Made by a program: the position numbers and the translations under genes. A stretch of 64,000 nt of DNA from Psychromonas antarctica (GTDB lineage: Bacteria; Pseudomonadota; Gammaproteobacteria; Enterobacterales; Psychromonadaceae), in NCBI RefSeq assembly GCF_022267535.1, contig NZ_JAHNZV010000007.1, forward strand, positions 1 to 64,000, written 5' to 3'. Below, in pieces: positions 1-64,000 of the stretch. Numbering within the stretch: the first letter of the stretch is position 1; each line of letters begins with the position of its first letter. Below the pieces are notes generated by a model, which was given only the letters and a program-made list of their open reading frames with translations, was not told where the DNA came from and made no database searches.

Positions 1-211
1 TTTTATTGTTTTGCGGGTGAAGAAAACACGGGTTTTAGCTTTGAATTAATTGTACATTTACGTTACAAAGTATTAACATCCATCATGGCGGTCAAATATA
101 AGTCAACCTGATAAATAAAACTGCGATTATGGTGATTGTTACTATAATTATCTTGTTTTACCAACTATAACGTTCTAAACGTTGATTATTTTCAAATCGT
201 AGGAATAAATT

Positions 212-1024
212 ATGAATGCTGAAGATGTTGTAAACTTAGTTCAAAATATTACCCTTGAATATGGTCCTAAATTGCTTGCGGCAATTGTTGTCTGGGTGAT
301 TGGTGTTTGGGTGATAAAATTATTGATGAAAGGCTTTGGTACAGTCATGGACAAAAGTAAGTTAGATGCGTCTTTGAAACCTTTCTTATCTAGTATTATC
401 GGCGTGTTACTTAAAGTGATGTTGGGTATTACCGTATTAAGTATGCTCAGCATTGAAATGACTTCTTTTGTGGCTATTTTAGCGGCAGCCGGATTAGCGG
501 TTGGTATGGCGCTTTCTGGCACATTACAAAACTTTGCGGGCGGTGTAATGATTTTAATCTTTAAGCCCTTTAAAGTAGGCCAAGTAATTGATGCTCAAGG
601 TCACATCGGCACAGTCCATGAGATTCAAATCTTCAATACTATTTTAAAAACGCCTGATAATAAAACCATTATTTTACCTAATGCGGCATTATCATCAGGC
701 TCAATGGTTAATTTTTCAACGGAAGCGAAACGCCGCGTGGATTGGACTATTGGTGTGGCTTATGGGGATGATTTAGATGTTGCTCGAGCCTCTATCAAGG
801 CGCTGTGCGATGCTGATGAACGTATTTTACAAGAAGATATCCCTGTTGTGATTGCCGTTGCGGCATTAGCTGATAGCTCTGTTAATTTTACCGTGCGTGC
901 TTGGGTTAAAGCGCCTGATTATTGGGGCGTGTTTTTTGCTATGAATGAAAATATCTATAAAACCTTCCCTAAACAAGGACTTAATATTCCTTTCCCACAA
1001 ATGGATGTTCATGTCCATCAATAA
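212..1024 (+). CDS. mscS: Small-conductance mechanosensitive channel, MscS family
   Basis: Predicted inner-membrane channel that opens on hypo-osmotic membrane tension and releases small solutes. The 270 residues show the minimal MscS plan: hydrophobic segments near residues 18-40 and 60-85, then a Gly/Ala-rich pore-lining helix near 88-120, followed by the soluble beta/mixed vestibule domain that ends at residue 270. Length is close to E. coli MscS (286). The start is supported by AGGAA 8-9 nt upstream of the ATG. It is monocistronic, with a strong hairpin terminator just downstream. MscS paralogues are common, so family assignment is firm while strict orthology is less certain. Confidence 0.9.
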   Translation: MNAEDVVNLVQNITLEYGPKLLAAIVVWVIGVWVIKLLMKGFGTVMDKSKLDASLKPFLSSIIGVLLKVMLGITVLSMLSIEMTSFVAILAAAGLAVGMALSGTLQNFAGGVMILIFKPFKVGQVIDAQGHIGTVHEIQIFNTILKTPDNKTIILPNAALSSGSMVNFSTEAKRRVDWTIGVAYGDDLDVARASIKALCDADERILQEDIPVVIAVAALADSSVNFTVRAWVKAPDYWGVFFAMNENIYKTFPKQGLNIPFPQMDVHVHQ

Positions 1025-1055
1025 ATCGATGGGGTGAGTGCATTACGTATGAGGC

Positions 1056-1085
1056 AAAAGCCAAGGTTATCTCCTTGGCTTTTTT
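1056..1085 (+). terminator. Rho-independent terminator of mscS
   Basis: An 11-bp perfect stem (AAAAGCCAAGG with CCTTGGCTTTT), a 6-nt loop, and a run of T. It lies 32 nt after the mscS stop. Confidence 0.85.
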
Positions 1086-1168
1086 ATCTGCTATGCTGTG
1101 AGTGTATGCGTACATAGCGGCACAAAAAATGGCTGCACTACTATGAAATTGGTCTATAAGGAAAACGC

Positions 1169-1363
1169 ATGAGCGCAACAAAACGGGTTAATATAAAAAA
1201 AGGAAGCGCGGTATCTATTGTTTTAAAACAAGATCAACGCAGCGGTATGCTTACGGATGGGATAGTAAAAGATATTTTAACCAACTCTGCTAATCACCCG
1301 CATGGCATAAAATTACGCTTGGAGAGTGGGGCGGTAGGGCGTGTTAAAGTGATTAATAACTAA
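1169..1363 (+). CDS. ywbE: YwbE family protein (DUF2196)
   Basis: A 64-residue basic protein of the YwbE family, a conserved small protein found in many bacteria. The function is not established, and I infer none. The sequence fits one small compact domain, with a Lys-rich N-terminus (VNIKKGSAVSIVLKQDQRSG) and a GxVxDILTNSxxHPHGIKVRLESG-like core typical of the family. The ATG is preceded by AAGG at 7-10 nt. It stands alone between mscS and the convergent ettA. Confidence 0.8.
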   Translation: MSATKRVNIKKGSAVSIVLKQDQRSGMLTDGIVKDILTNSANHPHGIKLRLESGAVGRVKVINN

Positions 1364-1373
1364 AATAATGACA

Positions 1374-1412
1374 GATAAAAAAGCCCCCAATAATTTATAT
1401 AGTCGGGGGCTT
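1374..1412 (-). terminator. Terminator of ettA
   Basis: Stem AAGCCCCC (1381-1388) pairs with GGGGGCTT (1405-1412). Read on the minus strand it is followed by TTTTTTATC. It lies 28 nt past the ettA stop. Confidence 0.85.
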
Positions 1413-1439
1413 GTAGATGTTTTCAGTGACGGAATCGAA

Positions 1440-3104
1440 TTAAGAAATACGTTTGTATTTAATACGGTGTGGCTCAACTGCTGCAGCGCCATAAGTTTTC
1501 TTCAGCCATTCTTCATAATCGCTGAAGTTACCTTCATAAAAGTTCACTACCCCCTCATCGCGGTAATCTATAATATGTGTGGCGATGCGATCTAAGAACC
1601 AGCGGTCATGGGATATAACCATGGCGCAACCGGCAAAACCAAGTAGGGCATCTTCAAGCGCGCGCAGGGTTTCGATATCAAGATCATTGGTTGGCTCATC
1701 GAGTAAGAGCATATTACCGCCAGATTTAAGCAGTTTTGCTAAATGTAAACGACCTCGTTCTCCGCCTGATAATTGGCCGACAATTTTTTGTTGATCGGTG
1801 CCTTTAAAGTTAAAGCGTCCGAGATAGGCACGGCTTGGAATTTCGATATTACCTATTTTGATGATATCACTGCCGCCAGATACCTCTTGAAATACGCTGA
1901 CTTTGTTATCCATATGATCACGGAATTGGTCAACAGATGCCAGCTGTACGGTTTCACCTATAATAATCTCACCGGAATCTGGTTTTTCTTCACCAGAGAG
2001 CATTTTAAAGAGGGTCGATTTACCCGCACCATTAGCGCCTATAATGCCGACAATGGCACCTTTAGGAATACTAAAGCTGAGATCGTCAATTAATACCCGA
2101 CCATCAAATGATTTTTTAAGATGAGATACTTCAATAACTTGATCACCTAGACGCTGACCTGTGGGAATAAACAGCTCATTGGTTTCATTGCGTTTTTGGA
2201 AATCTTGGTTGTTAAGTTCTTCAAAGCGGGATAAACGTGCTTTGCTTTTAGACTGGCGGCCTTTAGCATTGGAGCGAACCCATTCCAACTCTGTCTCGAT
2301 TTGACGTTGGCGGGCTTTTTCCTGTGATCCTTCCTGTCTTAAACGCTCATCTTTTTGTTCCAGCCATGAAGAGTAATTACCTTCCCAAGGGATACCATAA
2401 CCGCGGTCTAATTCTAAAATCCAACCGGCTACGTTGTCTAAGAAATAACGGTCATGGGTAATAGCGACGACTGTTCCTTCGTAGTCATGCAAGAAGCGCT
2501 CAAGCCAGCCAACAGATTCAGCATCTAAGTGGTTAGTCGGTTCATCAAGCAATAACATATCTGGTTTTTCAAGCAACAGACGACATAGCGCCACGCGGCG
2601 ACGTTCGCCCCCTGAAAGCACCTTTATCTGTGCGTCCCAAGCAGGTAAACGCAAGGCATCAGCGGCACGCTCAAGCTGGTTATCCAAATTATGGCCATCG
2701 TGTGCTTGAATTATATCTTCCAGCTGTCCTTGGCGTTTTGCGAGCTCATCAAAATCCGCATCCGCTTCTGCATAAGCCGCATAGACGGCATCTAATTCTG
2801 TCAGTGCATTTTTTACGTCACTGACCGCTTCTTCGATAATCTCACGTACATTTTTATCCAGATCGAGTACTGGCTCTTGCGGTAAGTAGCCAATTTTAGT
2901 GCCAGTAAGTGGGCGAGCTTCTCCCTCAAATTCGTGATCAACACCGGCCATAATACGCAGTAGGGTGGATTTCCCTGAGCCGTTTAAGCCTAATACGCCA
3001 ATTTTTGCGCCTGGGAAAAAACTCAGCGAGATATCTTTTAAAATAGTACGTTTGGGTGGGACCACCTTACTCACGCGATCCATAGTATAAATAAACTGTG
3101 CCAT
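1440..3104 (-). CDS. ettA: Energy-dependent translational throttle ATPase EttA (ABC-F)
   Basis: ABC-F ATPase that binds the ribosomal E site and gates the first elongation step according to ADP/ATP ratio (known for E. coli EttA). The 554 residues contain two ABC domains with no membrane segments. The first Walker A is GLNGSGKST at residues 39-47 and its signature is LSGGERRRVAL. A second Walker A is GANGAGKST and its signature is LSGGERGRLHL. Both Walker B regions read LLLDEPT(N)xLD. The charged arm/linker between the domains carries the ABC-F KGRQSKSKARLSRFEEL segment. Length matches E. coli EttA (555). Monocistronic, convergent with ywbE. Confidence 0.96.
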   Translation of the reverse strand: MAQFIYTMDRVSKVVPPKRTILKDISLSFFPGAKIGVLGLNGSGKSTLLRIMAGVDHEFEGEARPLTGTKIGYLPQEPVLDLDKNVREIIEEAVSDVKNALTELDAVYAAYAEADADFDELAKRQGQLEDIIQAHDGHNLDNQLERAADALRLPAWDAQIKVLSGGERRRVALCRLLLEKPDMLLLDEPTNHLDAESVGWLERFLHDYEGTVVAITHDRYFLDNVAGWILELDRGYGIPWEGNYSSWLEQKDERLRQEGSQEKARQRQIETELEWVRSNAKGRQSKSKARLSRFEELNNQDFQKRNETNELFIPTGQRLGDQVIEVSHLKKSFDGRVLIDDLSFSIPKGAIVGIIGANGAGKSTLFKMLSGEEKPDSGEIIIGETVQLASVDQFRDHMDNKVSVFQEVSGGSDIIKIGNIEIPSRAYLGRFNFKGTDQQKIVGQLSGGERGRLHLAKLLKSGGNMLLLDEPTNDLDIETLRALEDALLGFAGCAMVISHDRWFLDRIATHIIDYRDEGVVNFYEGNFSDYEEWLKKTYGAAAVEPHRIKYKRIS

Positions 3105-3656
3105 CAGGAATTGCTCTTATCAATGGGAAATAGTGAGGAAGATGATAGGGCAAAGTTGGCCAAAATAAAACCATTCAGCAAAAGGAAAAAGCTAATATCA
3201 TACTTATATGCTAGATAATTCAGTCCATCTAGCGCATAAAGAGGTCCTATGAGAAAAAAGAAAATATTTTAATTAAGTTGTTTGCCTCATTAAGCGCAGC
3301 GCCTCTTTAACGCTTTGTGCATGATTCTATTTTTGTTTTAAGGGTTACTTACAAAGAGAAAATACAGAGGGAGAAATGAGTGTAAAGAGAATTTTGTAAC
3401 TTAACTTTCTTGGCCTGCTTTGCGCATAAACTGCCGCCCTTATTGGCTAAGGAGTCTTTTTGTTGTTTCAAAATCTCATCTTTATTTACAAAATTTAATA
3501 GTGATAGTGATTAACATTAAAATTGATCATCTTTATGTACTAAATTATTCACCCTTTTTGCGCTATGCAAGGGGCAAAACTTTGCGTAAAATGTCCTATA
3601 TCACAAAAATCAATTCAATTTAATTGAATACCCACTTTTCCAAGCAGGAGATGCGC
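3105..3656. other. Intergenic region between ettA and glyA
   Basis: AT-rich, 552 bp, holding the divergent promoters of ettA and glyA. An imperfect hairpin lies at about 3208-3237 (ATGC-TAGAT pairing with ATCTA..GCAT). A GCAAA-AC-TTTGC inverted repeat at 3574-3585 sits inside a weak PurR-like 16-mer (3572-3587). An open frame at 3420-3623 looks like chance: it has no ribosome site and a low-complexity product. No RNA gene recognised. Confidence 0.5.
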
Positions 3657-4922
3657 ATGTTTAAACGCGATATGAATATTGCAGATTACGATCCACAATT
3701 ATGGCAAGCAATGACAGATGAAGTTCAGCGTCAGGAAGATCATATTGAGCTTATCGCATCTGAAAACTACACAAGCCCTCGTGTGATGGAAGCACAGGGT
3801 AGTCAATTAACCAATAAATATGCAGAAGGATATCCTGGTAAACGTTACTATGGCGGTTGCGAGTATGTCGACGTGGCAGAGTCTCTTGCTATTGAACGTG
3901 CTAAATCTTTATTTGGTGCCGACTACGCAAATGTACAACCCCATGCAGGTTCGCAAGCAAATAGTGCCGTTTACCAAGCGCTTTGTGCCCCGGGTGATAC
4001 CGTATTAGGTATGAGCCTAGCTCATGGTGGTCACTTGACACATGGTGCGTCTGTTAGCTTTTCTGGTAAAATGTACAATGCTGTGCAATACGGAATTAAT
4101 CCAGAAACGGGAATTTTAGATTATGCTGAAGTTGAGCGTTTAGCTGTAGAGCATAAGCCTAAAATGATTGTTGCTGGTTTTTCTGCCTATTCAGGTATTG
4201 TTGATTGGGCTAAATTCCGTGAAATTGCGGACAAAGTAGGTGCTTACCTGTTTGTTGATATGGCCCATGTTGCTGGCCTTGTGGCTGCAGGCCTCTATCC
4301 TAACCCTGTTCCTTTTGCTGATGTGGTTACAACCACCACCCATAAAACTTTAGGCGGTCCTCGTGGCGGTCTTATCCTTGCTAAAGCCAATGCTGATATT
4401 GAGAAAAAATTAAACTCTGCGGTATTCCCTGGCGGCCAAGGCGGCCCGTTAATGCATGTTATTGCAGCAAAAGCGGTTGCATTTAAAGAGTGTGCTGAGC
4501 CTGAATTTAAAGTTTACCAGCAAGCTGTTTTAGATAACGCGAAAGCAATGGTTAAAGTATTCCAAGAGCGTGGTTATAAAATTGTTTCTAACGGCACTGA
4601 AAACCACCTTTTCCTTGTGGATCTAATTGCTCAAGATATTACCGGTAAAGAAGCAGATGCAGCATTGGGTAATGCTCATATTACAGTCAATAAAAACTCT
4701 GTACCTAATGACCCACGCTCTCCATTTGTGACCTCTGGTCTACGTATCGGCACACCGGCATTCACACGCCGTGGTGCAAATGCACAACAAGCGACTGAAC
4801 TTACTGGCTGGATTTGTGACATTCTTGACGTAATCAAAGATGAACAAAAACTAGCGGTGACAATTGAAGCGGTGAAAGTAAAAGTGGCTGAATTTTGTAA
4901 AGCGTGCCCAGTTTACGGCTAA
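3657..4922 (+). CDS. glyA: Serine hydroxymethyltransferase
   Basis: PLP enzyme interconverting serine and glycine with tetrahydrofolate, the main source of C1 units. The 421 residues align throughout with E. coli GlyA (417). The PLP lysine is K230 in [15 protein letters not shown] chose the ATG at 3657 because [12 protein letters not shown] matches the family N-terminus and GGAG lies 6 nt upstream. The frame also opens at a TTG 33 nt earlier, without support. Monocistronic, followed by a hairpin terminator. A weak PurR-like palindrome lies about 70 nt upstream of the start, which would fit purine control as in E. coli, but its centre lacks the conserved CG step. Confidence 0.97.
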
Positions 4923-4953
4923 TCTGTAAAAGCTTGTTTATAAATAGTCTGAT

Positions 4954-4988
4954 AAAATGCCGTTCACTCTGAGTGAAGGGCATTTTTT
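4954..4988 (+). terminator. Terminator of glyA
   Basis: Stem AAAATGCC/GGCATTTT continued, after a G-G mismatch, by TTCACT/AGTGAA around a CTG loop, then a run of T. 31 nt after the glyA stop. Confidence 0.85.
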
Positions 4989-5816
4989 ATAGGCGCGAAG
5001 TACATAATCTAATTACTCTATTATTACATTTACCCTTATTTAACTACGTCGAACAATACGTATTGCAAACAAATAACGTTTTCCTCATTACCCAAGCAGA
5101 CAGCTTGTTCCCATTAATTTTTGCTACACAATCTATAGCCATTTAATTAAGCGGACTGCTAGTATTCATTTAGCAGGAATAAAATTTTTTATCTATATCT
5201 AGCAAATCTAGTTTTCAGAGCTGAGCTTTGCTCTGACAAAGCAAATCAATACAGTATAAATAGTTAGGTATTCCTGCGCTAAATCATTATAGTAAAAGCA
5301 AGCGATTGCTACACTAACTTGTTTTTTGCTGTAAAAAAATTGAAAAACAGCCTCATATAAATATTTTAACTTTATGATCTAAAAGGGAATTGGCCGCCAT
5401 CATTCCGAGGTGAGAAGCCTGCACTGCGTTGGTGCAGTGGATGCAAAAGGGAGCATCATTAAATACAATAAACGCGATAGCGTTAAGCGACTGTTTTACT
5501 AGGGTCTTTGTAACTGGTTGAATAATAAATTATATTTTTTTTTGTGAAGTTTTTTAATCTTGGCTTATTTTATGCTTTACTTGGTTTTGATTGGAATCGT
5601 ATCTAGCCTTTAGATGAACAGTTAAATTCTGTTTTGAGCATGCATGGACGTTAATTTTATAAAATGGCTCAGGGAAAATATAAAATAACAATGCGTTTGA
5701 TTCACCCATTACTGGCATGTGATTGCAAACTGCCAACTTGATATCGATTTTTAAATGTAGGTCGGCATAAGACGACTTACTTAATTTTAATAAACATGAA
5801 CAATAGGAATGCTAAC
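4989..5816. other. Long non-coding stretch upstream of oppA
   Basis: About 830 bp without a credible gene. Most is very AT-rich. A less AT-rich island at about 5391-5490 holds three successive short hairpins: CACTGC/GCAGTG at 5422-5439, ATGC/GCAT at 5441-5456 and AACGC/GCGTT at 5471-5484. A minus-strand frame at 5554-5736 shows no ribosome site or family resemblance and is taken as chance. The stretch presumably includes the opp promoter and 5' UTR. No riboswitch or known small RNA recognised. Confidence 0.45.
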
Positions 5817-7448
5817 ATGCATAAAAACAAAATAACTCAGGCACTGCTTTTAGCTGCCGGAATTTCGCTTGTCGCTACATCATTTTCAACCATGGCGGCT
5901 AACGTGCCTGCCGGCGTTAAATTAGCGGCTAAACAAGAGTTAGTGCGTGGTAACGGAACTGAAGTTGCTTCACTTGACCCACATAAAACGGAAGGTGTGC
6001 CCGAGTCTCATGTTATTCGCGATCTTTTAGAAGGATTGGTTAATCAGGATGCTGAGGGGAATACTATTCCAGGTGTCGCTGAACGTTGGGAAACAACGGA
6101 TAATAAAACTTTTACCTTCTATCTACGTAAAGATGCGAAGTGGTCAAATGGTGATCCTGTGACTGCTGATGATTTTGTTTATAGTTTCCAACGTGTCGTC
6201 GATCCTGCAACCGCTTCACCTTATTCTTGGTATCTTGAAATGACCACCATGACTAATGCTGCAGATATTATTGCCGGGAAAAAAGATAAATCAACATTAG
6301 GTGTTAAAGCAATTGATGCGCATACCTTTCAGGTGCATTTGGAAAACGCTGTTCCTTATTTTGTGATGATGATGGGTCATACGACCGTTAAACCTGTGCA
6401 TAAAGCAACGGTCGAAAAATTTGGCGATCAATGGACTAAACCTGAAAATTTTGTAGGTAATGGCGCATTTGTGGTTAGTAATTGGGTGGTCAATGAGCGT
6501 ATTGAAATGACGCCCAACAAATACTACTGGGATAATGCACATACAGTATTAACTAAAGTCACTTTCCTACCGATTGAAAATCAAGTCGCTGAAATGAACC
6601 GTTTCCTTTCAGGCGAACTTGATTTTACTTATGAAATCTCTAATGAGCACTTTAGAAGTCTAAAGAAAGAACATCCTGAATCTCTACAGGTGAAAGGTAA
6701 CCTTTGTACTTATTATTATAATTTTAATACCCATAAAAAGCCGTTTGATGATGTGCGTGTACGTAAAGCGATCTCTTATGCTATTGACCGCCATATTGTT
6801 ACTGATGCACTACTTGGTCAAGGGCAAAAACCGGCTTATTTCTTAACACCTGAAATTATTGCTGGTTTTAGTCCAACGCTTCCAGCCTACGGTAAACTAA
6901 CTCAAAAAGAGCGTAATGCAAAAGCGAAAGAGCTATTAGCTGAAGCGGGCTACAATAAATCTAATCCACTTAAATTCAGCTTGTTATATAATACTAGCGA
7001 AAACCATAAGAAGCTTGCTGTCGCGATCGCTTCGATGTGGAAAAAAACCTTAGGTGTTGACGTGACGTTGGAAAACCAAGAGTGGAAAACTTACCTAGAA
7101 ACTAAAAAACAGGGTAATTTCGAAGCATCTCGCGCTGGCTGGTGTGGTGATTACAATGAGCCTTCAACCTTTACTTCGTTAATGGAAGGCAGCAATACAA
7201 CCGGTGGTATCCATTATCAAAGTGCGGCATACGATGAGTTAATTAAGCGTGGTATCGAAACAACGTCAGCAAAAGAACGCACTGAGTTATATTACGCGCA
7301 GGAAGCTCTACTGGCTAAAGACATGCCTATTGCACCTATTTATCAGTATGTGATGGCGCGTCTAGTTAATCCTCATGTAGGCGGCTATGCAGCCAACAAT
7401 GCTGAAGATAAGCTTTATTCAAAAGATATGTATATTATCGCTGAATAA
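5817..7448 (+). CDS. oppA: Oligopeptide ABC transporter, periplasmic binding protein
   Basis: Periplasmic solute-binding protein (SBP_bac_5 family) that captures oligopeptides for OppBCDF. The 543 residues begin with a signal peptide: basic HKNK, a hydrophobic core, and a cleavage site near FSTMAA-NVPAG (about residue 28). The family segments LVRGNGTEVASLDPHKTEG, KWSNGDPVTADDFVYSFQR and WCGDYNEPSTF are visible. The start is set at 5817 because AGGAA lies 8 nt upstream. An in-frame ATG at 5796 has no ribosome site. First gene of oppABCDF. A terminator-like hairpin after it suggests extra monocistronic oppA transcript, as expected for the abundant binding protein. Confidence 0.95.
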   Translation: MHKNKITQALLLAAGISLVATSFSTMAANVPAGVKLAAKQELVRGNGTEVASLDPHKTEGVPESHVIRDLLEGLVNQDAEGNTIPGVAERWETTDNKTFTFYLRKDAKWSNGDPVTADDFVYSFQRVVDPATASPYSWYLEMTTMTNAADIIAGKKDKSTLGVKAIDAHTFQVHLENAVPYFVMMMGHTTVKPVHKATVEKFGDQWTKPENFVGNGAFVVSNWVVNERIEMTPNKYYWDNAHTVLTKVTFLPIENQVAEMNRFLSGELDFTYEISNEHFRSLKKEHPESLQVKGNLCTYYYNFNTHKKPFDDVRVRKAISYAIDRHIVTDALLGQGQKPAYFLTPEIIAGFSPTLPAYGKLTQKERNAKAKELLAEAGYNKSNPLKFSLLYNTSENHKKLAVAIASMWKKTLGVDVTLENQEWKTYLETKKQGNFEASRAGWCGDYNEPSTFTSLMEGSNTTGGIHYQSAAYDELIKRGIETTSAKERTELYYAQEALLAKDMPIAPIYQYVMARLVNPHVGGYAANNAEDKLYSKDMYIIAE

Positions 7449-7465
7449 AGTGTTGATCTGCTGAT

Positions 7466-7491
7466 AAGAGGCTCTTGTAGCCTCTTTTTTT
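7466..7491 (+). terminator. Intra-operon terminator/attenuating hairpin between oppA and oppB
   Basis: AAGAGGCT/AGCCTCTT stem, CTTGT loop and a 7-8 T run, 17 nt after the oppA stop. Its position inside a same-strand operon suggests partial termination. Confidence 0.75.
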
Positions 7492-7513
7492 GTTTAACTA
7501 AGTTGAGTTAATT

Positions 7514-8434
7514 ATGTTTAAATTCATCCTCAAGAGAGTCATTGAAGCTATTCCGACCTTGCTAATATTGATTACTATCTCTTTCTTTTTAATGCGTTTT
7601 GCCCCAGGCAGCCCGTTCTCCAGTGAGCGCACCTTGCCTCCTCAGGTCATGCAAAATATTAATGCCAAATATGGCCTTGATAAACCCGTCATGGAGCAAT
7701 ACACCACCTACCTTGTTAATGTCTTACAAGGTGACTTAGGTCCCTCGTTTAAATACAAAGACTATACGGTTAATGAACTGGTGGCAGCAGCTTTACCCGT
7801 TTCTGCAAAAATCGGTTCGGTGGCGTTTCTCTTTGCGGTATTTTTTGGTGTGTCGATTGGCACGATCGCTGCGTTACGACAAAATAGCTGGCTTGATTAC
7901 AGTGTGATGTCGACGGCCATGTTGGGGATTGTAATGCCCTCGTTTGTTTTAGCACCGGTATTGATTTATATCTTTTCTATTCATTTAGGCTGGTTTCCTG
8001 CAGGTGGTTGGCTAGACGGATCTGCTCAATATATGGTATTACCCGTATTGGGGATGTCGATGATGTATGTCGCCACTTTTGCGCGTATTACCCGTGGCAG
8101 TATGATTGAAACACTTAATAGTAACTTTATTCGCACGGCGCGAGCCAAAGGGTTGAGCTTTCCTTATATTGTTTTACACCATGCGTTGAAACCAGCAATG
8201 TTGCCAGTTGTTTCTTATATGGGGCCTGCTTTTGTCGGCATTATTACTGGTTCAGTAGTGATTGAAACCATTTTTGGTTTACCGGGTATCGGTAAGCTAT
8301 TTGTGAATGCGGCGTTTAATCGCGACTATTCATTAGTGATGGGGGTAACCATCCTTATCGGTTTATTGTTCATCCTATTTAATGCCATCGTGGATATTCT
8401 TCTCGCTTATGTCGATCCTAAAATTCGCTTTTAA
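7514..8434 (+). CDS. oppB: Oligopeptide ABC transporter permease OppB
   Basis: Inner-membrane permease of the peptide/nickel type, the OppC partner. The 306 residues have an N-terminal transmembrane helix (about 10-30), a periplasmic loop, then five more hydrophobic segments. The BPD_transp_1 coupling motif is visible as FIRTARAKGLSFPYIVLHHALKPA (EAA-type loop). Length equals E. coli OppB (306). It follows the oppA terminator hairpin and precedes oppC by 12 nt. Confidence 0.96.
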   Translation: MFKFILKRVIEAIPTLLILITISFFLMRFAPGSPFSSERTLPPQVMQNINAKYGLDKPVMEQYTTYLVNVLQGDLGPSFKYKDYTVNELVAAALPVSAKIGSVAFLFAVFFGVSIGTIAALRQNSWLDYSVMSTAMLGIVMPSFVLAPVLIYIFSIHLGWFPAGGWLDGSAQYMVLPVLGMSMMYVATFARITRGSMIETLNSNFIRTARAKGLSFPYIVLHHALKPAMLPVVSYMGPAFVGIITGSVVIETIFGLPGIGKLFVNAAFNRDYSLVMGVTILIGLLFILFNAIVDILLAYVDPKIRF

Positions 8435-8446
8435 AGGACGGAGCTT

Positions 8447-9349
8447 ATGTTAACTAAAAAACAAAATATAGACGCCATTGACAGCTTCTCTGAAAACTTA
8501 GAAATTGAAGGTCGCAGTCTGTGGAAAGATGCACGGATTCGTTTTATGCGTAATAAAGCGGCAATGGTGAGTTTGATTATTCTCTGTATGATTACGTTGG
8601 CTGTTATTTTTGTGCCGATGTTTGCAGAATTTACTTATGATGATACGGATTGGTATGCACTGCATCAAGCACCTTCGACATTGCATCTGTTTGGCACTGA
8701 CAGCCTTGGACGCGATCTGTTTGTACGTACCTTTATCGGTGGCCGAATCTCATTAATGGTCGGTATCTTAGGCGCCTTGGTGGCGGTTGTGATTGGTACT
8801 GTCTATGGGGCTGCTTCTGGCTTTCTCGGCGGGAAAGTTGATCGCGCTATGATGCGACTTCTTGAAATACTTTATTCAATTCCCTTTATGTTTTTGGTGA
8901 TTGTATTGGTGACCTTCTTTGGCCGCCATATTGTACTGATATTTGTTGCGATTGGGGCGATCGCCTGGCTGGATATGGCACGTATTGTGCGTGGTCAAAC
9001 ATTAAGCTTGCGTAACAAAGAGTTTATTGAAGCCGCACATGTTTGTGGTGTGAGTAACTGGAATATTATCAGACGCCATATTATCCCGAACGTATTGGGT
9101 ATCGTGGCTGTTTATTCAACACTGTTAGTGCCAAGTATGATTCTGACCGAATCTTTTCTGAGCTTTTTAGGGTTAGGCGTACAAGAGCCTATGACCAGTT
9201 GGGGCGCTTTATTACAAGAGGGCGCTCAAACAATGGAAATAGCAATTTGGCAGATAGCCTTCCCGGCTGCATTTATGGTGATTACCCTGTTCTGTTTTAA
9301 CTATATCGGTGACGGTCTGCGCGATGCGCTTGATCCTAAAGACAGATAA
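8447..9349 (+). CDS. oppC: Oligopeptide ABC transporter permease OppC
   Basis: Second inner-membrane permease of the importer. The 300 residues show the OppC N-terminal cytoplasmic extension with RSLWKDARIRFMRNKAAM, a first transmembrane segment near 38-60, the FGTDSLGRD motif near residue 82 characteristic of OppC/DppC, and the EAA loop (FIEAAHVCGVSNWNIIRRHIIPN). Length matches E. coli OppC (302). GGAcGGAG lies upstream of the ATG. Translationally spaced 12 nt from oppB and 11 nt from oppD. Confidence 0.96.
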   Translation: MLTKKQNIDAIDSFSENLEIEGRSLWKDARIRFMRNKAAMVSLIILCMITLAVIFVPMFAEFTYDDTDWYALHQAPSTLHLFGTDSLGRDLFVRTFIGGRISLMVGILGALVAVVIGTVYGAASGFLGGKVDRAMMRLLEILYSIPFMFLVIVLVTFFGRHIVLIFVAIGAIAWLDMARIVRGQTLSLRNKEFIEAAHVCGVSNWNIIRRHIIPNVLGIVAVYSTLLVPSMILTESFLSFLGLGVQEPMTSWGALLQEGAQTMEIAIWQIAFPAAFMVITLFCFNYIGDGLRDALDPKDR

Positions 9350-9360
9350 AAGGAAAAATA

Positions 9361-10329
9361 ATGAATTTATTAGATGTTCAAGATCTGCGCGTCGAATTTA
9401 CCACTCAAGATGGTGATGTGACCGCAGTTAATGATTTAAATTTTTCACTTCAAGCGGGTGAAACACTCGGTATTGTTGGTGAATCCGGTTCCGGTAAATC
9501 ACAGACAGTGTTTGCTTTAATGGGGCTACTGGCTAAAAATGGCATTATTTCTGGCAGTGCAAAATTTGAAGGTAAAGAGATACTGAATTTACCCGAAAAA
9601 GAGCTTAATAAAGTTCGCGCTGAACAGATAGCAATGATCTTCCAAGATCCAATGACTTCGCTTAATCCCTATTTGAAAGTGAGTACGCAGATGATGGAAG
9701 TGCTTATTCTGCACAAAGGAATGAGTAAAAAAGAAGCGTTTGATGAGTCAGTTAAAATGCTCGAAGCGGTTAAAATACCTGAAGCGCGTACACGAATCAA
9801 TATGTATCCACATGAGTTTTCTGGTGGCATGCGTCAACGGGTAATGATTGCCATGGCACTTTTATGCCGTCCTAAGCTGCTAATTGCAGATGAACCAACG
9901 ACTGCACTTGATGTCACCATTCAAGCACAGATTATGGCGCTGCTTAATGAGTTAAAAGATGAATTTAACACTGCGATTATTATGATCACCCATGATTTAG
10001 GTGTGGTTGCGGGAAGTTGCGATAAAGTGCTGGTGATGTATGCGGGGCGTACTATGGAATATGGCACGGTTGATGAGATATTTTACACACCAAGCCATCC
10101 TTATACAGAGGGGCTGTTAAAGTCTATACCGCGTTTAGATACTGATGACGATATCTTACCGACCATTCCGGGGAACCCGCCGAATCTTCTTAATCTACCG
10201 GCTGGTTGTCCTTATCAGGATCGTTGCCACCGTGTGATGGATCGTTGCAAAAAAGAAGCGCCGTTATTAATACCTTTTGCTGAGCAACGTTCTCGAGCTT
10301 GTTTTTCTGAGTGGGAGTCTTGGTCATGA
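9361..10329 (+). CDS. oppD: Oligopeptide ABC transporter ATPase OppD
   Basis: Cytoplasmic ATPase of the peptide importer. The 322 residues carry Walker A GESGSGKSQ (about 40-48), the Q-loop in MIFQDPMTSLNP, signature FSGGMRQRVMIAMAL, Walker B LLIADEPTTALDV and a switch His in MITHDLGVV. The C-terminal oligopeptide extension has the Cys-containing GCPYQDRC...CFSEW segment, known in OppD/DppD to hold an Fe-S cluster or metal in some members. Ends in ATGA overlapping the oppF start, indicating translational coupling. Confidence 0.96.
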   Translation: MNLLDVQDLRVEFTTQDGDVTAVNDLNFSLQAGETLGIVGESGSGKSQTVFALMGLLAKNGIISGSAKFEGKEILNLPEKELNKVRAEQIAMIFQDPMTSLNPYLKVSTQMMEVLILHKGMSKKEAFDESVKMLEAVKIPEARTRINMYPHEFSGGMRQRVMIAMALLCRPKLLIADEPTTALDVTIQAQIMALLNELKDEFNTAIIMITHDLGVVAGSCDKVLVMYAGRTMEYGTVDEIFYTPSHPYTEGLLKSIPRLDTDDDILPTIPGNPPNLLNLPAGCPYQDRCHRVMDRCKKEAPLLIPFAEQRSRACFSEWESWS

Positions 10330-11315
10330 ACAGTGAAAAAAAGTTAATTCTGGATATTAACGATCTTAAAGTTCAATTTAGTATCCCTTCTAAGTCGCTG
10401 TTGCCTTGGGCAAAGCCGCACACTTTAAAAGCGGTTGATGGTGTTAGCCTTAAGCTCTATGAAGGTGAAACACTGGGAGTAGTTGGGGAGTCTGGTTGTG
10501 GTAAGTCTACCTTAGCGCGCGCTATTATCGGTTTAGTACCGGCAAGTGCCGGGAGTGTCGTCTGGTTGGGCGAAGATTTGACTAAGCTGGATCACGAAAG
10601 TCTGCGACTCAAACGCAAAGAAATTCAGATGATTTTTCAGGATCCACTGGCATCATTAAATCCACGTATGAATGTGGGGGATATTATTGCCGAGCCGCTA
10701 CGTACATTCTATCCCAATTTAACTAAGTCTGAAGTAAAAGAAGAAGTTAAAGAGATGATGTACAGGGTGGGATTATTGCCAAATGTGATCAACCGTTATC
10801 CGCATGAATTCTCTGGCGGTCAATGTCAGCGTATCGGTATTGCTCGTGCTTTGATTTTGAAACCGAAGATGATTATTTGTGATGAACCCGTTTCAGCGTT
10901 AGATGTGTCTATTCAGGCGCAAGTGGTTAACCTTTTAAAAGAGTTGCAAAACGAACTGGGTTTAAGCCTAGTCTTCATTGCTCATGATCTGTCTGTGGTC
11001 AAACATATTGCGGATCGGGTCTTGGTTATGTATCTCGGTAACCCAGTTGAACTTGCTGAATGTGATGCCTTGTTTGCTGAACCGAAACACCCTTATACAC
11101 AAGCATTAATGTCTGCTGTGCCTATTCCTGACCCGAGAATAGAACGCGCTAAAAAAATACAGATGCTTGAAGGGGAGTTGCCTTCGCCAATCAATCCACC
11201 TTCTGGTTGTGTATTTAGAACGCGTTGTCCTATAGCAACTGCTGAGTGCAGCAAAGAAAAGCCGCAATTGAAGGGGAATGAAATTCATTCACTATCCTGT
11301 TTACTGCGCTCTTAA
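10326..11315 (+). CDS. oppF: Oligopeptide ABC transporter ATPase OppF
   Basis: Second ATPase of the importer. The 329 residues contain Walker A GESGCGKST, Q-loop MIFQDPLASLNPRM, signature FSGGQCQRIGIARAL, Walker B MIICDEPVSALDV and the C-terminal GCVFRTRCPIATAEC oligopeptide-transporter extension. The ATG at 10326 is chosen because it overlaps the oppD stop (ATGA) and has GGGAG 8 nt upstream, inside oppD. A GTG at 10311 in the same frame is possible but less likely. Last gene of the operon, closed by a 15-bp terminator. Confidence 0.96.
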   Translation: MNSEKKLILDINDLKVQFSIPSKSLLPWAKPHTLKAVDGVSLKLYEGETLGVVGESGCGKSTLARAIIGLVPASAGSVVWLGEDLTKLDHESLRLKRKEIQMIFQDPLASLNPRMNVGDIIAEPLRTFYPNLTKSEVKEEVKEMMYRVGLLPNVINRYPHEFSGGQCQRIGIARALILKPKMIICDEPVSALDVSIQAQVVNLLKELQNELGLSLVFIAHDLSVVKHIADRVLVMYLGNPVELAECDALFAEPKHPYTQALMSAVPIPDPRIERAKKIQMLEGELPSPINPPSGCVFRTRCPIATAECSKEKPQLKGNEIHSLSCLLRS

Positions 11316-11333
11316 TTGCGACTGACTCATTGA

Positions 11334-11372
11334 AAAACGCGCTTATGGTCTATGCCATAAGCGCGTTTTTTA
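11334..11372 (+). terminator. Terminator of the opp operon
   Basis: A perfect 15-bp stem (AAAACGCGCTTATGG with CCATAAGCGCGTTTT), a TCTATG loop and a T run, 18 nt after the oppF stop. Confidence 0.92.
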
Positions 11373-11399
11373 TGTCTAAAATAAAAGAATTAAAAGCCT

Positions 11400-11546
11400 T
11401 TATACTGATCTTTCTTGAATATGCAAAATCAGCACGTTTCTCTTCGAAAATAGGTGTTGCGTTACAGCATCCGCTAAGGGAGCCACCACTCCGGTGTCAA
11501 TGCTTGTATCGACATCTTCCGGTAGAGAATTAGCGAAGTTAATCGC
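11400..11546 (-). pseudogene. Possible unidentified gene fragment
   Basis: A 48-codon open frame on the minus strand (stop to stop) reads ...NFANSLPEDVDTSIDTGVV... and ends HIQERSV. Composition looks protein-like, but it has no good start codon or ribosome site and I do not recognise the family. It lies between the opp terminator and the MITE that begins at 11563, so it could be the tail of a gene lost here. It may equally be chance. Confidence 0.25.
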
Positions 11547-11562
11547 TTAAAATAACTGTATA

Positions 11563-12020
11563 TACCCATGTTACCTCAAGATGTTTTATCAGGCACTAGC
11601 TCGGATGCCAGATCAAGGCGCAACATTTGTTAATGGTTACTCCCTTTTCACTTGTTGCAACGTAGAGATGGCATTCGAGCTAATGCTCCGCAGGACAAGC
11701 CAAATTGCACTCATCTGCGTCGTTATAAAATATCAATGTAGAACCACTATACTTCAATTTTATGCCTAGCATCTAAGTAACCTCAATTCTGGATAAGCTA
11801 AACGATACAGTACCGTTATTTACGCGTATTTCTGCGTTAAATCATCTGCCAATAACCAGTTATTGCTGCGATGATTCGCCTTGAACTACGCAAAACTAAC
11901 AGCACTGTATAATATGTTTTTTAACTTGTTGATATTTAATCTGATTTCGCTTCCATTATCCAGAACTGAGGTTAAGTACAATTTGGGTTGCTGATTTTGC
12001 ATCTTGAAGTAACATGGGTA
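11563..12020. mobile_element. MITE family 1, copy A (interrupted by MITE family 2)
   Basis: A small element with terminal inverted repeats: left TACCCATGTTACCTCAAGAT and, read from the other end, TACCCATGTTACTTCAAGAT. It is flanked by TA on both sides, the duplication expected of IS630/Tc1-mariner-type MITEs. Without the inserted 193-bp element and its target duplication it is about 259 bp. The right end, reverse-complemented, aligns with the left about 135 bp of copy B at 42391. It encodes nothing credible. Lies between oppF and fadL. Confidence 0.85.
11780..11972. mobile_element. MITE family 2, copy A (193 bp), nested in MITE family 1
   Basis: The termini ACCTCAATTCTGGATAA and, inverted, ACCTCAGTTCTGGATAA form a 17-bp inverted repeat with one mismatch. 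It is flanked by a 6-bp direct repeat TAAGTA (11774-11779 and 11973-11978). The whole 193 bp is identical to the copy at 51081-51273 except for one base in the middle (ACCAGTT versus ACCCGTT). No coding capacity. The near-identity implies recent movement, and its position shows it arrived after MITE family 1. Confidence 0.92.
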
Positions 12021-12091
12021 TACAGTCCCTTATTTTAGTCTTCTCGCTGAGTTTTGATAAAGCGCCTTTAGGTATCAAGTTAATAAGCCTT

Positions 12092-13420
12092 TTATATTAT
12101 CCATTGTATCCCGAACTGAACTTCCATTTGACTCATGTAAATGGCAATACTTTGTGAATCATAACCATTAGGATCAAGTCCTGAAAGTGGGTTTTGGCCT
12201 GACACTTTGTTCTCGGGGGCATACATAAATGCGCCATGTAATACGAAATTCGTAGTTACTTTTTTGCTGAAACCGGCAGTATAGTGCTTCTTAACTACGC
12301 CCGGTGCTAAAATATTGAACAGTAATTCATTTTGACCAACGGGCTGCTCGGCATAGCTATAACCTAAACGCCATGTGGTCGCTAACATATCCCACTGTAG
12401 CCCTATTTTGTAGACGGTCATATCATTCCAACCAAATCCTGTACTTGAGCTACCGCCTAAACAGCTTTGACTGCCTGCCAATTGCATACAGTCAAATAAG
12501 TTGTCTGCTTTATTGCCAATTGCTGGGACATCGGAATAATCAATATGTTGGATATCAGCAAAAAGTAGGGTCTGTTCTTGTATCTCCCATGCTAAACCGA
12601 CTTGAAGAGTCGCAGGCATATCCAAACTGCCATCATTGGCAAATAGTCCTGAATATTTTTCGAACTCACTCATTTTTATTTTAGTTTGGTAGCTAGCGCC
12701 AATATGTAGCGTATCGGTTAATTTACCTTGATAACCAATTTTAAAACCATAGCCGTATGAGTAATCCGTACCATTGTTGCTTAACTTGTCACTATCTAAG
12801 GAGAAACCGGCAAAATTTGCTAAACCCGTGGCAGAAAATGTTTGAAATCCTAATAACAGGCTAAGACCAATTGAATGATCCTCATTTAATTGACTAGCAA
12901 TTGAACTATTAAAAAATAGTTGCGTAAGATTGACACCCGCTGTGCCATCACCAAATGTACCCTGCAGGGTCATTGATTCCCCCTGCTGGTTAAACATAGT
13001 TGCTGTACCACCTTCATATTGTGTGTTCATTCCTCCACTGCCATAGAGAGAAAAGCCCAATGTGGTGTGTTCATTGAGTTTTTTTGCAATAGCAAAGCTG
13101 GGAATGGGAAAGAGGGAATTATCACTTTCAATATGCTGAGGACCGATTGAGAAGGCCGGGCTTGCTTCGCCATTGGATCGGTAACCACGCGTTGGTGCAA
13201 AAACCGCAATATTTAAATCGACACTGTCTTTAACATTAACTAATCCTGCTGGGTTTAATGCCATTGACATTGCCTCTTGAGAGTAAGCAACACCACTACC
13301 TGCAAGTGCTTTATCTATGCTGCCGTAACCGTGCGAGATCATACCATTTGTAGCAAAAACGCTTGGGCTAATGAGTGTTAATCCTACTATGTTGGCTAAT
13401 AAGAGTGGTATTTTTTTCAT
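12092..13420 (-). CDS. fadL: Outer membrane transporter, OMPP1/FadL/TodX family
   Basis: Predicted outer-membrane beta-barrel for long-chain fatty acids or other hydrophobic compounds. The 442 residues start with a signal peptide cleaved near SVFA-TNG (about residue 24). Mature TNGMISHGYGSIDKALAGSGVAYSQEAMSMALNPAG is the FadL N-terminal hatch with the conserved NPAG. Alternating amphipathic strands run to the C-terminus, which ends IQWII (aromatic near the end, typical barrel). Length is close to E. coli FadL (446). Monocistronic. I see no clear FadR operator. Substrate is not deducible, so the symbol is a family-level choice. Confidence 0.88.
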   Translation of the reverse strand: MKKIPLLLANIVGLTLISPSVFATNGMISHGYGSIDKALAGSGVAYSQEAMSMALNPAGLVNVKDSVDLNIAVFAPTRGYRSNGEASPAFSIGPQHIESDNSLFPIPSFAIAKKLNEHTTLGFSLYGSGGMNTQYEGGTATMFNQQGESMTLQGTFGDGTAGVNLTQLFFNSSIASQLNEDHSIGLSLLLGFQTFSATGLANFAGFSLDSDKLSNNGTDYSYGYGFKIGYQGKLTDTLHIGASYQTKIKMSEFEKYSGLFANDGSLDMPATLQVGLAWEIQEQTLLFADIQHIDYSDVPAIGNKADNLFDCMQLAGSQSCLGGSSSTGFGWNDMTVYKIGLQWDMLATTWRLGYSYAEQPVGQNELLFNILAPGVVKKHYTAGFSKKVTTNFVLHGAFMYAPENKVSGQNPLSGLDPNGYDSQSIAIYMSQMEVQFGIQWII

Positions 13421-13673
13421 TTCTATTTTCCTTAATTTAAAAATTCTTAGAAAAATAGAAAGGCTAATGCCAGCCTTAATGGCACAACTATCTGTCCATG
13501 CATTGTATTTTGCTAAAAAATTTCAAGGGAAGCTTATACAGTGAAGAGCGAGATAAGTTTGTTTAAGATCAAGTGTTAGAAAGATTGATTAGAAGATGGT
13601 AATAAATGAGATGCTAAATTAACTATTGCTTATCAAGGGTGTTCTAATTATGTTGTCGGTAATTTGAAAAGCA
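13421..13673. other. fadL upstream region
   Basis: About 250 AT-rich bases between fadL and the trp-operon terminator. The only structure noted is a short hairpin AAGGCT/AGCCTT near 13459-13476 in the presumed fadL 5' UTR. No FadR-type operator, RNA gene or ORF seen. Confidence 0.4.
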
Positions 13674-13704
13674 AAAAAAACCAGCAACTTTGCTGGTTTT
13701 TTTA
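13674..13704 (-). terminator. Terminator of the trp-yciB-yciI operon (bidirectional)
   Basis: Stem AACCAGCA/TGCTGGTT with a 4-nt loop, flanked by A-run and T-run on both sides. It sits 26 nt after the yciI stop on the minus strand. Confidence 0.85.
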
Positions 13705-13730
13705 TCTGCCCCTAAAAAAGAAGGTAAACC

Positions 13731-14030
13731 CTAAGGTAATACTTTTTTAAATGGTTTTACTATTACTTGAGCATAAACCCCTGCGTAAACGTAGGGATCC
13801 GCATCAGCCCACACTTGTGCTGCTTGCAGGGAATCAAATTCTGCAATGACTGTCGAACCGGTAAAACCTGCTTCACCAGGGTTTTCGTTATCCATTGCAG
13901 GCATCGGGCCGGCAACCAATAAGCGTCCTTGTTCATTTAAGGTTTGCAAACGCGCCAGATGGGCTGGGCGGGATTGTTGGCGAAGTGCTAAGCTACTTTT
14001 TACATCTTGAGAAAAAATAATATATAACAT
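13731..14030 (-). CDS. yciI: YciI-like protein
   Basis: A 99-residue dimeric alpha/beta-barrel-type small protein, nearly collinear with E. coli YciI (98 residues): [17 protein letters not shown] at the start, then [42 protein letters not shown] and [13 protein letters not shown]. The conserved His-Asp pair of the YCII family is present. Its physiological substrate is unknown. It follows yciB by 2 nt and closes the trp-yciB-yciI transcription unit, the same association as in many gammaproteobacteria. Confidence 0.95.
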
Positions 14031-14032
14031 AC

Positions 14033-14584
14033 TTATTCCTTTGTTTCTTTTTCAGCCGCAACGGGCAAGTATTTATAAAGGTAAAGGCCACTTAATGCTG
14101 TAAATACAAGGGTTACGCCCAATAGCCCAAAGACTTTAAAATTCACCCAGACATCTTGTGATAGGTTAAATGCAACATAGATATTTAAAATACCCAAAGC
14201 CGCAAAAAGTATCGCCCATGCGACATTTAAGTTATTCCAAACATTATCAGGCAGAATTAGTTCTTTCCCCAGCATCTGTTTAATAATTGGTTTTTTAAAG
14301 AAAAATTGACTGACTAATAAGGCGATAGAAAATAGGGCATAGACAGCGGTTACTTTCCATTTTATAAATAGATCATCATGTAAAATAAGGGTTAAGCCAC
14401 CAAATACTGACACCATTAAAAAAGTGATAAGGTGCATTTTTTCAACTTTGCCATGTTTAAAATAGTTATAAGCAAGCATCAGTCCCGTTGTGACGATGAG
14501 CGATGCAGTGGCTGCATAAATATCAACCATCTTATAGATAGCAAAAAATATAACCAGCGGGATAAATTCAAAAAATTGTTTCAT
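14033..14584 (-). CDS. yciB: Inner membrane septation/envelope protein YciB (IspZ)
   Basis: Polytopic inner-membrane protein of the YciB/IspA-type family, implicated in septation and envelope integrity. The 183 residues contain about five hydrophobic helices and the family start [42 protein letters not shown] in the second half is also conserved. Length matches E. coli YciB (179). Between trpA (14 nt) and yciI (2 nt), so probably cotranscribed with trp. Confidence 0.95.
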
Positions 14585-14598
14585 AACTCTCTCATATG

Positions 14599-15408
14599 TT
14601 ATTTATATGTAGCCTGTTTCATTTTACTGATAAATTCAGCCATCTTTTCTAGTAAAAGTTCTGGATTATCAAGATTTTCTTGGATGACTTTTACCACAGC
14701 AGAGCCAGATATAGCACCTGCCGCACCCGATTTTATCGCTTCTTTAACTTGTTCTGGTTTAGAAATCCCAAAACCAAGTAATGAAGGTGCTGCGTTATAT
14801 TTGTTGAGTGTCTCAAGCATATGTTCAATCGGCATCCCCGCTTTGGCGTCTGCGCCTGTTACGCCCGCACGACTGAGCAGATAGGTATAACCGCTACCTA
14901 ACTGAGCAACTTGCTGCAGTGTTTCTTGATCGCCATTGGGTGGCGCAATAAATATCTGCTGTACACCAAACTTTTCAGCGGCGGCACGAAAAGGTGCGCT
15001 CTCATCGAGTGGGGCATCGGCGATTAATATCGAATCAACCCCAGCTGCAGCACAGCGTTCATAAAAGTTTTCGATACCGTTACGGTAGACGAGATTAACA
15101 TAAAGCAGTAAACCTATAGGCACTGTTGGATGTAATTTACGAATTTCAGTAATGATCTCAAAGCAGGTGTCCGGTGTGGTGCCTGAATTTAAAGCACGAG
15201 TTGAGGCTTCTTGAATGACTATTCCATCGGCAACAGGATCGGAAAAAGGGATTCCTAATTCTAGTGCATCTGCCCCCGCTGTAACTAAAGTGTTTATAAT
15301 TTGGAGCGAAAGCTCGCGGTTCGGATCGCCAAGAGTAACAAAGGGAACAAATGCACCTTGGTTTTCAGTTTCAAGACGGTTGAATAAAGCCTGATAACGT
15401 TCGCTCAT
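14599..15408 (-). CDS. trpA: Tryptophan synthase alpha chain
   Basis: Cleaves indole-3-glycerol phosphate to indole and glyceraldehyde-3-phosphate, then passes indole through the tunnel to TrpB. The 269 residues form a TIM barrel. Catalytic Glu is E50 and Asp is D61 in [16 protein letters not shown], matching E49/D60 of E. coli, and the GFGIS phosphate-binding loop is visible. The start ATG shares a base with the trpB stop (TAATG), so translation is coupled. Length equals the family norm (268). Confidence 0.97.
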
Positions 15409-16595
15409 TAGAAATCACCTCTTTGTTCAAAAATTTCTGCAACGGTAAAGATATCTTTATCACCACGGCCTGATAGATTAACAATAATAATTTGTTCTTT
15501 ATCATCATGTTCAATTATTTTAAGTGCATGAGCTAATGCGTGCGCAGATTCAAGCGCTGGGATAATACCTTCATTTTCAGAAAGGGCTTTGAACGCTTGC
15601 AATGCTTCTTCATCAGTCGCATTCACATATTGTGCACGGCCTGTTTCTGCCAAGTGCGCATGTTGTGGGCCAACTGACGGGAAATCCAAGCCCGCTGAGA
15701 TAGAGTAAGACTCTTGTACTTGACCATGTTGATCTTGCATCATTAATGAATGCATACCAAAGAAAATGCCTTGTGATCCATGGGATATAGGGCAACCATG
15801 TTCACCTGTTTCTACACCGTGTCCACCGGGCTCAACACCAATCAATTGAACATCTTTATCTTCGATAAAATCGTTAAATATACCAATGGCATTGGATCCG
15901 CCGCCGACACAGGCAATCACTATATTGGGTAATATTCCCTCTTTTTTTAAACATTGCTGTTTCGCTTCTTCGCCAATTATTTTTTGGAATTCGCGTACAA
16001 TGGTTGGGAAAGGATGGGGCCCGGCTGCTGTACCTAGTAGATAATGCGCTGTTTCATAGCTGCCAGCCCAGTCACGCAGTGCTTCATTACAGGCATCTTT
16101 TAAGGTTGATGAACCAGAGGTAACCGGAATGACTTCTGCACCCATTAGGCGCATACGAAATACATTGGGCTTCTGACGCTCACAATCGACCGCGCCCATA
16201 TAAACTTTACATTTTAAACCCAGTAAGGCACATGCTAATGCCGTTGCGACGCCATGCTGGCCGGCGCCTGTTTCGGCAATAATTTCTTTTTTGCCCATAC
16301 GCTTAGCAAGTAGCGCTTGGCCTAATACTTGGTTGGTTTTATGTGCGCCGCCGTGCAGTAGATCTTCTCGTTTAAGGTAAAGTTTGGTTTTTTTACCCTT
16401 GGTTAGGTTACGGCATAAAGTCAGCGGTGTCGGACGCCCGGCATACTCGGTTAATAATTCTGAAAGTTCAGCAATAAAATCAGGATCTGTTTGTGCTTTT
16501 AAAAATTCAGCTTCGAGCTGTTTTAATGCAGGCACCAATATTTGCGGTACAAACATGCCACCGAATTGGCCGAAATAGGGATTTAATTTTTCCAT
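15408..16595 (-). CDS. trpB: Tryptophan synthase beta chain
   Basis: PLP enzyme condensing indole and serine to tryptophan. The 395 residues include the PLP lysine K86 in HGGAHKTNQ, the GGGSNA phosphate-binding loop and the monovalent-cation region. Length matches E. coli TrpB (397). It lies 5 nt downstream of trpCF and overlaps trpA by one base, within the operon. Confidence 0.98.
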
Positions 16596-16600
16596 TGTAG

Positions 16601-18022
16601 TTATACCTTTTCTGTATTACGTTGCATGTAATTGCTGATGGCTGAAAATGCCGCCGTGAGTTTGTCTTTATCTTTTTTGCCTGGGGTGCTTTCCACCCCG
16701 GAGTTAAAGTCTAAACCTGCGCAACCAATAATGGCTGCTTGTTGTGCATTTTCGGGTGTTAATCCACCGGCTAGCATGATATTGCTCTTATCTATCTCTA
16801 AGCCATCAAGCAGTGACCAATCAAATACTTTACCTGTACCGCCGCTGAGACTGCCACTACGCGTATCAAGCAGATGTTTTTGTACATTAAATTTAGTTAA
16901 ATCCGGTAAGCTGTCAGTGATGCCATGGGCTTTCCATATCTCACATTGATTAGGCAGCAACGCGCGTAAAGTCTTTACATATTTAGGCGTTTCATCGCCA
17001 TGCAGCTGTACCACGCTAAGACCGAGTTGTTTGACTGTATAAGCGATTAGCTCGGGATCTTCATTTTGGAAAACCCCAACGTATAATAACGGCGCGCCGG
17101 CCATGGTCAGACGCGCTTGTTCCATATCTACAAAACGCGGTGATTTTTCAACAAAAATAAGACCGCCGTAGACGGCACCTGCTTGATAAACATCAGCAGC
17201 ATCACGGGGGGTGGTTAAACCGCATACTTTGTTATCACCGAGTATTAAGCGTCGGCACGCTCTGTCAATATTGTGCTGGCTCATAATTGAACTGCCGACT
17301 AAGAAACCATTGGCGTATTTACTTAACGCTTTGACTTGTGAATGGTCATAAATACCTGATTCTGAAATCACCACGCGATCTGCTGGAATTCTACTTGCCA
17401 ATTCTTTAGTACGGTCAAGATCGATGCTTAGATCTCGCAGGTTACGGTTATTAATACCGATGATTTTTGCATTTAATGCAATGGCGCGGACCAATTCATG
17501 TTCATTACTGACTTCAGTTAACACGCCCATATTTAAGCTATGGGCAGTATCACGATAGGCTTGATAAGCATCGTCATCTAAAACTGATAACATCAGCAAA
17601 ATGGCATCGGCTTGATAGTGGCGAGCCAAGTAAATTTGATAAGGATCGACAATAAAATCTTTACATAAAACCGGTTGGCTGACCTGATCGCGAACCTGAG
17701 TGACATACTCAAAGTCGCCTTGAAAATACTTTTCATCGGTTAACACTGAGATTGCACTGGCGTAGTTTTTATAAGTGCTAGCAATCAAGTCCAAATTGAA
17801 CTCTTCTCTAATTAACCCTTTTGACGGGGAGGCTTTTTTACACTCCAAAATAAACACGCTTTTATGTTGTGTTAGTGCAGCATAAAAATTACGGTCACTC
17901 ATGGTTAACTGATCTTTAAATTGAATTAGAGGTTGTTGCTGCTTACGTATTTTCAACCATTCTATTTTATCATCTACAATTTTACCGAGAATCGTATTTT
18001 GCAGGCTTTGATCATTTAACAT
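16601..18022 (-). CDS. trpCF: Bifunctional indole-3-glycerol phosphate synthase / phosphoribosylanthranilate isomerase
   Basis: A fused enzyme performing the PRA isomerase and IGP synthase steps. The N-terminal IGPS barrel (about 1-258) has [34 protein letters not shown] and [11 protein letters not shown]. The C-terminal PRAI barrel (about 259-473) has [33 protein letters not shown], and [12 protein letters not shown]. Length agrees with fused E. coli TrpC (453). It overlaps trpD by 7 nt, implying coupling. Confidence 0.97.
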
Positions 18023-19038
18023 TGGCTTTGCTCCGCTAATTGTTTAACTAACTGCAATGGTTTACCCGTTAGCATCATTTCTAACGCCATCGTTGTACCT
18101 TCTTTAAAGGTATCTGCGAACCCATTTAAGACTAATAAAGCGGAAACGTTAATGGCAACGGCTGCTTGCTGCGCATCAGTGCCTTTACCTTGTAATATTT
18201 TTTCGATAATCATTTTATTATGTGCCGCATCGCCGCCTAAAATGGCCTCAATAGGGTACCGGGGGACACCAAAATCAGCTGGTGATAGGGTATATTCTTT
18301 TATTTCTCCCTCAATAAGCTCGGCAACATGAGTCTCGTCATGCAATGCTATTTCATCTAAACCACTGCCAAAAACGACCATAACCCGCTTCATGCCCAAC
18401 TTTTTATGTACTTCGGCAATCGGTCGTAAAAGTTCAGCTGCATAGACGCCCATCAATTCAAAATCGGGGCGGGCTGGATTAACCAGTGGACCTAATAGAT
18501 TGAAAATTGAACGGGTTTTCAGTGCGCCGCGTACTGGTGCGGCAAACCGCATGCCAGCATGATATTGCGGCGCAAAAATAAAGCAGATATTAAGGGTATC
18601 TAGGCAGTGACGGGCCACTTCCGGGGACATATCTAAATTTACGCCAAAGGCCGCCAACAGATCCGACGATCCAGATAGACTGGACACACTGCGACTGCCA
18701 TGTTTACACACCTTTAAGCCACAAGCTGCGGCTACAAATGCGCTAGCGGTTGAAATGTTAATGGTGCCCAAACCATCGCCGCCAGTGCCGACAATATCGG
18801 TGAAATCATAATCAGGGCGTGGGAATTTTTTTGCTTGGGCGAGTAGCGCATTGGCAGCACCGGTTATTTCTGTCGGTGTCTCGCCTTTTATTTTTAGCGC
18901 AGTTAAAGCCGACGATAAAATAATCGGATCGATTTCACCTTGTACAACTTGCTCAAAAAAAGCTTGGCTTTGCTCACTAGTAAGTGATTTCCCTGCGTAT
19001 AGTTGCTCTAACATCTGATGGATATTGAACTGGCTCAT
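18016..19038 (-). CDS. trpD: Anthranilate phosphoribosyltransferase
   Basis: Transfers the phosphoribosyl group of PRPP to anthranilate. The 340 residues show the GTGGDGLGTINISTASAFVAAACG glycine-rich PRPP loop and HGSRSVSSLSGSSDLLAA. Unlike E. coli it is not fused to the TrpG glutaminase, and trpG is a separate gene immediately upstream (adjacent, 0 nt). This split arrangement is the one seen in Vibrio-like bacteria. Confidence 0.97.
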   Translation of the reverse strand: MSQFNIHQMLEQLYAGKSLTSEQSQAFFEQVVQGEIDPIILSSALTALKIKGETPTEITGAANALLAQAKKFPRPDYDFTDIVGTGGDGLGTINISTASAFVAAACGLKVCKHGSRSVSSLSGSSDLLAAFGVNLDMSPEVARHCLDTLNICFIFAPQYHAGMRFAAPVRGALKTRSIFNLLGPLVNPARPDFELMGVYAAELLRPIAEVHKKLGMKRVMVVFGSGLDEIALHDETHVAELIEGEIKEYTLSPADFGVPRYPIEAILGGDAAHNKMIIEKILQGKGTDAQQAAVAINVSALLVLNGFADTFKEGTTMALEMMLTGKPLQLVKQLAEQSQC

Positions 19039-19647
19039 CTACATGGCCTCCCTGTTGGTAACAAGATTTAAACTCGACTCTAATAGTTTCGCACCTTCAC
19101 AGGTTAAAATGGATTCGGGATGAAATTGAAAACCAATCACCTTATCTTGGGCGTTGTAAACGGCCATGCACATGCCATTATAATCTGCGACTGTTTCAAG
19201 TGAATCTGGCACTTTAATACCGATCAGCGAATGATAACGGGCAACTGATAGTGGCTGACTTAAGCCTGCAAACATGCGATCGCCACAATGGCTAATTAAT
19301 GAGGACTTACCGTGCATTATTTCATCTGCTTGGCCGACAACACCGCCGTATTGCTCAATTAACGCTTGATGACCTAGACAAATGCCAATAATGGGTAGCT
19401 GACCTTTGCATAAGCCAATCAGCTCAATCATACAACCCGCTGCACTGGGTGTACCGGGGCCGGGTGATAGAATTAAAACGGCTGCATTTTCACATTCATC
19501 AATATGCGCTTTAACCTGCTGTGCGGATAAGCTATTACGGTATATTTTGACTGGATAGTCCAGCGATTTAAATTGATCCACTAGGTTGTAAGTAAAAGAA
19601 TCAAAGTTGTCTAGAAAAAAGAGTGTTGGTTTTTTAGTGATGTTCAT
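19039..19647 (-). CDS. trpG: Anthranilate synthase component II (glutamine amidotransferase)
   Basis: Class I glutaminase that supplies ammonia to TrpE. The 202 residues carry the catalytic triad C90 (GICLGHQALI), H176 and E178 (FHPESIL), plus the oxyanion SPGPGTP. It is a stand-alone protein and not the N-terminal part of TrpD. 4 nt separate it from trpE. Confidence 0.96.
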   Translation of the reverse strand: MNITKKPTLFFLDNFDSFTYNLVDQFKSLDYPVKIYRNSLSAQQVKAHIDECENAAVLILSPGPGTPSAAGCMIELIGLCKGQLPIIGICLGHQALIEQYGGVVGQADEIMHGKSSLISHCGDRMFAGLSQPLSVARYHSLIGIKVPDSLETVADYNGMCMAVYNAQDKVIGFQFHPESILTCEGAKLLESSLNLVTNREAM

Positions 19648-19651
19648 CTGC

Positions 19652-21241
19652 TTATTCCCCTAAAACCTGCGCTAATGTCGTGCCGTGTGCTAATGCTATT
19701 GCATTGAGCACTGCAGCTGCTTTGCCACGGGTTTCATCCGCTTCAGCTTGTGGGTTGGAGTCAAAAACAACACCTGCTCCAGCCTGCGCCTGCGCCATGC
19801 CATTTTTAACAAACGCAGAGCGGATAACGATACAGGTATCCATATCACCACAACCATTAATATAACCGACGGCACCACCGTAACTGCCACGCCTTTTTTG
19901 CTCAACTTGACGGACTAGATCTGATGCGCGGATTTTAGGCGCGCCGACTAATGTGCCCATGTTCATACAAGCCTGATAAGCGTGCAGTGCATCAAAATCG
20001 CTGCGTAACTGACCCACTACGCGCGACACTAGATGCATTACATGGCTATAGCGATCTACTTTAAGGAGATCGGCCACATGGCGCGATCCCGGCTCACTAA
20101 TGCGGGCCACATCGTTACGCGCTAAATCAACCAGCATAAGATGTTCTGAGGTTTCTTTTTTATCTAAGCGCAGTTCCAGCTCCAATCGGCCGTCTAAATC
20201 TTTGTTAATAGAACCGTCAGGATTAAAACCACGGCCACGGGTGCCTGCAATCGGATAAATCTCTACCTCATTAGTATTTTTTGTATATTTAAGCGCACTT
20301 TCAGGTGAGGCGCCAAACAGCACAAAGTCACTGTCTTTGAGATAAAACATATACGGGCTTGGATTGGTTTCTTTTAGTTTTGCATAAGCGGCGATAGGGT
20401 TGGGGCAAGAGAGTGAAAAACTGCGTGAGGGCACAACTTGGAAAATATCCCCTTTAACAATGTACTCTTTTAAGGCTTTTACAATATCACAATATTGTTG
20501 GTCAGAAACATCCGTAGTGACTTTCCCTTTCAGCGGAATCACCGTTGTTTCACTGGGCACAAAGTTTGTGCACAGGGCCTGTAGTGTTTTTAGGCGCTTG
20601 CTGATACGGCGCTCATTTTCATCTGAGTACAAACCGCCAAAGACACTGCCGATCAGTTGACTTTTTTGTGTTTGATGATCTTGTACTAGCAGTGTTTCAG
20701 CTACATAGAACATAAAGTCTGGGCAAATATTCACACTCTCTGGTACCACCATGAGATCTTCAAAGGTAGCAATAAAGTCATAGGCAAAAACCCCACCAAG
20801 AAAAAGTGCTTGCTGGTGTGATGAGCGTTTTTTAATGTTGGCAACGATGCAACGGAGCGCATCCACAGGAGAAGCTGATTTAAGGCGCTGATCTTCATCG
20901 CCACTGCTATCTGATTGTGGAAAGGTGAGTTGTAACTGTTGGGCAGATTGCTGGCTAATAAGTTGCGTTGAAAATTGCGGTGTAATAAATGTGAGCAGAT
21001 CTTTACCGTTATCGGTTAACGCTTCGAAGGTGACTACTAAACCATGGCAGGTGATTTTCAGACAGGCATCGATTAGCATTAAGCTTTTAAGATCGGTTTT
21101 ACTTTCAATTTCTGCGGAATCAAAAAGCAGATGATTATCGCTGTGTTCGGTGATTTTTTGGAATAGCGAGAGGGAATTCCCTATGTATTCACAATCAATT
21201 TCAATGCTTTTTAAAACGCCAATGGGGTGCAGAGTATTCAT
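19652..21241 (-). CDS. trpE: Anthranilate synthase component I
   Basis: Converts chorismate plus ammonia to anthranilate, the first committed step to tryptophan. The 529 residues include the feedback-inhibition motif LLFDSAEIESK (about 38-48; in E. coli the LLESAE serine binds Trp), and the chorismate-binding domain with IAGTRGRG, DGRLELELRLDKKETSEHLMLVDLARNDV and GGAVGYINGCGDMDTCI. AAGGA lies 9 nt before the ATG. First structural gene of the operon, with a 218-nt leader region upstream that holds an attenuator. Confidence 0.97.
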   Translation of the reverse strand: MNTLHPIGVLKSIEIDCEYIGNSLSLFQKITEHSDNHLLFDSAEIESKTDLKSLMLIDACLKITCHGLVVTFEALTDNGKDLLTFITPQFSTQLISQQSAQQLQLTFPQSDSSGDEDQRLKSASPVDALRCIVANIKKRSSHQQALFLGGVFAYDFIATFEDLMVVPESVNICPDFMFYVAETLLVQDHQTQKSQLIGSVFGGLYSDENERRISKRLKTLQALCTNFVPSETTVIPLKGKVTTDVSDQQYCDIVKALKEYIVKGDIFQVVPSRSFSLSCPNPIAAYAKLKETNPSPYMFYLKDSDFVLFGASPESALKYTKNTNEVEIYPIAGTRGRGFNPDGSINKDLDGRLELELRLDKKETSEHLMLVDLARNDVARISEPGSRHVADLLKVDRYSHVMHLVSRVVGQLRSDFDALHAYQACMNMGTLVGAPKIRASDLVRQVEQKRRGSYGGAVGYINGCGDMDTCIVIRSAFVKNGMAQAQAGAGVVFDSNPQAEADETRGKAAAVLNAIALAHGTTLAQVLGE

Positions 21242-21380
21242 TTTTTAATCCTTTTAAATCAGTGTGTAATAGCTTATTCAAGGTCCTTTTTGATTATTGC
21301 CATCGCCAACACTGTATAAGGATATTTATTCTCTTCATTATATTTCTCTAATTTTATTTTTATTTTAAAACGCCAAATAC

Positions 21381-21407
21381 AAAAAAAGCCCGCAATTTGC
21401 GAGCTTT
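21381..21407 (-). terminator. trp attenuator terminator
   Basis: On the minus strand, AAAGCTCGC pairs with GCGGGCTTT (one T-G wobble) around AAATT, followed by seven T. It lies 52 nt after the leader peptide stop. Its 5' arm also contains GCTCGC, which can pair with GCGAGC just after the leader stop to form the antiterminator. Confidence 0.85.
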
Positions 21408-21458
21408 AAAATTTGGTTTTTTGGAAAATTTACAATATACAAAAACCTCATTGCTCGC

Positions 21459-21512
21459 TTAAGAGAATGAGTGCCACCAAGAATCTTTAAGAGTAATTGT
21501 ATTTAAAATCAT
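21459..21512 (-). CDS. trpL: trp operon leader peptide
   Basis: A 17-residue peptide MILNTITLKDSWWHSFS with tandem Trp codons (21474-21479), too short for normal gene finding. GGGA lies about 10 nt upstream. Its stop codon is directly followed by GCGAGC, the antiterminator strand, so a ribosome stalled at the Trp codons would free it to pair with the terminator's 5' arm. This is the arrangement of the E. coli leader, with different peptide sequence. Confidence 0.85.
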   Translation of the reverse strand: MILNTITLKDSWWHSFS

Positions 21513-21542
21513 ATATTATGCGTCCCATAAATTTAGACTTCT

Positions 21543-21571
21543 ATTTTTTGCGATTCTGCTATTAATGTCAA
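21543..21571 (-). promoter_or_regulatory. Probable sigma-70 promoter of the trp operon
   Basis: A perfect -35 TTGACA (21566-21571), a 17-nt spacer and a weaker -10 AAAAAT (21543-21548, 4/6). It lies about 30 nt upstream of the trpL start and just below the divergent rnm start. Confidence 0.6.
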
Positions 21572-21591
21572 GATGATTTTTAGGATATTCA

Positions 21592-22458
21592 ATGTTAATT
21601 GATCTTCACTCACATACTAAAGCGTCGGATGGGCAATTAACCGCCAATGAATTAGTTATACGTGCAGCCAATCGGCAAGTCGATATGTTGGCGATAACGG
21701 ATCATGACTCGATAGACGGATTGGCGCCGGCGCAGCAAACGATTACAGATAATAATTTAAAGTTAACGCTAATCAATGGAATCGAAATTACCACTAACTG
21801 GTTAAATCATGAGATACATTTGGTGGGGGTGAATATCGACCCGCATCACCCAGTATTAACGGATTTAATTGTGGCGCAAAAAGAGAAGCGTGAAAACCGT
21901 GCTATTGAGATGGGGCTGCGTTTAGAAAAAGCGAAAATTCCGGGTGTTTATGAGGCGGCGAAAGAACTGGCGGGCGACGGGGCGATCACGCGCGCACATT
22001 TTGCCCGTCATCTGGTTGAAATCGGCGTGGCGCCGACTTTCCAGAAAGTATTTGATAAATATCTAAGCCGTGGTAATACTGCTTATGTTCCCCATCACTG
22101 GGTAGAACTGGAAGAGGCGATTGATGTCATTCATCAAGCCGGCGGACAAGCTATTCTGGCGCACCCGAACCATTATGATTTATCAAATAAATGGATGCGT
22201 CGTTTATTTACGGAGTTTAAAGAATTTAATGGCGATGCCATGGAAGTCGCAATGGGGCAACAATCCCCGCAAATGCGCCTACAATTAGCTATGTGGAGTG
22301 AAGAGTATGGTTTACTTGCTTCACAAGGTAGCGATTTTCATTTTGTTGGACGCTGGCGAGATCTAGGCAAAGCACTACATTTACCCGACATAGCAAAACC
22401 AATTTGGTCTGATTGGCCAAGTTATCAAGCGTTAGCTATAACAGAAGAAATATTATGA
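21592..22458 (+). CDS. rnm: RNase AM (YciV), PHP-domain 5'-3' exonuclease
   Basis: PHP-family phosphoesterase. E. coli YciV/RNase AM trims short 5' leaders, completing 5' maturation of rRNA, and also degrades oligonucleotides. The 288 residues begin with the metal-binding MLIDLHSHTKASDG. ITDHDSIDG (about 37), NGIEIT (about 64), AHPNHY and a C-terminal GSDFHF complete the PHP metal sites. It overlaps yciO by ATGA and is divergent from trp, the same arrangement that gave it the older name trpH. Confidence 0.94.
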   Translation: MLIDLHSHTKASDGQLTANELVIRAANRQVDMLAITDHDSIDGLAPAQQTITDNNLKLTLINGIEITTNWLNHEIHLVGVNIDPHHPVLTDLIVAQKEKRENRAIEMGLRLEKAKIPGVYEAAKELAGDGAITRAHFARHLVEIGVAPTFQKVFDKYLSRGNTAYVPHHWVELEEAIDVIHQAGGQAILAHPNHYDLSNKWMRRLFTEFKEFNGDAMEVAMGQQSPQMRLQLAMWSEEYGLLASQGSDFHFVGRWRDLGKALHLPDIAKPIWSDWPSYQALAITEEIL

Positions 22459-23075
22459 GTCATTTTTTGTATATACATCCAGAAAATCCACAAGTTCGCT
22501 TACTAAAGCAAACCGTCGAAGTTTTAAAAAAAGGTGGGGTGATTATCTACCCGACTGATTCTGGTTATGCCTTGGGCTGTACCCTTGATAATAAACATGG
22601 TTTGGAAAAAATATGTCAGATTCGTGATTTAGATAAAAAGCATAATTTTACCTTAGTATGTCGAGATCTCGCTGAAATTGCGACTTATGCCCGTGTCGAT
22701 AATCAAGCGTATCGTGCTTTGAAGAGTAATACGCCTGGAGCGTATACTTTTATTTTTAAATCGACCAAAGATTTACCCAAACGGTTGATGAACCCCAGTA
22801 AGCGTACAATTGGTATCCGTATCCCAAATAACATTATCGCCTTGGCATTGCTTGCAGAGTTAGGTGAGCCGTTAATGAGTACCAGTCTAATTTTGCCCGG
22901 TTCGGTGACCACCGAATTTGATCCCGAAGATATTCGCGATAAGTTAGAGAATCAAGTGGATTTAATCCTAAACGGCGGTTATTTAGGCGAATCACCGACA
23001 ACAGTGATCGATTTTTCAGATGACGATGTAGTGATCGTTCGTGAAGGCAGCGGAGACTTAACCCCATTTCAATAA
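22455..23075 (+). CDS. yciO: YciO, YrdC/Sua5-like protein
   Basis: A 206-residue member of the YrdC/Sua5/YciO family. These bind nucleotides and RNA; YrdC makes threonylcarbamoyl-AMP for t6A, whereas YciO's own role is less settled. GGVIIYPTDSGYALGC, the RDLDKKHNFTLVCRDL segment, PGAYTFIFKSTK and SLILPG match E. coli YciO. Start set at the ATG at 22455, overlapping the rnm stop (ATGA), because MSHFLYIHPENPQ matches the family N-terminus. An in-frame earlier ATG at 22413 is not supported. Confidence 0.94.
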   Translation: MSHFLYIHPENPQVRLLKQTVEVLKKGGVIIYPTDSGYALGCTLDNKHGLEKICQIRDLDKKHNFTLVCRDLAEIATYARVDNQAYRALKSNTPGAYTFIFKSTKDLPKRLMNPSKRTIGIRIPNNIIALALLAELGEPLMSTSLILPGSVTTEFDPEDIRDKLENQVDLILNGGYLGESPTTVIDFSDDDVVIVREGSGDLTPFQ

Positions 23076-23117
23076 AGACGTTGCCAGCTGTTGGCTTTCT
23101 GCCTTTAGCTGTAAACC

Positions 23118-23148
23118 GATAGCTGTCAGCCGTTAATTGACAGCTATC
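23118..23148. repeat. Perfect 11-bp hairpin between yciO and rluB
   Basis: GATAGCTGTCA and TGACAGCTATC around a 9-nt loop. No T-run follows on either side, so it is not a typical intrinsic terminator. It could be an mRNA-stabilising or processing hairpin. Confidence 0.6.
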
Positions 23149-23218
23149 ATTAAAGAGTAAGTTAAAAGCGATTTAGATCGCGATTGGCATAATGTGAATT
23201 ACCCAAAGGAAAGTTAAA

Positions 23219-24094
23219 ATGAGTGAAAAATTACAAAAAGTATTAGCACGTGCAGGCCTAGGTTCTCGCCGTAAAATGGAAACTATTATTGCTGAAGGTC
23301 GAGTCAGTATTGATGGTAAAGTGGTTGAACTGGGTGAGCGCGTCACGGAAGAGCAGATGATTCGTGTCGACGGTCATATCATCAAAAATAAAAGTGCAGA
23401 TAAAGAGGTGTGTCGAATCCTCGTTTATAACAAACCTGAAGGTGAGATTTGTACGCGCAGTGATGAGGAAGGCCGGAAGACAGTATTTGAACGTTTGCCG
23501 CGTTTAAACGGTGCGCGCTGGATTTCCATTGGACGTTTAGATATTAATACCTCAGGTTTATTGTTATTCACCACTGATGGTGAATTTGCAAATAAAATGA
23601 TGCACCCAAGTCAACAAGTCGAGCGTGAATACGCAGTGCGTATATTTGGTGATGTTGATGAGGCGATGCTTAATCGCTTACGTATGGGAGTGAAACTCGA
23701 CGATGGTGAAGCGAAATTCTTATCCATTAAAGAATCTGGTGGTGAAGGCATTAATCGCTGGTTCCATGTTGTTTTAACCGAAGGACGTACGCGTGAGGTA
23801 CGTCGTTTATGGGAAAGTCAAGGTGTGCAAGTAAGTCGCCTAATGCGCGTACGTTATGGCAATATTCATTTAGAAAAGCAGTTACCTCAGGGCGGTTGGA
23901 TTGAGTTAAATCTTAAAGAGGTCAACTATTTGCGTAAAATGGTTGATATGCCGAAAGAGACAGAAACCAAAGTACGTGTTGATGTGAGTAAAGTGAAAAA
24001 TACCCAATCGCGTATTCGCCGCGCGGTGAAAAAGCACAATCAACATCGTAAAACGGGTGAGCGCCGTCGTAATACTAGCCGTACGCGCAATTAA
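23219..24094 (+). CDS. rluB: 23S rRNA pseudouridine-2605 synthase RluB
   Basis: Makes the pseudouridine at position 2605 of 23S rRNA. The 291 residues have an N-terminal S4 RNA-binding domain ([19 protein letters not shown], about 3-60) and the RsuA/RluB catalytic domain with D108 in [13 protein letters not shown]. The C-terminus is a highly basic tail ([22 protein letters not shown]), as RluB usually has. AGGAAAG precedes the ATG. Same order rnm-yciO-rluB as in E. coli. Confidence 0.95.
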
Positions 24095-24116
24095 TCGCTG
24101 CATACAAATAGCCTCT

Positions 24117-24147
24117 TAAAAAAGTATACTCAAGTTATACTTTTCTT
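24117..24147. terminator. Bidirectional terminator between rluB and the DUF2914 gene
   Basis: AAAAGTATA (24120-24128) pairs with TATACTTTT (24136-24144) around CTCAAGT, with A/T runs on both sides that serve both convergent genes. Confidence 0.7.
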
Positions 24148-24162
24148 ATTTATGCTAAGCGA

Positions 24163-24945
24163 TCAGTAATTAAAACGACTGATCGCAAGCGTTTTGCCCT
24201 CTGAGTTCTGTAGTGCGACTTGCCATTCTCCGTGCATACTCGGTTGGATAAATTTTCTAGAATAACTGCGCCAGCGATTCGCCCATACCCCTATTCGAAC
24301 TTTTGCGATGGTTTCACCATCCAAGCTCCAGATGTAATAGAACATTTCATCTTTTAATCCGATGGCATCAGAGTAGGCATAAAGCGTTGCTATATTATTA
24401 GCGTCAAACCTAATATCACTGATGGTTCCCACCGGCTCATTATTTATTACGCTTTTGGAAATCACGAAACGCGTGATCTGATCTGAAAATATTTTCACTT
24501 CTGACTCTACAAAAAGAGGGGCTGCACTGCTTACCTGTTGTGTTGGTGCAGGTGCCGTGTCTTTGCTTGCCGTTATTGAAATATATTTTTTAGGAACGTC
24601 GCTATTGGAAGCGCGGGGGGATGCTATTTGTGGGGTTCCTCCTTTTCGTATTTGTAGGGATGCTGCAAGCTCTTTTTTAGCCCGCTGCGTTGCTGTGCTC
24701 TGTTCTATATTGACAGACGCGATGGTCATATCTGCAGGGGGGGGCGTTACAGTATTATTTTGAATCTGTTGTTGATTAAAATAAGCCCGGCCGGCAACGG
24801 TTAGCGCCGTAAGTGCAATGAGAGCGATCACCGAAGACGCTATTATCCTGTTCCAATAATAAAGATAGACCGTTTCTTCTTTAACAACATTATTCACTTG
24901 CGCTGCAAATTTAATGCGGATACTCAATTTCTTGGGTTTAGTCAT
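24163..24945 (-). CDS. DUF2914 domain protein, membrane-anchored
   Basis: A 260-residue protein of unknown function. A cytoplasmic N-terminus (about 1-32), one transmembrane helix (about 33-51, RIIASSVIALIALTALTVAG), then a Pro/Ala/Thr-rich periplasmic linker lead to a C-terminal domain (about 150-260) of the DUF2914 type: ETIAKVRIGVWANRWRSYSRKFI and GEWQVALQNSEGKTLA are family-like, with the conserved WR and W. The predicted role is a periplasmic binding or structural domain; no enzyme motif is visible. Monocistronic, convergent with rluB and divergent from hisS. Weak ribosome site. Confidence 0.75.
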   Translation of the reverse strand: MTKPKKLSIRIKFAAQVNNVVKEETVYLYYWNRIIASSVIALIALTALTVAGRAYFNQQQIQNNTVTPPPADMTIASVNIEQSTATQRAKKELAASLQIRKGGTPQIASPRASNSDVPKKYISITASKDTAPAPTQQVSSAAPLFVESEVKIFSDQITRFVISKSVINNEPVGTISDIRFDANNIATLYAYSDAIGLKDEMFYYIWSLDGETIAKVRIGVWANRWRSYSRKFIQPSMHGEWQVALQNSEGKTLAISRFNY

Positions 24946-25307
24946 TTTGTAAAGTGCTCGTCCGTTGTTAATCGCGTAGCTGCCGCTTAATTCTGTGCCG
25001 TAAAGTAGAGATTATAAGCAAAACAGTGGAAAACCCAAGAAGATGATGGTCTATTGTTCACATTATTGTCCTTTATGTGCTGTGCCGAGCAATGCTTTAT
25101 TTAATTGCCCTGTTTTGCCCCTCTATGCCGATCTTACTGCAGATGGGAAATCAGCACCTTGCGTTATGATGGCTATAAGACAGGGTGCGTTGCGGCCTAG
25201 TTGCTAAGTTTCTGTTATTTATCCGCTAAGCGCGGTTTCATCTGATCTGAAAAGCCCTTATAATAATCTTCTTTTTTATTCTTTAACTTACGTATTCGGA
25301 AAACATT
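24946..25307. other. Intergenic region between the DUF2914 gene and hisS
   Basis: About 360 bp containing the divergent promoters. A hisS promoter candidate is listed separately. No ORF, RNA gene or repeat recognised. Confidence 0.4.
25236..25264 (+). promoter_or_regulatory. hisS: Candidate sigma-70 promoter of hisS
   Basis: A perfect -10 TATAAT (25259-25264) with a 17-nt spacer to a weak -35 TTTCAT (25236-25241). It lies 44 nt upstream of the hisS start. Confidence 0.45.
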
Positions 25308-26597
25308 GTGGCAAAAAAGATCCAAGCTATTCGTGGCATGAACGATACCCTGCCTGAGCAAACTCCTGTTTGGCAAAAATTAGAATCGTTATTTAGACAA
25401 GTTGTCAGCAGTTACGGTTATTCTGAAATTCGCATGCCGATTGTTGAAAACACGCATCTTTTTAAACGCTCCATTGGTGAAGTCACCGATATTGTTGAAA
25501 AAGAGATGTATACCTTTGCCGATCGTAATGGTGACAGTTTAACTCTTCGTCCAGAAGGTACCGCTTCTTGCGTGCGCGCCGGAAATGAACATGGCTTGCT
25601 ATATAATCAAGAACGCCGTTTATGGTACACAGGCCCTATGTTCCGCCATGAGCGTCCGCAAAAAGGGCGTTACCGTCAGTTCCATCAATTTGGCGTGGAA
25701 ACGTTTGGCATAGCCAGTGCAGATATCGACGCGGAAGTTATTTTACTTTCAGCACGCCTATGGAAGGCATTAGGTATCGATGAGCATGTTGAACTGCAGC
25801 TGAATTCACTGGGTAGTAATGACGCACGCGCGTTATACAAAGACGCATTGGTTGAATTTTTATCAGCACATGTTGATATCTTAGATGAAGATAGCAAACG
25901 GCGCATGATGACCAACCCGTTGCGTGTTTTAGACAGTAAAAATCCAGACATTCAAGCTTTATTAGTGGATGCGCCGAAACTTTCTGACCATCTTGATGCC
26001 GAATCACAGGCACATTTTGCCCAGCTGCAAAAATATTTAGATGTCGCTGGCGTAAAATACACCATTAATGAACGTTTGGTACGTGGACTTGATTATTATA
26101 ACCGCACTGTATTTGAGTGGGTTACAAATAGCTTAGGCTCTCAAGGTACAATCTGTGCAGGTGGCCGTTATGATGGTTTGGTTGAGCAGTTAGGGGGGAA
26201 AGCAACCCCTGCGGTAGGTTTTGCAATGGGCCTTGAGCGTATTATTTTAATGTTGGAAACTTTAGCATTAAATGACGATATAAAAAGTGATGTTGATATC
26301 TACAATGTCTTAGTGGGGGAAGGGACGGATCTTGCTGGTCTTAAAATGGCAGAACTTATCCGGACTAAATTACCACAGCTTAAAATGATGCATCATTGTG
26401 GCGCAGGTAACTTTAAAAAGCAGATGAAACGAGCAGACAAGAGTGGTGCGCGCATCGCCTTAATTATCGGTGAAAGTGAGTTACAGAGTGGTTGTGTCAC
26501 AATAAAAGAATTACAAGGTAATACAGCGCAACAAACGGTTGCAACTGATCAACTAATTAAGGTATTACCTACCTATTTTAACGAATTGAACTCATAA
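25308..26597 (+). CDS. hisS: Histidyl-tRNA synthetase
   Basis: Class II aminoacyl-tRNA synthetase. The 429 residues start at a GTG, as E. coli hisS does, with [15 protein letters not shown]. Motif 2 ([24 protein letters not shown]), the HisA box [25 protein letters not shown] and motif 3 [13 protein letters not shown] are all present, followed by the anticodon-binding domain. Length is near E. coli (424). GGA is 7 nt upstream. Start of hisS-yfgM-bamB. Confidence 0.97.
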
Positions 26598-26607
26598 GGA
26601 ATAACAA

Positions 26608-27288
26608 GTGGTTGATATTATCGAAGGCTATGAAACAGAAGAGCAGCAAGTTGAAGCGATCAAAGGCTGGTGGAAAGAGAACGGCAATACACTCATTATA
26701 GGTGCAGTTGTTGGCTTAGCAGGCCTATGGGGATGGCGTTTTTATAATGAATCGGTTATCAGTGGTCAGGAACAAGCTTCACAAGCGTATTCGGATATGC
26801 TGGTTAAGTTTGAAGCGCAACAAGGAGATAAAGGATTACAAGATATCAGCCTCTTTGCGACTAATAATGTTGACAATAGCTATGGCGTATTGGCTTCTTT
26901 ATTACTTGCAAAAGAAGCGGTTGTACAAAAAAACTATTTATTAGCAAAAACGCAACTACAACAACTGCAAAGTCAAAACAGTTACGCCCCACTTAATTCG
27001 GTTATTAACTTACGTTTAGCTCGTATTCAACTGCAGCTTGGTGAGTACCCTGAGGCATTATCGACCTTAGCATTGATAACGGATAAAAGCTTTTTAGGCA
27101 AAGCTTATCAAGTAAAAGGTAGTATCTTCCTGAAACAAGAGAAACTAGAAAACGCGCGAACTGCATTCCAAGATGCGATTAATGCAAGCCAAGGACGTGT
27201 TGATCCTGCTTTACAGCTACAATTTGATGATCTGGCTCAATCTACAGATTCGTCCGTTGCTGCGCCGATTCTTGACGCTGAAAAATAA
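26608..27288 (+). CDS. yfgM: YfgM, SecYEG-associated membrane TPR protein
   Basis: Ancillary SecYEG translocon subunit that works with the periplasmic chaperone PpiD in E. coli. The 226 residues start at a GTG (AGGAATAACAAGTG). A cytoplasmic N-terminus, one transmembrane helix at about 29-47 (TLIIGAVVGLAGLWGWRFY) and a periplasmic TPR-like helical domain follow. YETEEQQVEAIKGWWKENG at the N-terminus is conserved. Placed 10 nt after hisS and 13 nt before bamB, the conserved gammaproteobacterial order. Confidence 0.92.
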   Translation: MVDIIEGYETEEQQVEAIKGWWKENGNTLIIGAVVGLAGLWGWRFYNESVISGQEQASQAYSDMLVKFEAQQGDKGLQDISLFATNNVDNSYGVLASLLLAKEAVVQKNYLLAKTQLQQLQSQNSYAPLNSVINLRLARIQLQLGEYPEALSTLALITDKSFLGKAYQVKGSIFLKQEKLENARTAFQDAINASQGRVDPALQLQFDDLAQSTDSSVAAPILDAEK

Positions 27289-27301
27289 ATAGAGATAACA
27301 G

Positions 27302-28501
27302 ATGAAGAAATGGTTTAAGCGTATTGCTATTATTTCCAGCGCGACTTTATTATTAACGGGTTGCTCTGTCTTTTCGAGTGAAGATGATGTGGTAGTTATG
27401 GCTGAGTTGCCTGCTTTTGAACCATCTTATCAGCCGCAAATAGCGTGGCAGGAAAGTATTGGTAATGGTATTGATAAATACTATTCGCAATTACAGCCTG
27501 CTGTTGATCAGCAAGCTGTTTATGTTGCATCGCGAGATGGCAGAATAAAAGCATTCTCGCTTGATGGGGAAAAGTCACTTTGGTCAACTGATTTTAGGGA
27601 TGATCAACGTAATCAATTAAATCGTTCTGCGCGTTTCTCCGGTGGCATCTCCTTATCGCCTGATAGTTTATTTATTGGCACTGAAAATGCGCAGGTTTTG
27701 GCCTTTAATAAAAGTGACGGCGAATTAAAATGGTTAGCAAAAGTTAGCGGTGAAGTGATCGCGCAGCCCGTTTACGCGAATGGTAAAGTGGTCGTGCATA
27801 CCTCTCGTGGGGATTTAATCTGCTTAGATAGCAATACGGGAGATATGCTGTGGACTCTTACCAATAAACAACCGAAATTAACATTGCGTGGCAGTGCCAC
27901 ACCATCAATTTCACAAGGTGGTATCGTATATGGTCGCGCAGATGGGTTTGTAGCCGTCGCTTTATTGGCAGATGGGCGTCCTCTTTGGCAGTTGCCCGTT
28001 GCCCGTCCTCATGGTGCAACAGAACTAGATCGTTTGGTTGACGTGGATATGCAACCTATTATTAATAACGGGATTGTTTATACGCTTGCTTATAACGGTA
28101 ACCTTACTGCGATTGATTTGCTTAAAGGGGAGCAGCTTTGGTCTCGTAAATACGCGGGATTTAGGAATATTGCATTGTCAGGCAATTCGCTTTATCTCTG
28201 TGACTACCGCGGTTACATCTTTGCCGTAGATCGTAAATCAGGTAGTGAGCTGTGGGTAAATGATAAACTTGGATATCGAAACGTCACGGGAGTTACGGTC
28301 GCCAACCAGTATATCGTTGTCGGTGATGGTGAAGGTTATCTACATTGGATAAATCGTGATGATGGTGCCTTCGTAGCACAACAATACCTTGATTCAGATG
28401 GTTTATACATGCAGCCTATCGCAACAGATACCCATCTTTATTTACAAACGCGCAGTGGTAAATTAATAGCCATTGAAAAACCGTCGTTAAATGTAGAATA
28501 A
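27302..28501 (+). CDS. bamB: Outer membrane assembly lipoprotein BamB
   Basis: Lipoprotein of the BAM complex that aids outer-membrane protein insertion. The 399 residues have a lipoprotein signal with lipobox LTGC (C21), then a PQQ-type beta-propeller with repeated GxLxAxxxxxGxxLW-like blades (e.g. DGRIKAFSLDGEKSLWS, NAQVLAFNKSDGELKWL, NLTAIDLLKGEQLWS). Length matches E. coli BamB (392). Position downstream of hisS-yfgM and upstream of der is conserved. Confidence 0.97.
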   Translation: MKKWFKRIAIISSATLLLTGCSVFSSEDDVVVMAELPAFEPSYQPQIAWQESIGNGIDKYYSQLQPAVDQQAVYVASRDGRIKAFSLDGEKSLWSTDFRDDQRNQLNRSARFSGGISLSPDSLFIGTENAQVLAFNKSDGELKWLAKVSGEVIAQPVYANGKVVVHTSRGDLICLDSNTGDMLWTLTNKQPKLTLRGSATPSISQGGIVYGRADGFVAVALLADGRPLWQLPVARPHGATELDRLVDVDMQPIINNGIVYTLAYNGNLTAIDLLKGEQLWSRKYAGFRNIALSGNSLYLCDYRGYIFAVDRKSGSELWVNDKLGYRNVTGVTVANQYIVVGDGEGYLHWINRDDGAFVAQQYLDSDGLYMQPIATDTHLYLQTRSGKLIAIEKPSLNVE

Positions 28502-28528
28502 TTACTTAATTATTTACTGTATACTATT

Positions 28529-28562
28529 AACCCCTCGTCTTTTTTGACAAGGGGTTTTTTTT
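28529..28562 (+). terminator. Terminator after bamB
   Basis: AACCCCTCGTC pairs with GACAAGGGGTT (one mismatch) around TTTTTT, followed by a T run. 27 nt after the bamB stop and 18 nt before der. Confidence 0.85.
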
Positions 28563-28580
28563 GTTTTATAGGATTGAAAT

Positions 28581-30047
28581 ATGTTACCAGTCATCGCTTT
28601 AGTTGGTCGTCCAAATGTGGGCAAATCGACTTTATTTAACCGCTTAACTCGTACTCGTGATGCGTTGGTTGCGGACTTCCCAGGTTTGACGCGAGATCGT
28701 AAATATGGGCAAGCAAAAATCGAAGAGAGAGAGTTCATCGTCATTGATACCGGCGGTATTACAGGAGATGAAGAGGGCATTGATGCCTTAATGGCGGGGC
28801 AATCTTTACAAGCAATTGAAGAAGCTGATGCTGTTTTATTTCTCGTTGACGCACGTGCGGGAATGACGGTGGGTGATGAAGCTATTGCCGATCATTTACG
28901 TAAACAAGAGAAAAAGATATTTATTGTCGCCAATAAAACCGACGGTATTGATGCTGATTCTGTCTGTGGTGAATTTTATGCGCTTGGTTTAGGTGAGGTT
29001 TATCATATTGCAGCAGCACACGGTAAAGGTGTGCGCCAGATGATAGATACTGCATTAGATGGTTTTTTCGATGATATTCCTGAAGAAGATGAGTTCGATG
29101 AATTTGAGCAAGCCCTTGAATACGCAGAAGATGATGAAGATGCATTGCTGAAAGAGCAAGAGCGGCTTAAAAATCTGCCTATTAAATTGGCCCTAATCGG
29201 TCGACCTAATGTGGGTAAATCAACCTTAACTAACCGCATATTAGGTGAAGAGCGGGTGCTTGTTTATGATATGCCGGGCACAACGCGAGACAGTATTTAT
29301 ATTCCAATGAGTCGTGATGATCGCGAATATATTTTGATCGATACTGCGGGCGTGCGTAAACGTAAAAAAGTCAATGAAACGGTTGAAAAGTTTTCCGTAA
29401 TCAAAACATTAAAAGCAATTGAAGATTGTAATGTGGTCTTGCTGATTATTGATGCACGTGATGGCATTTCAGATCAAGATTTATCGTTATTAGGTTTTAC
29501 ACTTAATGCTGGACGTTCATTGGTGATTGCCGTCAATAAATGGGATGGCATGAATGACTATGATAAAGATCGTGTTAAAAGTGAATTAGATCGCCGACTT
29601 GGTTTTATTGACTTTGCAAAAATCCATTTTATTTCAGCCCTTCACGGCACCGGTGTCGGACATCTATACGAGTCAGTTGAAGAAGCCTATGATTCGTCAA
29701 CAAAACGAATTTCCACATCAATGTTAACACGTATTATGGGCATGGCTGTTGATGATCATAATCCACCAATGGTACAAGGGCGTCGTGTTAAGTTACGTTA
29801 TGCGCATGCGGGGGGATATAATCCGCCCATTATTGTTATTCATGGTAATCAAGTTAAAAAATTACCGGATTCCTACAAACGTTATTTGATGAATTATTTC
29901 CGTCGTTCGCTGGCGATTATGGGTACACCGATTCGTATTGAATTTCGTGAAGGCACGAATCCATTTGAAGGACGTCGTAATAAATTAACGCCGAATCAGA
30001 TGTATAAACGCCAACGTATGATGAAGTTCCATAAAAAAGGAAAATAA
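28581..30047 (+). CDS. der: Ribosome biogenesis GTPase Der (EngA)
   Basis: Essential tandem GTPase for 50S subunit assembly. The 488 residues contain two G domains: the first G1 is GRPNVGKS at 9-16, with DTGG and NKTDG, and the second has GRPNVGKS (about 208-215), DTAG, and NKWDG. The acidic inter-domain linker [26 protein letters not shown] is prominent. A C-terminal KH-like domain and basic tail ([13 protein letters not shown]) complete it. Length equals E. coli Der (490). Immediately followed by yfgJ. Confidence 0.97.
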
Positions 30048-30049
30048 CT

Positions 30050-30280
30050 ATGGAATTAACGTGTCCAAAATGTCAGAACGAAATAGAGTATGGCGGCATA
30101 CAAAAACAAAATTACCATTGCGATGCTTGCGCTGGTGATTTTAAATTACATGCCGCATGTGATAAGTGTGGTGATAAACTTGAACTTTTGCAGGCCTGTG
30201 GAGCAGCAAATTTATGGTGTAACAGCTGTAATGAATTAAAAAGTAAGTCAACTGCTATTTATACACTGCAACCGTTGTAG
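30050..30280 (+). CDS. yfgJ: Zinc-ribbon protein YfgJ
   Basis: A 76-residue protein with four Cys pairs in two zinc ribbons: CPKC...CDAC and CDKC...CNSC (about 5-60). It is of the YfgJ/zinc-ribbon-domain family; E. coli YfgJ starts MELxCPxC likewise and lies beside der. Function unknown. 2 nt after the der stop, so probably cotranscribed. Confidence 0.85.
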   Translation: MELTCPKCQNEIEYGGIQKQNYHCDACAGDFKLHAACDKCGDKLELLQACGAANLWCNSCNELKSKSTAIYTLQPL

Positions 30281-30301
30281 ATTTTTATCTGTTATAAACG
30301 T

Positions 30302-30339
30302 AAAAAAGCCATTAACTAAATTTAGCTAATGGCTTTTTT
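30302..30339. terminator. Bidirectional terminator between yfgJ and purU
   Basis: AAAAAAGCCATTA and TAATGGCTTTTTT, extended by CTAAA/TTTAG after one mismatch. Serves yfgJ (plus) and purU (minus). Confidence 0.88.
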
Positions 30340-30356
30340 GTGTGCACTAAGTAGGA

Positions 30357-31193
30357 CTATTTAAACACGACAGTACGGTTAGCATAAACAAAAACCTTAT
30401 CATCTAATACTTGTTGTAGCGCATTGCTTAATACTGAACGCTCAACATCACGGCCTGCTTTTGCGAGATCTTCAGCACTATAAGCATGATCTATATGGGC
30501 GATATCTTGGGTAATAATAGGCCCTTCATCGAGATCGTTATTTACAAAATGTGCAGTGGCACCGATTATTTTTACGCCGCGATCAAATGCTTGTTGATAC
30601 GGTTTTGCACCGATAAAGGCGGGTAAAAAGGAGTGATGAATATTGATCAGTTTGTTTTCATAAGCAGCAACAAAAGTCGGTGTTAAAATACGCATGTACT
30701 TCGCTAAAATGACATAGTCAGGTGTGTAAGGCGCAATGGCGTCTAATACTTTCTGCTCATGTGCTTCACGAGTCAGGCCCTCATGACTGACTGTGTGATA
30801 AGGGATATTAAATTTAGCGACTAACTCTTCAAGTATATCGTAGTTGCCGATAACAGCTGCAATTTCTACATCAATACCGCCATAAGTACTTTTCATTAAA
30901 ATATCGCCAAGACAGTGCGTTTCTTTGGTCACTAAGATTACGATTCGCTTACGTTTTTGTGATACTAAAGCGCGTCGAGAGCCTGTTGGCAAATTGAAAT
31001 CTAGATCAGCCAACAGTGTATGATCGTTAAAGTAGCCTTCAATTTCGGTACGCATAAAGAAGCGCCCATGTTGGTGATCTACAAATTCATTGTTTTTAAT
31101 TATATTGAGTTGGTGCTTTTGGCAGATATTGGTGATCTGAGCAATCAGTCCTTTGCTATCTGGGCAATCGGTTAGTAGTGTTTTCTTTTCCAT
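30357..31193 (-). CDS. purU: Formyltetrahydrofolate deformylase
   Basis: Hydrolyses 10-formyl-THF to formate and THF, balancing the C1 pool and feeding formate to PurT. The 278 residues comprise an N-terminal ACT domain (TLLTDCPDSKGLIAQITNICQKHQLNI, about 4-80) and a formyltransferase-type catalytic domain with NIHHSFLPAFIGAKPYQQA and GATAHFVNNDLDEGPIITQ. Length matches E. coli PurU (280). Downstream neighbour of ychJ on the same strand, as in E. coli. Confidence 0.96.
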   Translation of the reverse strand: MEKKTLLTDCPDSKGLIAQITNICQKHQLNIIKNNEFVDHQHGRFFMRTEIEGYFNDHTLLADLDFNLPTGSRRALVSQKRKRIVILVTKETHCLGDILMKSTYGGIDVEIAAVIGNYDILEELVAKFNIPYHTVSHEGLTREAHEQKVLDAIAPYTPDYVILAKYMRILTPTFVAAYENKLINIHHSFLPAFIGAKPYQQAFDRGVKIIGATAHFVNNDLDEGPIITQDIAHIDHAYSAEDLAKAGRDVERSVLSNALQQVLDDKVFVYANRTVVFK

Positions 31194-31219
31194 TATAGTC
31201 TCTTTATTTCCTCGCTATA

Positions 31220-31693
31220 TCAGCCGCAACATTTTTTATATTTTTTGCCACTGCCACAGGGGCAGTTATCATTTCGTGTTATCTTACCTGATTTTTGCTC
31301 AGGATAAAAAATACCATCACAATAAAGCCATTGATCGTGCTCTTTAACAAAACGAGAGCGTTCATGGTGGCAGTGTAATTGCCCGTTTTCTATAAACCAA
31401 GCTTTGAATTCTACAAAGCCAATATCACCAGAACTATCCGTTGCTATTATCTGTAAGTTTCTCCACTCTACTGTTTTGCTAGCTAACTGTGCTGCGCTCA
31501 GCGAGCCGCGGTAATCTCTGTGATAGGTCAAAAGAAGGTAATCACCTAATTGATAAACAAAGGCACTAAAACGCGATCGCATTAGCTGCTCGCAGTTGCA
31601 TGCCGTGGTTTTATTATTATGCAATGGAAAACAACATTGTTGATATGTTTTGCCGCTTTTGCAGGGGCAATCTGGGTACATTAGAGTATTCAT
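31220..31693 (-). CDS. ychJ: YchJ, SEC-C motif protein (UPF0225)
   Basis: A 157-residue UPF0225 protein. SEC-C zinc motifs sit at both ends: CPCKSGKTYQQCC (about 9-21) and CPCGSGKKYKKCC (about 144-156). The NTF2-like core has RSRFSAFVYQLGDYLLLTYH. Unknown function; SEC-C binds zinc in SecA. The start could be MNTLM or the second Met; neither has a strong ribosome site. Same neighbourhood with purU as in E. coli. Confidence 0.9.
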   Translation of the reverse strand: MNTLMYPDCPCKSGKTYQQCCFPLHNNKTTACNCEQLMRSRFSAFVYQLGDYLLLTYHRDYRGSLSAAQLASKTVEWRNLQIIATDSSGDIGFVEFKAWFIENGQLHCHHERSRFVKEHDQWLYCDGIFYPEQKSGKITRNDNCPCGSGKKYKKCCG

Positions 31694-31710
31694 TTTATTC
31701 TTTGTGTTAT

Positions 31711-31740
31711 AAAAAAAAAGCGTTCAAAGGAACGCTTTTG
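31711..31740 (-). terminator. Terminator of asnB
   Basis: AAAGCGTTC/GAACGCTTT with a 4-nt loop. Read on the minus strand it ends in nine T. 36 nt past the asnB stop and just before ychJ. Confidence 0.85.
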
Positions 31741-31773
31741 TGCTTAATTAAAAGCATTAATCATCAGATTTGA

Positions 31774-33444
31774 TTATTTGCTTTTGTAGGCATCATTATG
31801 AATCCCTGCAGCTCGGCCAGAAGGATCCGCATTAAGTTGGAAGCTTTCATCCCAAGCTAATGCTTCAACGGTTGAGCAAGCAACTGATTTGCCATGCGGT
31901 ACACATTCTGCAGCACTGTCAAGTGGGAAGTGGCTAGCAAAAATTGTACGGTAGAAATAAGCTTCCTTAGTATCGGGTGTATTAATTGGGTATTTAAACT
32001 GCGCAGTCGCTAGTTGCTGATCCGTTACTTGTGTTTCGATGTGTGCTTTTAACGTATCTATCCAGTTGTAACCGACACCATCAGAGAACTGCTCTTTTTG
32101 ACGCCATAATACTTCACTTAACAACTGTCCTTCAAACGCTTCACGAAGAATGTTCTTTTCGATACGGCCATCTTTGATCATTTTAAGTTCTGGGTTAGTG
32201 CGCATCGCCACATCCATAAACTCTTTGTCTAAGAATGGGACGCGTGCTTCAATTCCCCAAGCTGCCATTGATTTATTCGCGCGTAGACAGTCAAACATAT
32301 GCAGTTTGCTGAGTTTACGGTTCAACTCTTCATGTAATTCTTGTGGATTTGGTGCTTTATGGAAGTATAAGTAACCGGCAAATATTTCATCTGCACCTTC
32401 TCCAGATAGTACCATTTTAATGCCCATCGCTTTAATCTTACGTGCCATTAAATACATAGGAGTTGAAGCGCGGATAGTGGTCACATCGTACGTTTCGATA
32501 TGGTAGATAACTTCACGCAAAGCATCGATGCCATTTTGTACGGTAAAGATAATCGGATGGTGAATAGTGCCTAATTCTTTCGCTACTTTTGCAGCGGCGG
32601 CTAAATCAGGCGATCCTTCAAGTCCGACAGAAAATGAGTGCAGTTGTGGCCACCATGCGCCAGTTTCATCGTTGTCTTCAATGCGCTGTTTTGCAAATTT
32701 TTGCGTGATGGCAGAGATAACAGAAGAATCCAGACCACCTGATAGCAATACACCGTAAGGTACATCACACATCAATTGACGTTTAACCGATGCTTCAAGT
32801 GCTTGACCTATTTCAGCAGCACTACCGCCGTTATCTTTAACTGCATCATATTGCATCCAGTCACGCGTGTAATATTGAGTGATTTCACCGATTTCACTGT
32901 CTAAAAAGGATCCCGTTGGGAATTCCTGAACTTTTGTACAGATGGGTGTTAATGCCTTCATTTCAGAAGCAACGTAAAAGTTACCGTGTTCATCCCAGCC
33001 CATATAAAGCGGGATAATACCCATATGGTCACGGCCAATTAGATATTTGTCTTTTTCAGCATCATATAAACAGAAGGCAAAAATACCATTAAGGTCATCT
33101 AAGAATGCATTACCTTTTTCTTCATATAAGCCGAGAATGATTTCGCAGTCCGATTTTGTTTTGAACTGGTATCCGCAGGTCAGTTGTGTTGCTAATTCTT
33201 TATGGTTATAGATTTCACCATTAACCGCTAGGATATGTGTGTTATTTTGATTGTATAGTGGCTGCGCGCCTGTATTGACGTCAACAATTGACAGACGTTC
33301 ATGGACAAGGATTGCTTTTTCAGAAGAGTACACACCAGACCAATCGGGGCCTCGGTGGCGAAGCAGTTTAGACATTTCAATTGCTTGTTGGCGCAATGCG
33401 ATAGGATCGCTTTTAATGTCGAGCACACCAAAAATAGAACACAT
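31774..33444 (-). CDS. asnB: Asparagine synthase (glutamine-hydrolysing)
   Basis: Makes asparagine from aspartate, glutamine and ATP. The 556 residues start MCSIFGVLDI. Cys2 is the class II glutaminase nucleophile after Met removal, which fixes this start; AAGG is 10 nt upstream. RHRGPDWSG, LAVNGEIYNH and the ATP pyrophosphatase loop GVLLSGGLDSSV follow. The frame extends 34 codons further upstream with no family resemblance. Length matches E. coli AsnB (554). Confidence 0.96.
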   Translation of the reverse strand: MCSIFGVLDIKSDPIALRQQAIEMSKLLRHRGPDWSGVYSSEKAILVHERLSIVDVNTGAQPLYNQNNTHILAVNGEIYNHKELATQLTCGYQFKTKSDCEIILGLYEEKGNAFLDDLNGIFAFCLYDAEKDKYLIGRDHMGIIPLYMGWDEHGNFYVASEMKALTPICTKVQEFPTGSFLDSEIGEITQYYTRDWMQYDAVKDNGGSAAEIGQALEASVKRQLMCDVPYGVLLSGGLDSSVISAITQKFAKQRIEDNDETGAWWPQLHSFSVGLEGSPDLAAAAKVAKELGTIHHPIIFTVQNGIDALREVIYHIETYDVTTIRASTPMYLMARKIKAMGIKMVLSGEGADEIFAGYLYFHKAPNPQELHEELNRKLSKLHMFDCLRANKSMAAWGIEARVPFLDKEFMDVAMRTNPELKMIKDGRIEKNILREAFEGQLLSEVLWRQKEQFSDGVGYNWIDTLKAHIETQVTDQQLATAQFKYPINTPDTKEAYFYRTIFASHFPLDSAAECVPHGKSVACSTVEALAWDESFQLNADPSGRAAGIHNDAYKSK

Positions 33445-33649
33445 AACGTTACCTTTTATTTGAACACAAATACTGAGAGTATTGGGTATCTTTGAATATT
33501 TATTAATGCTTATCCGTTTTCCAAAATAAAGCAAAAAGAGAATCATTTTTGTAAAAATTTAATTGTTTTATTTTTGCAGACTATTTAAGAAAAGTCACAC
33601 TAAATCCGTGTAAATCAGCTATAAATTCAGTGATTAAGTGATTTTTTCG

Positions 33650-35266
33650 TTATAACTCATGCTGATCTGGGCTTTTTGATAAATTGGGCCGCAGCTCATC
33701 GCAAACATGCTGTGCAAAACCGGTGCCCGCTTCCACATACATATTGTAAACAGGGCTCACCCCAAGTGCACTTAATTCATGTTCATCCTCGTTATAGTGT
33801 GCCAGTGCCGATACGCTAAAGCTGCGCTTCTCAATTTTATTAAGCTGCTCCGCTGCATAACGGTTCCCGTTATGATCGGGCATCGCTAATAAAATAAGTT
33901 TTATATTATCGGTGAGTTGTAATTTATTCCAAAAATCAGAGTCAAGTGCATCACCGGTAATCACGCGTCGCCCCAATGCGCGATGTTTGAGAGTGGTTTG
34001 ATGATCATAATCGACACCCATCACTTTTTCGCCATAGATTAGTTTTAAAGCATCATAAGCGCCAGCACCAACACGGCCCATTCCCATCACTAATATTTGC
34101 GCATCGCCAACGCGGACCGGACGATCACTTTTGTGCAAGCGAGTAGATTGGAATCGTTTTAATGGGTGGCTAAAGCGGGTATAGATCCGATCTGCAAATT
34201 TATTAAAGAGTGCAGCAATAATAAAACTAAAAGAGACGGCAAGTGCGGTAATAATCAACCAATCTTGTGATAACCAGCCTTTATAAGTCGCAATAGAGGC
34301 CACAATCAGACCAAATTCACTGTAATTGGCTAATGTGAATGAGGCAAAAAGTGCAGTACGGGAGCGCAATTTAAACTGCGTTAAGGTAATAAAATAGAGT
34401 GCGATTTTTCCGAGTAGGAGTAATGAAATAACAGCCGCAATCATAACATGATCAATATTAGGTAATCCGCCTAGTCCGATCGTTAAAAAGAAGCAGATTA
34501 AAAATAGTTCTTTCATATTAAACAGAGATTTAGCCATTTCTTTAGCACTAGGATGCCCGGCTAGCAACATACCTGCAATCAAAGCCCCCAAATCAGCCTT
34601 TATGCCGACCGATTCAAATAACCCTGCGCCGATCACAAGGGCCAAGAAAAAACCGTATAAAACCAGCAACTCTCCATGACCAGCACGGTCGAGTAATTTG
34701 AAAAGTAGGGGTTTGGCGAGTGGTAAGGCAAACAGTGATAGTGCCCATATAGATGGAATTTCTCCCATAGAAATGGTTAAAAAAAGTACGGCGAAGATAT
34801 CTTGCATAATCAATATGCCGATTGCAATTCGTCCATAAAGCGAGTTGGTTTCACTCATTTCTTCAAGTATTTTCACCGCAAAAACAGTGCTGGAGAAGCT
34901 TAAAGCAAAAGAGACAAGCAACAAAGCGGATAGGTTAAGCGAGCTAAAAAAATAAAAACCAAGCTGCTTGAACGTCAGTAAAAGCAGCGCGTAAAAAATA
35001 ACGCTGCTGAGCATATGGATACTTGCGCCGCCCCATACTTCTATTTTAAATAGAGTGCGCAGATCTAATTTTAAGCCGATTGAGAAGAGTAAAAGAGTGA
35101 CGCCTAAATCAGCAAAAGTAGTCAACCCAGCAACTGATTCAAAGCCGAGAAAATTAAGAGCGAAACCAGCTAATAGAAACCCGACCATGGGTGGCAATCC
35201 AACGAGGTTTATTACCATGCCAAAGGTAAATGCGGTACCAATAAAAAGTAATAATGTAGTATCCAT
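33650..35266 (-). CDS. CPA2-family cation:proton antiporter with NAD-binding (RCK) domain
   Basis: Kef/YbaL-type monovalent cation/proton antiporter. The 538 residues hold about 12 hydrophobic helices (1-370) with family motifs VGFLLAGFALNFLGF, LLLFSIGLKLDLRTL and VGIKADLGALIAGMLLAGHP. A cytoplasmic TrkA-N/RCK domain (about 395-500) begins ILVMGMGRVGAGAYDAL, the nucleotide-binding glycine loop. There is no KefF/KefG ancillary gene beside it, so glutathione gating is not implied. It could transport K+ or Na+; I do not assign a symbol. Weak ribosome site. Confidence 0.85.
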   Translation of the reverse strand: MDTTLLLFIGTAFTFGMVINLVGLPPMVGFLLAGFALNFLGFESVAGLTTFADLGVTLLLFSIGLKLDLRTLFKIEVWGGASIHMLSSVIFYALLLLTFKQLGFYFFSSLNLSALLLVSFALSFSSTVFAVKILEEMSETNSLYGRIAIGILIMQDIFAVLFLTISMGEIPSIWALSLFALPLAKPLLFKLLDRAGHGELLVLYGFFLALVIGAGLFESVGIKADLGALIAGMLLAGHPSAKEMAKSLFNMKELFLICFFLTIGLGGLPNIDHVMIAAVISLLLLGKIALYFITLTQFKLRSRTALFASFTLANYSEFGLIVASIATYKGWLSQDWLIITALAVSFSFIIAALFNKFADRIYTRFSHPLKRFQSTRLHKSDRPVRVGDAQILVMGMGRVGAGAYDALKLIYGEKVMGVDYDHQTTLKHRALGRRVITGDALDSDFWNKLQLTDNIKLILLAMPDHNGNRYAAEQLNKIEKRSFSVSALAHYNEDEHELSALGVSPVYNMYVEAGTGFAQHVCDELRPNLSKSPDQHEL

Positions 35267-35372
35267 AATTTCAACTTCTATGCTTTTATTATCTGTTTGA
35301 TTTTATGGTAATAAAGTAGGTAGAACAAATTTATTTATCTTATTGAAGTAACGCGACATTTGCTGGGCGACT

Positions 35373-37055
35373 TTATTTGCGGGTATATTGCTTGTTAGCG
35401 GATTGTTTTTGTTGTTTTTCTAGTAAATGTTGATGCTCTGGAAGCGCGTAAGTCACAAAGGTAGTGGTATCAGGCCATTCCCTGTTGATAGTGAGTACAA
35501 TCCCATCACTTAGTAACCACTGGAAACTTGCTTTACCCTGTGCGACGTCGCCTGTTTGAGTGTCGGGCTCACCATATTGTTGGCTGAGGTCGCTTTTAAC
35601 CTGGGCGATAAGCTGTGGCTTGCTTCTACCCACAAAAGTATATGTTGCACTAACAAAGCGATCTTCTCTGGTGTAGGTGATTTTGAGTTCACTGGTACCG
35701 CGTATCACCGCACCGGTAAAATAGGTGTCTGACCAATTGTTACTGTTCTCATCAATGCTACTGATGTTATAGGCCTTAATTTTCTGACGTAATGTTTCGC
35801 GAACGCTGCAAGCGATGGGCAGTGAAAATAACTGCGTTGTTGCTGTTTTAAAACAGTTGAGTTGTTTAGAAAGGATGTTAAAACGGGCCTTTGCCCACTT
35901 TTCTGTCGATTTCTGATAAAGCGCCATTGCGCGCTTAATATCAACCGTCACACCGATGCCATTTTCATATAAATAGGCTAAACGTGCATGGGCTAAATTA
36001 TAATCAAGCTGTGACGCCTGCTGAAAGTATTGTGCTGCTCTGGGAGGGTTTTCTTTTATTATTTGGATGTTGTCTTTATTGACAACTCCTTGCTCATAGA
36101 TAACACCGAGCTGATATAATGCCTGCAAGTATCCCTGTTGTGCAGCGCTGTGGTACCAATTGATTGCGACATTCATATTTTGTGCAACCCCGATACCATT
36201 TTGATAGATCTCTCCGAGTTTAAATTGTGCTGCACTATTCCTTTTATTGGCGGCTTTTTCATACCATTTCAATGCCGCCTCTAAATCCACTTCTCCTGCT
36301 TTGCCTAATTCGTAAAATTCGGCAAGTTTGTAGGCGGAAGGGGCAAAGTTGTTATTGGCTGATTTCAGGTACAGTGATTTGGCTAATTGATTATTTTGGC
36401 GGGTGCCTCGACCATATTCAGACATAAGTGCAAGATGGAATTGTGCTAACGCGTCTCCCTGTGCTGCCGCTTTGTCATACCATAAAATCGCTAGCCGGTA
36501 ATCTTGTGCAACGCCTTTACCTGATTGATATATTTTCCCGAGATTGATTTGCGCAGTAAGGTGACCTTGGGTGGCTGCCTTACTGAACCAAAACAAACTT
36601 TCACTATCGCTTTGAGTGGTGCCAAGCCCTTGCTGAAAGTGTGTTCCTAATTGGAATTGTGCAATGGCATCACCTTGTTTGGCTGCTTTTAAAAACCACT
36701 TTACTGCTTGTTGATGATCCAAAACAACCCCATTGCCTTTATCGTACATAGTTGCTAGTACGAATTGAGCCGGCGCATAACCGTTATCGGCTGCTTTTGT
36801 ATACCAGTATATGGCTTGTTGGTCATTTTGAGTTTTCCCTTGGCTACTTTCGTAGACCCAAGCTAGGCTATACTGTGCAGCATTATCTCCTGCTTTTGCT
36901 AATGGCTCCCATAGTGCTATTGCTCGTTCATAATCTCCTGCTTGTGTTGCCTCATATCCTTGACTAAATTGCGATTTTGCATCAGCAAGCGGACTGTATA
37001 CTAGGATCAGTATAATGGCCAAAAAAGAGCAATAGCGTCGCGGAAAGTTCAACAT
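35373..37055 (-). CDS. Secreted/periplasmic Sel1-repeat protein
   Basis: A 560-residue protein with a signal peptide (hydrophobic 10-24, cleavage near ADA-KS). It has about nine or ten Sel1-like repeats of about 36 residues between 28 and 395, each reading roughly AxxxLGxxYxxGxGVxxDxxxAxxWYxKAAxxG. A C-terminal part of about 165 residues (396-560) lacks repeats and shows a FQWLLSDGIVLTINREW-like beta-rich region I do not recognise. Sel1 repeats bind proteins, so an adaptor is likely. An AGGAGGT ribosome site lies 12 nt before the ATG, longer than ideal. Monocistronic. Confidence 0.8.
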   Translation of the reverse strand: MLNFPRRYCSFLAIILILVYSPLADAKSQFSQGYEATQAGDYERAIALWEPLAKAGDNAAQYSLAWVYESSQGKTQNDQQAIYWYTKAADNGYAPAQFVLATMYDKGNGVVLDHQQAVKWFLKAAKQGDAIAQFQLGTHFQQGLGTTQSDSESLFWFSKAATQGHLTAQINLGKIYQSGKGVAQDYRLAILWYDKAAAQGDALAQFHLALMSEYGRGTRQNNQLAKSLYLKSANNNFAPSAYKLAEFYELGKAGEVDLEAALKWYEKAANKRNSAAQFKLGEIYQNGIGVAQNMNVAINWYHSAAQQGYLQALYQLGVIYEQGVVNKDNIQIIKENPPRAAQYFQQASQLDYNLAHARLAYLYENGIGVTVDIKRAMALYQKSTEKWAKARFNILSKQLNCFKTATTQLFSLPIACSVRETLRQKIKAYNISSIDENSNNWSDTYFTGAVIRGTSELKITYTREDRFVSATYTFVGRSKPQLIAQVKSDLSQQYGEPDTQTGDVAQGKASFQWLLSDGIVLTINREWPDTTTFVTYALPEHQHLLEKQQKQSANKQYTRK

Positions 37056-37213
37056 TGTATAATTTTGACCTCCTGATAATAGCTATATAAATCAACGAGT
37101 ATAGAACATTTAAGACGGATTAATGGCAGGGGAGAGAAAGTTGCTTCATCATTTGTGAGTTAACTCACTGTTGGGCTGTAGATAGCTTATCAATAAATAT
37201 ATCTGTGCGATAG

Positions 37214-37462
37214 TTAGATTGTTATATGGATATCTTTTTTGCTTATACTACAGCAAGTTAATACCTCGTTCTGACGACAATAAGCGAGCGGGCTGACCCG
37301 ATAATTTACTTGTCCACTGATTAGCTGACAGCGACAAGCGCCGCAATGACCCGTACGGCAATGAAATTCCATTTTAATTGCTTGTGCTTCTAAATTCTCA
37401 AGCAGTGTTTTTTCGGTATTTAATGGGTATTCAAGGCCGTTAACGGTTAATTTTACTGACAT
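37214..37462 (-). CDS. yfaE: 2Fe-2S ferredoxin YfaE, NrdB maintenance
   Basis: An 82-residue plant-type ferredoxin with cluster cysteines C35, C40, C43 (CRTGHCGAC) and C70/C71. In E. coli YfaE supplies electrons for the diferric-tyrosyl radical cofactor of NrdB. 6 nt after nrdB, the conserved nrdA-nrdB-yfaE order, probably one transcript. Confidence 0.93.
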   Translation of the reverse strand: MSVKLTVNGLEYPLNTEKTLLENLEAQAIKMEFHCRTGHCGACRCQLISGQVNYRVSPLAYCRQNEVLTCCSISKKDIHITI

Positions 37463-37468
37463 TACTAT

Positions 37469-38614
37469 TTATAACTCGAAGGTGCTTAGATCGTCACTAT
37501 CGACTTTACTGTTGATTTGCCCCACTAAGTAAGAGCTTATTTCTGCTTCTTGCGGCGCAACTTGAACGTTATCACTGACCAACCAGTGATTAATCCATGG
37601 AATAGGATTGTTTTTTACAGCAAAGGGCGCTTCGTAACCAATCGCTTGCATGCGCTGGTTAGTAATATATTCAACATACTGGCATAAAATTTGTTCATTT
37701 AAGCCGATCATTGAGCCATCCTTAAAGAGGTATTTTGCCCATTCTTTTTCTTGCTCCGCTGCCTGCAGAAAGATTTCCCGCCCTTCGCCAAAACATTCAA
37801 TAGCTATTTCAGCCATTTCTGGATCATCTTTGCCATCGGCCCAGAGGTTTAAGATCTGCTGAGTTGATGTCAGGTGTAGGCCTTCATCTCGGGCAATTAA
37901 TTTAATGATTTTGGCATTACCTTCGAGCAGATCGCGCTCCGCAAATGCAAACGAACAGGCAAATGAGACGTAAAATCGGATCGCTTCCAAGGCATTAATT
38001 GAACAAAGGCAAAGGTACAATTTTTTCTTTAAAGTACGTAATGAAAGAGCTTCTTTATCACCATGTAGATTTATATAATCAACTTTAGTTTGGGATAAAC
38101 CGTGTAACTGGAAAAACTGCGTTGCATGGATCAAAGCATCATAATAACCGGCAATATCAGATGCGCGTTTTTGAATCTCTTCATTGGTTACAATATCTGC
38201 AAATATTTCATCGGGATCGGTAAATAGATTACGCAGAATATGGGTGTAACTGCGGCTGTGGATCGTTTCAGAAAAGGACCACGTCTCAATCCATGTTTCC
38301 AGTTCAGGCAATGAAACAATCGGCAGTAAAGCAATGTTGGGGCTACGCCCCTGAATTGAATCAAGCAGCGTCTGATATTTCAAATTTGAGATGAAAATAT
38401 GTTGCTCATGATCCGGCAGATTCATGAAATCGATGCGATCTCGGCTGACATCGATCTCTTCCGGACGCCAGAAGAAACTTAGCTGCTTTTCAATTAATTT
38501 TTCAAAAACTTCGAAACGCTGTTGATCATAACGTGCAACATTAACTGGGTTACCAAAAAACATCGGTTCTTTCATTGCGTCATTAGCAATCAGTGAAAAG
38601 GTGGTGTAAGCCAT
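37469..38614 (-). CDS. nrdB: Class Ia ribonucleotide reductase, beta subunit
   Basis: Carries the diferric-tyrosyl radical for dNTP synthesis. The 381 residues start MAYTTFS, as in E. coli NrdB, with GGAG upstream; the frame opens 12 codons earlier without support. The radical tyrosine is Y123 (Y122 of mature E. coli) in [12 protein letters not shown]. Metal ligands lie in [14 protein letters not shown] and IARDEGLHL. The C-terminus [22 protein letters not shown] is the NrdA-binding tail. Confidence 0.97.
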
Positions 38615-38735
38615 TTTATATCTCCATGCTGGATTTCTGTCTGAGGCCATGGGGCATTTAAAGTATCAGACAGTGTTAAAACTAGAAAGCCCGTTGCAAA
38701 AAGAGCGGGCAATAAAATAAAGCATCTATGCAGAG

Positions 38736-41006
38736 TTAGATTTTACATGCGCCGCCATCACAGTCGACATCTTCAATCACTTTTTCATCATCAGCACCGT
38801 CACGGGTATTGTGGTAATACAATGTTTTAAGACCCATTTTATACGCTATCAACAAATCTTTTAACAGTGTCGTCATCGGCACTCGACCGTCACCAAAATG
38901 CTTTGGATCATAGTTGGTATTGGCTGAAATAGCTTGATCAACAAATTTTTGCATAATACCAACCAGCTGCAAATAGCCCTGATTATTTGGCATGCTCCAC
39001 AATAACTCATAGTTGTCTTTATATTTATCAAATTCGGGCACAACTTGTTTCAAAATACCGTCTTTGCTGGCTTTAATACTGATAAATCCACGCGGCGGCT
39101 CAATACCGTTGGTCGCATTGGAGATCTGACTTGATGTTTCTGAGGGCATCAAGGCGGAGAGGGTGGAATTACGTAAACCATGCTTAACGATGTCGCTGCG
39201 TAATTTCTCCCAATCTAAGTGATAGGGTTCATCACACACTGCATCTAATGATTTTTTATAAGTATCAAGTGGTAAAATACCTTGTGAATAACGAGTCTCA
39301 TTAAATTTAGGGCAAGCACCGCGTTCAATAGCCAGTTTGTTGGATGCTTTTAACAGGTAAAACTGAATCGCTTCAAAAGTTTTATGGGTTAGATTATTGG
39401 CGCTGCCATCTGAGTATTTTACACCATTTTTAGCTAAATAATAAGCGTAGTTAATGACGCCTATTCCTAATGTCCGGCGTGCCATGCTGCTGTTTTCTGC
39501 CGCTTTAATTGGATAATCTTGGTAATCGAGCAAGTTATCCAGCGCACGCACTGTCAGCTCTGCAAGTTCTTCTAAGTCATCTAATGAATCAATTGCACCT
39601 AAGTTGAGAGCAGATAAAGTACAAAGCGCTATCTCTCCTTCTTCATCCATAATATGCTCAAGCGGTTTAGTTGGCAGGGCAATTTCCAAACATAAATTAC
39701 TTTGACGAATTGGCGCCACTTTACTGTCAAAGGGGCTGTGGGTATTACAGTGATCAACATTTTGAATATAAATACGTCCGGTACTTGCTCGCTCTTGCAT
39801 CAGTAATGAGAATAATTGCACGGCAGGAATTGCACGTTGGCGAATACTTGCATCCCCCTCATACAAAACATATAAGCGTTCAAATTCATCCTGATCTTCA
39901 AAGAAAGCATCATATAAACCAGGGACATCCGATGGACTGAACAGGGTGATTGATTGCTGGTCAATTAAACGTTGATAGAATAAACGTCCCAGTTGCACTC
40001 CGTAATCCAGATGGCGAACACGGTTCGATTCAATACCGCGGTTATTTTTGAGTACCAGTAAAGATTCTACTTCAAGATGCCAAATAGGATAGAAAACTGT
40101 CGCAGCACCGCCGCGCACGCCGCCTTGAGAACAGGATTTAACCGCTGTTTGAAAGTATTTATAAAAAGGGATACAGCCAGTGTGAAATGCTTCACCACCG
40201 CGAATAGTACTGCCTAGCGCGCGAATTCTACCGGCATTAATGCCGATGCCAGCGCGTTGTGATACATATTTAACAATTGAGCTCGCAGTGGCATTAATTG
40301 AATCTAGGCTATCACCTGTTTCAATTAATACACAGGAACTAAATTGACGCGTCGGCGTACGCACACCAGACATGATAGGCGTCGGTAATGAGATCTTAAA
40401 TTGCGAGGTCGCGTCATAAAAGCGTTTTACGTAATCTAGGCGCACAGATTTATCGTAATCTGCAAATAAACAGGCGGAAACGAGTAGATAAAGAAATTGT
40501 GCACTTTCATAAATTTCACCCGTTACCCGGTTTTGAATCAGATATTTCCCTTCAAGCTGTTTAACTGCAGCATAGGAAAAACTGAGGTCACGATCATGCT
40601 CGATGAATTGCTCCATCTCCTCAAATTCTTGCTTTGTGTAATCTTCAAGCAGGTGTGCATCATATTTGCCTTTAGAACACATTTTGCTGACATGTTCGAA
40701 CACGCTTGGGGGGGTGAAGCGGCGGTAAGCCTTTTTGCGCAGATGGAATACCGCAAGATGAGCTGCTAAATATTGATAATCTGGGGATTCTTCGGAAATA
40801 AGATCGGCTGCCGCTTTGATAATGGTTTCATGAATATCGTCGGTACGGATACCGTCATAAAATTGAATATGTGAGTTTAACTCAACCTGTGAAACTGAAA
40901 CGTTATTGAGACCTTCCGCGGCCCAAGTAATGACGCGGTGAATTTTTTCAAGGTCTATATGTTCTTTTTTACCATTACGCTTAGTGACAAACAGGTTCTT
41001 ATTCAT
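38736..41006 (-). CDS. nrdA: Class Ia ribonucleotide reductase, alpha subunit
   Basis: Catalytic and allosteric subunit. The 756 residues include the N-terminal ATP-cone (VTKRNGKKEHIDLEKIHRVI), catalytic cysteine regions TRQFSSCVLIETGDSLDSI and PIRQSNLCLEI, and the C-terminal CxxxxC (CDGGACKI) that re-reduces the active site. E. coli NrdA has 761. First gene of nrdA-nrdB-yfaE; 121 nt separate it from nrdB. Upstream NrdR boxes suggest repression when dNTP/ATP is high. Confidence 0.97.
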   Translation of the reverse strand: MNKNLFVTKRNGKKEHIDLEKIHRVITWAAEGLNNVSVSQVELNSHIQFYDGIRTDDIHETIIKAAADLISEESPDYQYLAAHLAVFHLRKKAYRRFTPPSVFEHVSKMCSKGKYDAHLLEDYTKQEFEEMEQFIEHDRDLSFSYAAVKQLEGKYLIQNRVTGEIYESAQFLYLLVSACLFADYDKSVRLDYVKRFYDATSQFKISLPTPIMSGVRTPTRQFSSCVLIETGDSLDSINATASSIVKYVSQRAGIGINAGRIRALGSTIRGGEAFHTGCIPFYKYFQTAVKSCSQGGVRGGAATVFYPIWHLEVESLLVLKNNRGIESNRVRHLDYGVQLGRLFYQRLIDQQSITLFSPSDVPGLYDAFFEDQDEFERLYVLYEGDASIRQRAIPAVQLFSLLMQERASTGRIYIQNVDHCNTHSPFDSKVAPIRQSNLCLEIALPTKPLEHIMDEEGEIALCTLSALNLGAIDSLDDLEELAELTVRALDNLLDYQDYPIKAAENSSMARRTLGIGVINYAYYLAKNGVKYSDGSANNLTHKTFEAIQFYLLKASNKLAIERGACPKFNETRYSQGILPLDTYKKSLDAVCDEPYHLDWEKLRSDIVKHGLRNSTLSALMPSETSSQISNATNGIEPPRGFISIKASKDGILKQVVPEFDKYKDNYELLWSMPNNQGYLQLVGIMQKFVDQAISANTNYDPKHFGDGRVPMTTLLKDLLIAYKMGLKTLYYHNTRDGADDEKVIEDVDCDGGACKI

Positions 41007-41633
41007 TCGGGTTCCCTTTTTCTAGTAGCTGGAATATGGCTTTAATTGACTTTGCAAGTGAAACGCCAAAACACTACATCTTGTGCTTTATTTTTGAGTG
41101 GGACACAAGATAAAGCTTTTTGAGTTTTTATCAAGTGAATATTTTCCTGTCTTAAGTGGATTGTTTTGTGAATAAATAGGCAATGAAAAAATAGGTTAGT
41201 GGTGACTAACATTAAGCTTTAGGTCAGCGTTGTTTGTTGTAAAATGCAATGCTTATTTGTAAAAATAAATAACTAAAAAAAGCGAGGTTGTTAAGCAAAA
41301 ATTATTTGTAGAATGTGTCGTTCGTGGCTCCTTTTTGCTCGCGCAACTGCATCGCAAATATTAAGGTGTAGCAAGAACACGGTTGATTAGCGCTTTGAAA
41401 TGCTCAATGCGGTTTGTTCACTTTTTTACACGTCATCAATCTAAATGTATTTATCTGCAGTTAACTCGGACATCAAGGCAGATCATGTAGATCATTGGTT
41501 ATTGTCATCGTAAACATTGTAATGGCGTATTCGTTTTCGAGTTAACGCCATGTAGGGCAACCATAGAGACAAACATTTTTTTTGTGATCGTCTTATTGTA
41601 GCAACAAGTTAGGGGGGGGGGGACTTTGGCTAA
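41007..41633. other. Intergenic region between ubiG and nrdA
   Basis: About 627 bp. The nrdA-proximal part holds the NrdR box pair. Further away are an inverted repeat GTTAACTCG (41460-41468) with CGAGTTAAC (41538-41546), an overlapping stem ATGGCGT/ACGCCAT (41522-41528 with 41545-41551), and a run of 11 G at 41612-41622 just past the ubiG stop. No gene recognised. Confidence 0.5.
41071..41118 (-). promoter_or_regulatory. nrdA: NrdR box pair upstream of nrdA
   Basis: ACACTACATCTTGTGC (41071-41086) and ACACAAGATAAAGCTT (41103-41118) resemble the 16-bp NrdR consensus ACACWATATATWGTGT. Their starts are 32 bp apart, about three helical turns, as is typical. They lie 65-112 bp upstream of the nrdA start. 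Confidence 0.65.
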
Positions 41634-42356
41634 TCAACGCTTCTGGCAACGTAACATATAATTTACATCCACATTGCGGGTGATTATAAATTCACCGGCT
41701 AAAACATTAAATTCTACGCCACAGAGATCTTCACACGTTAAGGTGGTTTTATCGATTGCTGCTAGAAGTTGTGAAGGGCGGATAAATTTTTCATATTCAT
41801 GCGTCCCTTTGGGAACCCATTTCAAAACGTACTCTGCGCCTAAAATCATCATTATATAGGCTTTAAAGGTTTTATTGATGGTAGAAAAATAGACGCTACC
41901 ACCGGATTTTACCATATCGCAACAGGCTTGAATAATAGCGGCCGGATCAGGTACATGTTCCAGCATCTCCATGCAAGTGACCAGATCAAACTGATCCTTA
42001 TGTAACGCGGCGAATGCTTCAGCCGTTGTTTTTTGGTAATCAAGGGACGTTTGTGTTTCCAACGCATGTAAGCGGGCAATTTGCAGTGATGCTTCCGCCA
42101 TATCAATAGCAATTACTTTTGCACCTTGTTTTGCCATGCTCTCGGCGAGAATGCCACCACCGCAGCCGACGTCTACGACTGTTTTACCAAATAAACCCTC
42201 AACCCCCTGCTCAATATAGGCAAGCCGAGTCGGATTAAGCAGATGCAGTGGTTTAAAATCCCCTTCGAGATCCCACCACTGCTCCGCCATTGCGGAAAAT
42301 TTAGCAATCTCTTTAGGATCGACATTATCTGTAATTGAATCATTGTTTGAGGACAT
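41634..42356 (-). CDS. ubiG: Ubiquinone biosynthesis O-methyltransferase UbiG
   Basis: SAM-dependent methyltransferase for both O-methylations of ubiquinone. The 240 residues have [31 protein letters not shown] at the N-terminus, SAM motif [26 protein letters not shown] and C-terminal [10 protein letters not shown], all as in E. coli UbiG (240). I chose the ATG at 42356. An ATG ten codons upstream (42386) is also in frame but would lie at the presumed transcription start. Divergent from gyrA, conserved order, but separated by a MITE. Confidence 0.93.
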
Positions 42357-42386
42357 GGGATTTACCCTATTATCTAAAGTATGCAT

Positions 42387-42415
42387 ATTATACCCATGTT
42401 ACTTCAAGGTGCAAA
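42387..42415 (-). promoter_or_regulatory. ubiG: Candidate ubiG promoter at the MITE/chromosome junction
   Basis: A perfect -10 TATAAT (42387-42392) straddles the MITE end: two bases come from the element, two from the TA duplication and the rest from the flank. A 17-nt spacer leads to TTTGCA (42410-42415, 4/6 to TTGACA), all inside the MITE. It is 31 nt upstream of the chosen start. Confidence 0.5.
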
Positions 42416-42657
42416 ATCAGCAAGCCAAATCGCAATTAGATGCACGGCATAAAATCGCAGTGTGGTGGCTCTACATTGATATTTTATGACCACGCAGAGG
42501 AGTACAAATTGACTTGCTAGCGATGTCTCAGGTTGAAAACGCGCATGCGTTACAATATTCGATTAACGCAGCTACTCACTCGAAAGGCCCTCCATGTTGT
42601 GTCATATTGCGGCCTTCTAGCAGAGTCCTGTTAAATCACCTTGATCTATCATGGGTA
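42391..42657. mobile_element. MITE family 1, copy B (267 bp)
   Basis: Ends TACCCATGTTACTTCAAGGT and, inverted, TACCCATGATAGATCAAGGT; flanked by TA at 42389-42390 and 42658-42659. The left about 135 bp align well with the reverse complement of copy A (11563-12020), including CTACATTGATATTTTAT; the right half has diverged apart from the terminus. No credible ORF. It sits in the ubiG-gyrA divergent intergenic region. Confidence 0.85.
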
Positions 42658-42872
42658 TATAACCTGATAATTTTAATAATAAATTCATTCTTTAGCGTAG
42701 CGTTTTACAACGTTAGTCCCTTTCATGCCTCTTTTTAACGAGAGATTGTGCATTAACCCATATTCAGACGAACATTTGCTGTGAATGCGTTTATTCATTG
42801 TATATTTATGTTATTATGCGCAACTCACAAAATTCAATCGATTATTACAATAAATTAAGGATTTAGGTCTCT
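42658..42872 (+). other. gyrA upstream region
   Basis: About 215 bp between the MITE and gyrA. A TATTAT at about 42812-42817 is a possible -10 with only a weak -35. TAAGGATTT near the start offers a ribosome site. Nothing else recognised. Confidence 0.35.
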
Positions 42873-45614
42873 ATGAGCGAATTTGCCTCTGACGTTTCTC
42901 CAATCAACATTGAAGATGAATTAAAGAACTCTTATCTTGATTATGCCATGAGCGTTATTGTTGGGCGAGCCTTGCCCGACGTACGCGACGGTCTGAAACC
43001 GGTTCACCGCCGTGTTTTATTTGCAATGAGTGTATTGCGTAATGACTGGAATAAACCTTACAAAAAATCAGCACGTGTTGTTGGTGATGTGATCGGTAAA
43101 TATCATCCTCATGGTGATTCTGCGGTGTATGACACCATAGTGCGAATGGCGCAGCCCTTTTCGTTACGTTATATGCTAATTGATGGACAAGGTAACTTCG
43201 GATCCGTCGATGGTGATAGTGCTGCGGCAATGCGTTATACGGAAATCCGTATGGACAAAATTGCTCATGAATTATTAGCCGATCTCGATAAAGAAACGGT
43301 TGATTATGTGCCTAACTATGATGGTACCGAATTAATTCCTGAAGTGATGCCAACCAAAGTACCGAACCTGTTAATTAATGGTTCATCGGGCATTGCAGTC
43401 GGTATGGCGACAAATATTCCGCCACATAACTTAGGTGAAGTGATTGACGGTTGTTTAGCGTTGATCGAAAATCCAGAGCTAACCATTAATGAACTGATTG
43501 AATATATCCCCGGCCCAGATTTTCCAACTGCCGCGATTATTAATGGTCGTAAAGGCATTATTGATGGCTACCATACCGGCCGCGGTATCATTAAAATCCG
43601 TGCTAAAGCTGATATTGAAGTGAATGGGAAAACGGGGCGTGAAACGATCGTTGTTCATGAACTGCCTTACCAAGTTAACAAAGCGCGTTTAATTGAGAAA
43701 ATTGCGGATCTAGTAAAAGATAAAAAAATTGAAGGGATCAGTGCACTGCGTGATGAGTCAGACAAAGACGGCATGCGTATGGTGGTCGAAGTTAAACGTG
43801 GTGAAGTGGGGGAGGTTATTTTAAATAATCTTTACGCACAAACACAGATGCAGGTTTCATTTGGTATTAATGCGGTCGCATTAGACCACGGTCAGCCAAA
43901 ACTGTTTAACCTCAAAGAGATGCTCGAAGCATTTATTCTGCATCGCCGCGAAGTGGTTACTCGGCGCACGGTATTTGAGCTTAAAAAAGCCAGAGAGCGC
44001 GCGCATATTCTTGAAGGATTAGCTATTTCGTTGGCTAATATTGAACCTGTCATTGCATTGATTCGCCATTGTGCGACACCTGCTGAAGCGAAAACTGCCC
44101 TGCAATCTCAAGGGTGGCAGTTAGGTAATGTATCGGCCATGCTAGAAGCTTCAGGCGTAGATGCGGCTCGCCCAGACGGTTTGGCTGTTGAGTTTGGTGT
44201 ACGTGATAATCAATACTTTATGACTGAGATTCAAGCACAAGCTATTCTCGATTTACGGCTACATAAATTAACAGGTTTAGAGCACGAAAAAATATTAAGT
44301 GAATACAAAGAGCTGCTTGACTTGATTGCAGCACTGCTCTTTATACTCGGCAGCCCGGCTCGTTTGATGGAAGTTATTCGTGAAGAGTTAGTTGAAATTA
44401 GAGCAAACTTTGCCGATCCTCGTCGCACAGAAATCACCGCAAGTGAAACAGATCTGTGCATGGAAGATCTTATTAATGAAGAAGATGTTGTTGTCACGCT
44501 TTCTCATGAGGGCTATGTCAAATACCAGCCGCTAACCGATTACGAAGCGCAACGTCGCGGCGGTAAAGGTAAAGCAGCCACTAAGATGAAAGATGAAGAC
44601 TTTATCGAAAAATTATTAGTGGCCAGTACGCATGATACCATCCTCTGCTTCTCAACACGCGGCCGCTTATACTGGCTGAAAGTGTTTAATTTACCCTTAG
44701 CTTCCCGTCAAGCGCGTGGTCGTCCAATTGTCAATATTTTACCACTGGAAGAGGGCGAGCGTATTACTGCGATTCTGCCTGTGCGTGAATATGAAGATGA
44801 CAAATTTGTGTTTATGGCAACGGCGAATGGAACTGTTAAGAAAACCGCTTTAAGTGCTTATAGCCGTCCGCGAGCAAGTGGCTTGATTGCTATCAACTTA
44901 AATGAAGATAATGAATTGATCGGTGTTCAACTGACCGATGGTTCAAACGAGATAATGATCTTTTCTGATGCGGGTAAAGTCGTACGCTTTAAAGAAGCGG
45001 AAGAAATTGCTGTAGTAGATGAAAATGGTGCCCCCGTTGTAGATGAGAATGGCAACCAAGAAATTAAGTTCAAGGGTGTTCGCCCAATGGGACGTACTGC
45101 AACAGGTGTACGCGGTATTAAGCTTAAAGAGGGCGAAAAAGTTGTATCTTTGATTGTGCCAAACGAAACGGGGCATATCTTAACAACAACTGAAAATGGT
45201 TATGGAAAACGTACAGCACTTGCCGATTACTCACCTAAGAGTCGCGCAACACAAGGTGTCATATCCATTAAGGTAAGTGCACGTAACGGCAAAGTAGTTG
45301 GCGCAGTTCAAGTTGATGAAAACGATGAAATCATGCTGATCTCTAATCGAGGTACGTTAGTACGTACTCCAGTTAGCGGGGTTTCAATTGTTGGACGTAA
45401 CACACAAGGTGTGACGTTAATCAAAACGCGTGAAGATGAAAAGATTGTTGCTTTGCAACGCATTGATGAAATTAAGGATGTGCCTGTTTACGAAGAGGAC
45501 GGTGAGACTGTTGAAAGTGAAACAGTATTACCGAGTGCAGATCAAGAAACAGTTGAAGATGTCACATCAGAAGATGTCACATCAGAAGATGTGCAATCTG
45601 AGTCTCAAGAATAA
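42873..45614 (+). CDS. gyrA: DNA gyrase subunit A
   Basis: Cleavage/rejoining subunit of gyrase, which introduces negative supercoils. The 913 residues include the catalytic Y122 in [10 protein letters not shown]83 and D87 in the quinolone region [11 protein letters not shown] (the wild-type, susceptible-type residues), and the GyrA box QRRGGKG in the C-terminal pinwheel. Compared with E. coli (875) there is an acidic insertion around [14 protein letters not shown] in a CTD blade and a longer acidic tail with TSEDV repeats. Followed by a strong UUCG-loop terminator. Confidence 0.97.
45555..45592 (+). repeat. gyrA: 15-bp tandem repeat in the gyrA 3' end
   Basis: GAAGATGTCACATCA occurs twice in a row and a third time partially. 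It encodes EDVTS repeats in the acidic C-terminal tail, so copy number can change without frameshift. Confidence 0.8.
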
Positions 45615-45633
45615 ACAATTCAGACAGTAAAAT

Positions 45634-45660
45634 AAGCGGCTTCGGCCGCTTGTTTTTTTT
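45634..45660 (+). terminator. Terminator of gyrA
   Basis: AAGCGGC-TTCG-GCCGCTT, a 7-bp stem with a UUCG tetraloop, followed by eight T. Confidence 0.92.
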
Positions 45661-45672
45661 AAGAGAAATAAT

Positions 45673-46761
45673 ATGACAAAAATATTTAATTTCTGTGCTG
45701 GACCCGCAATGTTACCTGAAGCGGTTATGCAAAAAGCACAACAAGAGTTTTGTAATTGGCAAAATCTGGGTGTTTCTGTGATGGAAGTAAGCCACCGCAG
45801 CCCAGAATTTGTTGCGATGGCACAACAGGCAGAGCAAGACTTGCGTGAACTGATGGCTATTCCCGATAATTATAAGGTGCTATTTTGCCATGGCGGCGGG
45901 CGCGGGCAGTTTGCTGCTGTGCCACTTAATCTGCTTGATAGTAAACTCAATGCAGATTACTTATTAACCGGGCAATGGTCAAAATATGCGGTTGCTGAAG
46001 CTAAAAAACATGCACGAATTGCAGAAACCAATATTCTCACCACGACGACAGACGGTAAGATAAGCGTTCGCCCTTGTGCTGATTGGAAAATTAATGCGGG
46101 CGCGGCTTATGTGCATTACTGCCCGAATGAGACCATTGAGGGGATTGAACTCTTTGATATCCCGGAAACCGGTGTTGTGCCGTTAGTCGCTGATATGAGC
46201 TCAACTATTTTGTCACGTCCTATCGACGTTTCAAAATTTGGTGTTATTTACGCAGGGGCACAAAAAAACATCGGTCCATCTGGCCTAGCTATCGTCATTG
46301 TACGTGATGACTTGATTGGTAAAGCGCGGCAAACAATTCCCGCTATTTTTGATTATAAAATACAAGCAGATGCGGATTCTATGTATAACACGCCACCAAC
46401 GTATGCTTGGTATCTTGCTGGATTAGTTTTTAAATGGCTCCTTGAACAGGGGGGCGTGGTTGAAATTGAAAAGAAAAATATCGCTAAAGCAGCTCTACTT
46501 TATAACTTTATCGATCAATCTACATTTTATGCCAATAATATTGATAAAAGCGTACGTAGTCGTATGAATGTGCCTTTTGCGTTAATCAATGAAGGCCTCA
46601 ATGAAGCTTTCTTAATTGAGTCAAAAGCGGCAGGATTATTAACACTTAAAGGCCATAAAATAGTGGGCGGGATGCGTGCCAGCCTTTACAATGCGATGCC
46701 GATTGAAGGTGTGCAGGCGTTAGTTGATTTTATGACTGCTTTTGAGAAAAAATACGCTTAA
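45673..46761 (+). CDS. serC: Phosphoserine aminotransferase
   Basis: PLP enzyme of serine (and PLP) biosynthesis. The 362 residues start [12 protein letters not shown] and carry the PLP lysine in [13 protein letters not shown] and the [12 protein letters not shown] phosphate loop. Length matches E. coli (362). Starts 12 nt after the gyrA terminator T-run. First of three genes serC-hisC-aroA. Confidence 0.96.
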
Positions 46762-46802
46762 TAAAAAAGTTTAAATTTCAGTTAATGTATCGAGGCTAAC
46801 AG

Positions 46803-47912
46803 ATGAGTTGTGACTTTTTAGAGCTTGCTAATAGTGCGGTGCAAACATTGCACCCTTACCAAGCGGGCAAACCAACGGATGAGTTGGAACGTGAATTGGG
46901 TATTTCTGATATTGTAAAACTGGCTTCTAATGAAAACCCACTGGGTTTAAGTGCTGCCGTTAAATCGGCTTTACAAGAAGAATTATGCGGACTAACTCGC
47001 TACCCCGATGCAAATGGTTATTACCTCAAAGAAGCACTGGCCAATAAATATGGTGTTGAGTTGAACCAAGTAACCTTAGGTAATGGCTCCAACGATCTGC
47101 TTGAGTTGATTGCCCGAGCATTTGTAAACACTGAAAATGAAGTGATTTTCGCGCAGCATGCTTTTGTGGTTTATCCACTTGTTACCCAAGCAATCGGTGC
47201 AAAATCGGTGCTTGTGCCCGCTAAAAATTACGGTCATGATTTAGATGCGATGGCCGCTGCCATCACGACTAAGAGCAAACTGATTTTTATCGCCAATCCC
47301 AATAATCCAACGGGTACTTTTTTGCAACAAGATGCGCTTTACGCTTTCTTAGCTAAAGTACCTGAAACTGTTTTAGTGGTATTGGATGAAGCCTATTTTG
47401 AATATGCCGATCCAGCGCTTCGTGGTAATGCTATTGAGTGGATTAAAACTTTCCCTAATCTGATTGTATCACGCACCTTCTCCAAAGCTTATGGTTTAGC
47501 TGGACTGCGTATAGGTTACACTATCTCCAATGCACAAATCGCTGCTATTTTAAATCGTCTCCGTCAACCTTTTAACTGTAACGCATTAGCGCTTAAAGCT
47601 GCACAGACTGTTTTACAAGACGATCAATACTTACAAGATGTTATTCAACTAAATAATGCGGGCATGGCTGATTTAAGTGCGTTTTTTAGTGCCTATGGGC
47701 TTGATTTTATTCCCTCAATGGGTAACTTTATTAGCGTCGATGTGCAGCAATCAGGGGATCTGGTTTACCAAGGTTTGCTGCAAGAGGGAGTGATTGTTCG
47801 CCCTGTGACAGGTTATGGTCTACCTCATCATCTACGCATTAGTATCGGCACTGAAACTGAAAACCAACGTTTTAAACAAGCTTTGATTAAAGTGCTTAAG
47901 TTAGAAAGTTAA
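46803..47912 (+). CDS. hisC: Histidinol-phosphate aminotransferase (HisC2 type)
   Basis: Class I/II aminotransferase. The 369 residues include LASNENPLG, the [14 protein letters not shown] substrate region, NPNNPTG and the PLP lysine in [17 protein letters not shown]. Because it sits between serC and aroA and not in a his operon, it may serve aromatic amino acid transamination as well as histidine synthesis, as HisC2/HisH-like enzymes do in other bacteria. The histidine assignment itself is by family. Confidence 0.88.
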
Positions 47913-47947
47913 GCTGTCGCGATCAGATTATAAAAACAGAGAGTATT

Positions 47948-49234
47948 ATGGAACAACTATTATTAAACCCTATTGCTAAAGTCGATGGTGAAATTAACCT
48001 CCCCGGTTCAAAGAGTCTCTCTAATCGGGCTTTACTCTTGGCTGCCTTAGCAAAAGGCACAACCACACTGAGCAATCTATTAGACAGTGACGATATACGT
48101 CATATGTTAAATGCCTTAAAAAAGTTGGGCGTAAAGTATCAGCTTTCGACAGATAAAAAATGCTGCGTTGTGGAAGGGTTGGGTAGAGCGTTTAATACCG
48201 AGGAACAGGGCGTTTTGGAACTGTTTCTAGGGAATGCTGGTACCGCGATGCGCCCGCTTTGTGCTGCGCTTTGTTTGGGACAAGGTGAATATCTGTTAAC
48301 CGGTGAAGCGCGTATGTTTGAGCGGCCAATTGGTAGTTTAGTCGATGCATTAAAACAGGCTGGCGCTAATATTACTTATCTAAAAGATGAAAATTACCCA
48401 CCACTTAAAATCAAAGGTACGGGGCTTCAAGGTGGCAAAATTCAGATTGATGGCAGTGTATCCAGTCAGTTTTTAACCGCATTTTTAATGTCCGCCCCGA
48501 TGGCCACGCAAGAGACAACAATTGAAATTGTTGGTGAGTTGGTTTCTAAACCCTATATCAAAATTACTTTGCAAATTATGCAAGACTTTGGTGTTGAAGT
48601 TGAGAATGACAACTATCAACGTTTTGTGATTAAAGCCGGACAAACCTATACAGCTCCGGGGGATTATTTAGTGGAAGGCGATGCGTCATCCGCTTCTTAT
48701 TTTCTGGCGGCTGGGGCGATTGCTGGCGGCAGCATTAAAGTGACTGGCATTGGCAAAAAATCGGTACAGGGTGATATTCAATTTGCCGATGTCCTCGAGG
48801 CGATGGGGGCAAATATAGAGTGGGGCGATGATTATATTAAAGCCAGCAAGGGTGAGCTCAAAGCTATCGATATGGATATGAACCATATTCCCGATGCGGC
48901 GATGACCATCGCTGTCGCTGCACTTTTTGCACAGGGCACCACTAAAATCCGCAATGTATACAACTGGCGTGTTAAAGAAACCGACCGTTTATACGCGATG
49001 GCCACCGAGCTGCGTAAAGTAGGGGCAACGGTTGTTGAAGGGCATGATTTTATTGAGGTGACGCCGCCGACTAAAATTATTCATGCTGCCATTGATACCT
49101 ATGATGATCATCGTATGGCGATGTGTTTTTCATTAGTGGCGTTAAGCGATACACCGGTCACCATTAATGACCCTAAATGCACATCGAAAACATTCCCCGA
49201 TTATTTTGAGAAGTTGGCTTCGGTGAGTTTGTAA
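47948..49234 (+). CDS. aroA: 3-phosphoshikimate 1-carboxyvinyltransferase (EPSP synthase)
   Basis: Shikimate-pathway enzyme joining phosphoenolpyruvate to shikimate-3-phosphate. The 428 residues show the class I signature [18 protein letters not shown] and [13 protein letters not shown], plus [10 protein letters not shown]. Length equals E. coli AroA (427). Ends the serC-hisC-aroA unit. The following 196 bp have a weak possible terminator AGATCTT/AAGATCT at 49305-49330. Confidence 0.97.
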
Positions 49235-49431
49235 TGTTTTCTCGTTAGAGTGGCCTTGCGGAAGTGTGGGCGGCCCGCTATATTAGTTGAATAGTTTTGG
49301 GTGTAGATCTTTTTAGTCGGAACAAGATCTTTTAAAATTCAATGAATTACAAATAAATAAAGCAACAAGAAGAGCTTTTTGTGGTGCTTGTTAAGCTACC
49401 ACACACAACAAGCAACCCCAAAAGGCCTTCT

Positions 49432-50860
49432 ATGAATCTAGCTTACCTGACTATCCCTGAAATTTCATTTTTTTCAAATGCAAAGAACCAGTTTTCAAGC
49501 ATGATTTCACATTTAGAATCAGAAAGTTGTAAAGACAAAGAACACGCGGATATCGAATAATATATTCAAGATGAAGGCTTTGAGCTTCTAAGGCGCTTTT
49601 TTCAAGGGTATTTATCACTGCTTGAATCACAGCAGGCAGTAAAAACCTCCGTATTTAACGCACAAGGAAAATCACTTTCCAATGTAAAAAAGAAAACCTC
49701 TCGTCAGTTAACAACACTATTTTGAAGAGGTAACAGTGAGTAGCAAGCCCCAACAAAAAAAGTGTATTTCCTCTCGATAAAAAACTCAATCTAGCTAACC
49801 GGAAGTTTTCAGATGGTGTTGCTCAACGAGTGGCAATTGAAGCATCTAAAAACTTTTTTGATGACACCGTTGAGTCCATCAATACAATGACAGGTGCAAC
49901 CATTGCTAAACGGCAAACGCTGCAATTGGCTACAAGATGTAGCACAGGATTTTGATGATTATTATTTAAAAAACGCTATTTAGAGACCGAAAAAAATCAA
50001 GGCATCTTAGTGCTTTCATTTGATGGTAAAGGGGTCGTAGTACGACCAGATTCACTACGCGAATGCACTGCCAAAGCAGCAAAAAGAAGTAAAAATATCA
50101 ATAGTCGCCTGAGCCAAGGAGAGAAAAAAGATCGCAAACGTATGGCACAAGTGGCAACGGTTTACTCCGCTCTTCCAGATATCAGGAGCCCAGATTCAAT
50201 AATGAGCAATGACAAAAGTAACGTGAGTAAACCCCCTCGCTCAAAACGCAACAAACGTGTTTGGGCAAGTATTGAAAACAGTGCTGAATTTGTTATTGAA
50301 GATGGATTTAAAGAGGCACTGCAAAGAGATCCAGAACAAAAAAGGGAGTGGGTTGTACTCATCGATGGGCATCCACACCAGCTAAAGTTGATTGAAAAAG
50401 TGATGAAATCACTGCGTATTAAAGCAACAATCATCATAGATTTTATTCATGTTTTAGAATGTTTATGGACAGCAGATTGGTGCATCTTTAAAAAAGGTGA
50501 TTCAAAAGTAGAAACATGGATTGCCACTAATGCATTAAAAATCCTTAATGCAAAATGCAACCAGGTTGTGAAAGGGATTAGAATTAAAGCAACTAAAAAT
50601 AAGGTTGAAAAGCGATAAGCTGCAGATACTTGCGCCAAGTATCTGCTAAAAAACAAATCTCGATTTTGCTACAAAGATGCATTAGATAAAGGCTTTCCTA
50701 TTGCTAGTGGTGTTATTGAAGAAGCTTGTAGACACATTATTAACGATCGATTGGATGTAACAGGAGCAAGGTGTAGCCTCAGGGGGCGGAAGCTATTTTA
50801 AGGTTGCGATCACTTAGATCCAGCTGTCATTCCGCACCTGAATGATTATTACAATTCACC
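49432..50860 (+). pseudogene. ISKra4-family transposase pseudogene
   Basis: A decayed transposase. The longest open part (50010-50618) reads LSFDGKGVVVRPDSLRECTAKAA, RKRMAQVATVYSALPD, VLIDGHPHQLKLIEKV and IIDFIHVLECLWTADW, the conserved ISKra4 core. Upstream pieces (from about 49432) are joined by stops and single-base frameshifts: near 49558 (TAA), 49720, 49780 and 49930-49985. Downstream, GFPIASGVIEEACRHIINDRLDVTGAR (about 50692-50775) is the family C-terminus, but a frameshift near 50795 breaks the next motif. I did not find clear terminal inverted repeats. Confidence 0.85.
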
Positions 50861-50970
50861 TTTAAATCGTGATCTGTATTTCAAAATGTTTATATTTTTG
50901 AGAAAAATAAAAAAATGATTGACCCCGATCTCTCTTTTTGATCTATTACTCTCTTTTGAGATAAATATAT

Positions 50971-51383
50971 CATGACCTACCCGTTTACTAAGTCACTTGA
51001 GCACCGCCAAGTGAGCTTTGCCCATCTTTCCGTCGCTATGATCATCAATGGGTTAGGATTTACTGGTCGCACTCTACATAACCTCAATTCTGGATAAGCT
51101 AAACGATACAGTACCGTTATTTACGCGTATTTCTGCGTTAAATCATCTGCCAATAACCCGTTATTGCTGCGATGATTCGCCTTGAACTACGCAAAACTAA
51201 CAGCACTGTATAATATGTTTTTTAACTTGTTGATATTTAATCTGATTTCGCTTCCATTATCCAGAACTGAGGTTACATATGTACAGTGAATACTTTTCGG
51301 ATAAGCCATTAGATCGTCTTATTGCGCCCGGTATTCAAGCTGAACATATCAATGATGACGCGTTAGGCCATTGCCACCGCTGA
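50971..51383 (+). pseudogene. IS1634-family (DUF4277) transposase remnant, split by MITE-2
   Basis: Translation reads MTYPFTKSLEHRQ..., then AMIINGLGFTGRTLH, then, after the 193-bp MITE at 51081-51273, MYSEYFSDKPLDRL and IQAEHINDDALG. Removing the MITE and one copy of TACATA restores a continuous frame (RTLHMYSEYF). These are the N-terminal DUF4277 features of IS1634-type transposases. An internal deletion seems to have removed part of the region before RQVSF, and the frame ends early. Only the first part of the transposase remains. Confidence 0.8.
51081..51273. mobile_element. MITE family 2, copy B (193 bp)
   Basis: Identical to the copy at 11780-11972 except one base. It is flanked by a 6-bp direct repeat TACATA (51075-51080 and 51274-51279). 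It interrupts the IS1634-type remnant, and excision restores the reading frame. Confidence 0.93.
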
Positions 51384-51483
51384 TCAACAACTTTACTTAG
51401 CTAAAAAATAAGGAAGAAATTGTACTTTTTGTAATGCTGAAGATAGACAAGCCGTGGTGACAAATAGTCTCCGTGCCAATTAA
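51367..51483 (+). pseudogene. C-terminal fragment of a GGDEF (diguanylate cyclase) gene
   Basis: In one frame the DNA reads AIATADQQLYLAKK, a stop codon, then GRNCTF. This matches the end of GGDEF domains (ADxxLYxAKxxGRN), with a nonsense codon in place of a residue. No GGDEF motif or N-terminus is left. It abuts the end of the IS1634-type remnant. The call rests on a short motif. Confidence 0.5.
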
Positions 51484-51686
51484 ATGTGTTGCAGAGACTA
51501 TCGTTATAAACTGCATTTTTTTTTTGATGCATTAAGGCAAGCAAAAAAATGATAGGTACAAATACTAACAGGCAACACAATTGGGTGCACTCATTGTGAA
51601 TTTGTTACTGTTTTTTGTTTTTTTGCCTTATAAAGTTTAAATAATAAGGTTAAATCTATTTTACTGCAGCTATTCACTTTATTATC

Positions 51687-51715
51687 TTGATGAAAGATGG
51701 ACGGGTTGCTAAAGT
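51687..51715 (+). promoter_or_regulatory. mreB: Candidate promoter of mreB
   Basis: TTGATG (-35, 51687-51692), a 17-nt spacer and TAAAGT (-10, 51710-51715); each matches consensus at 4/6. 41 nt upstream of the mreB start. Confidence 0.4.
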
Positions 51716-51737
51716 ACGCTCCTTACTTTATTTTTAG

Positions 51738-52799
<1,062 letters not shown>

Positions 52800-52839
52800 C
52801 CTCGTGTCATATTGCAAGCTACTTCACGAGGGGCTTGCA
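52800..52839 (+). promoter_or_regulatory. Two mutually exclusive hairpins between mreB and mreC
   Basis: Stem A: CCTCGTG (52800-52806) with CACGAGG (52825-52831). Stem B: TGCAAGC (52813-52819) with GCTTGCA (52833-52839). The arms interleave, so only one hairpin can form fully. A T-rich stretch follows. It may reduce transcription or expression of mreCD relative to mreB. Confidence 0.5.
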
Positions 52840-52871
52840 GTGAATACCTTTATTTTATTTGATCGGCGCTA

Positions 52872-53753
52872 ATGAAAACTATTTTTACACGTGGCCCCTC
52901 TTTTTTATTAAGGCTATCCATAGTGATAGCCCTTTCGCTTATCTTATTTTTAGCCGATAGCCAATTTAACCTATTTACTTCTGTGCGGATTTACCTTAAT
53001 TCTTTAGTTAGCCCCGTTCAATATGCTGCCGATGCACCGCAAAAATTATTTAGCGCTTTGTCTGAAAATTTAGTAACTCGGCAAGCTTTAAAAGCACGCA
53101 ATCAGCAGTTAGAGAAAGATAATTTACTGCTCAAAGCGGATCGCTTATTGTTAACACAATTACAGCATGAAAATAATCAGCTGCGTGAATTATTAAATTC
53201 ACAACGCATATTTACTAATAAACGCATGATAGCAGAGGTAATGCGCTTAGAATCAGATCCCTTTACTCAGCAATTATTGATCGATAAAGGCGCCTTAGAT
53301 GGTGTTTATTTAGGGCAGCCCGTTATCAATGAACAAGGGGTCGTGGGACAAGTCTCGCAAGTAGGCAGCACGACCAGTCGTGTTTTATTAATTGTTGATG
53401 CCAGTCATGGCATCCCAGTCCGTGTGCAACGTAATGACATCACAGCTATCGTTCACGGTAGCGGGGCTTGGAACAAATTGAACGTGCCTTTTGTGCAAAG
53501 TAATGCAGATTTAAAAGAGGGCGATTTGTTGGTGACTTCTGGATTAGGTGGACGTTTTCCTGCGGGTTATCCTGTCGCAACTGTTACCCATTTTGATTAT
53601 CTGGAAGGGGCGCTTTATGCCGATGTTACCGCTACACCTGTCGCTTTACTAGATAGAAGCCGTTATCTATTATTATTGTGGAATGATGGCCGAATTAAGG
53701 AATCTGATTTATCGCTCGATTCATTGGAGTCCGATGATGTCACCAGCCCGTAA
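52872..53753 (+). CDS. mreC: Rod shape-determining protein MreC
   Basis: Bitopic inner-membrane elongasome protein linking MreB to PBP2/RodA. The 293 residues have one transmembrane helix (about 13-30), a coiled coil (about 68-108, ARNQQLEKDNLLLKADRLLL...ENNQLRELL) and a beta-barrel periplasmic domain with GVVGQVSQVGSTTSRVLLIVD and GLGGRFPAGYPVATV. Shorter than E. coli MreC (367), lacking its Pro-rich C-terminal tail. Its 3' end overlaps mreD by 17 nt. Confidence 0.95.
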   Translation: MKTIFTRGPSFLLRLSIVIALSLILFLADSQFNLFTSVRIYLNSLVSPVQYAADAPQKLFSALSENLVTRQALKARNQQLEKDNLLLKADRLLLTQLQHENNQLRELLNSQRIFTNKRMIAEVMRLESDPFTQQLLIDKGALDGVYLGQPVINEQGVVGQVSQVGSTTSRVLLIVDASHGIPVRVQRNDITAIVHGSGAWNKLNVPFVQSNADLKEGDLLVTSGLGGRFPAGYPVATVTHFDYLEGALYADVTATPVALLDRSRYLLLLWNDGRIKESDLSLDSLESDDVTSP

Positions 53754-54219
53754 CTACCGAATTATTTATACTAGCTTTTTTATTGGCTTAATTTGTGCGA
53801 TTTTTCCATTACCCATAATTCTCAATGCATTTCGACCTGAGTGGATGATTCTTATTATCTTTTATTGGGTGCTTGCATTGCCGCAACGAGTTAGCATCGT
53901 ACACGCTTTTGTATTGGGCTTATTGCAGGATCTATTGCTCGGTTCAACATTGGGTACGCATGCATTAATTTTTTCGATCTTAGCTTATGTTGTGAGTATC
54001 AACTATCAACGCATTCGTCACTTTACGCTTGTACAAACAACCTTACTAGTGGGAGTGTTTGTGTTGGTTTCTAAACTATCTCTATATCTGCTTGCATCAA
54101 GTTTGCAAGATATTGTCTTACATAGAGATTATTTTTGGGCGATATTTACCTCTATGCTGATTTGGCCTTGGTTTTTCCTCTTTATGCGTTTTATCCGTAT
54201 TTATTTCAAGGTCGTTTGA
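53737..54219 (+). CDS. mreD: Rod shape-determining protein MreD
   Basis: Integral membrane member of the elongasome. The 160 residues contain about five or six hydrophobic helices. FRPEWMILIIFYWVLALPQRV and LGLLQDLLLGSTLG are conserved. Start chosen at 53737 (MSPARNYR) with GGAG 7 nt upstream. The adjacent ATG at 53734 is an alternative; a further upstream ATG (53683) is unlikely. Overlaps the mreC end and is followed by maf after 2 nt. Confidence 0.93.
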   Translation: MSPARNYRIIYTSFFIGLICAIFPLPIILNAFRPEWMILIIFYWVLALPQRVSIVHAFVLGLLQDLLLGSTLGTHALIFSILAYVVSINYQRIRHFTLVQTTLLVGVFVLVSKLSLYLLASSLQDIVLHRDYFWAIFTSMLIWPWFFLFMRFIRIYFKVV

Positions 54220-54221
54220 AT

Positions 54222-54782
54222 ATGATTTATCTGGCTTCTAATTCTCCTCGGCGAGCAGAACTTCTTCGACAAATTGCAGTCCAATTTACCGTCGTTAATG
54301 CACCCATAGAAGAAAAATTACAAGTCGGGGAAACCCCTGATAGTTACGCCCTTCGCTTAGCGCGAGAAAAAGCGTCAGCGGGGTTTGCATGCAGCAATAA
54401 AGATAGACCGGTATTAGGTGCTGATACTATTGTTGTGATTGCTGAGAACATTTTAGAGAAACCAAGAAATAAAGCCCACGCGAGAGAAATGCTCAAACTG
54501 TTATCGGGCTGCACCCACCAAGTTTTAACCGCCATTGCCTTAGTTGATGCGAACGGCTTAAAAACAAAATTGGTCAAAACAGAGGTGGGTTTTAAAGTGC
54601 TAAGTGAACAAGAGATAGCCGACTATTGGATGACGGGCGAACCCTTAGATAAAGCGGGTGGTTATGCCATTCAAGGTGTTGCTGGGAAATTTATCACTCA
54701 TATCAGTGGTAGTTACAGTGCGGTTGTTGGACTTCCTCTTCATGAAACAGATCAGCTTATTAAAGAATTTTATAGGAATTAA
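54222..54782 (+). CDS. maf: Maf-type nucleotide pyrophosphatase (YhdE)
   Basis: Hydrolyses dTTP, UTP and modified pyrimidine nucleoside triphosphates to monophosphates (YhdE class), sanitising the pool. The 186 residues start MIYLASNSPRRAELL, followed by RLAREKA, VLGADTIV, and DKAGGYAIQG, SGSYSAVVGLPL. I set the start at 54222 because it matches the family start; the frame opens 29 codons earlier in mreD. Between mreD and rng, as in E. coli. Confidence 0.95.
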   Translation: MIYLASNSPRRAELLRQIAVQFTVVNAPIEEKLQVGETPDSYALRLAREKASAGFACSNKDRPVLGADTIVVIAENILEKPRNKAHAREMLKLLSGCTHQVLTAIALVDANGLKTKLVKTEVGFKVLSEQEIADYWMTGEPLDKAGGYAIQGVAGKFITHISGSYSAVVGLPLHETDQLIKEFYRN

Positions 54783-54785
54783 AAA

Positions 54786-56258
54786 ATGTCAGTTGAATTA
54801 TTGATGAATATTACCCCTACCGAAACACGTGTTGCTTTGGTTGAAGGCGGAATTTTACAGGAACTGCATATTGAACGTCAGGCGACTAAAGGCATTGTTG
54901 GTAATATTTACAAAGGTAAAGTAAGTCGAGTTTTACCGGGCATGCAGGCCGCTTTTATTGATATCGGCTTAGACAAAGCTGCTTTTTTGCATGCCTCTGA
55001 CATTGTTCCCCACACCGAGTGTGTGGCACTGACAGAAAAAGCACAGTTTAAAGTTGCAGATATTTCTGAATTGGTCCGTCAAGGACAAAATATTATGGTG
55101 CAAGTGGTTAAAGATCCGCTGGGCACTAAAGGGGCTCGTTTAACCACTGATATTACTCTACCGTCTCGCTATTTAGTCTTTATGCCGGGCAGTGCGCATG
55201 TTGGTGTCTCACAACGGATTGAAAGTGCACAGGAGCGTGAGCGGCTAAAAAATATTACCCAAGCTTGCGTTGATGAATTAGGTGGATTTATTATTCGCAC
55301 CGCAGCTGAAGGCGCGCCCGAAGAGGAGTTTGTGCATGATGCAGCGTTTTTGCAGCGTGTCTGGCGCAAAGTATTAACGCGTGGCCAACGTACTAAAACG
55401 AAAAATAAATTACTGTACCGAGATTTAGGGCTGGCTTTTCGTATTTTGAGAGATTTTGTGGGTACTGAAATTGATCGCGTTCGTATCGATTCCAAATTAA
55501 CTTTTAGCGATCTTAAAACTTTTACTCATGAGTTTGTGCCTGAACTTGAAAATAAAATCGAGTATTACGCAGGTAAAAGTCCCATTTTTGATCTTTTTGA
55601 TGTTGAAAATGAAGTGCAGCGCGCATTAGAGCGCAAGGTCGAGCTTAAATCTGGTGGTTATTTAATTATCGATCAAACCGAGGCGATGACCACTGTGGAT
55701 ATTAACACGGGGGCCTTTGTCGGCCATCGCAATCTAGAAGAAACTATTTTTAATACCAATATTGAAGCAACCCAAGCTATTGCGCGTCAGCTTCGTTTAC
55801 GCAATCTTGGTGGTATTATTATTCTTGATTTTATCGATATGAAATCAACGGAGCATAGACGCCGAGTATTCACCAGCTTAGAGCAAGCATTGGCCAAAGA
55901 TCGTGTTAAAACAAACATTAATGATTTCTCGCCTTTAGGTTTGATTGAAATGACTCGCAAGCGTACTCAAGAAAGTTTAGAGCATATTTTTTGCAGTGAT
56001 TGTGAGCAGTGTAATGGCCGAGGTTATGTGAAAACAGTGGAAACGGTATGTTATGAAGTGCTGCGCGAAATATTGCGTGTTAATCGCGCTTATGATGTAG
56101 AGCGATTTGTTGTTTATACAGCTCCTGCCGTAGCAGAAGCTCTACTAGGAGATGAATCTTATAGTCTTGGTGAACTTATTTTGTTTATGTCCAAGCAGGT
56201 TGAAATTCATGCTGAGCCCTTATATGGGCAAGAGCAATTTGATGTCGTTATGATGTGA
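54786..56258 (+). CDS. rng: Ribonuclease G
   Basis: Endoribonuclease of the RNase E/G family that matures the 16S rRNA 5' end and degrades some mRNAs. The 490 residues include the S1 domain (KGKVSRVLPGMQAAFIDIG, about 38-125), catalytic Asp regions DQTEAMTTVDINTG and GGIIILDFIDM, and the zinc-link cysteines CSDCEQC. Length matches E. coli RNase G (489). AGGAA lies 7-8 nt upstream. Confidence 0.97.
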   Translation: MSVELLMNITPTETRVALVEGGILQELHIERQATKGIVGNIYKGKVSRVLPGMQAAFIDIGLDKAAFLHASDIVPHTECVALTEKAQFKVADISELVRQGQNIMVQVVKDPLGTKGARLTTDITLPSRYLVFMPGSAHVGVSQRIESAQERERLKNITQACVDELGGFIIRTAAEGAPEEEFVHDAAFLQRVWRKVLTRGQRTKTKNKLLYRDLGLAFRILRDFVGTEIDRVRIDSKLTFSDLKTFTHEFVPELENKIEYYAGKSPIFDLFDVENEVQRALERKVELKSGGYLIIDQTEAMTTVDINTGAFVGHRNLEETIFNTNIEATQAIARQLRLRNLGGIIILDFIDMKSTEHRRRVFTSLEQALAKDRVKTNINDFSPLGLIEMTRKRTQESLEHIFCSDCEQCNGRGYVKTVETVCYEVLREILRVNRAYDVERFVVYTAPAVAEALLGDESYSLGELILFMSKQVEIHAEPLYGQEQFDVVMM

Positions 56259-56265
56259 TTGATAA

Positions 56266-59200
56266 TTGAAACAGTTAACTTGTAAATGGCTAAAGCGTTT
56301 TTCAGTGTTGCTAGCAATAAAATTATTTATTATTGCTACTTGCTTAACGCTGTTGCGTATTCTTTTTGTCAGTATTGGCGATTATAAAGAAGATTTAACA
56401 ACTTGGTTGGCAAGTGAATATAATATCAGTTTGTCGGTTGAAGATATTTCTGCAGGTGTTGATTTTTCGGGGCTTATTTTAACTTTAGACAATATTGAAC
56501 TTGCTAACTCGACTGATCTTCCCTTTCAGCTAAAATTTGATTATCTTTTTTTACATCTCGACTTTTGGAACTCGATAACACAACGAAATCTGAGTTTTAA
56601 GCGTGTTTCACTTCAAGGCGTTGATTTAACTGTTAAATCAGATGTCAGTAGTGAGATTGAATCAGAACGATCCTTACTGACTATCGACTCCCTTCAGCGC
56701 ATTTTTTTAGAACAACTTAATCAGTTTTCAGTAAAAGATAGCCGCATTCATTTTATCAGCCAACTAGGTCGCAGTAAAACCATCTTTATTGATAAATTAC
56801 ATTGGCTTAACACTGAAGGAATGCATCAGGGTGTTGGTAGTGCATCACTACCTAATAGTTTAGGGGATAACTCCCTTGCATTTGTAGTCAAGCTTGTTGG
56901 TGAGCGAGGAAACCAACAAAATCCACTAAAGGGAGCCCTCTATATTGATGCTGATAACATTAATATCAGTGATTATTTAATTGATAGTGTCAATTCGGAT
57001 GTGCAGATCCTCGATGCTGTTTTAGATTTCCAAGCGTGGGCTGAATTTTCATTAACGAGACTGAACCAAGTTCAGATTGCATTAAAAAACAGTCAGTTTG
57101 CTTGGTCGCAGTCTAATAATCTACATAACTGGCAATTAAATAGCGGGTTATTACAATTTAGCAATAGCGAGCAAGGTTGGTTATTCGATAGTTATGATCT
57201 CGATATTGAGCAAAATAATAAAAAATTAAAAGGGCTGTCTGTGAGCGGACACGGCAGCCAGGAATTTGCATCTTTTTATTTTAATGCCCTCAATTTAAAA
57301 GACTTATTGCCATTTTATTTTTTAAATCCAGAGTTAACAAAAAAGAACATTGATTTATTGCAAGCGTTTGATCTGAATGCAGATATAAAGCAGCTAGGGA
57401 TAAGCAAAAACAAAGCGCATGAATTACAATTCTCGGCTCAATTGAGTGCATTGAAAAATCGTCCATCTGGTGCGGTGCCGGGGCTAACGCATGCCGATAT
57501 TGCGCTAAGTGGCAACCGCTCTGAAGGTGAAATCCAGATCAGCTTGCCGAAGCAAAAAATCTATTTTGATGGGCAGTTTAGTCGTGCAATGCCTATTGAA
57601 TTGGGTTCATTGACGCTACAGTGGTTAAAGACGCAAGCCGGTTTTAAGCTATTTAGTGATCAGGCGCTGCTAAAAACAGCTGAACTAGATACTATCACTG
57701 ACTTTTCGCTACTTTTCCCCGACAAGCAGGCAGAAAATCAAAGCCCATTTTTAAGCCTTTATAGCTACGCGTCTCTCAATGATGCCAGCAAAGCACGTTA
57801 TTATTTTCCAATTAAAGCGATGGGGAATAGCGTTTTTGATTACCTTGAACCGACGCTCCAAGCGGGAACTGTAATGGGCGCTAAAATATTATGGTATGGC
57901 GCACTTAATCATTATCCCTATCAAGATCTCGATGGCATTTTTCAAGCATGGGTGCCCTTACGTGAGGCTCAATATGATTTTTATGGCACTTGGCCTGGGC
58001 TTACCTCATTAGATTTAAACCTACTATTTGAAAATGATGGACTCACCATGGAGGCGACTCAAGCTTCGCTAGGTGACGTTCAGGTGCAACAGCTAAATGC
58101 ACAAATAGATCATCTCACGCATAATGGTGTACTGACTATTAATGCGAATATCAGTGACGATGCACAAAAGATAAGTAATTATCTGCAGCACTCTCCACTT
58201 AAAGAGAGTGTCGGTAAAGCGCTCTCTGTCATTCGTGTTGAAAATAAACTATCTGGCAAGTTGCAGCTAACCATCCCTTTTGATCGTGATCAGCAGCAAA
58301 CTCAAGCGAGTGGCGAAGTGAGTTTAGCTAATAACAATATTAATATTGAATTAGCGGATAAACTGATCTTGCCACTTAGCAATGCTCGGGGCGTATTCAG
58401 TTTTTCAAATGGTAACTTAAGCGCAAAAAATATCAGAGCCCGTTTATTTGATCAAGATATACAGTTTGCCTTTGCAACAAGCGAGGAAAAAAAGCTTTAT
58501 CGGGCTAAAGTGGAGATGGCTGGTAGTTGGCAATTCGAAGCGTTAAACCGCTCCTTCCCGGTTTTAGTCCCTTTGCAGTTGAGTGGGCTTTTAAACTGGA
58601 CGGGTGAGGTTGATTTTAAACATAGAGATACAGACGGCTATCAGTATAGTGTTGCACTTAACTCTGCTACGCAGGGGGTAAAAAGCACGCTTCCTGCCCC
58701 CTTTAATAAAAATGCACTACAATCATGGCCGAGCGATATTATTGTCTCGGGAGATAAGCTCAGTAGCAAGTTTAGCTTAAATATTAAAGATAAATTAAAT
58801 TTTATTGGCGAGCTTGATCACCAAGGAGATGAACTGGCTCTCCCCTATTTCACTCTCAATATAGGTGCTGATGCGTTAACCGATGTTGATAATAAAAAGC
58901 ATCTTATTAACGTCAATCTCGCGCAGCTTAATATTAACGCTTGGTATCAACAGTGGACTGTATTGAATACTCAGGAAAAAAAATCTCAACAATGGGCGCT
59001 GCCTGTTTTTGAACTGGATCAGATATTTGTTGATATCAAACATGCAACACTCTTTGAGCAACCTTTAAATGCGTTAAAAGTGAACGCTGTTAATGATAGC
59101 CAAAAATGGTCAGCAGACATCTACTCCGATAATTTGCAGGCAGCTGCTGAATACCGCTTTGGCGTGCCTGTACGACTTGATTTTGATATCAAAAAACTTA

Positions 59201-60174
59201 ATTTCAAATCGATTGATTTATCAACGTTTAATGATCACGCGCTACCAGTTAGCAATAATCAAATATCAGCGAGTGATAATTTACTTGCTGAATACCCAGA
59301 AGTCTTTGCTAAATGTGCAAGCTGTATCTATGGAGATGCAGACTTTTCTCCGGCAGCTGTGCACCTTTATCCAAGCAAAAATAGCCTCAATATAGATTAT
59401 ATTAATATTGGCACGGAAGATGAGTTTACCCATATATCAGGCGTATGGGATCAGCGCAAAACTAATATGATCATTGATCTACGTGCAGATGAAAATAATA
59501 ATCTAGTGAAACGGTTGGGTTATGTGAGCCCTGTTATTTATCAAAAGGCAGAAGCAAGTGGTAATTTTAATTGGATTGGGGCACCATGGCAGTTTAATTA
59601 TGACTCTTTAAACGGGGCTTTTTCTGCTCAATTAACTGATGGGTCAATCACAGAGGTAAGCGATAAAGGTGCTCGATTATTAAGTCTCTTTAGCCTTGAT
59701 GGTATTCGCCGCTCACTCAACCTTGAGTTTAATAATGTGTTTGCTAAAGGTCTTAATTTTGATGACCTCACGTTATCCGCCAAGATTACCGATGGTATTG
59801 TTAAAAATGATGATTTTTATTTGGATGGCTCAGCCGGCAAAATTATTGGTAAAGGGCTTATCGATCTGCCCAATAAAAATACTAATTATCAATTCAGTTA
59901 TAGCCCTGCGGTTACCTCTAGCCTGCCCGTTTTAACCGCCTTTGCAATCAACCCCTTAACTGGCGCAGCGGTATTACTGATGTCAAAAATTCTAGAGCCT
60001 GTAGTTGAAACCATTATCCGTGTTGATTTTTCGATCAAAGGCGCGCTTAACAACCCTGAAATAAAATTAATTAATAGGCAAAAAGGTCAGGTTAAACTGC
60101 AAAATAGTGAAGTACTTGATGAGATAAACAAGCAGCAGTTAAACCCTGATTATGGTGACTCATTTGGTAAATAA
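56266..60174 (+). CDS. yhdP: YhdP, AsmA-like envelope phospholipid transport protein
   Basis: Large AsmA-like protein thought to carry phospholipid to the outer membrane together with TamB and YdbH. The 1302 residues have one N-terminal transmembrane helix (about 12-34) and a long beta-groove of repeated strands (DUF3971 in the middle, AsmA-like C-terminus with GDFNWIGAPW and GKIIGKGLIDLPNKNTNYQFSYSPAV). E. coli YhdP has 1266. Starts at a TTG 7 nt after rng with a weak ribosome site, so the exact start is uncertain. Its 3' end overlaps the nitrilase gene by 23 nt. Confidence 0.93.
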   Translation: MKQLTCKWLKRFSVLLAIKLFIIATCLTLLRILFVSIGDYKEDLTTWLASEYNISLSVEDISAGVDFSGLILTLDNIELANSTDLPFQLKFDYLFLHLDFWNSITQRNLSFKRVSLQGVDLTVKSDVSSEIESERSLLTIDSLQRIFLEQLNQFSVKDSRIHFISQLGRSKTIFIDKLHWLNTEGMHQGVGSASLPNSLGDNSLAFVVKLVGERGNQQNPLKGALYIDADNINISDYLIDSVNSDVQILDAVLDFQAWAEFSLTRLNQVQIALKNSQFAWSQSNNLHNWQLNSGLLQFSNSEQGWLFDSYDLDIEQNNKKLKGLSVSGHGSQEFASFYFNALNLKDLLPFYFLNPELTKKNIDLLQAFDLNADIKQLGISKNKAHELQFSAQLSALKNRPSGAVPGLTHADIALSGNRSEGEIQISLPKQKIYFDGQFSRAMPIELGSLTLQWLKTQAGFKLFSDQALLKTAELDTITDFSLLFPDKQAENQSPFLSLYSYASLNDASKARYYFPIKAMGNSVFDYLEPTLQAGTVMGAKILWYGALNHYPYQDLDGIFQAWVPLREAQYDFYGTWPGLTSLDLNLLFENDGLTMEATQASLGDVQVQQLNAQIDHLTHNGVLTINANISDDAQKISNYLQHSPLKESVGKALSVIRVENKLSGKLQLTIPFDRDQQQTQASGEVSLANNNINIELADKLILPLSNARGVFSFSNGNLSAKNIRARLFDQDIQFAFATSEEKKLYRAKVEMAGSWQFEALNRSFPVLVPLQLSGLLNWTGEVDFKHRDTDGYQYSVALNSATQGVKSTLPAPFNKNALQSWPSDIIVSGDKLSSKFSLNIKDKLNFIGELDHQGDELALPYFTLNIGADALTDVDNKKHLINVNLAQLNINAWYQQWTVLNTQEKKSQQWALPVFELDQIFVDIKHATLFEQPLNALKVNAVNDSQKWSADIYSDNLQAAAEYRFGVPVRLDFDIKKLNFKSIDLSTFNDHALPVSNNQISASDNLLAEYPEVFAKCASCIYGDADFSPAAVHLYPSKNSLNIDYINIGTEDEFTHISGVWDQRKTNMIIDLRADENNNLVKRLGYVSPVIYQKAEASGNFNWIGAPWQFNYDSLNGAFSAQLTDGSITEVSDKGARLLSLFSLDGIRRSLNLEFNNVFAKGLNFDDLTLSAKITDGIVKNDDFYLDGSAGKIIGKGLIDLPNKNTNYQFSYSPAVTSSLPVLTAFAINPLTGAAVLLMSKILEPVVETIIRVDFSIKGALNNPEIKLINRQKGQVKLQNSEVLDEINKQQLNPDYGDSFGK

Positions 60175-61003
60175 TTTATCCGCAATTCAGATGACCAGTG
60201 GCAGCAATCCTCGAGACAATTTAGCTTGCTTAGAAAAGCTGCTAAAAAAATTGTCCCCAGTCTGCAATCAGTTAGTATTATTACCCGAGAATGTGCTCAT
60301 TTTTGCAGATAAAGCACAGTATTTATTATTAGCTGAAGATCTGGGGGAGGGATATTATCAATCACAATTGGGTCATTTAGCACAACAGTATCAATGTTAT
60401 TTGGTGTGTGGCAGTTTCCCCATTAAAAGTAAGTTGCGGGATAAGATTTTTAGCACAAGTTTGGTTTTTTCACCGCAGGGTGAGCTAATCAGCCACTACC
60501 ATAAAATACACCTCTTTGACGCCTTGGTGACAGATCAGAAAGGTCAGTATAAAGAATCTGATACTTTTATTGCGGGGCAAAAAATTCAACTTTTTGATTA
60601 TCAAATGGAGACAGAATCTGTCAAAGTGGGTCTGGCTATCTGTTATGATTTGCGTTTTCCTACATTGTTTCAGGCCTTGCGTGCGCAAGGAGCGGAGATT
60701 ATATTAGTCGCTGCTGCCTTTACTAAAGTAACCGGTGAGGCGCATTGGCTGCCTCTGCTGCAGGCAAGAGCGATTGAAAATCAGTGTTACATTGTCGCGG
60801 CTAACCAAGGTGGCTTACACACGTGTGGGCGAGAAACATTCGGCCATTCGCTGATCCTTTCTCCGTGGGGAGAGGTGCTTAGCCAGCTGCAGCTAGGTGA
60901 CGGTATTGTTGAGGCTCCTTTTGATAGGCTGTTTCTTGAAAATGTACGCCACAAAATGCCTGTTACATTACATAATCGTTTCACAAATTCATTACGCGAG
61001 TGA
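60152..61003 (+). CDS. Carbon-nitrogen hydrolase (nitrilase family, Nit-like)
   Basis: Omega-amidase/deaminated-glutathione amidase-like enzyme. The 283 residues hold the Glu-Lys-Cys triad at E46 (LLPENVLIF), K118 (HYHKIHLFDA) and C164 (AICYDLRFPTLF). HKIHLFD and CYDLRFP are typical of the NIT1/NIT2 branch; the exact substrate cannot be fixed from sequence. Overlaps yhdP by 23 nt and precedes tldD by 38 nt, an arrangement common in Vibrio-like bacteria. Confidence 0.88.
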   Translation: MVTHLVNNLSAIQMTSGSNPRDNLACLEKLLKKLSPVCNQLVLLPENVLIFADKAQYLLLAEDLGEGYYQSQLGHLAQQYQCYLVCGSFPIKSKLRDKIFSTSLVFSPQGELISHYHKIHLFDALVTDQKGQYKESDTFIAGQKIQLFDYQMETESVKVGLAICYDLRFPTLFQALRAQGAEIILVAAAFTKVTGEAHWLPLLQARAIENQCYIVAANQGGLHTCGRETFGHSLILSPWGEVLSQLQLGDGIVEAPFDRLFLENVRHKMPVTLHNRFTNSLRE

Positions 61004-61041
61004 TTTGGTTTTATTTTTAAAAAAGTTTAAAGGAAATAAGT

Positions 61042-62487
61042 ATGTCTTTCGATCAAGTTTGTGAACGTTTTTTAGCTCCATCACAATTAAAAATTGGCGA
61101 TTTAGAATTGCAGTTAGGACGTATTTGTACACCACAAATAGATTATGCCGATTTTTATTTTCAAGCTAGTCGCCATGAGTCTTGGTTGTTAGAAGACGGT
61201 ATCGTTAAAGATGGCAGTTATAATATTGAAAAAGGGGTCGGGATTCGTGCTGTTTCAGGTGAAAAAACGGGGTTCGCCTATTCCGATCAGATCTCAGCTA
61301 AAGCGATTAGTGAAGCCGCAAATGCAGCTCGGAGCATTGCGCAAAGTGGTCAACAAGGCAAGGTTAAATTGCTTTTGCCTAAAAAACCAGTGCTAATTTA
61401 TGGTTCTTCAGATCCGCTTAATAGCTTACCGCAAGACAGTAAAATAGCCCTTTTAAAACAAATAGATATTTTTGCAAGAGCACTTGATCCTATGGTCTGC
61501 GAGGTGACCGTCTCATTAAATGCGATTTATGAAGAGATATTAGTTGCCGCTAGTGATGGTACATTGGCGACAGATATTCGTCCGCTGGTTCGCTTAAGCT
61601 GCTCAGTATTAATCGAAAAAAAGGGCAAACGCGAACGTGGTAGTGCAGGTGGTGGTGGTCGCTTTGACTTGAATTATTTTACAGATACCGTTGACGGTGA
61701 AGCGAAGGCTTTTTCTTATGCTCGAGAAGCGGTACGGCAAGCGCTTGTCAATATTGATGCGATTGACGCGCCTGCTGGATCTATGCCCGTTATCCTTGGC
61801 GCAGGATGGCCGGGTGTGTTATTGCATGAGGCGGTTGGTCATGGATTAGAGGGAGACTTCAATCGTAAAGGCTCATCTGCCTATTCAGGTCGTATCGGTC
61901 AGCAAGTAGCATCCAAACACTGCACCATTATCGACGATGGTTCTATTAAAGATCGTCGCGGCTCGCTCACTATCGACGATGAAGGCACCCCCGGACAGTC
62001 TAATGTGCTAATTGAAAAGGGGGTTTTAAAAGGTTATATGCAAGATAAGCTCAATGCACGCTTAATGGGCGTGTCGCCAACGGGTAATGGTCGTCGGGAA
62101 TCTTATGCTCATCTGCCAATGCCTCGTATGACCAATACTTTTATGCTCAATGGTGACTGTGAGCATGAGGAGTTAATCGCGAGTGTTAAAAAAGGTATTT
62201 ATGCACCTAACTTTGGTGGCGGTCAGGTGGATATTACCTCTGGGAAGTTTGTATTCTCGGCCTCTGAAGCTTACCTTATTGAGAATGGCAAAGTCACTGC
62301 ACCGATTAAAGGTGCTACATTAATAGGTAATGGCTTTGATGCTATGCAACAGATCTCAATGGTTGCTAACAATATGTGTCTTGATCCTGGTGTTGGTGTA
62401 TGTGGTAAGGAAGGACAAAGTGTACCTGTTGGTGTCGGGCAGCCTTCTTTGAAAATAGATAATTTAACGGTGGGTGGTACTCACTAA
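61042..62487 (+). CDS. tldD: Metalloprotease TldD
   Basis: Zinc protease subunit that pairs with TldE/PmbA, removing unstructured peptides such as the microcin B17 leader and CcdA. The 481 residues show H262-E263 and H267 in [27 protein letters not shown], and [10 protein letters not shown]. Length equals E. coli TldD (481). AAGGAAA lies upstream. The pmbA partner is not in this window, as usual. Last gene of the mre-tldD run, followed by a hairpin at 62517-62534. Confidence 0.97.
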
Positions 62488-62516
62488 TATCCGCTCGGGA
62501 TAAGAAAATCAACACA

Positions 62517-62540
62517 GCGCTGCTATTGCAGCGCATTTCT
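62517..62540 (+). terminator. Probable terminator of tldD
   Basis: GCGCTGC-TATT-GCAGCGC, a perfect 7-bp stem followed by ATTTCTTTG. 30 nt after the tldD stop. The T tract is imperfect. Confidence 0.6.
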
Positions 62541-62948
62541 TTGTTACTTCGGCTAGCAATAGCTTGTTACTGCTACGCTGAGCAGCACAAAATTCTCAAT
62601 GCGTTATGATGCTGTTTTTTAAGTTTATGATTTTAAATGGAATTTTTTTGATTATTTTGAGTTGAATTTAACGACGTTATTTTTTTGAATATGACAGGCT
62701 GCTTTAGCGTTGCTATTAAACCAAATATCCCCATTACCTATTTATGTATACCGGTTATTTTTTACAATTAGAATGACTAGTAATTGCAGTTACTGGCTTG
62801 CTTCCAGTCTAGTTTCCTACGCCAAATAGATTATTTGATTAGTAAAATGACTATTAAATTTGTCACTCAAATTGGTAGCGCCTTTTACTTTCCCTGATCG
62901 GATATATGCGAATCAATTAATGTAGTCGGATCCGAAAGTAGCGGGTAT

Positions 62949-62977
62949 AAAAAAAGTGTCTAATTAGACACTTTTTT
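62949..62977 (-). terminator. Terminator of the PUD lipoprotein gene (bidirectional)
   Basis: Near-perfect palindrome with core GTGTCTAATTAGACAC flanked by A7 and T6. 35 nt past the lipoprotein stop on the minus strand. Confidence 0.88.
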
Positions 62978-63012
62978 GACGTTATTTAATGAGTTATCCC
63001 ATTTAAATAATA

Positions 63013-63486
63013 TTAGTTTGCAGGATCTGCTTTTAGCTCAGCACTGCCTTCAGTAGTAAATACATCTACACCAAATTTTGCACGTGAGTAAGAGTGATCA
63101 AGGCCACCTAAGTCTTTTGAATTGCCCATATGAACAATAAATTTGAACTCTTTCCAGTCATCACCTTTTAGAGGAACAACATAGTATGCGCCGTATTTTT
63201 CAGAAACGCCTGTTAGAGGAAATGCATCGTACCAACTTGTTGCTTCTTTGATATCGCCAGACCAAAGGTGTAGGCCCCAATCTGTATATTCGTTATCAGC
63301 ACGTTTGTAGTAGATTACCGCTTCACTTGGAGCTGGTGTGTATAGGCCAGGAATTGTGCTCGCAGAAGTGCCTTCATCCATAACAACGGCTTCTGTTGCT
63401 GCAGCTGACTCGTCTGCTACTGGAGTTGAAGTACAGCCTACTACCGCAACTGCTGCAAATGCTGCTAGTAAATGTCTAAATTTCAT
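63013..63486 (-). CDS. Lipoprotein with a stand-alone pullulanase-associated domain (PUD/CBM41-like)
   Basis: A 157-residue predicted lipoprotein. The signal MKFRHLLAAFAAVAVVGC ends in lipobox VVGC (C18). A short acidic/Ala linker (19-50) leads to a single domain (about 56-155) reading VIYYKRADNEYTDWGLHLWSGD, ATSWYDAFPLTG, and EFKFIVHMGNSKDLGG, which I recognise as the pullulanase-associated/starch-binding (CBM41-like) domain. No catalytic domain follows. AAGGA is about 7 nt upstream of the ATG. Monocistronic; no amylase or maltose gene nearby. Confidence 0.75.
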   Translation of the reverse strand: MKFRHLLAAFAAVAVVGCTSTPVADESAAATEAVVMDEGTSASTIPGLYTPAPSEAVIYYKRADNEYTDWGLHLWSGDIKEATSWYDAFPLTGVSEKYGAYYVVPLKGDDWKEFKFIVHMGNSKDLGGLDHSYSRAKFGVDVFTTEGSAELKADPAN

Positions 63487-64000
63487 AACATATCCTTATT
63501 TTTTTGTTTATTGTTTTGTTTATAGTTTTCTTTTCGTTCAAAGAATTTAGAATAATAGTCTGCTTATATTTAGTAAGCATCCTGCCTGCCTAACATTCGA
63601 TAATTTACCTAAGTTGATAAACCATATATTAGTATTAGTTTGCTTAGGTCCGTCTAGGATAATTCAAACTATCATTCGATACAAAGCAACAGTGATTAAT
63701 TTTTTGTAAAGAGTGATCAACGATTAGTTTTTGATACATAATACCTAATAAATCGTCTATATTTGAGCGGGTTAGCAGATTATTTTTATACACATTATTT
63801 AAACCTTGTGCCACAAGAAAAAAATTAAATATTGCATAATGCGGAATCGGCTTAAGCATTAATTTATAAGCGGAAGATTTGTTGTTATGGCTATTCCCTA
63901 GGCTGATTCAAAGCAAATTTAGGGGGCACAGTGAAATGCAGAATGTTCAGCACTTTTAAGTGCTATAACACGGCACAGGATATTTGGCCGTAAGAAAGCT
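63487..64000. other. End of window, upstream of the PUD lipoprotein gene
   Basis: About 510 AT-rich bases, including the lipoprotein promoter region. A 16-bp palindrome AGCACTTTTAAGTGCT is at 63949-63964. One weak ORF is listed separately. Confidence 0.4.
63644..63859 (-). CDS. Hypothetical short ORF, doubtful
   Basis: 71 codons, starting MLKPIPHYAIFNFFLV, with no recognised family. No good ribosome site upstream (sequence is AATTA). It could be a real small protein, a truncated gene or chance; listed because nothing else occupies this stretch. Confidence 0.2.
   Translation of the reverse strand: MLKPIPHYAIFNFFLVAQGLNNVYKNNLLTRSNIDDLLGIMYQKLIVDHSLQKINHCCFVSNDSLNYPRRT

Follow-up and report, generated by a model that had tools for sequence, protein, structure and literature searches.

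A free-standing PUD/CBM41 lipoprotein in Psychromonas as a probable alpha-glucan-binding accessory of maltodextrin and starch use

What might a pullulanase-associated domain (PUD, or CBM41) do in a protein that contains no other domain? The question is raised by a small gene near the end of the window, the 64,000-nucleotide stretch of Psychromonas antarctica contig NZ_JAHNZV010000007.1 that was analysed as a whole. The original prediction described the product as a lipoprotein consisting of a single PUD, pointed out that such domains normally head pullulanases, and proposed that it could bind or sense glucan at the cell surface or act as a scaffold for an unlinked amylase. We consider it probable that the protein is a non-catalytic, membrane-anchored accessory of maltodextrin or starch use that binds alpha-glucan; its sugar binding, its anchoring in the outer membrane, the face on which it stands and its benefit for uptake are properties that we infer.

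The coordinates of the gene and of its parts are collected in Table 1. The lipobox, V-V-G-C18, was read by eye; one is present at the start of all seven orthologues, with an invariant G17-C18 pair and with T or S in the position following the cysteine (+2) in each of them. A T or S at +2 predicts location in the outer membrane, not on which of its faces. The match to the Pfam PUD family, PF03714, scores 73.1 bits over a cut-off of 25 and spans positions 2-94 of the 97 in the profile, which excludes the absence of a PUD profile match, and no other Pfam family, including the GH13 catalytic domain, was found at E ≤ 1. With the lipobox read by eye and the one Pfam match, the description of the protein as a single-PUD lipoprotein is confirmed. 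The MalM family (PF07148) gave no match with the window protein, and the two NCBIfam matches are both far under their cut-offs.

Table 1. Features in and around the PUD lipoprotein gene (window positions) and, in the last four rows, the single-PUD genes of family f134 (positions in the named locus)
Feature	Position	Strand	Basis
CDS of the 157-aa PUD lipoprotein, ATG start, stop codon included	63013..63486	minus	ORF list and Pfam
Signal peptide, aa 1-17, up to lipobox VVG/C	63436..63486	minus	by eye; same lipobox pattern in the six other orthologues
Cys18 codon, predicted lipidation site, +2 = Thr	63433..63435	minus	Cys invariant in seven orthologues; lipidation putative
Linker, aa 19-55, presumed flexible	63322..63432	minus	length and sequence vary in orthologue alignment
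PUD/CBM41 domain, aa 56-150	63037..63321	minus	Pfam PF03714, E 3.5e-20; same span from genome search
AAGGA, ribosome-binding-site-like, upstream of the PUD gene	63493..63497	minus	sequence by eye
Hairpin, terminator-like, in the gap that separates the PUD gene from the convergent tldD-like gene	62950..62977		terminator scan, plus-strand call
tldD-like gene, convergent neighbour without evident functional link	61042..62487	plus	ORF list, neighbour reading
Single-PUD gene after malG, L114	8064-8513		
Single-PUD gene after malG, L146	8844-9275		
Single-PUD gene after malG, L163	about 7678-8088		
Single-PUD gene after malG, L164	about 7370-7792		

Among the sequences of the PDB, the best match of the protein is 2j44, the CBM41 pair of an amylopullulanase (E = 8e-7), and a profile built from the seven orthologues also matches 2j71, a CBM41 of Thermotoga maritima (E = 0.004). 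The AlphaFold models are of low confidence, with a pLDDT of 54 for the full-length protein and of 52 for the trimmed domain. The full-length model matched only two PDB structures at E ≤ 0.001, 2j71 and 2j72, both from the CBM41 of T. maritima pullulanase (TM-score 0.67-0.68 by target length), and the next match was Klebsiella PulA; in this weak model, no fold other than the immunoglobulin-like beta-sandwich of a PUD was seen. Residues Y60, R62, Y67, W70, H73, W75, W85, H119 and D130, among others, are conserved in all seven lipoproteins and are also the commonest residues at these positions in 71 other PUDs, from which the lipoproteins depart at aa 59, 69 (six of the seven) and 88. Compared with the PUD/CBM41 of the T. 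maritima (2j71) and Klebsiella (6j33) PulA proteins, the window protein has the same domain, with the strongly conserved positions kept, but has it alone behind a lipobox and linker and lacks a catalytic or any further domain.

Orthologues are present in seven of the 24 genomes of the genus Psychromonas, the six others being 68-85% identical to the window protein, and the sole relative found in genome contigs (L026, 85% identity) comes from a Psychromonas MAG. PUDs occur in 110 of the 394 genomes of the order, and among the PUD matches listed the only frames shorter than 460 aa are the seven of Psychromonas. The length of a frame tells only roughly whether its PUD stands alone: two of the f134 single-PUD genes described below (in G1149 and G1176) lie inside frames of 527 and 812 aa, where nothing but a reading of the sequence revealed them, and because such genes can hide in long frames, the number of free-standing PUDs given here is a minimum. 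A sample of the class (n = 369) contained three genomes that matched the protein query and two that matched in the PUD family search, the source genome of the window being found by both; a weak match to the protein query (G571, E = 7.5e-4, in a 378-aa frame) did not come up when that sample was searched with the PUD family. A sample of the phylum (n = 398) contained PUDs in 24 genomes.

Judged by its substitution pattern, the PUD lipoprotein gene is a real gene under purifying selection. In the PUD part, dN (0.045-0.252) is far lower than dS (0.47 to saturation) in all 21 pairs of orthologues, and the signal peptide and linker together have a higher dN than the PUD in 20 of these pairs. A tree of 82 PUDs, which is based on 104 columns and is weak in its deeper forks, groups the seven lipoproteins in one clade (support 100/100) and five pullulanase-type PUDs of the genus in a clade of their own (100/98), apart from the lipoproteins; three further PUDs from large ORFs of the genus are placed elsewhere. 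On these separate clades we set aside recent descent from the resident pullulanase, a rejection tempered by the weak deep forks and by the three PUDs placed elsewhere. A phage or viral origin was also rejected: no phage match was obtained at E ≤ 1e-3, and none of the 28 viral_contigs stretches with a pattern match encodes a relative. Six plasmid records were matched, all at less than 60% identity, and the best of these, the one opened (L174, unannotated), looks by eye like a lipoprotein amylopullulanase of 2018 aa.

The genome from which the window comes also encodes, on contig C68, a 1301-aa pullulanase that passes the NCBIfam cut-off for TIGR02103 (pullulanase-type alpha-1,6-glucosidase). 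This enzyme resembles the window protein in its lipobox (by eye) and N-terminal PUD and differs in having N2, CBM48 and catalytic/pullulanase C-terminal regions and a PUD that belongs to another clade. On contig C246, malE-malF-malG, malT and malK were recognised by similarity, and the genome contains three matches to LamB and two to MalM. Co-occurrence was counted among the 24 genomes of the genus: a large PUD ORF is present in all seven that carry the lipoprotein and in three of the 17 others (Fisher 3.5e-4, kinship ignored), or in six of six and three of 15 when only genomes that are at least 90% complete are considered (p 1.5e-3). These large ORFs were profiled as pullulanases in G000 and G022 only, and the PUD matches of those in G009 (27.7 bits) and G023 (25.5 bits) barely exceed the cut-off of 25. 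Similarly, LamB was found in 7/7 carriers versus 6/17 others (Fisher 0.006), MalM in 6/7 versus 4/17 (0.009) and a MalT-like match at E < 1e-100 in 7/7 versus 4/17 (9.5e-4), in each case with kinship ignored; since the traits are independent neither of one another nor of descent, all of the Fisher values are descriptive. The MalT-like match is in two pieces in G001 and has an inner stop in G013. In G022, which is a single contig, the tldD-like gene, malQ and two lamB genes are each spread over two adjacent frames (L069, L106), perhaps through sequencing errors.

No neighbour common to the seven genomes was found among the neighbouring ORFs that were read, and in six of them the nearest genes, some of which were profiled, seem unrelated to starch. 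A tldD-like gene lies near the PUD lipoprotein gene in G000, G001 and G022, a gene for a GH18-domain lipoprotein adjoins it in G015 and G023, and the genes in G009 are mixed. The convergent neighbour in the window is putatively tldD-like. The hairpin between the two genes is a perfect 28-base palindrome of 12 pairs, with A and T runs; being palindromic (by eye), it may serve both strands, and it is likely a two-way terminator. The terminator scan found three such sites in the region, versus a shuffle mean of 1.0. In G016, the PUD gene is located 261 bp after malQ and runs in the same direction; malP is next, and malT diverges. Cotranscription with malQ is doubtful because the gap after malQ contains an inverted repeat, seen by eye, at which the terminator scan makes no call.

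Upstream of the seven PUD genes, no MalT-box-like site within two mismatches of the E. coli consensus was found; the test is weak, since only four of 11 mal/pul control regions were positive (malK of G000, with a single mismatch, malE and malK of G023, and malE of G003). The best CRP-like sites upstream of the seven genes were reached by at least 48 of 300 shuffles in every case, compared with 2 of 300 for the site of pulA in G000. Given the lack of a MalT-box-like or convincing CRP-like site, co-regulation with the mal genes is not supported.

The strongest pointer to the role of a single-PUD protein comes from the distant family f134, in a sample of which PUDs were found in 14 of 120 genomes. 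Four of them (G967, G1171, G1149 and G1176) encode proteins that, like the window protein, contain nothing besides a signal peptide and a single PUD, but differ from it in having a Sec-type signal without a lipobox (by eye), in forming a clade of their own in the PUD tree (100/100), separate from the Psychromonas lipoproteins, and in their location in mal clusters. In all four genomes the gene directly follows malG in the order malK-malE-malF-malG, MalG having been identified with a partial query. The next gene encodes a GH13 amylase in two of the four (G967 and, by similarity, G1171), whereas G1149 has an amylase-like match upstream of malK and G1176 only a short one downstream. Because the two single-PUD clades are separate, these clusters bear on the window gene only by analogy.

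The view that PUDs usually head pullulanases holds insofar as most were found in large proteins, but these are not all such enzymes, some being GGDEF-EAL or coiled-coil membrane proteins. At four loci (L029, L030, L027 and L123, from G130, G143, G042 and G1176, respectively) the PUD precedes GGDEF and EAL domains and is apparently extracytoplasmic, according to membrane segments seen by eye; three of these proteins are cut by the end of the locus and that of L123 is whole. A protein with this architecture is a candidate alpha-glucan-responsive c-di-GMP enzyme. In genus g10, the proteins encoded at L115:4645-6099 and L116:3403-4776 contain a PUD that, as judged by eye, is followed by a coiled coil and, at the C-terminus, a membrane segment, with no other Pfam domain, and further frames of 461-500 aa carry a PUD as well. 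Another PUD outside pullulanases precedes the GH13 domain of an alpha-amylase at L019 (G039), whose start resembles a lipobox by eye.

In the mechanism that we propose, the signal peptide would be cut ahead of Cys18, and the lipid attached to this residue would hold the protein in the outer membrane. The linker, of 26-37 residues, would let the PUD/CBM41 domain reach out and grip alpha-1,4-glucan chains (starch, glycogen or maltodextrin) near the pullulanase and LamB; the gripped chains would be digested and then taken up by MalEFGK. One paper describes alpha-glucan whose links are mainly alpha-1,4 as the ligand of CBM41 (PMC2582482). Another reports that removal of CBM41 did not lower the specific activity of the Bacillus acidopullulyticus pullulanase (PMC4712565), so that this module need not matter much. 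The roles proposed in the original prediction are supported in part. For the window protein, glucan binding gains indirect backing from the conserved residues, from the co-occurrence with LamB, MalT and large PUD ORFs, and from the mal neighbours in G016 and the second clade, whereas the proposed sensing does not, as the protein has no signalling domain. The suggested role as a scaffold for an unlinked amylase was rejected: the protein has one domain and, according to Pfam, no second, and the resident pullulanase has a lipobox and PUD of its own.

Two alternative readings differ in where the domain would stand. That it faces the periplasm, buffering maltodextrins that arrive via LamB, strikes us as close to an even bet. 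Lipoproteins without a known surface-export signal stay by default in the inner leaflet of the outer membrane, and we know of no surface signal for a lipoprotein as short as this one; T or S at +2 in all seven orthologues, with no such signal, implies the default position and favours the periplasmic side. The second-clade proteins, with plain Sec signals (by eye) and genes directly after malG, point the same way, but the pullulanases of these bacteria that combine a lipobox with a PUD are expected to act outside the cell. The alternative placement, with the domain outside the cell and tethering starch or glycogen for the pullulanase, is a tentative option; it fits the large PUD ORF in every carrier genome and the usual work of PUDs on polymeric substrate outside the cell, and is opposed by the same lack of a known surface signal.

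Two further readings would give the protein a different role or none. A sensor that reports alpha-glucan to a signalling partner is improbable: it has a precedent in the N-terminal PUDs of the GGDEF-EAL proteins, but the lipoprotein contains no other domain and none of the neighbouring genes read, which might have encoded the partner, recurs in all seven genomes. Still more remote, to the point of being very improbable, is a functionless leftover N-terminus of a decayed pullulanase, which the resemblance to the lipobox-linker-PUD front of a lipoprotein pullulanase might suggest; the ORF is open in seven genomes, whose lipoproteins form one fully supported clade distinct from that of the five clustered pullulanase-type PUDs of the genus, and dN in the PUD is far below dS, a pattern on which a pseudogene was rejected.

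An accessory that binds alpha-glucan has counterparts in known systems, from which the window protein nevertheless differs. MalM, like it, is a non-enzymatic envelope protein, placed in the maltose system, but belongs to a different family. The SusE/F and SGBP-type surface glycan-binding lipoproteins of Bacteroidota are likewise lipoproteins made of glycan-binding domains; the window protein has a single domain, from another family, and no Sus-like genes were noticed among the neighbouring ORFs read. The PUD domain and lipoproteins built of binding domains are already known, and what is new is a one-PUD lipoprotein that a genus retains alongside large PUD ORFs; a literature search of partial coverage found no paper on a free-standing CBM41 lipoprotein.

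We tentatively suggest, as a possibility and no firmer, that on two or more occasions in Gammaproteobacteria PUD/CBM41 has turned into an alpha-glucan receptor that stands alone, held by a lipid in Psychromonas and soluble in the malK-malE-malF-malG clusters of family f134. Such receptors may add to maltodextrin uptake a capture step without catalysis that has gone unrecognised, and it is equally tentative that the same module may serve as the outer sensor of c-di-GMP enzymes. For annotation, the lesson is that a PUD match does not equal a pullulanase. Should single-PUD proteins prove to bind maltodextrin within the envelope, the textbook maltose/maltodextrin pathway would gain an extra, non-enzymatic part in some lineages.
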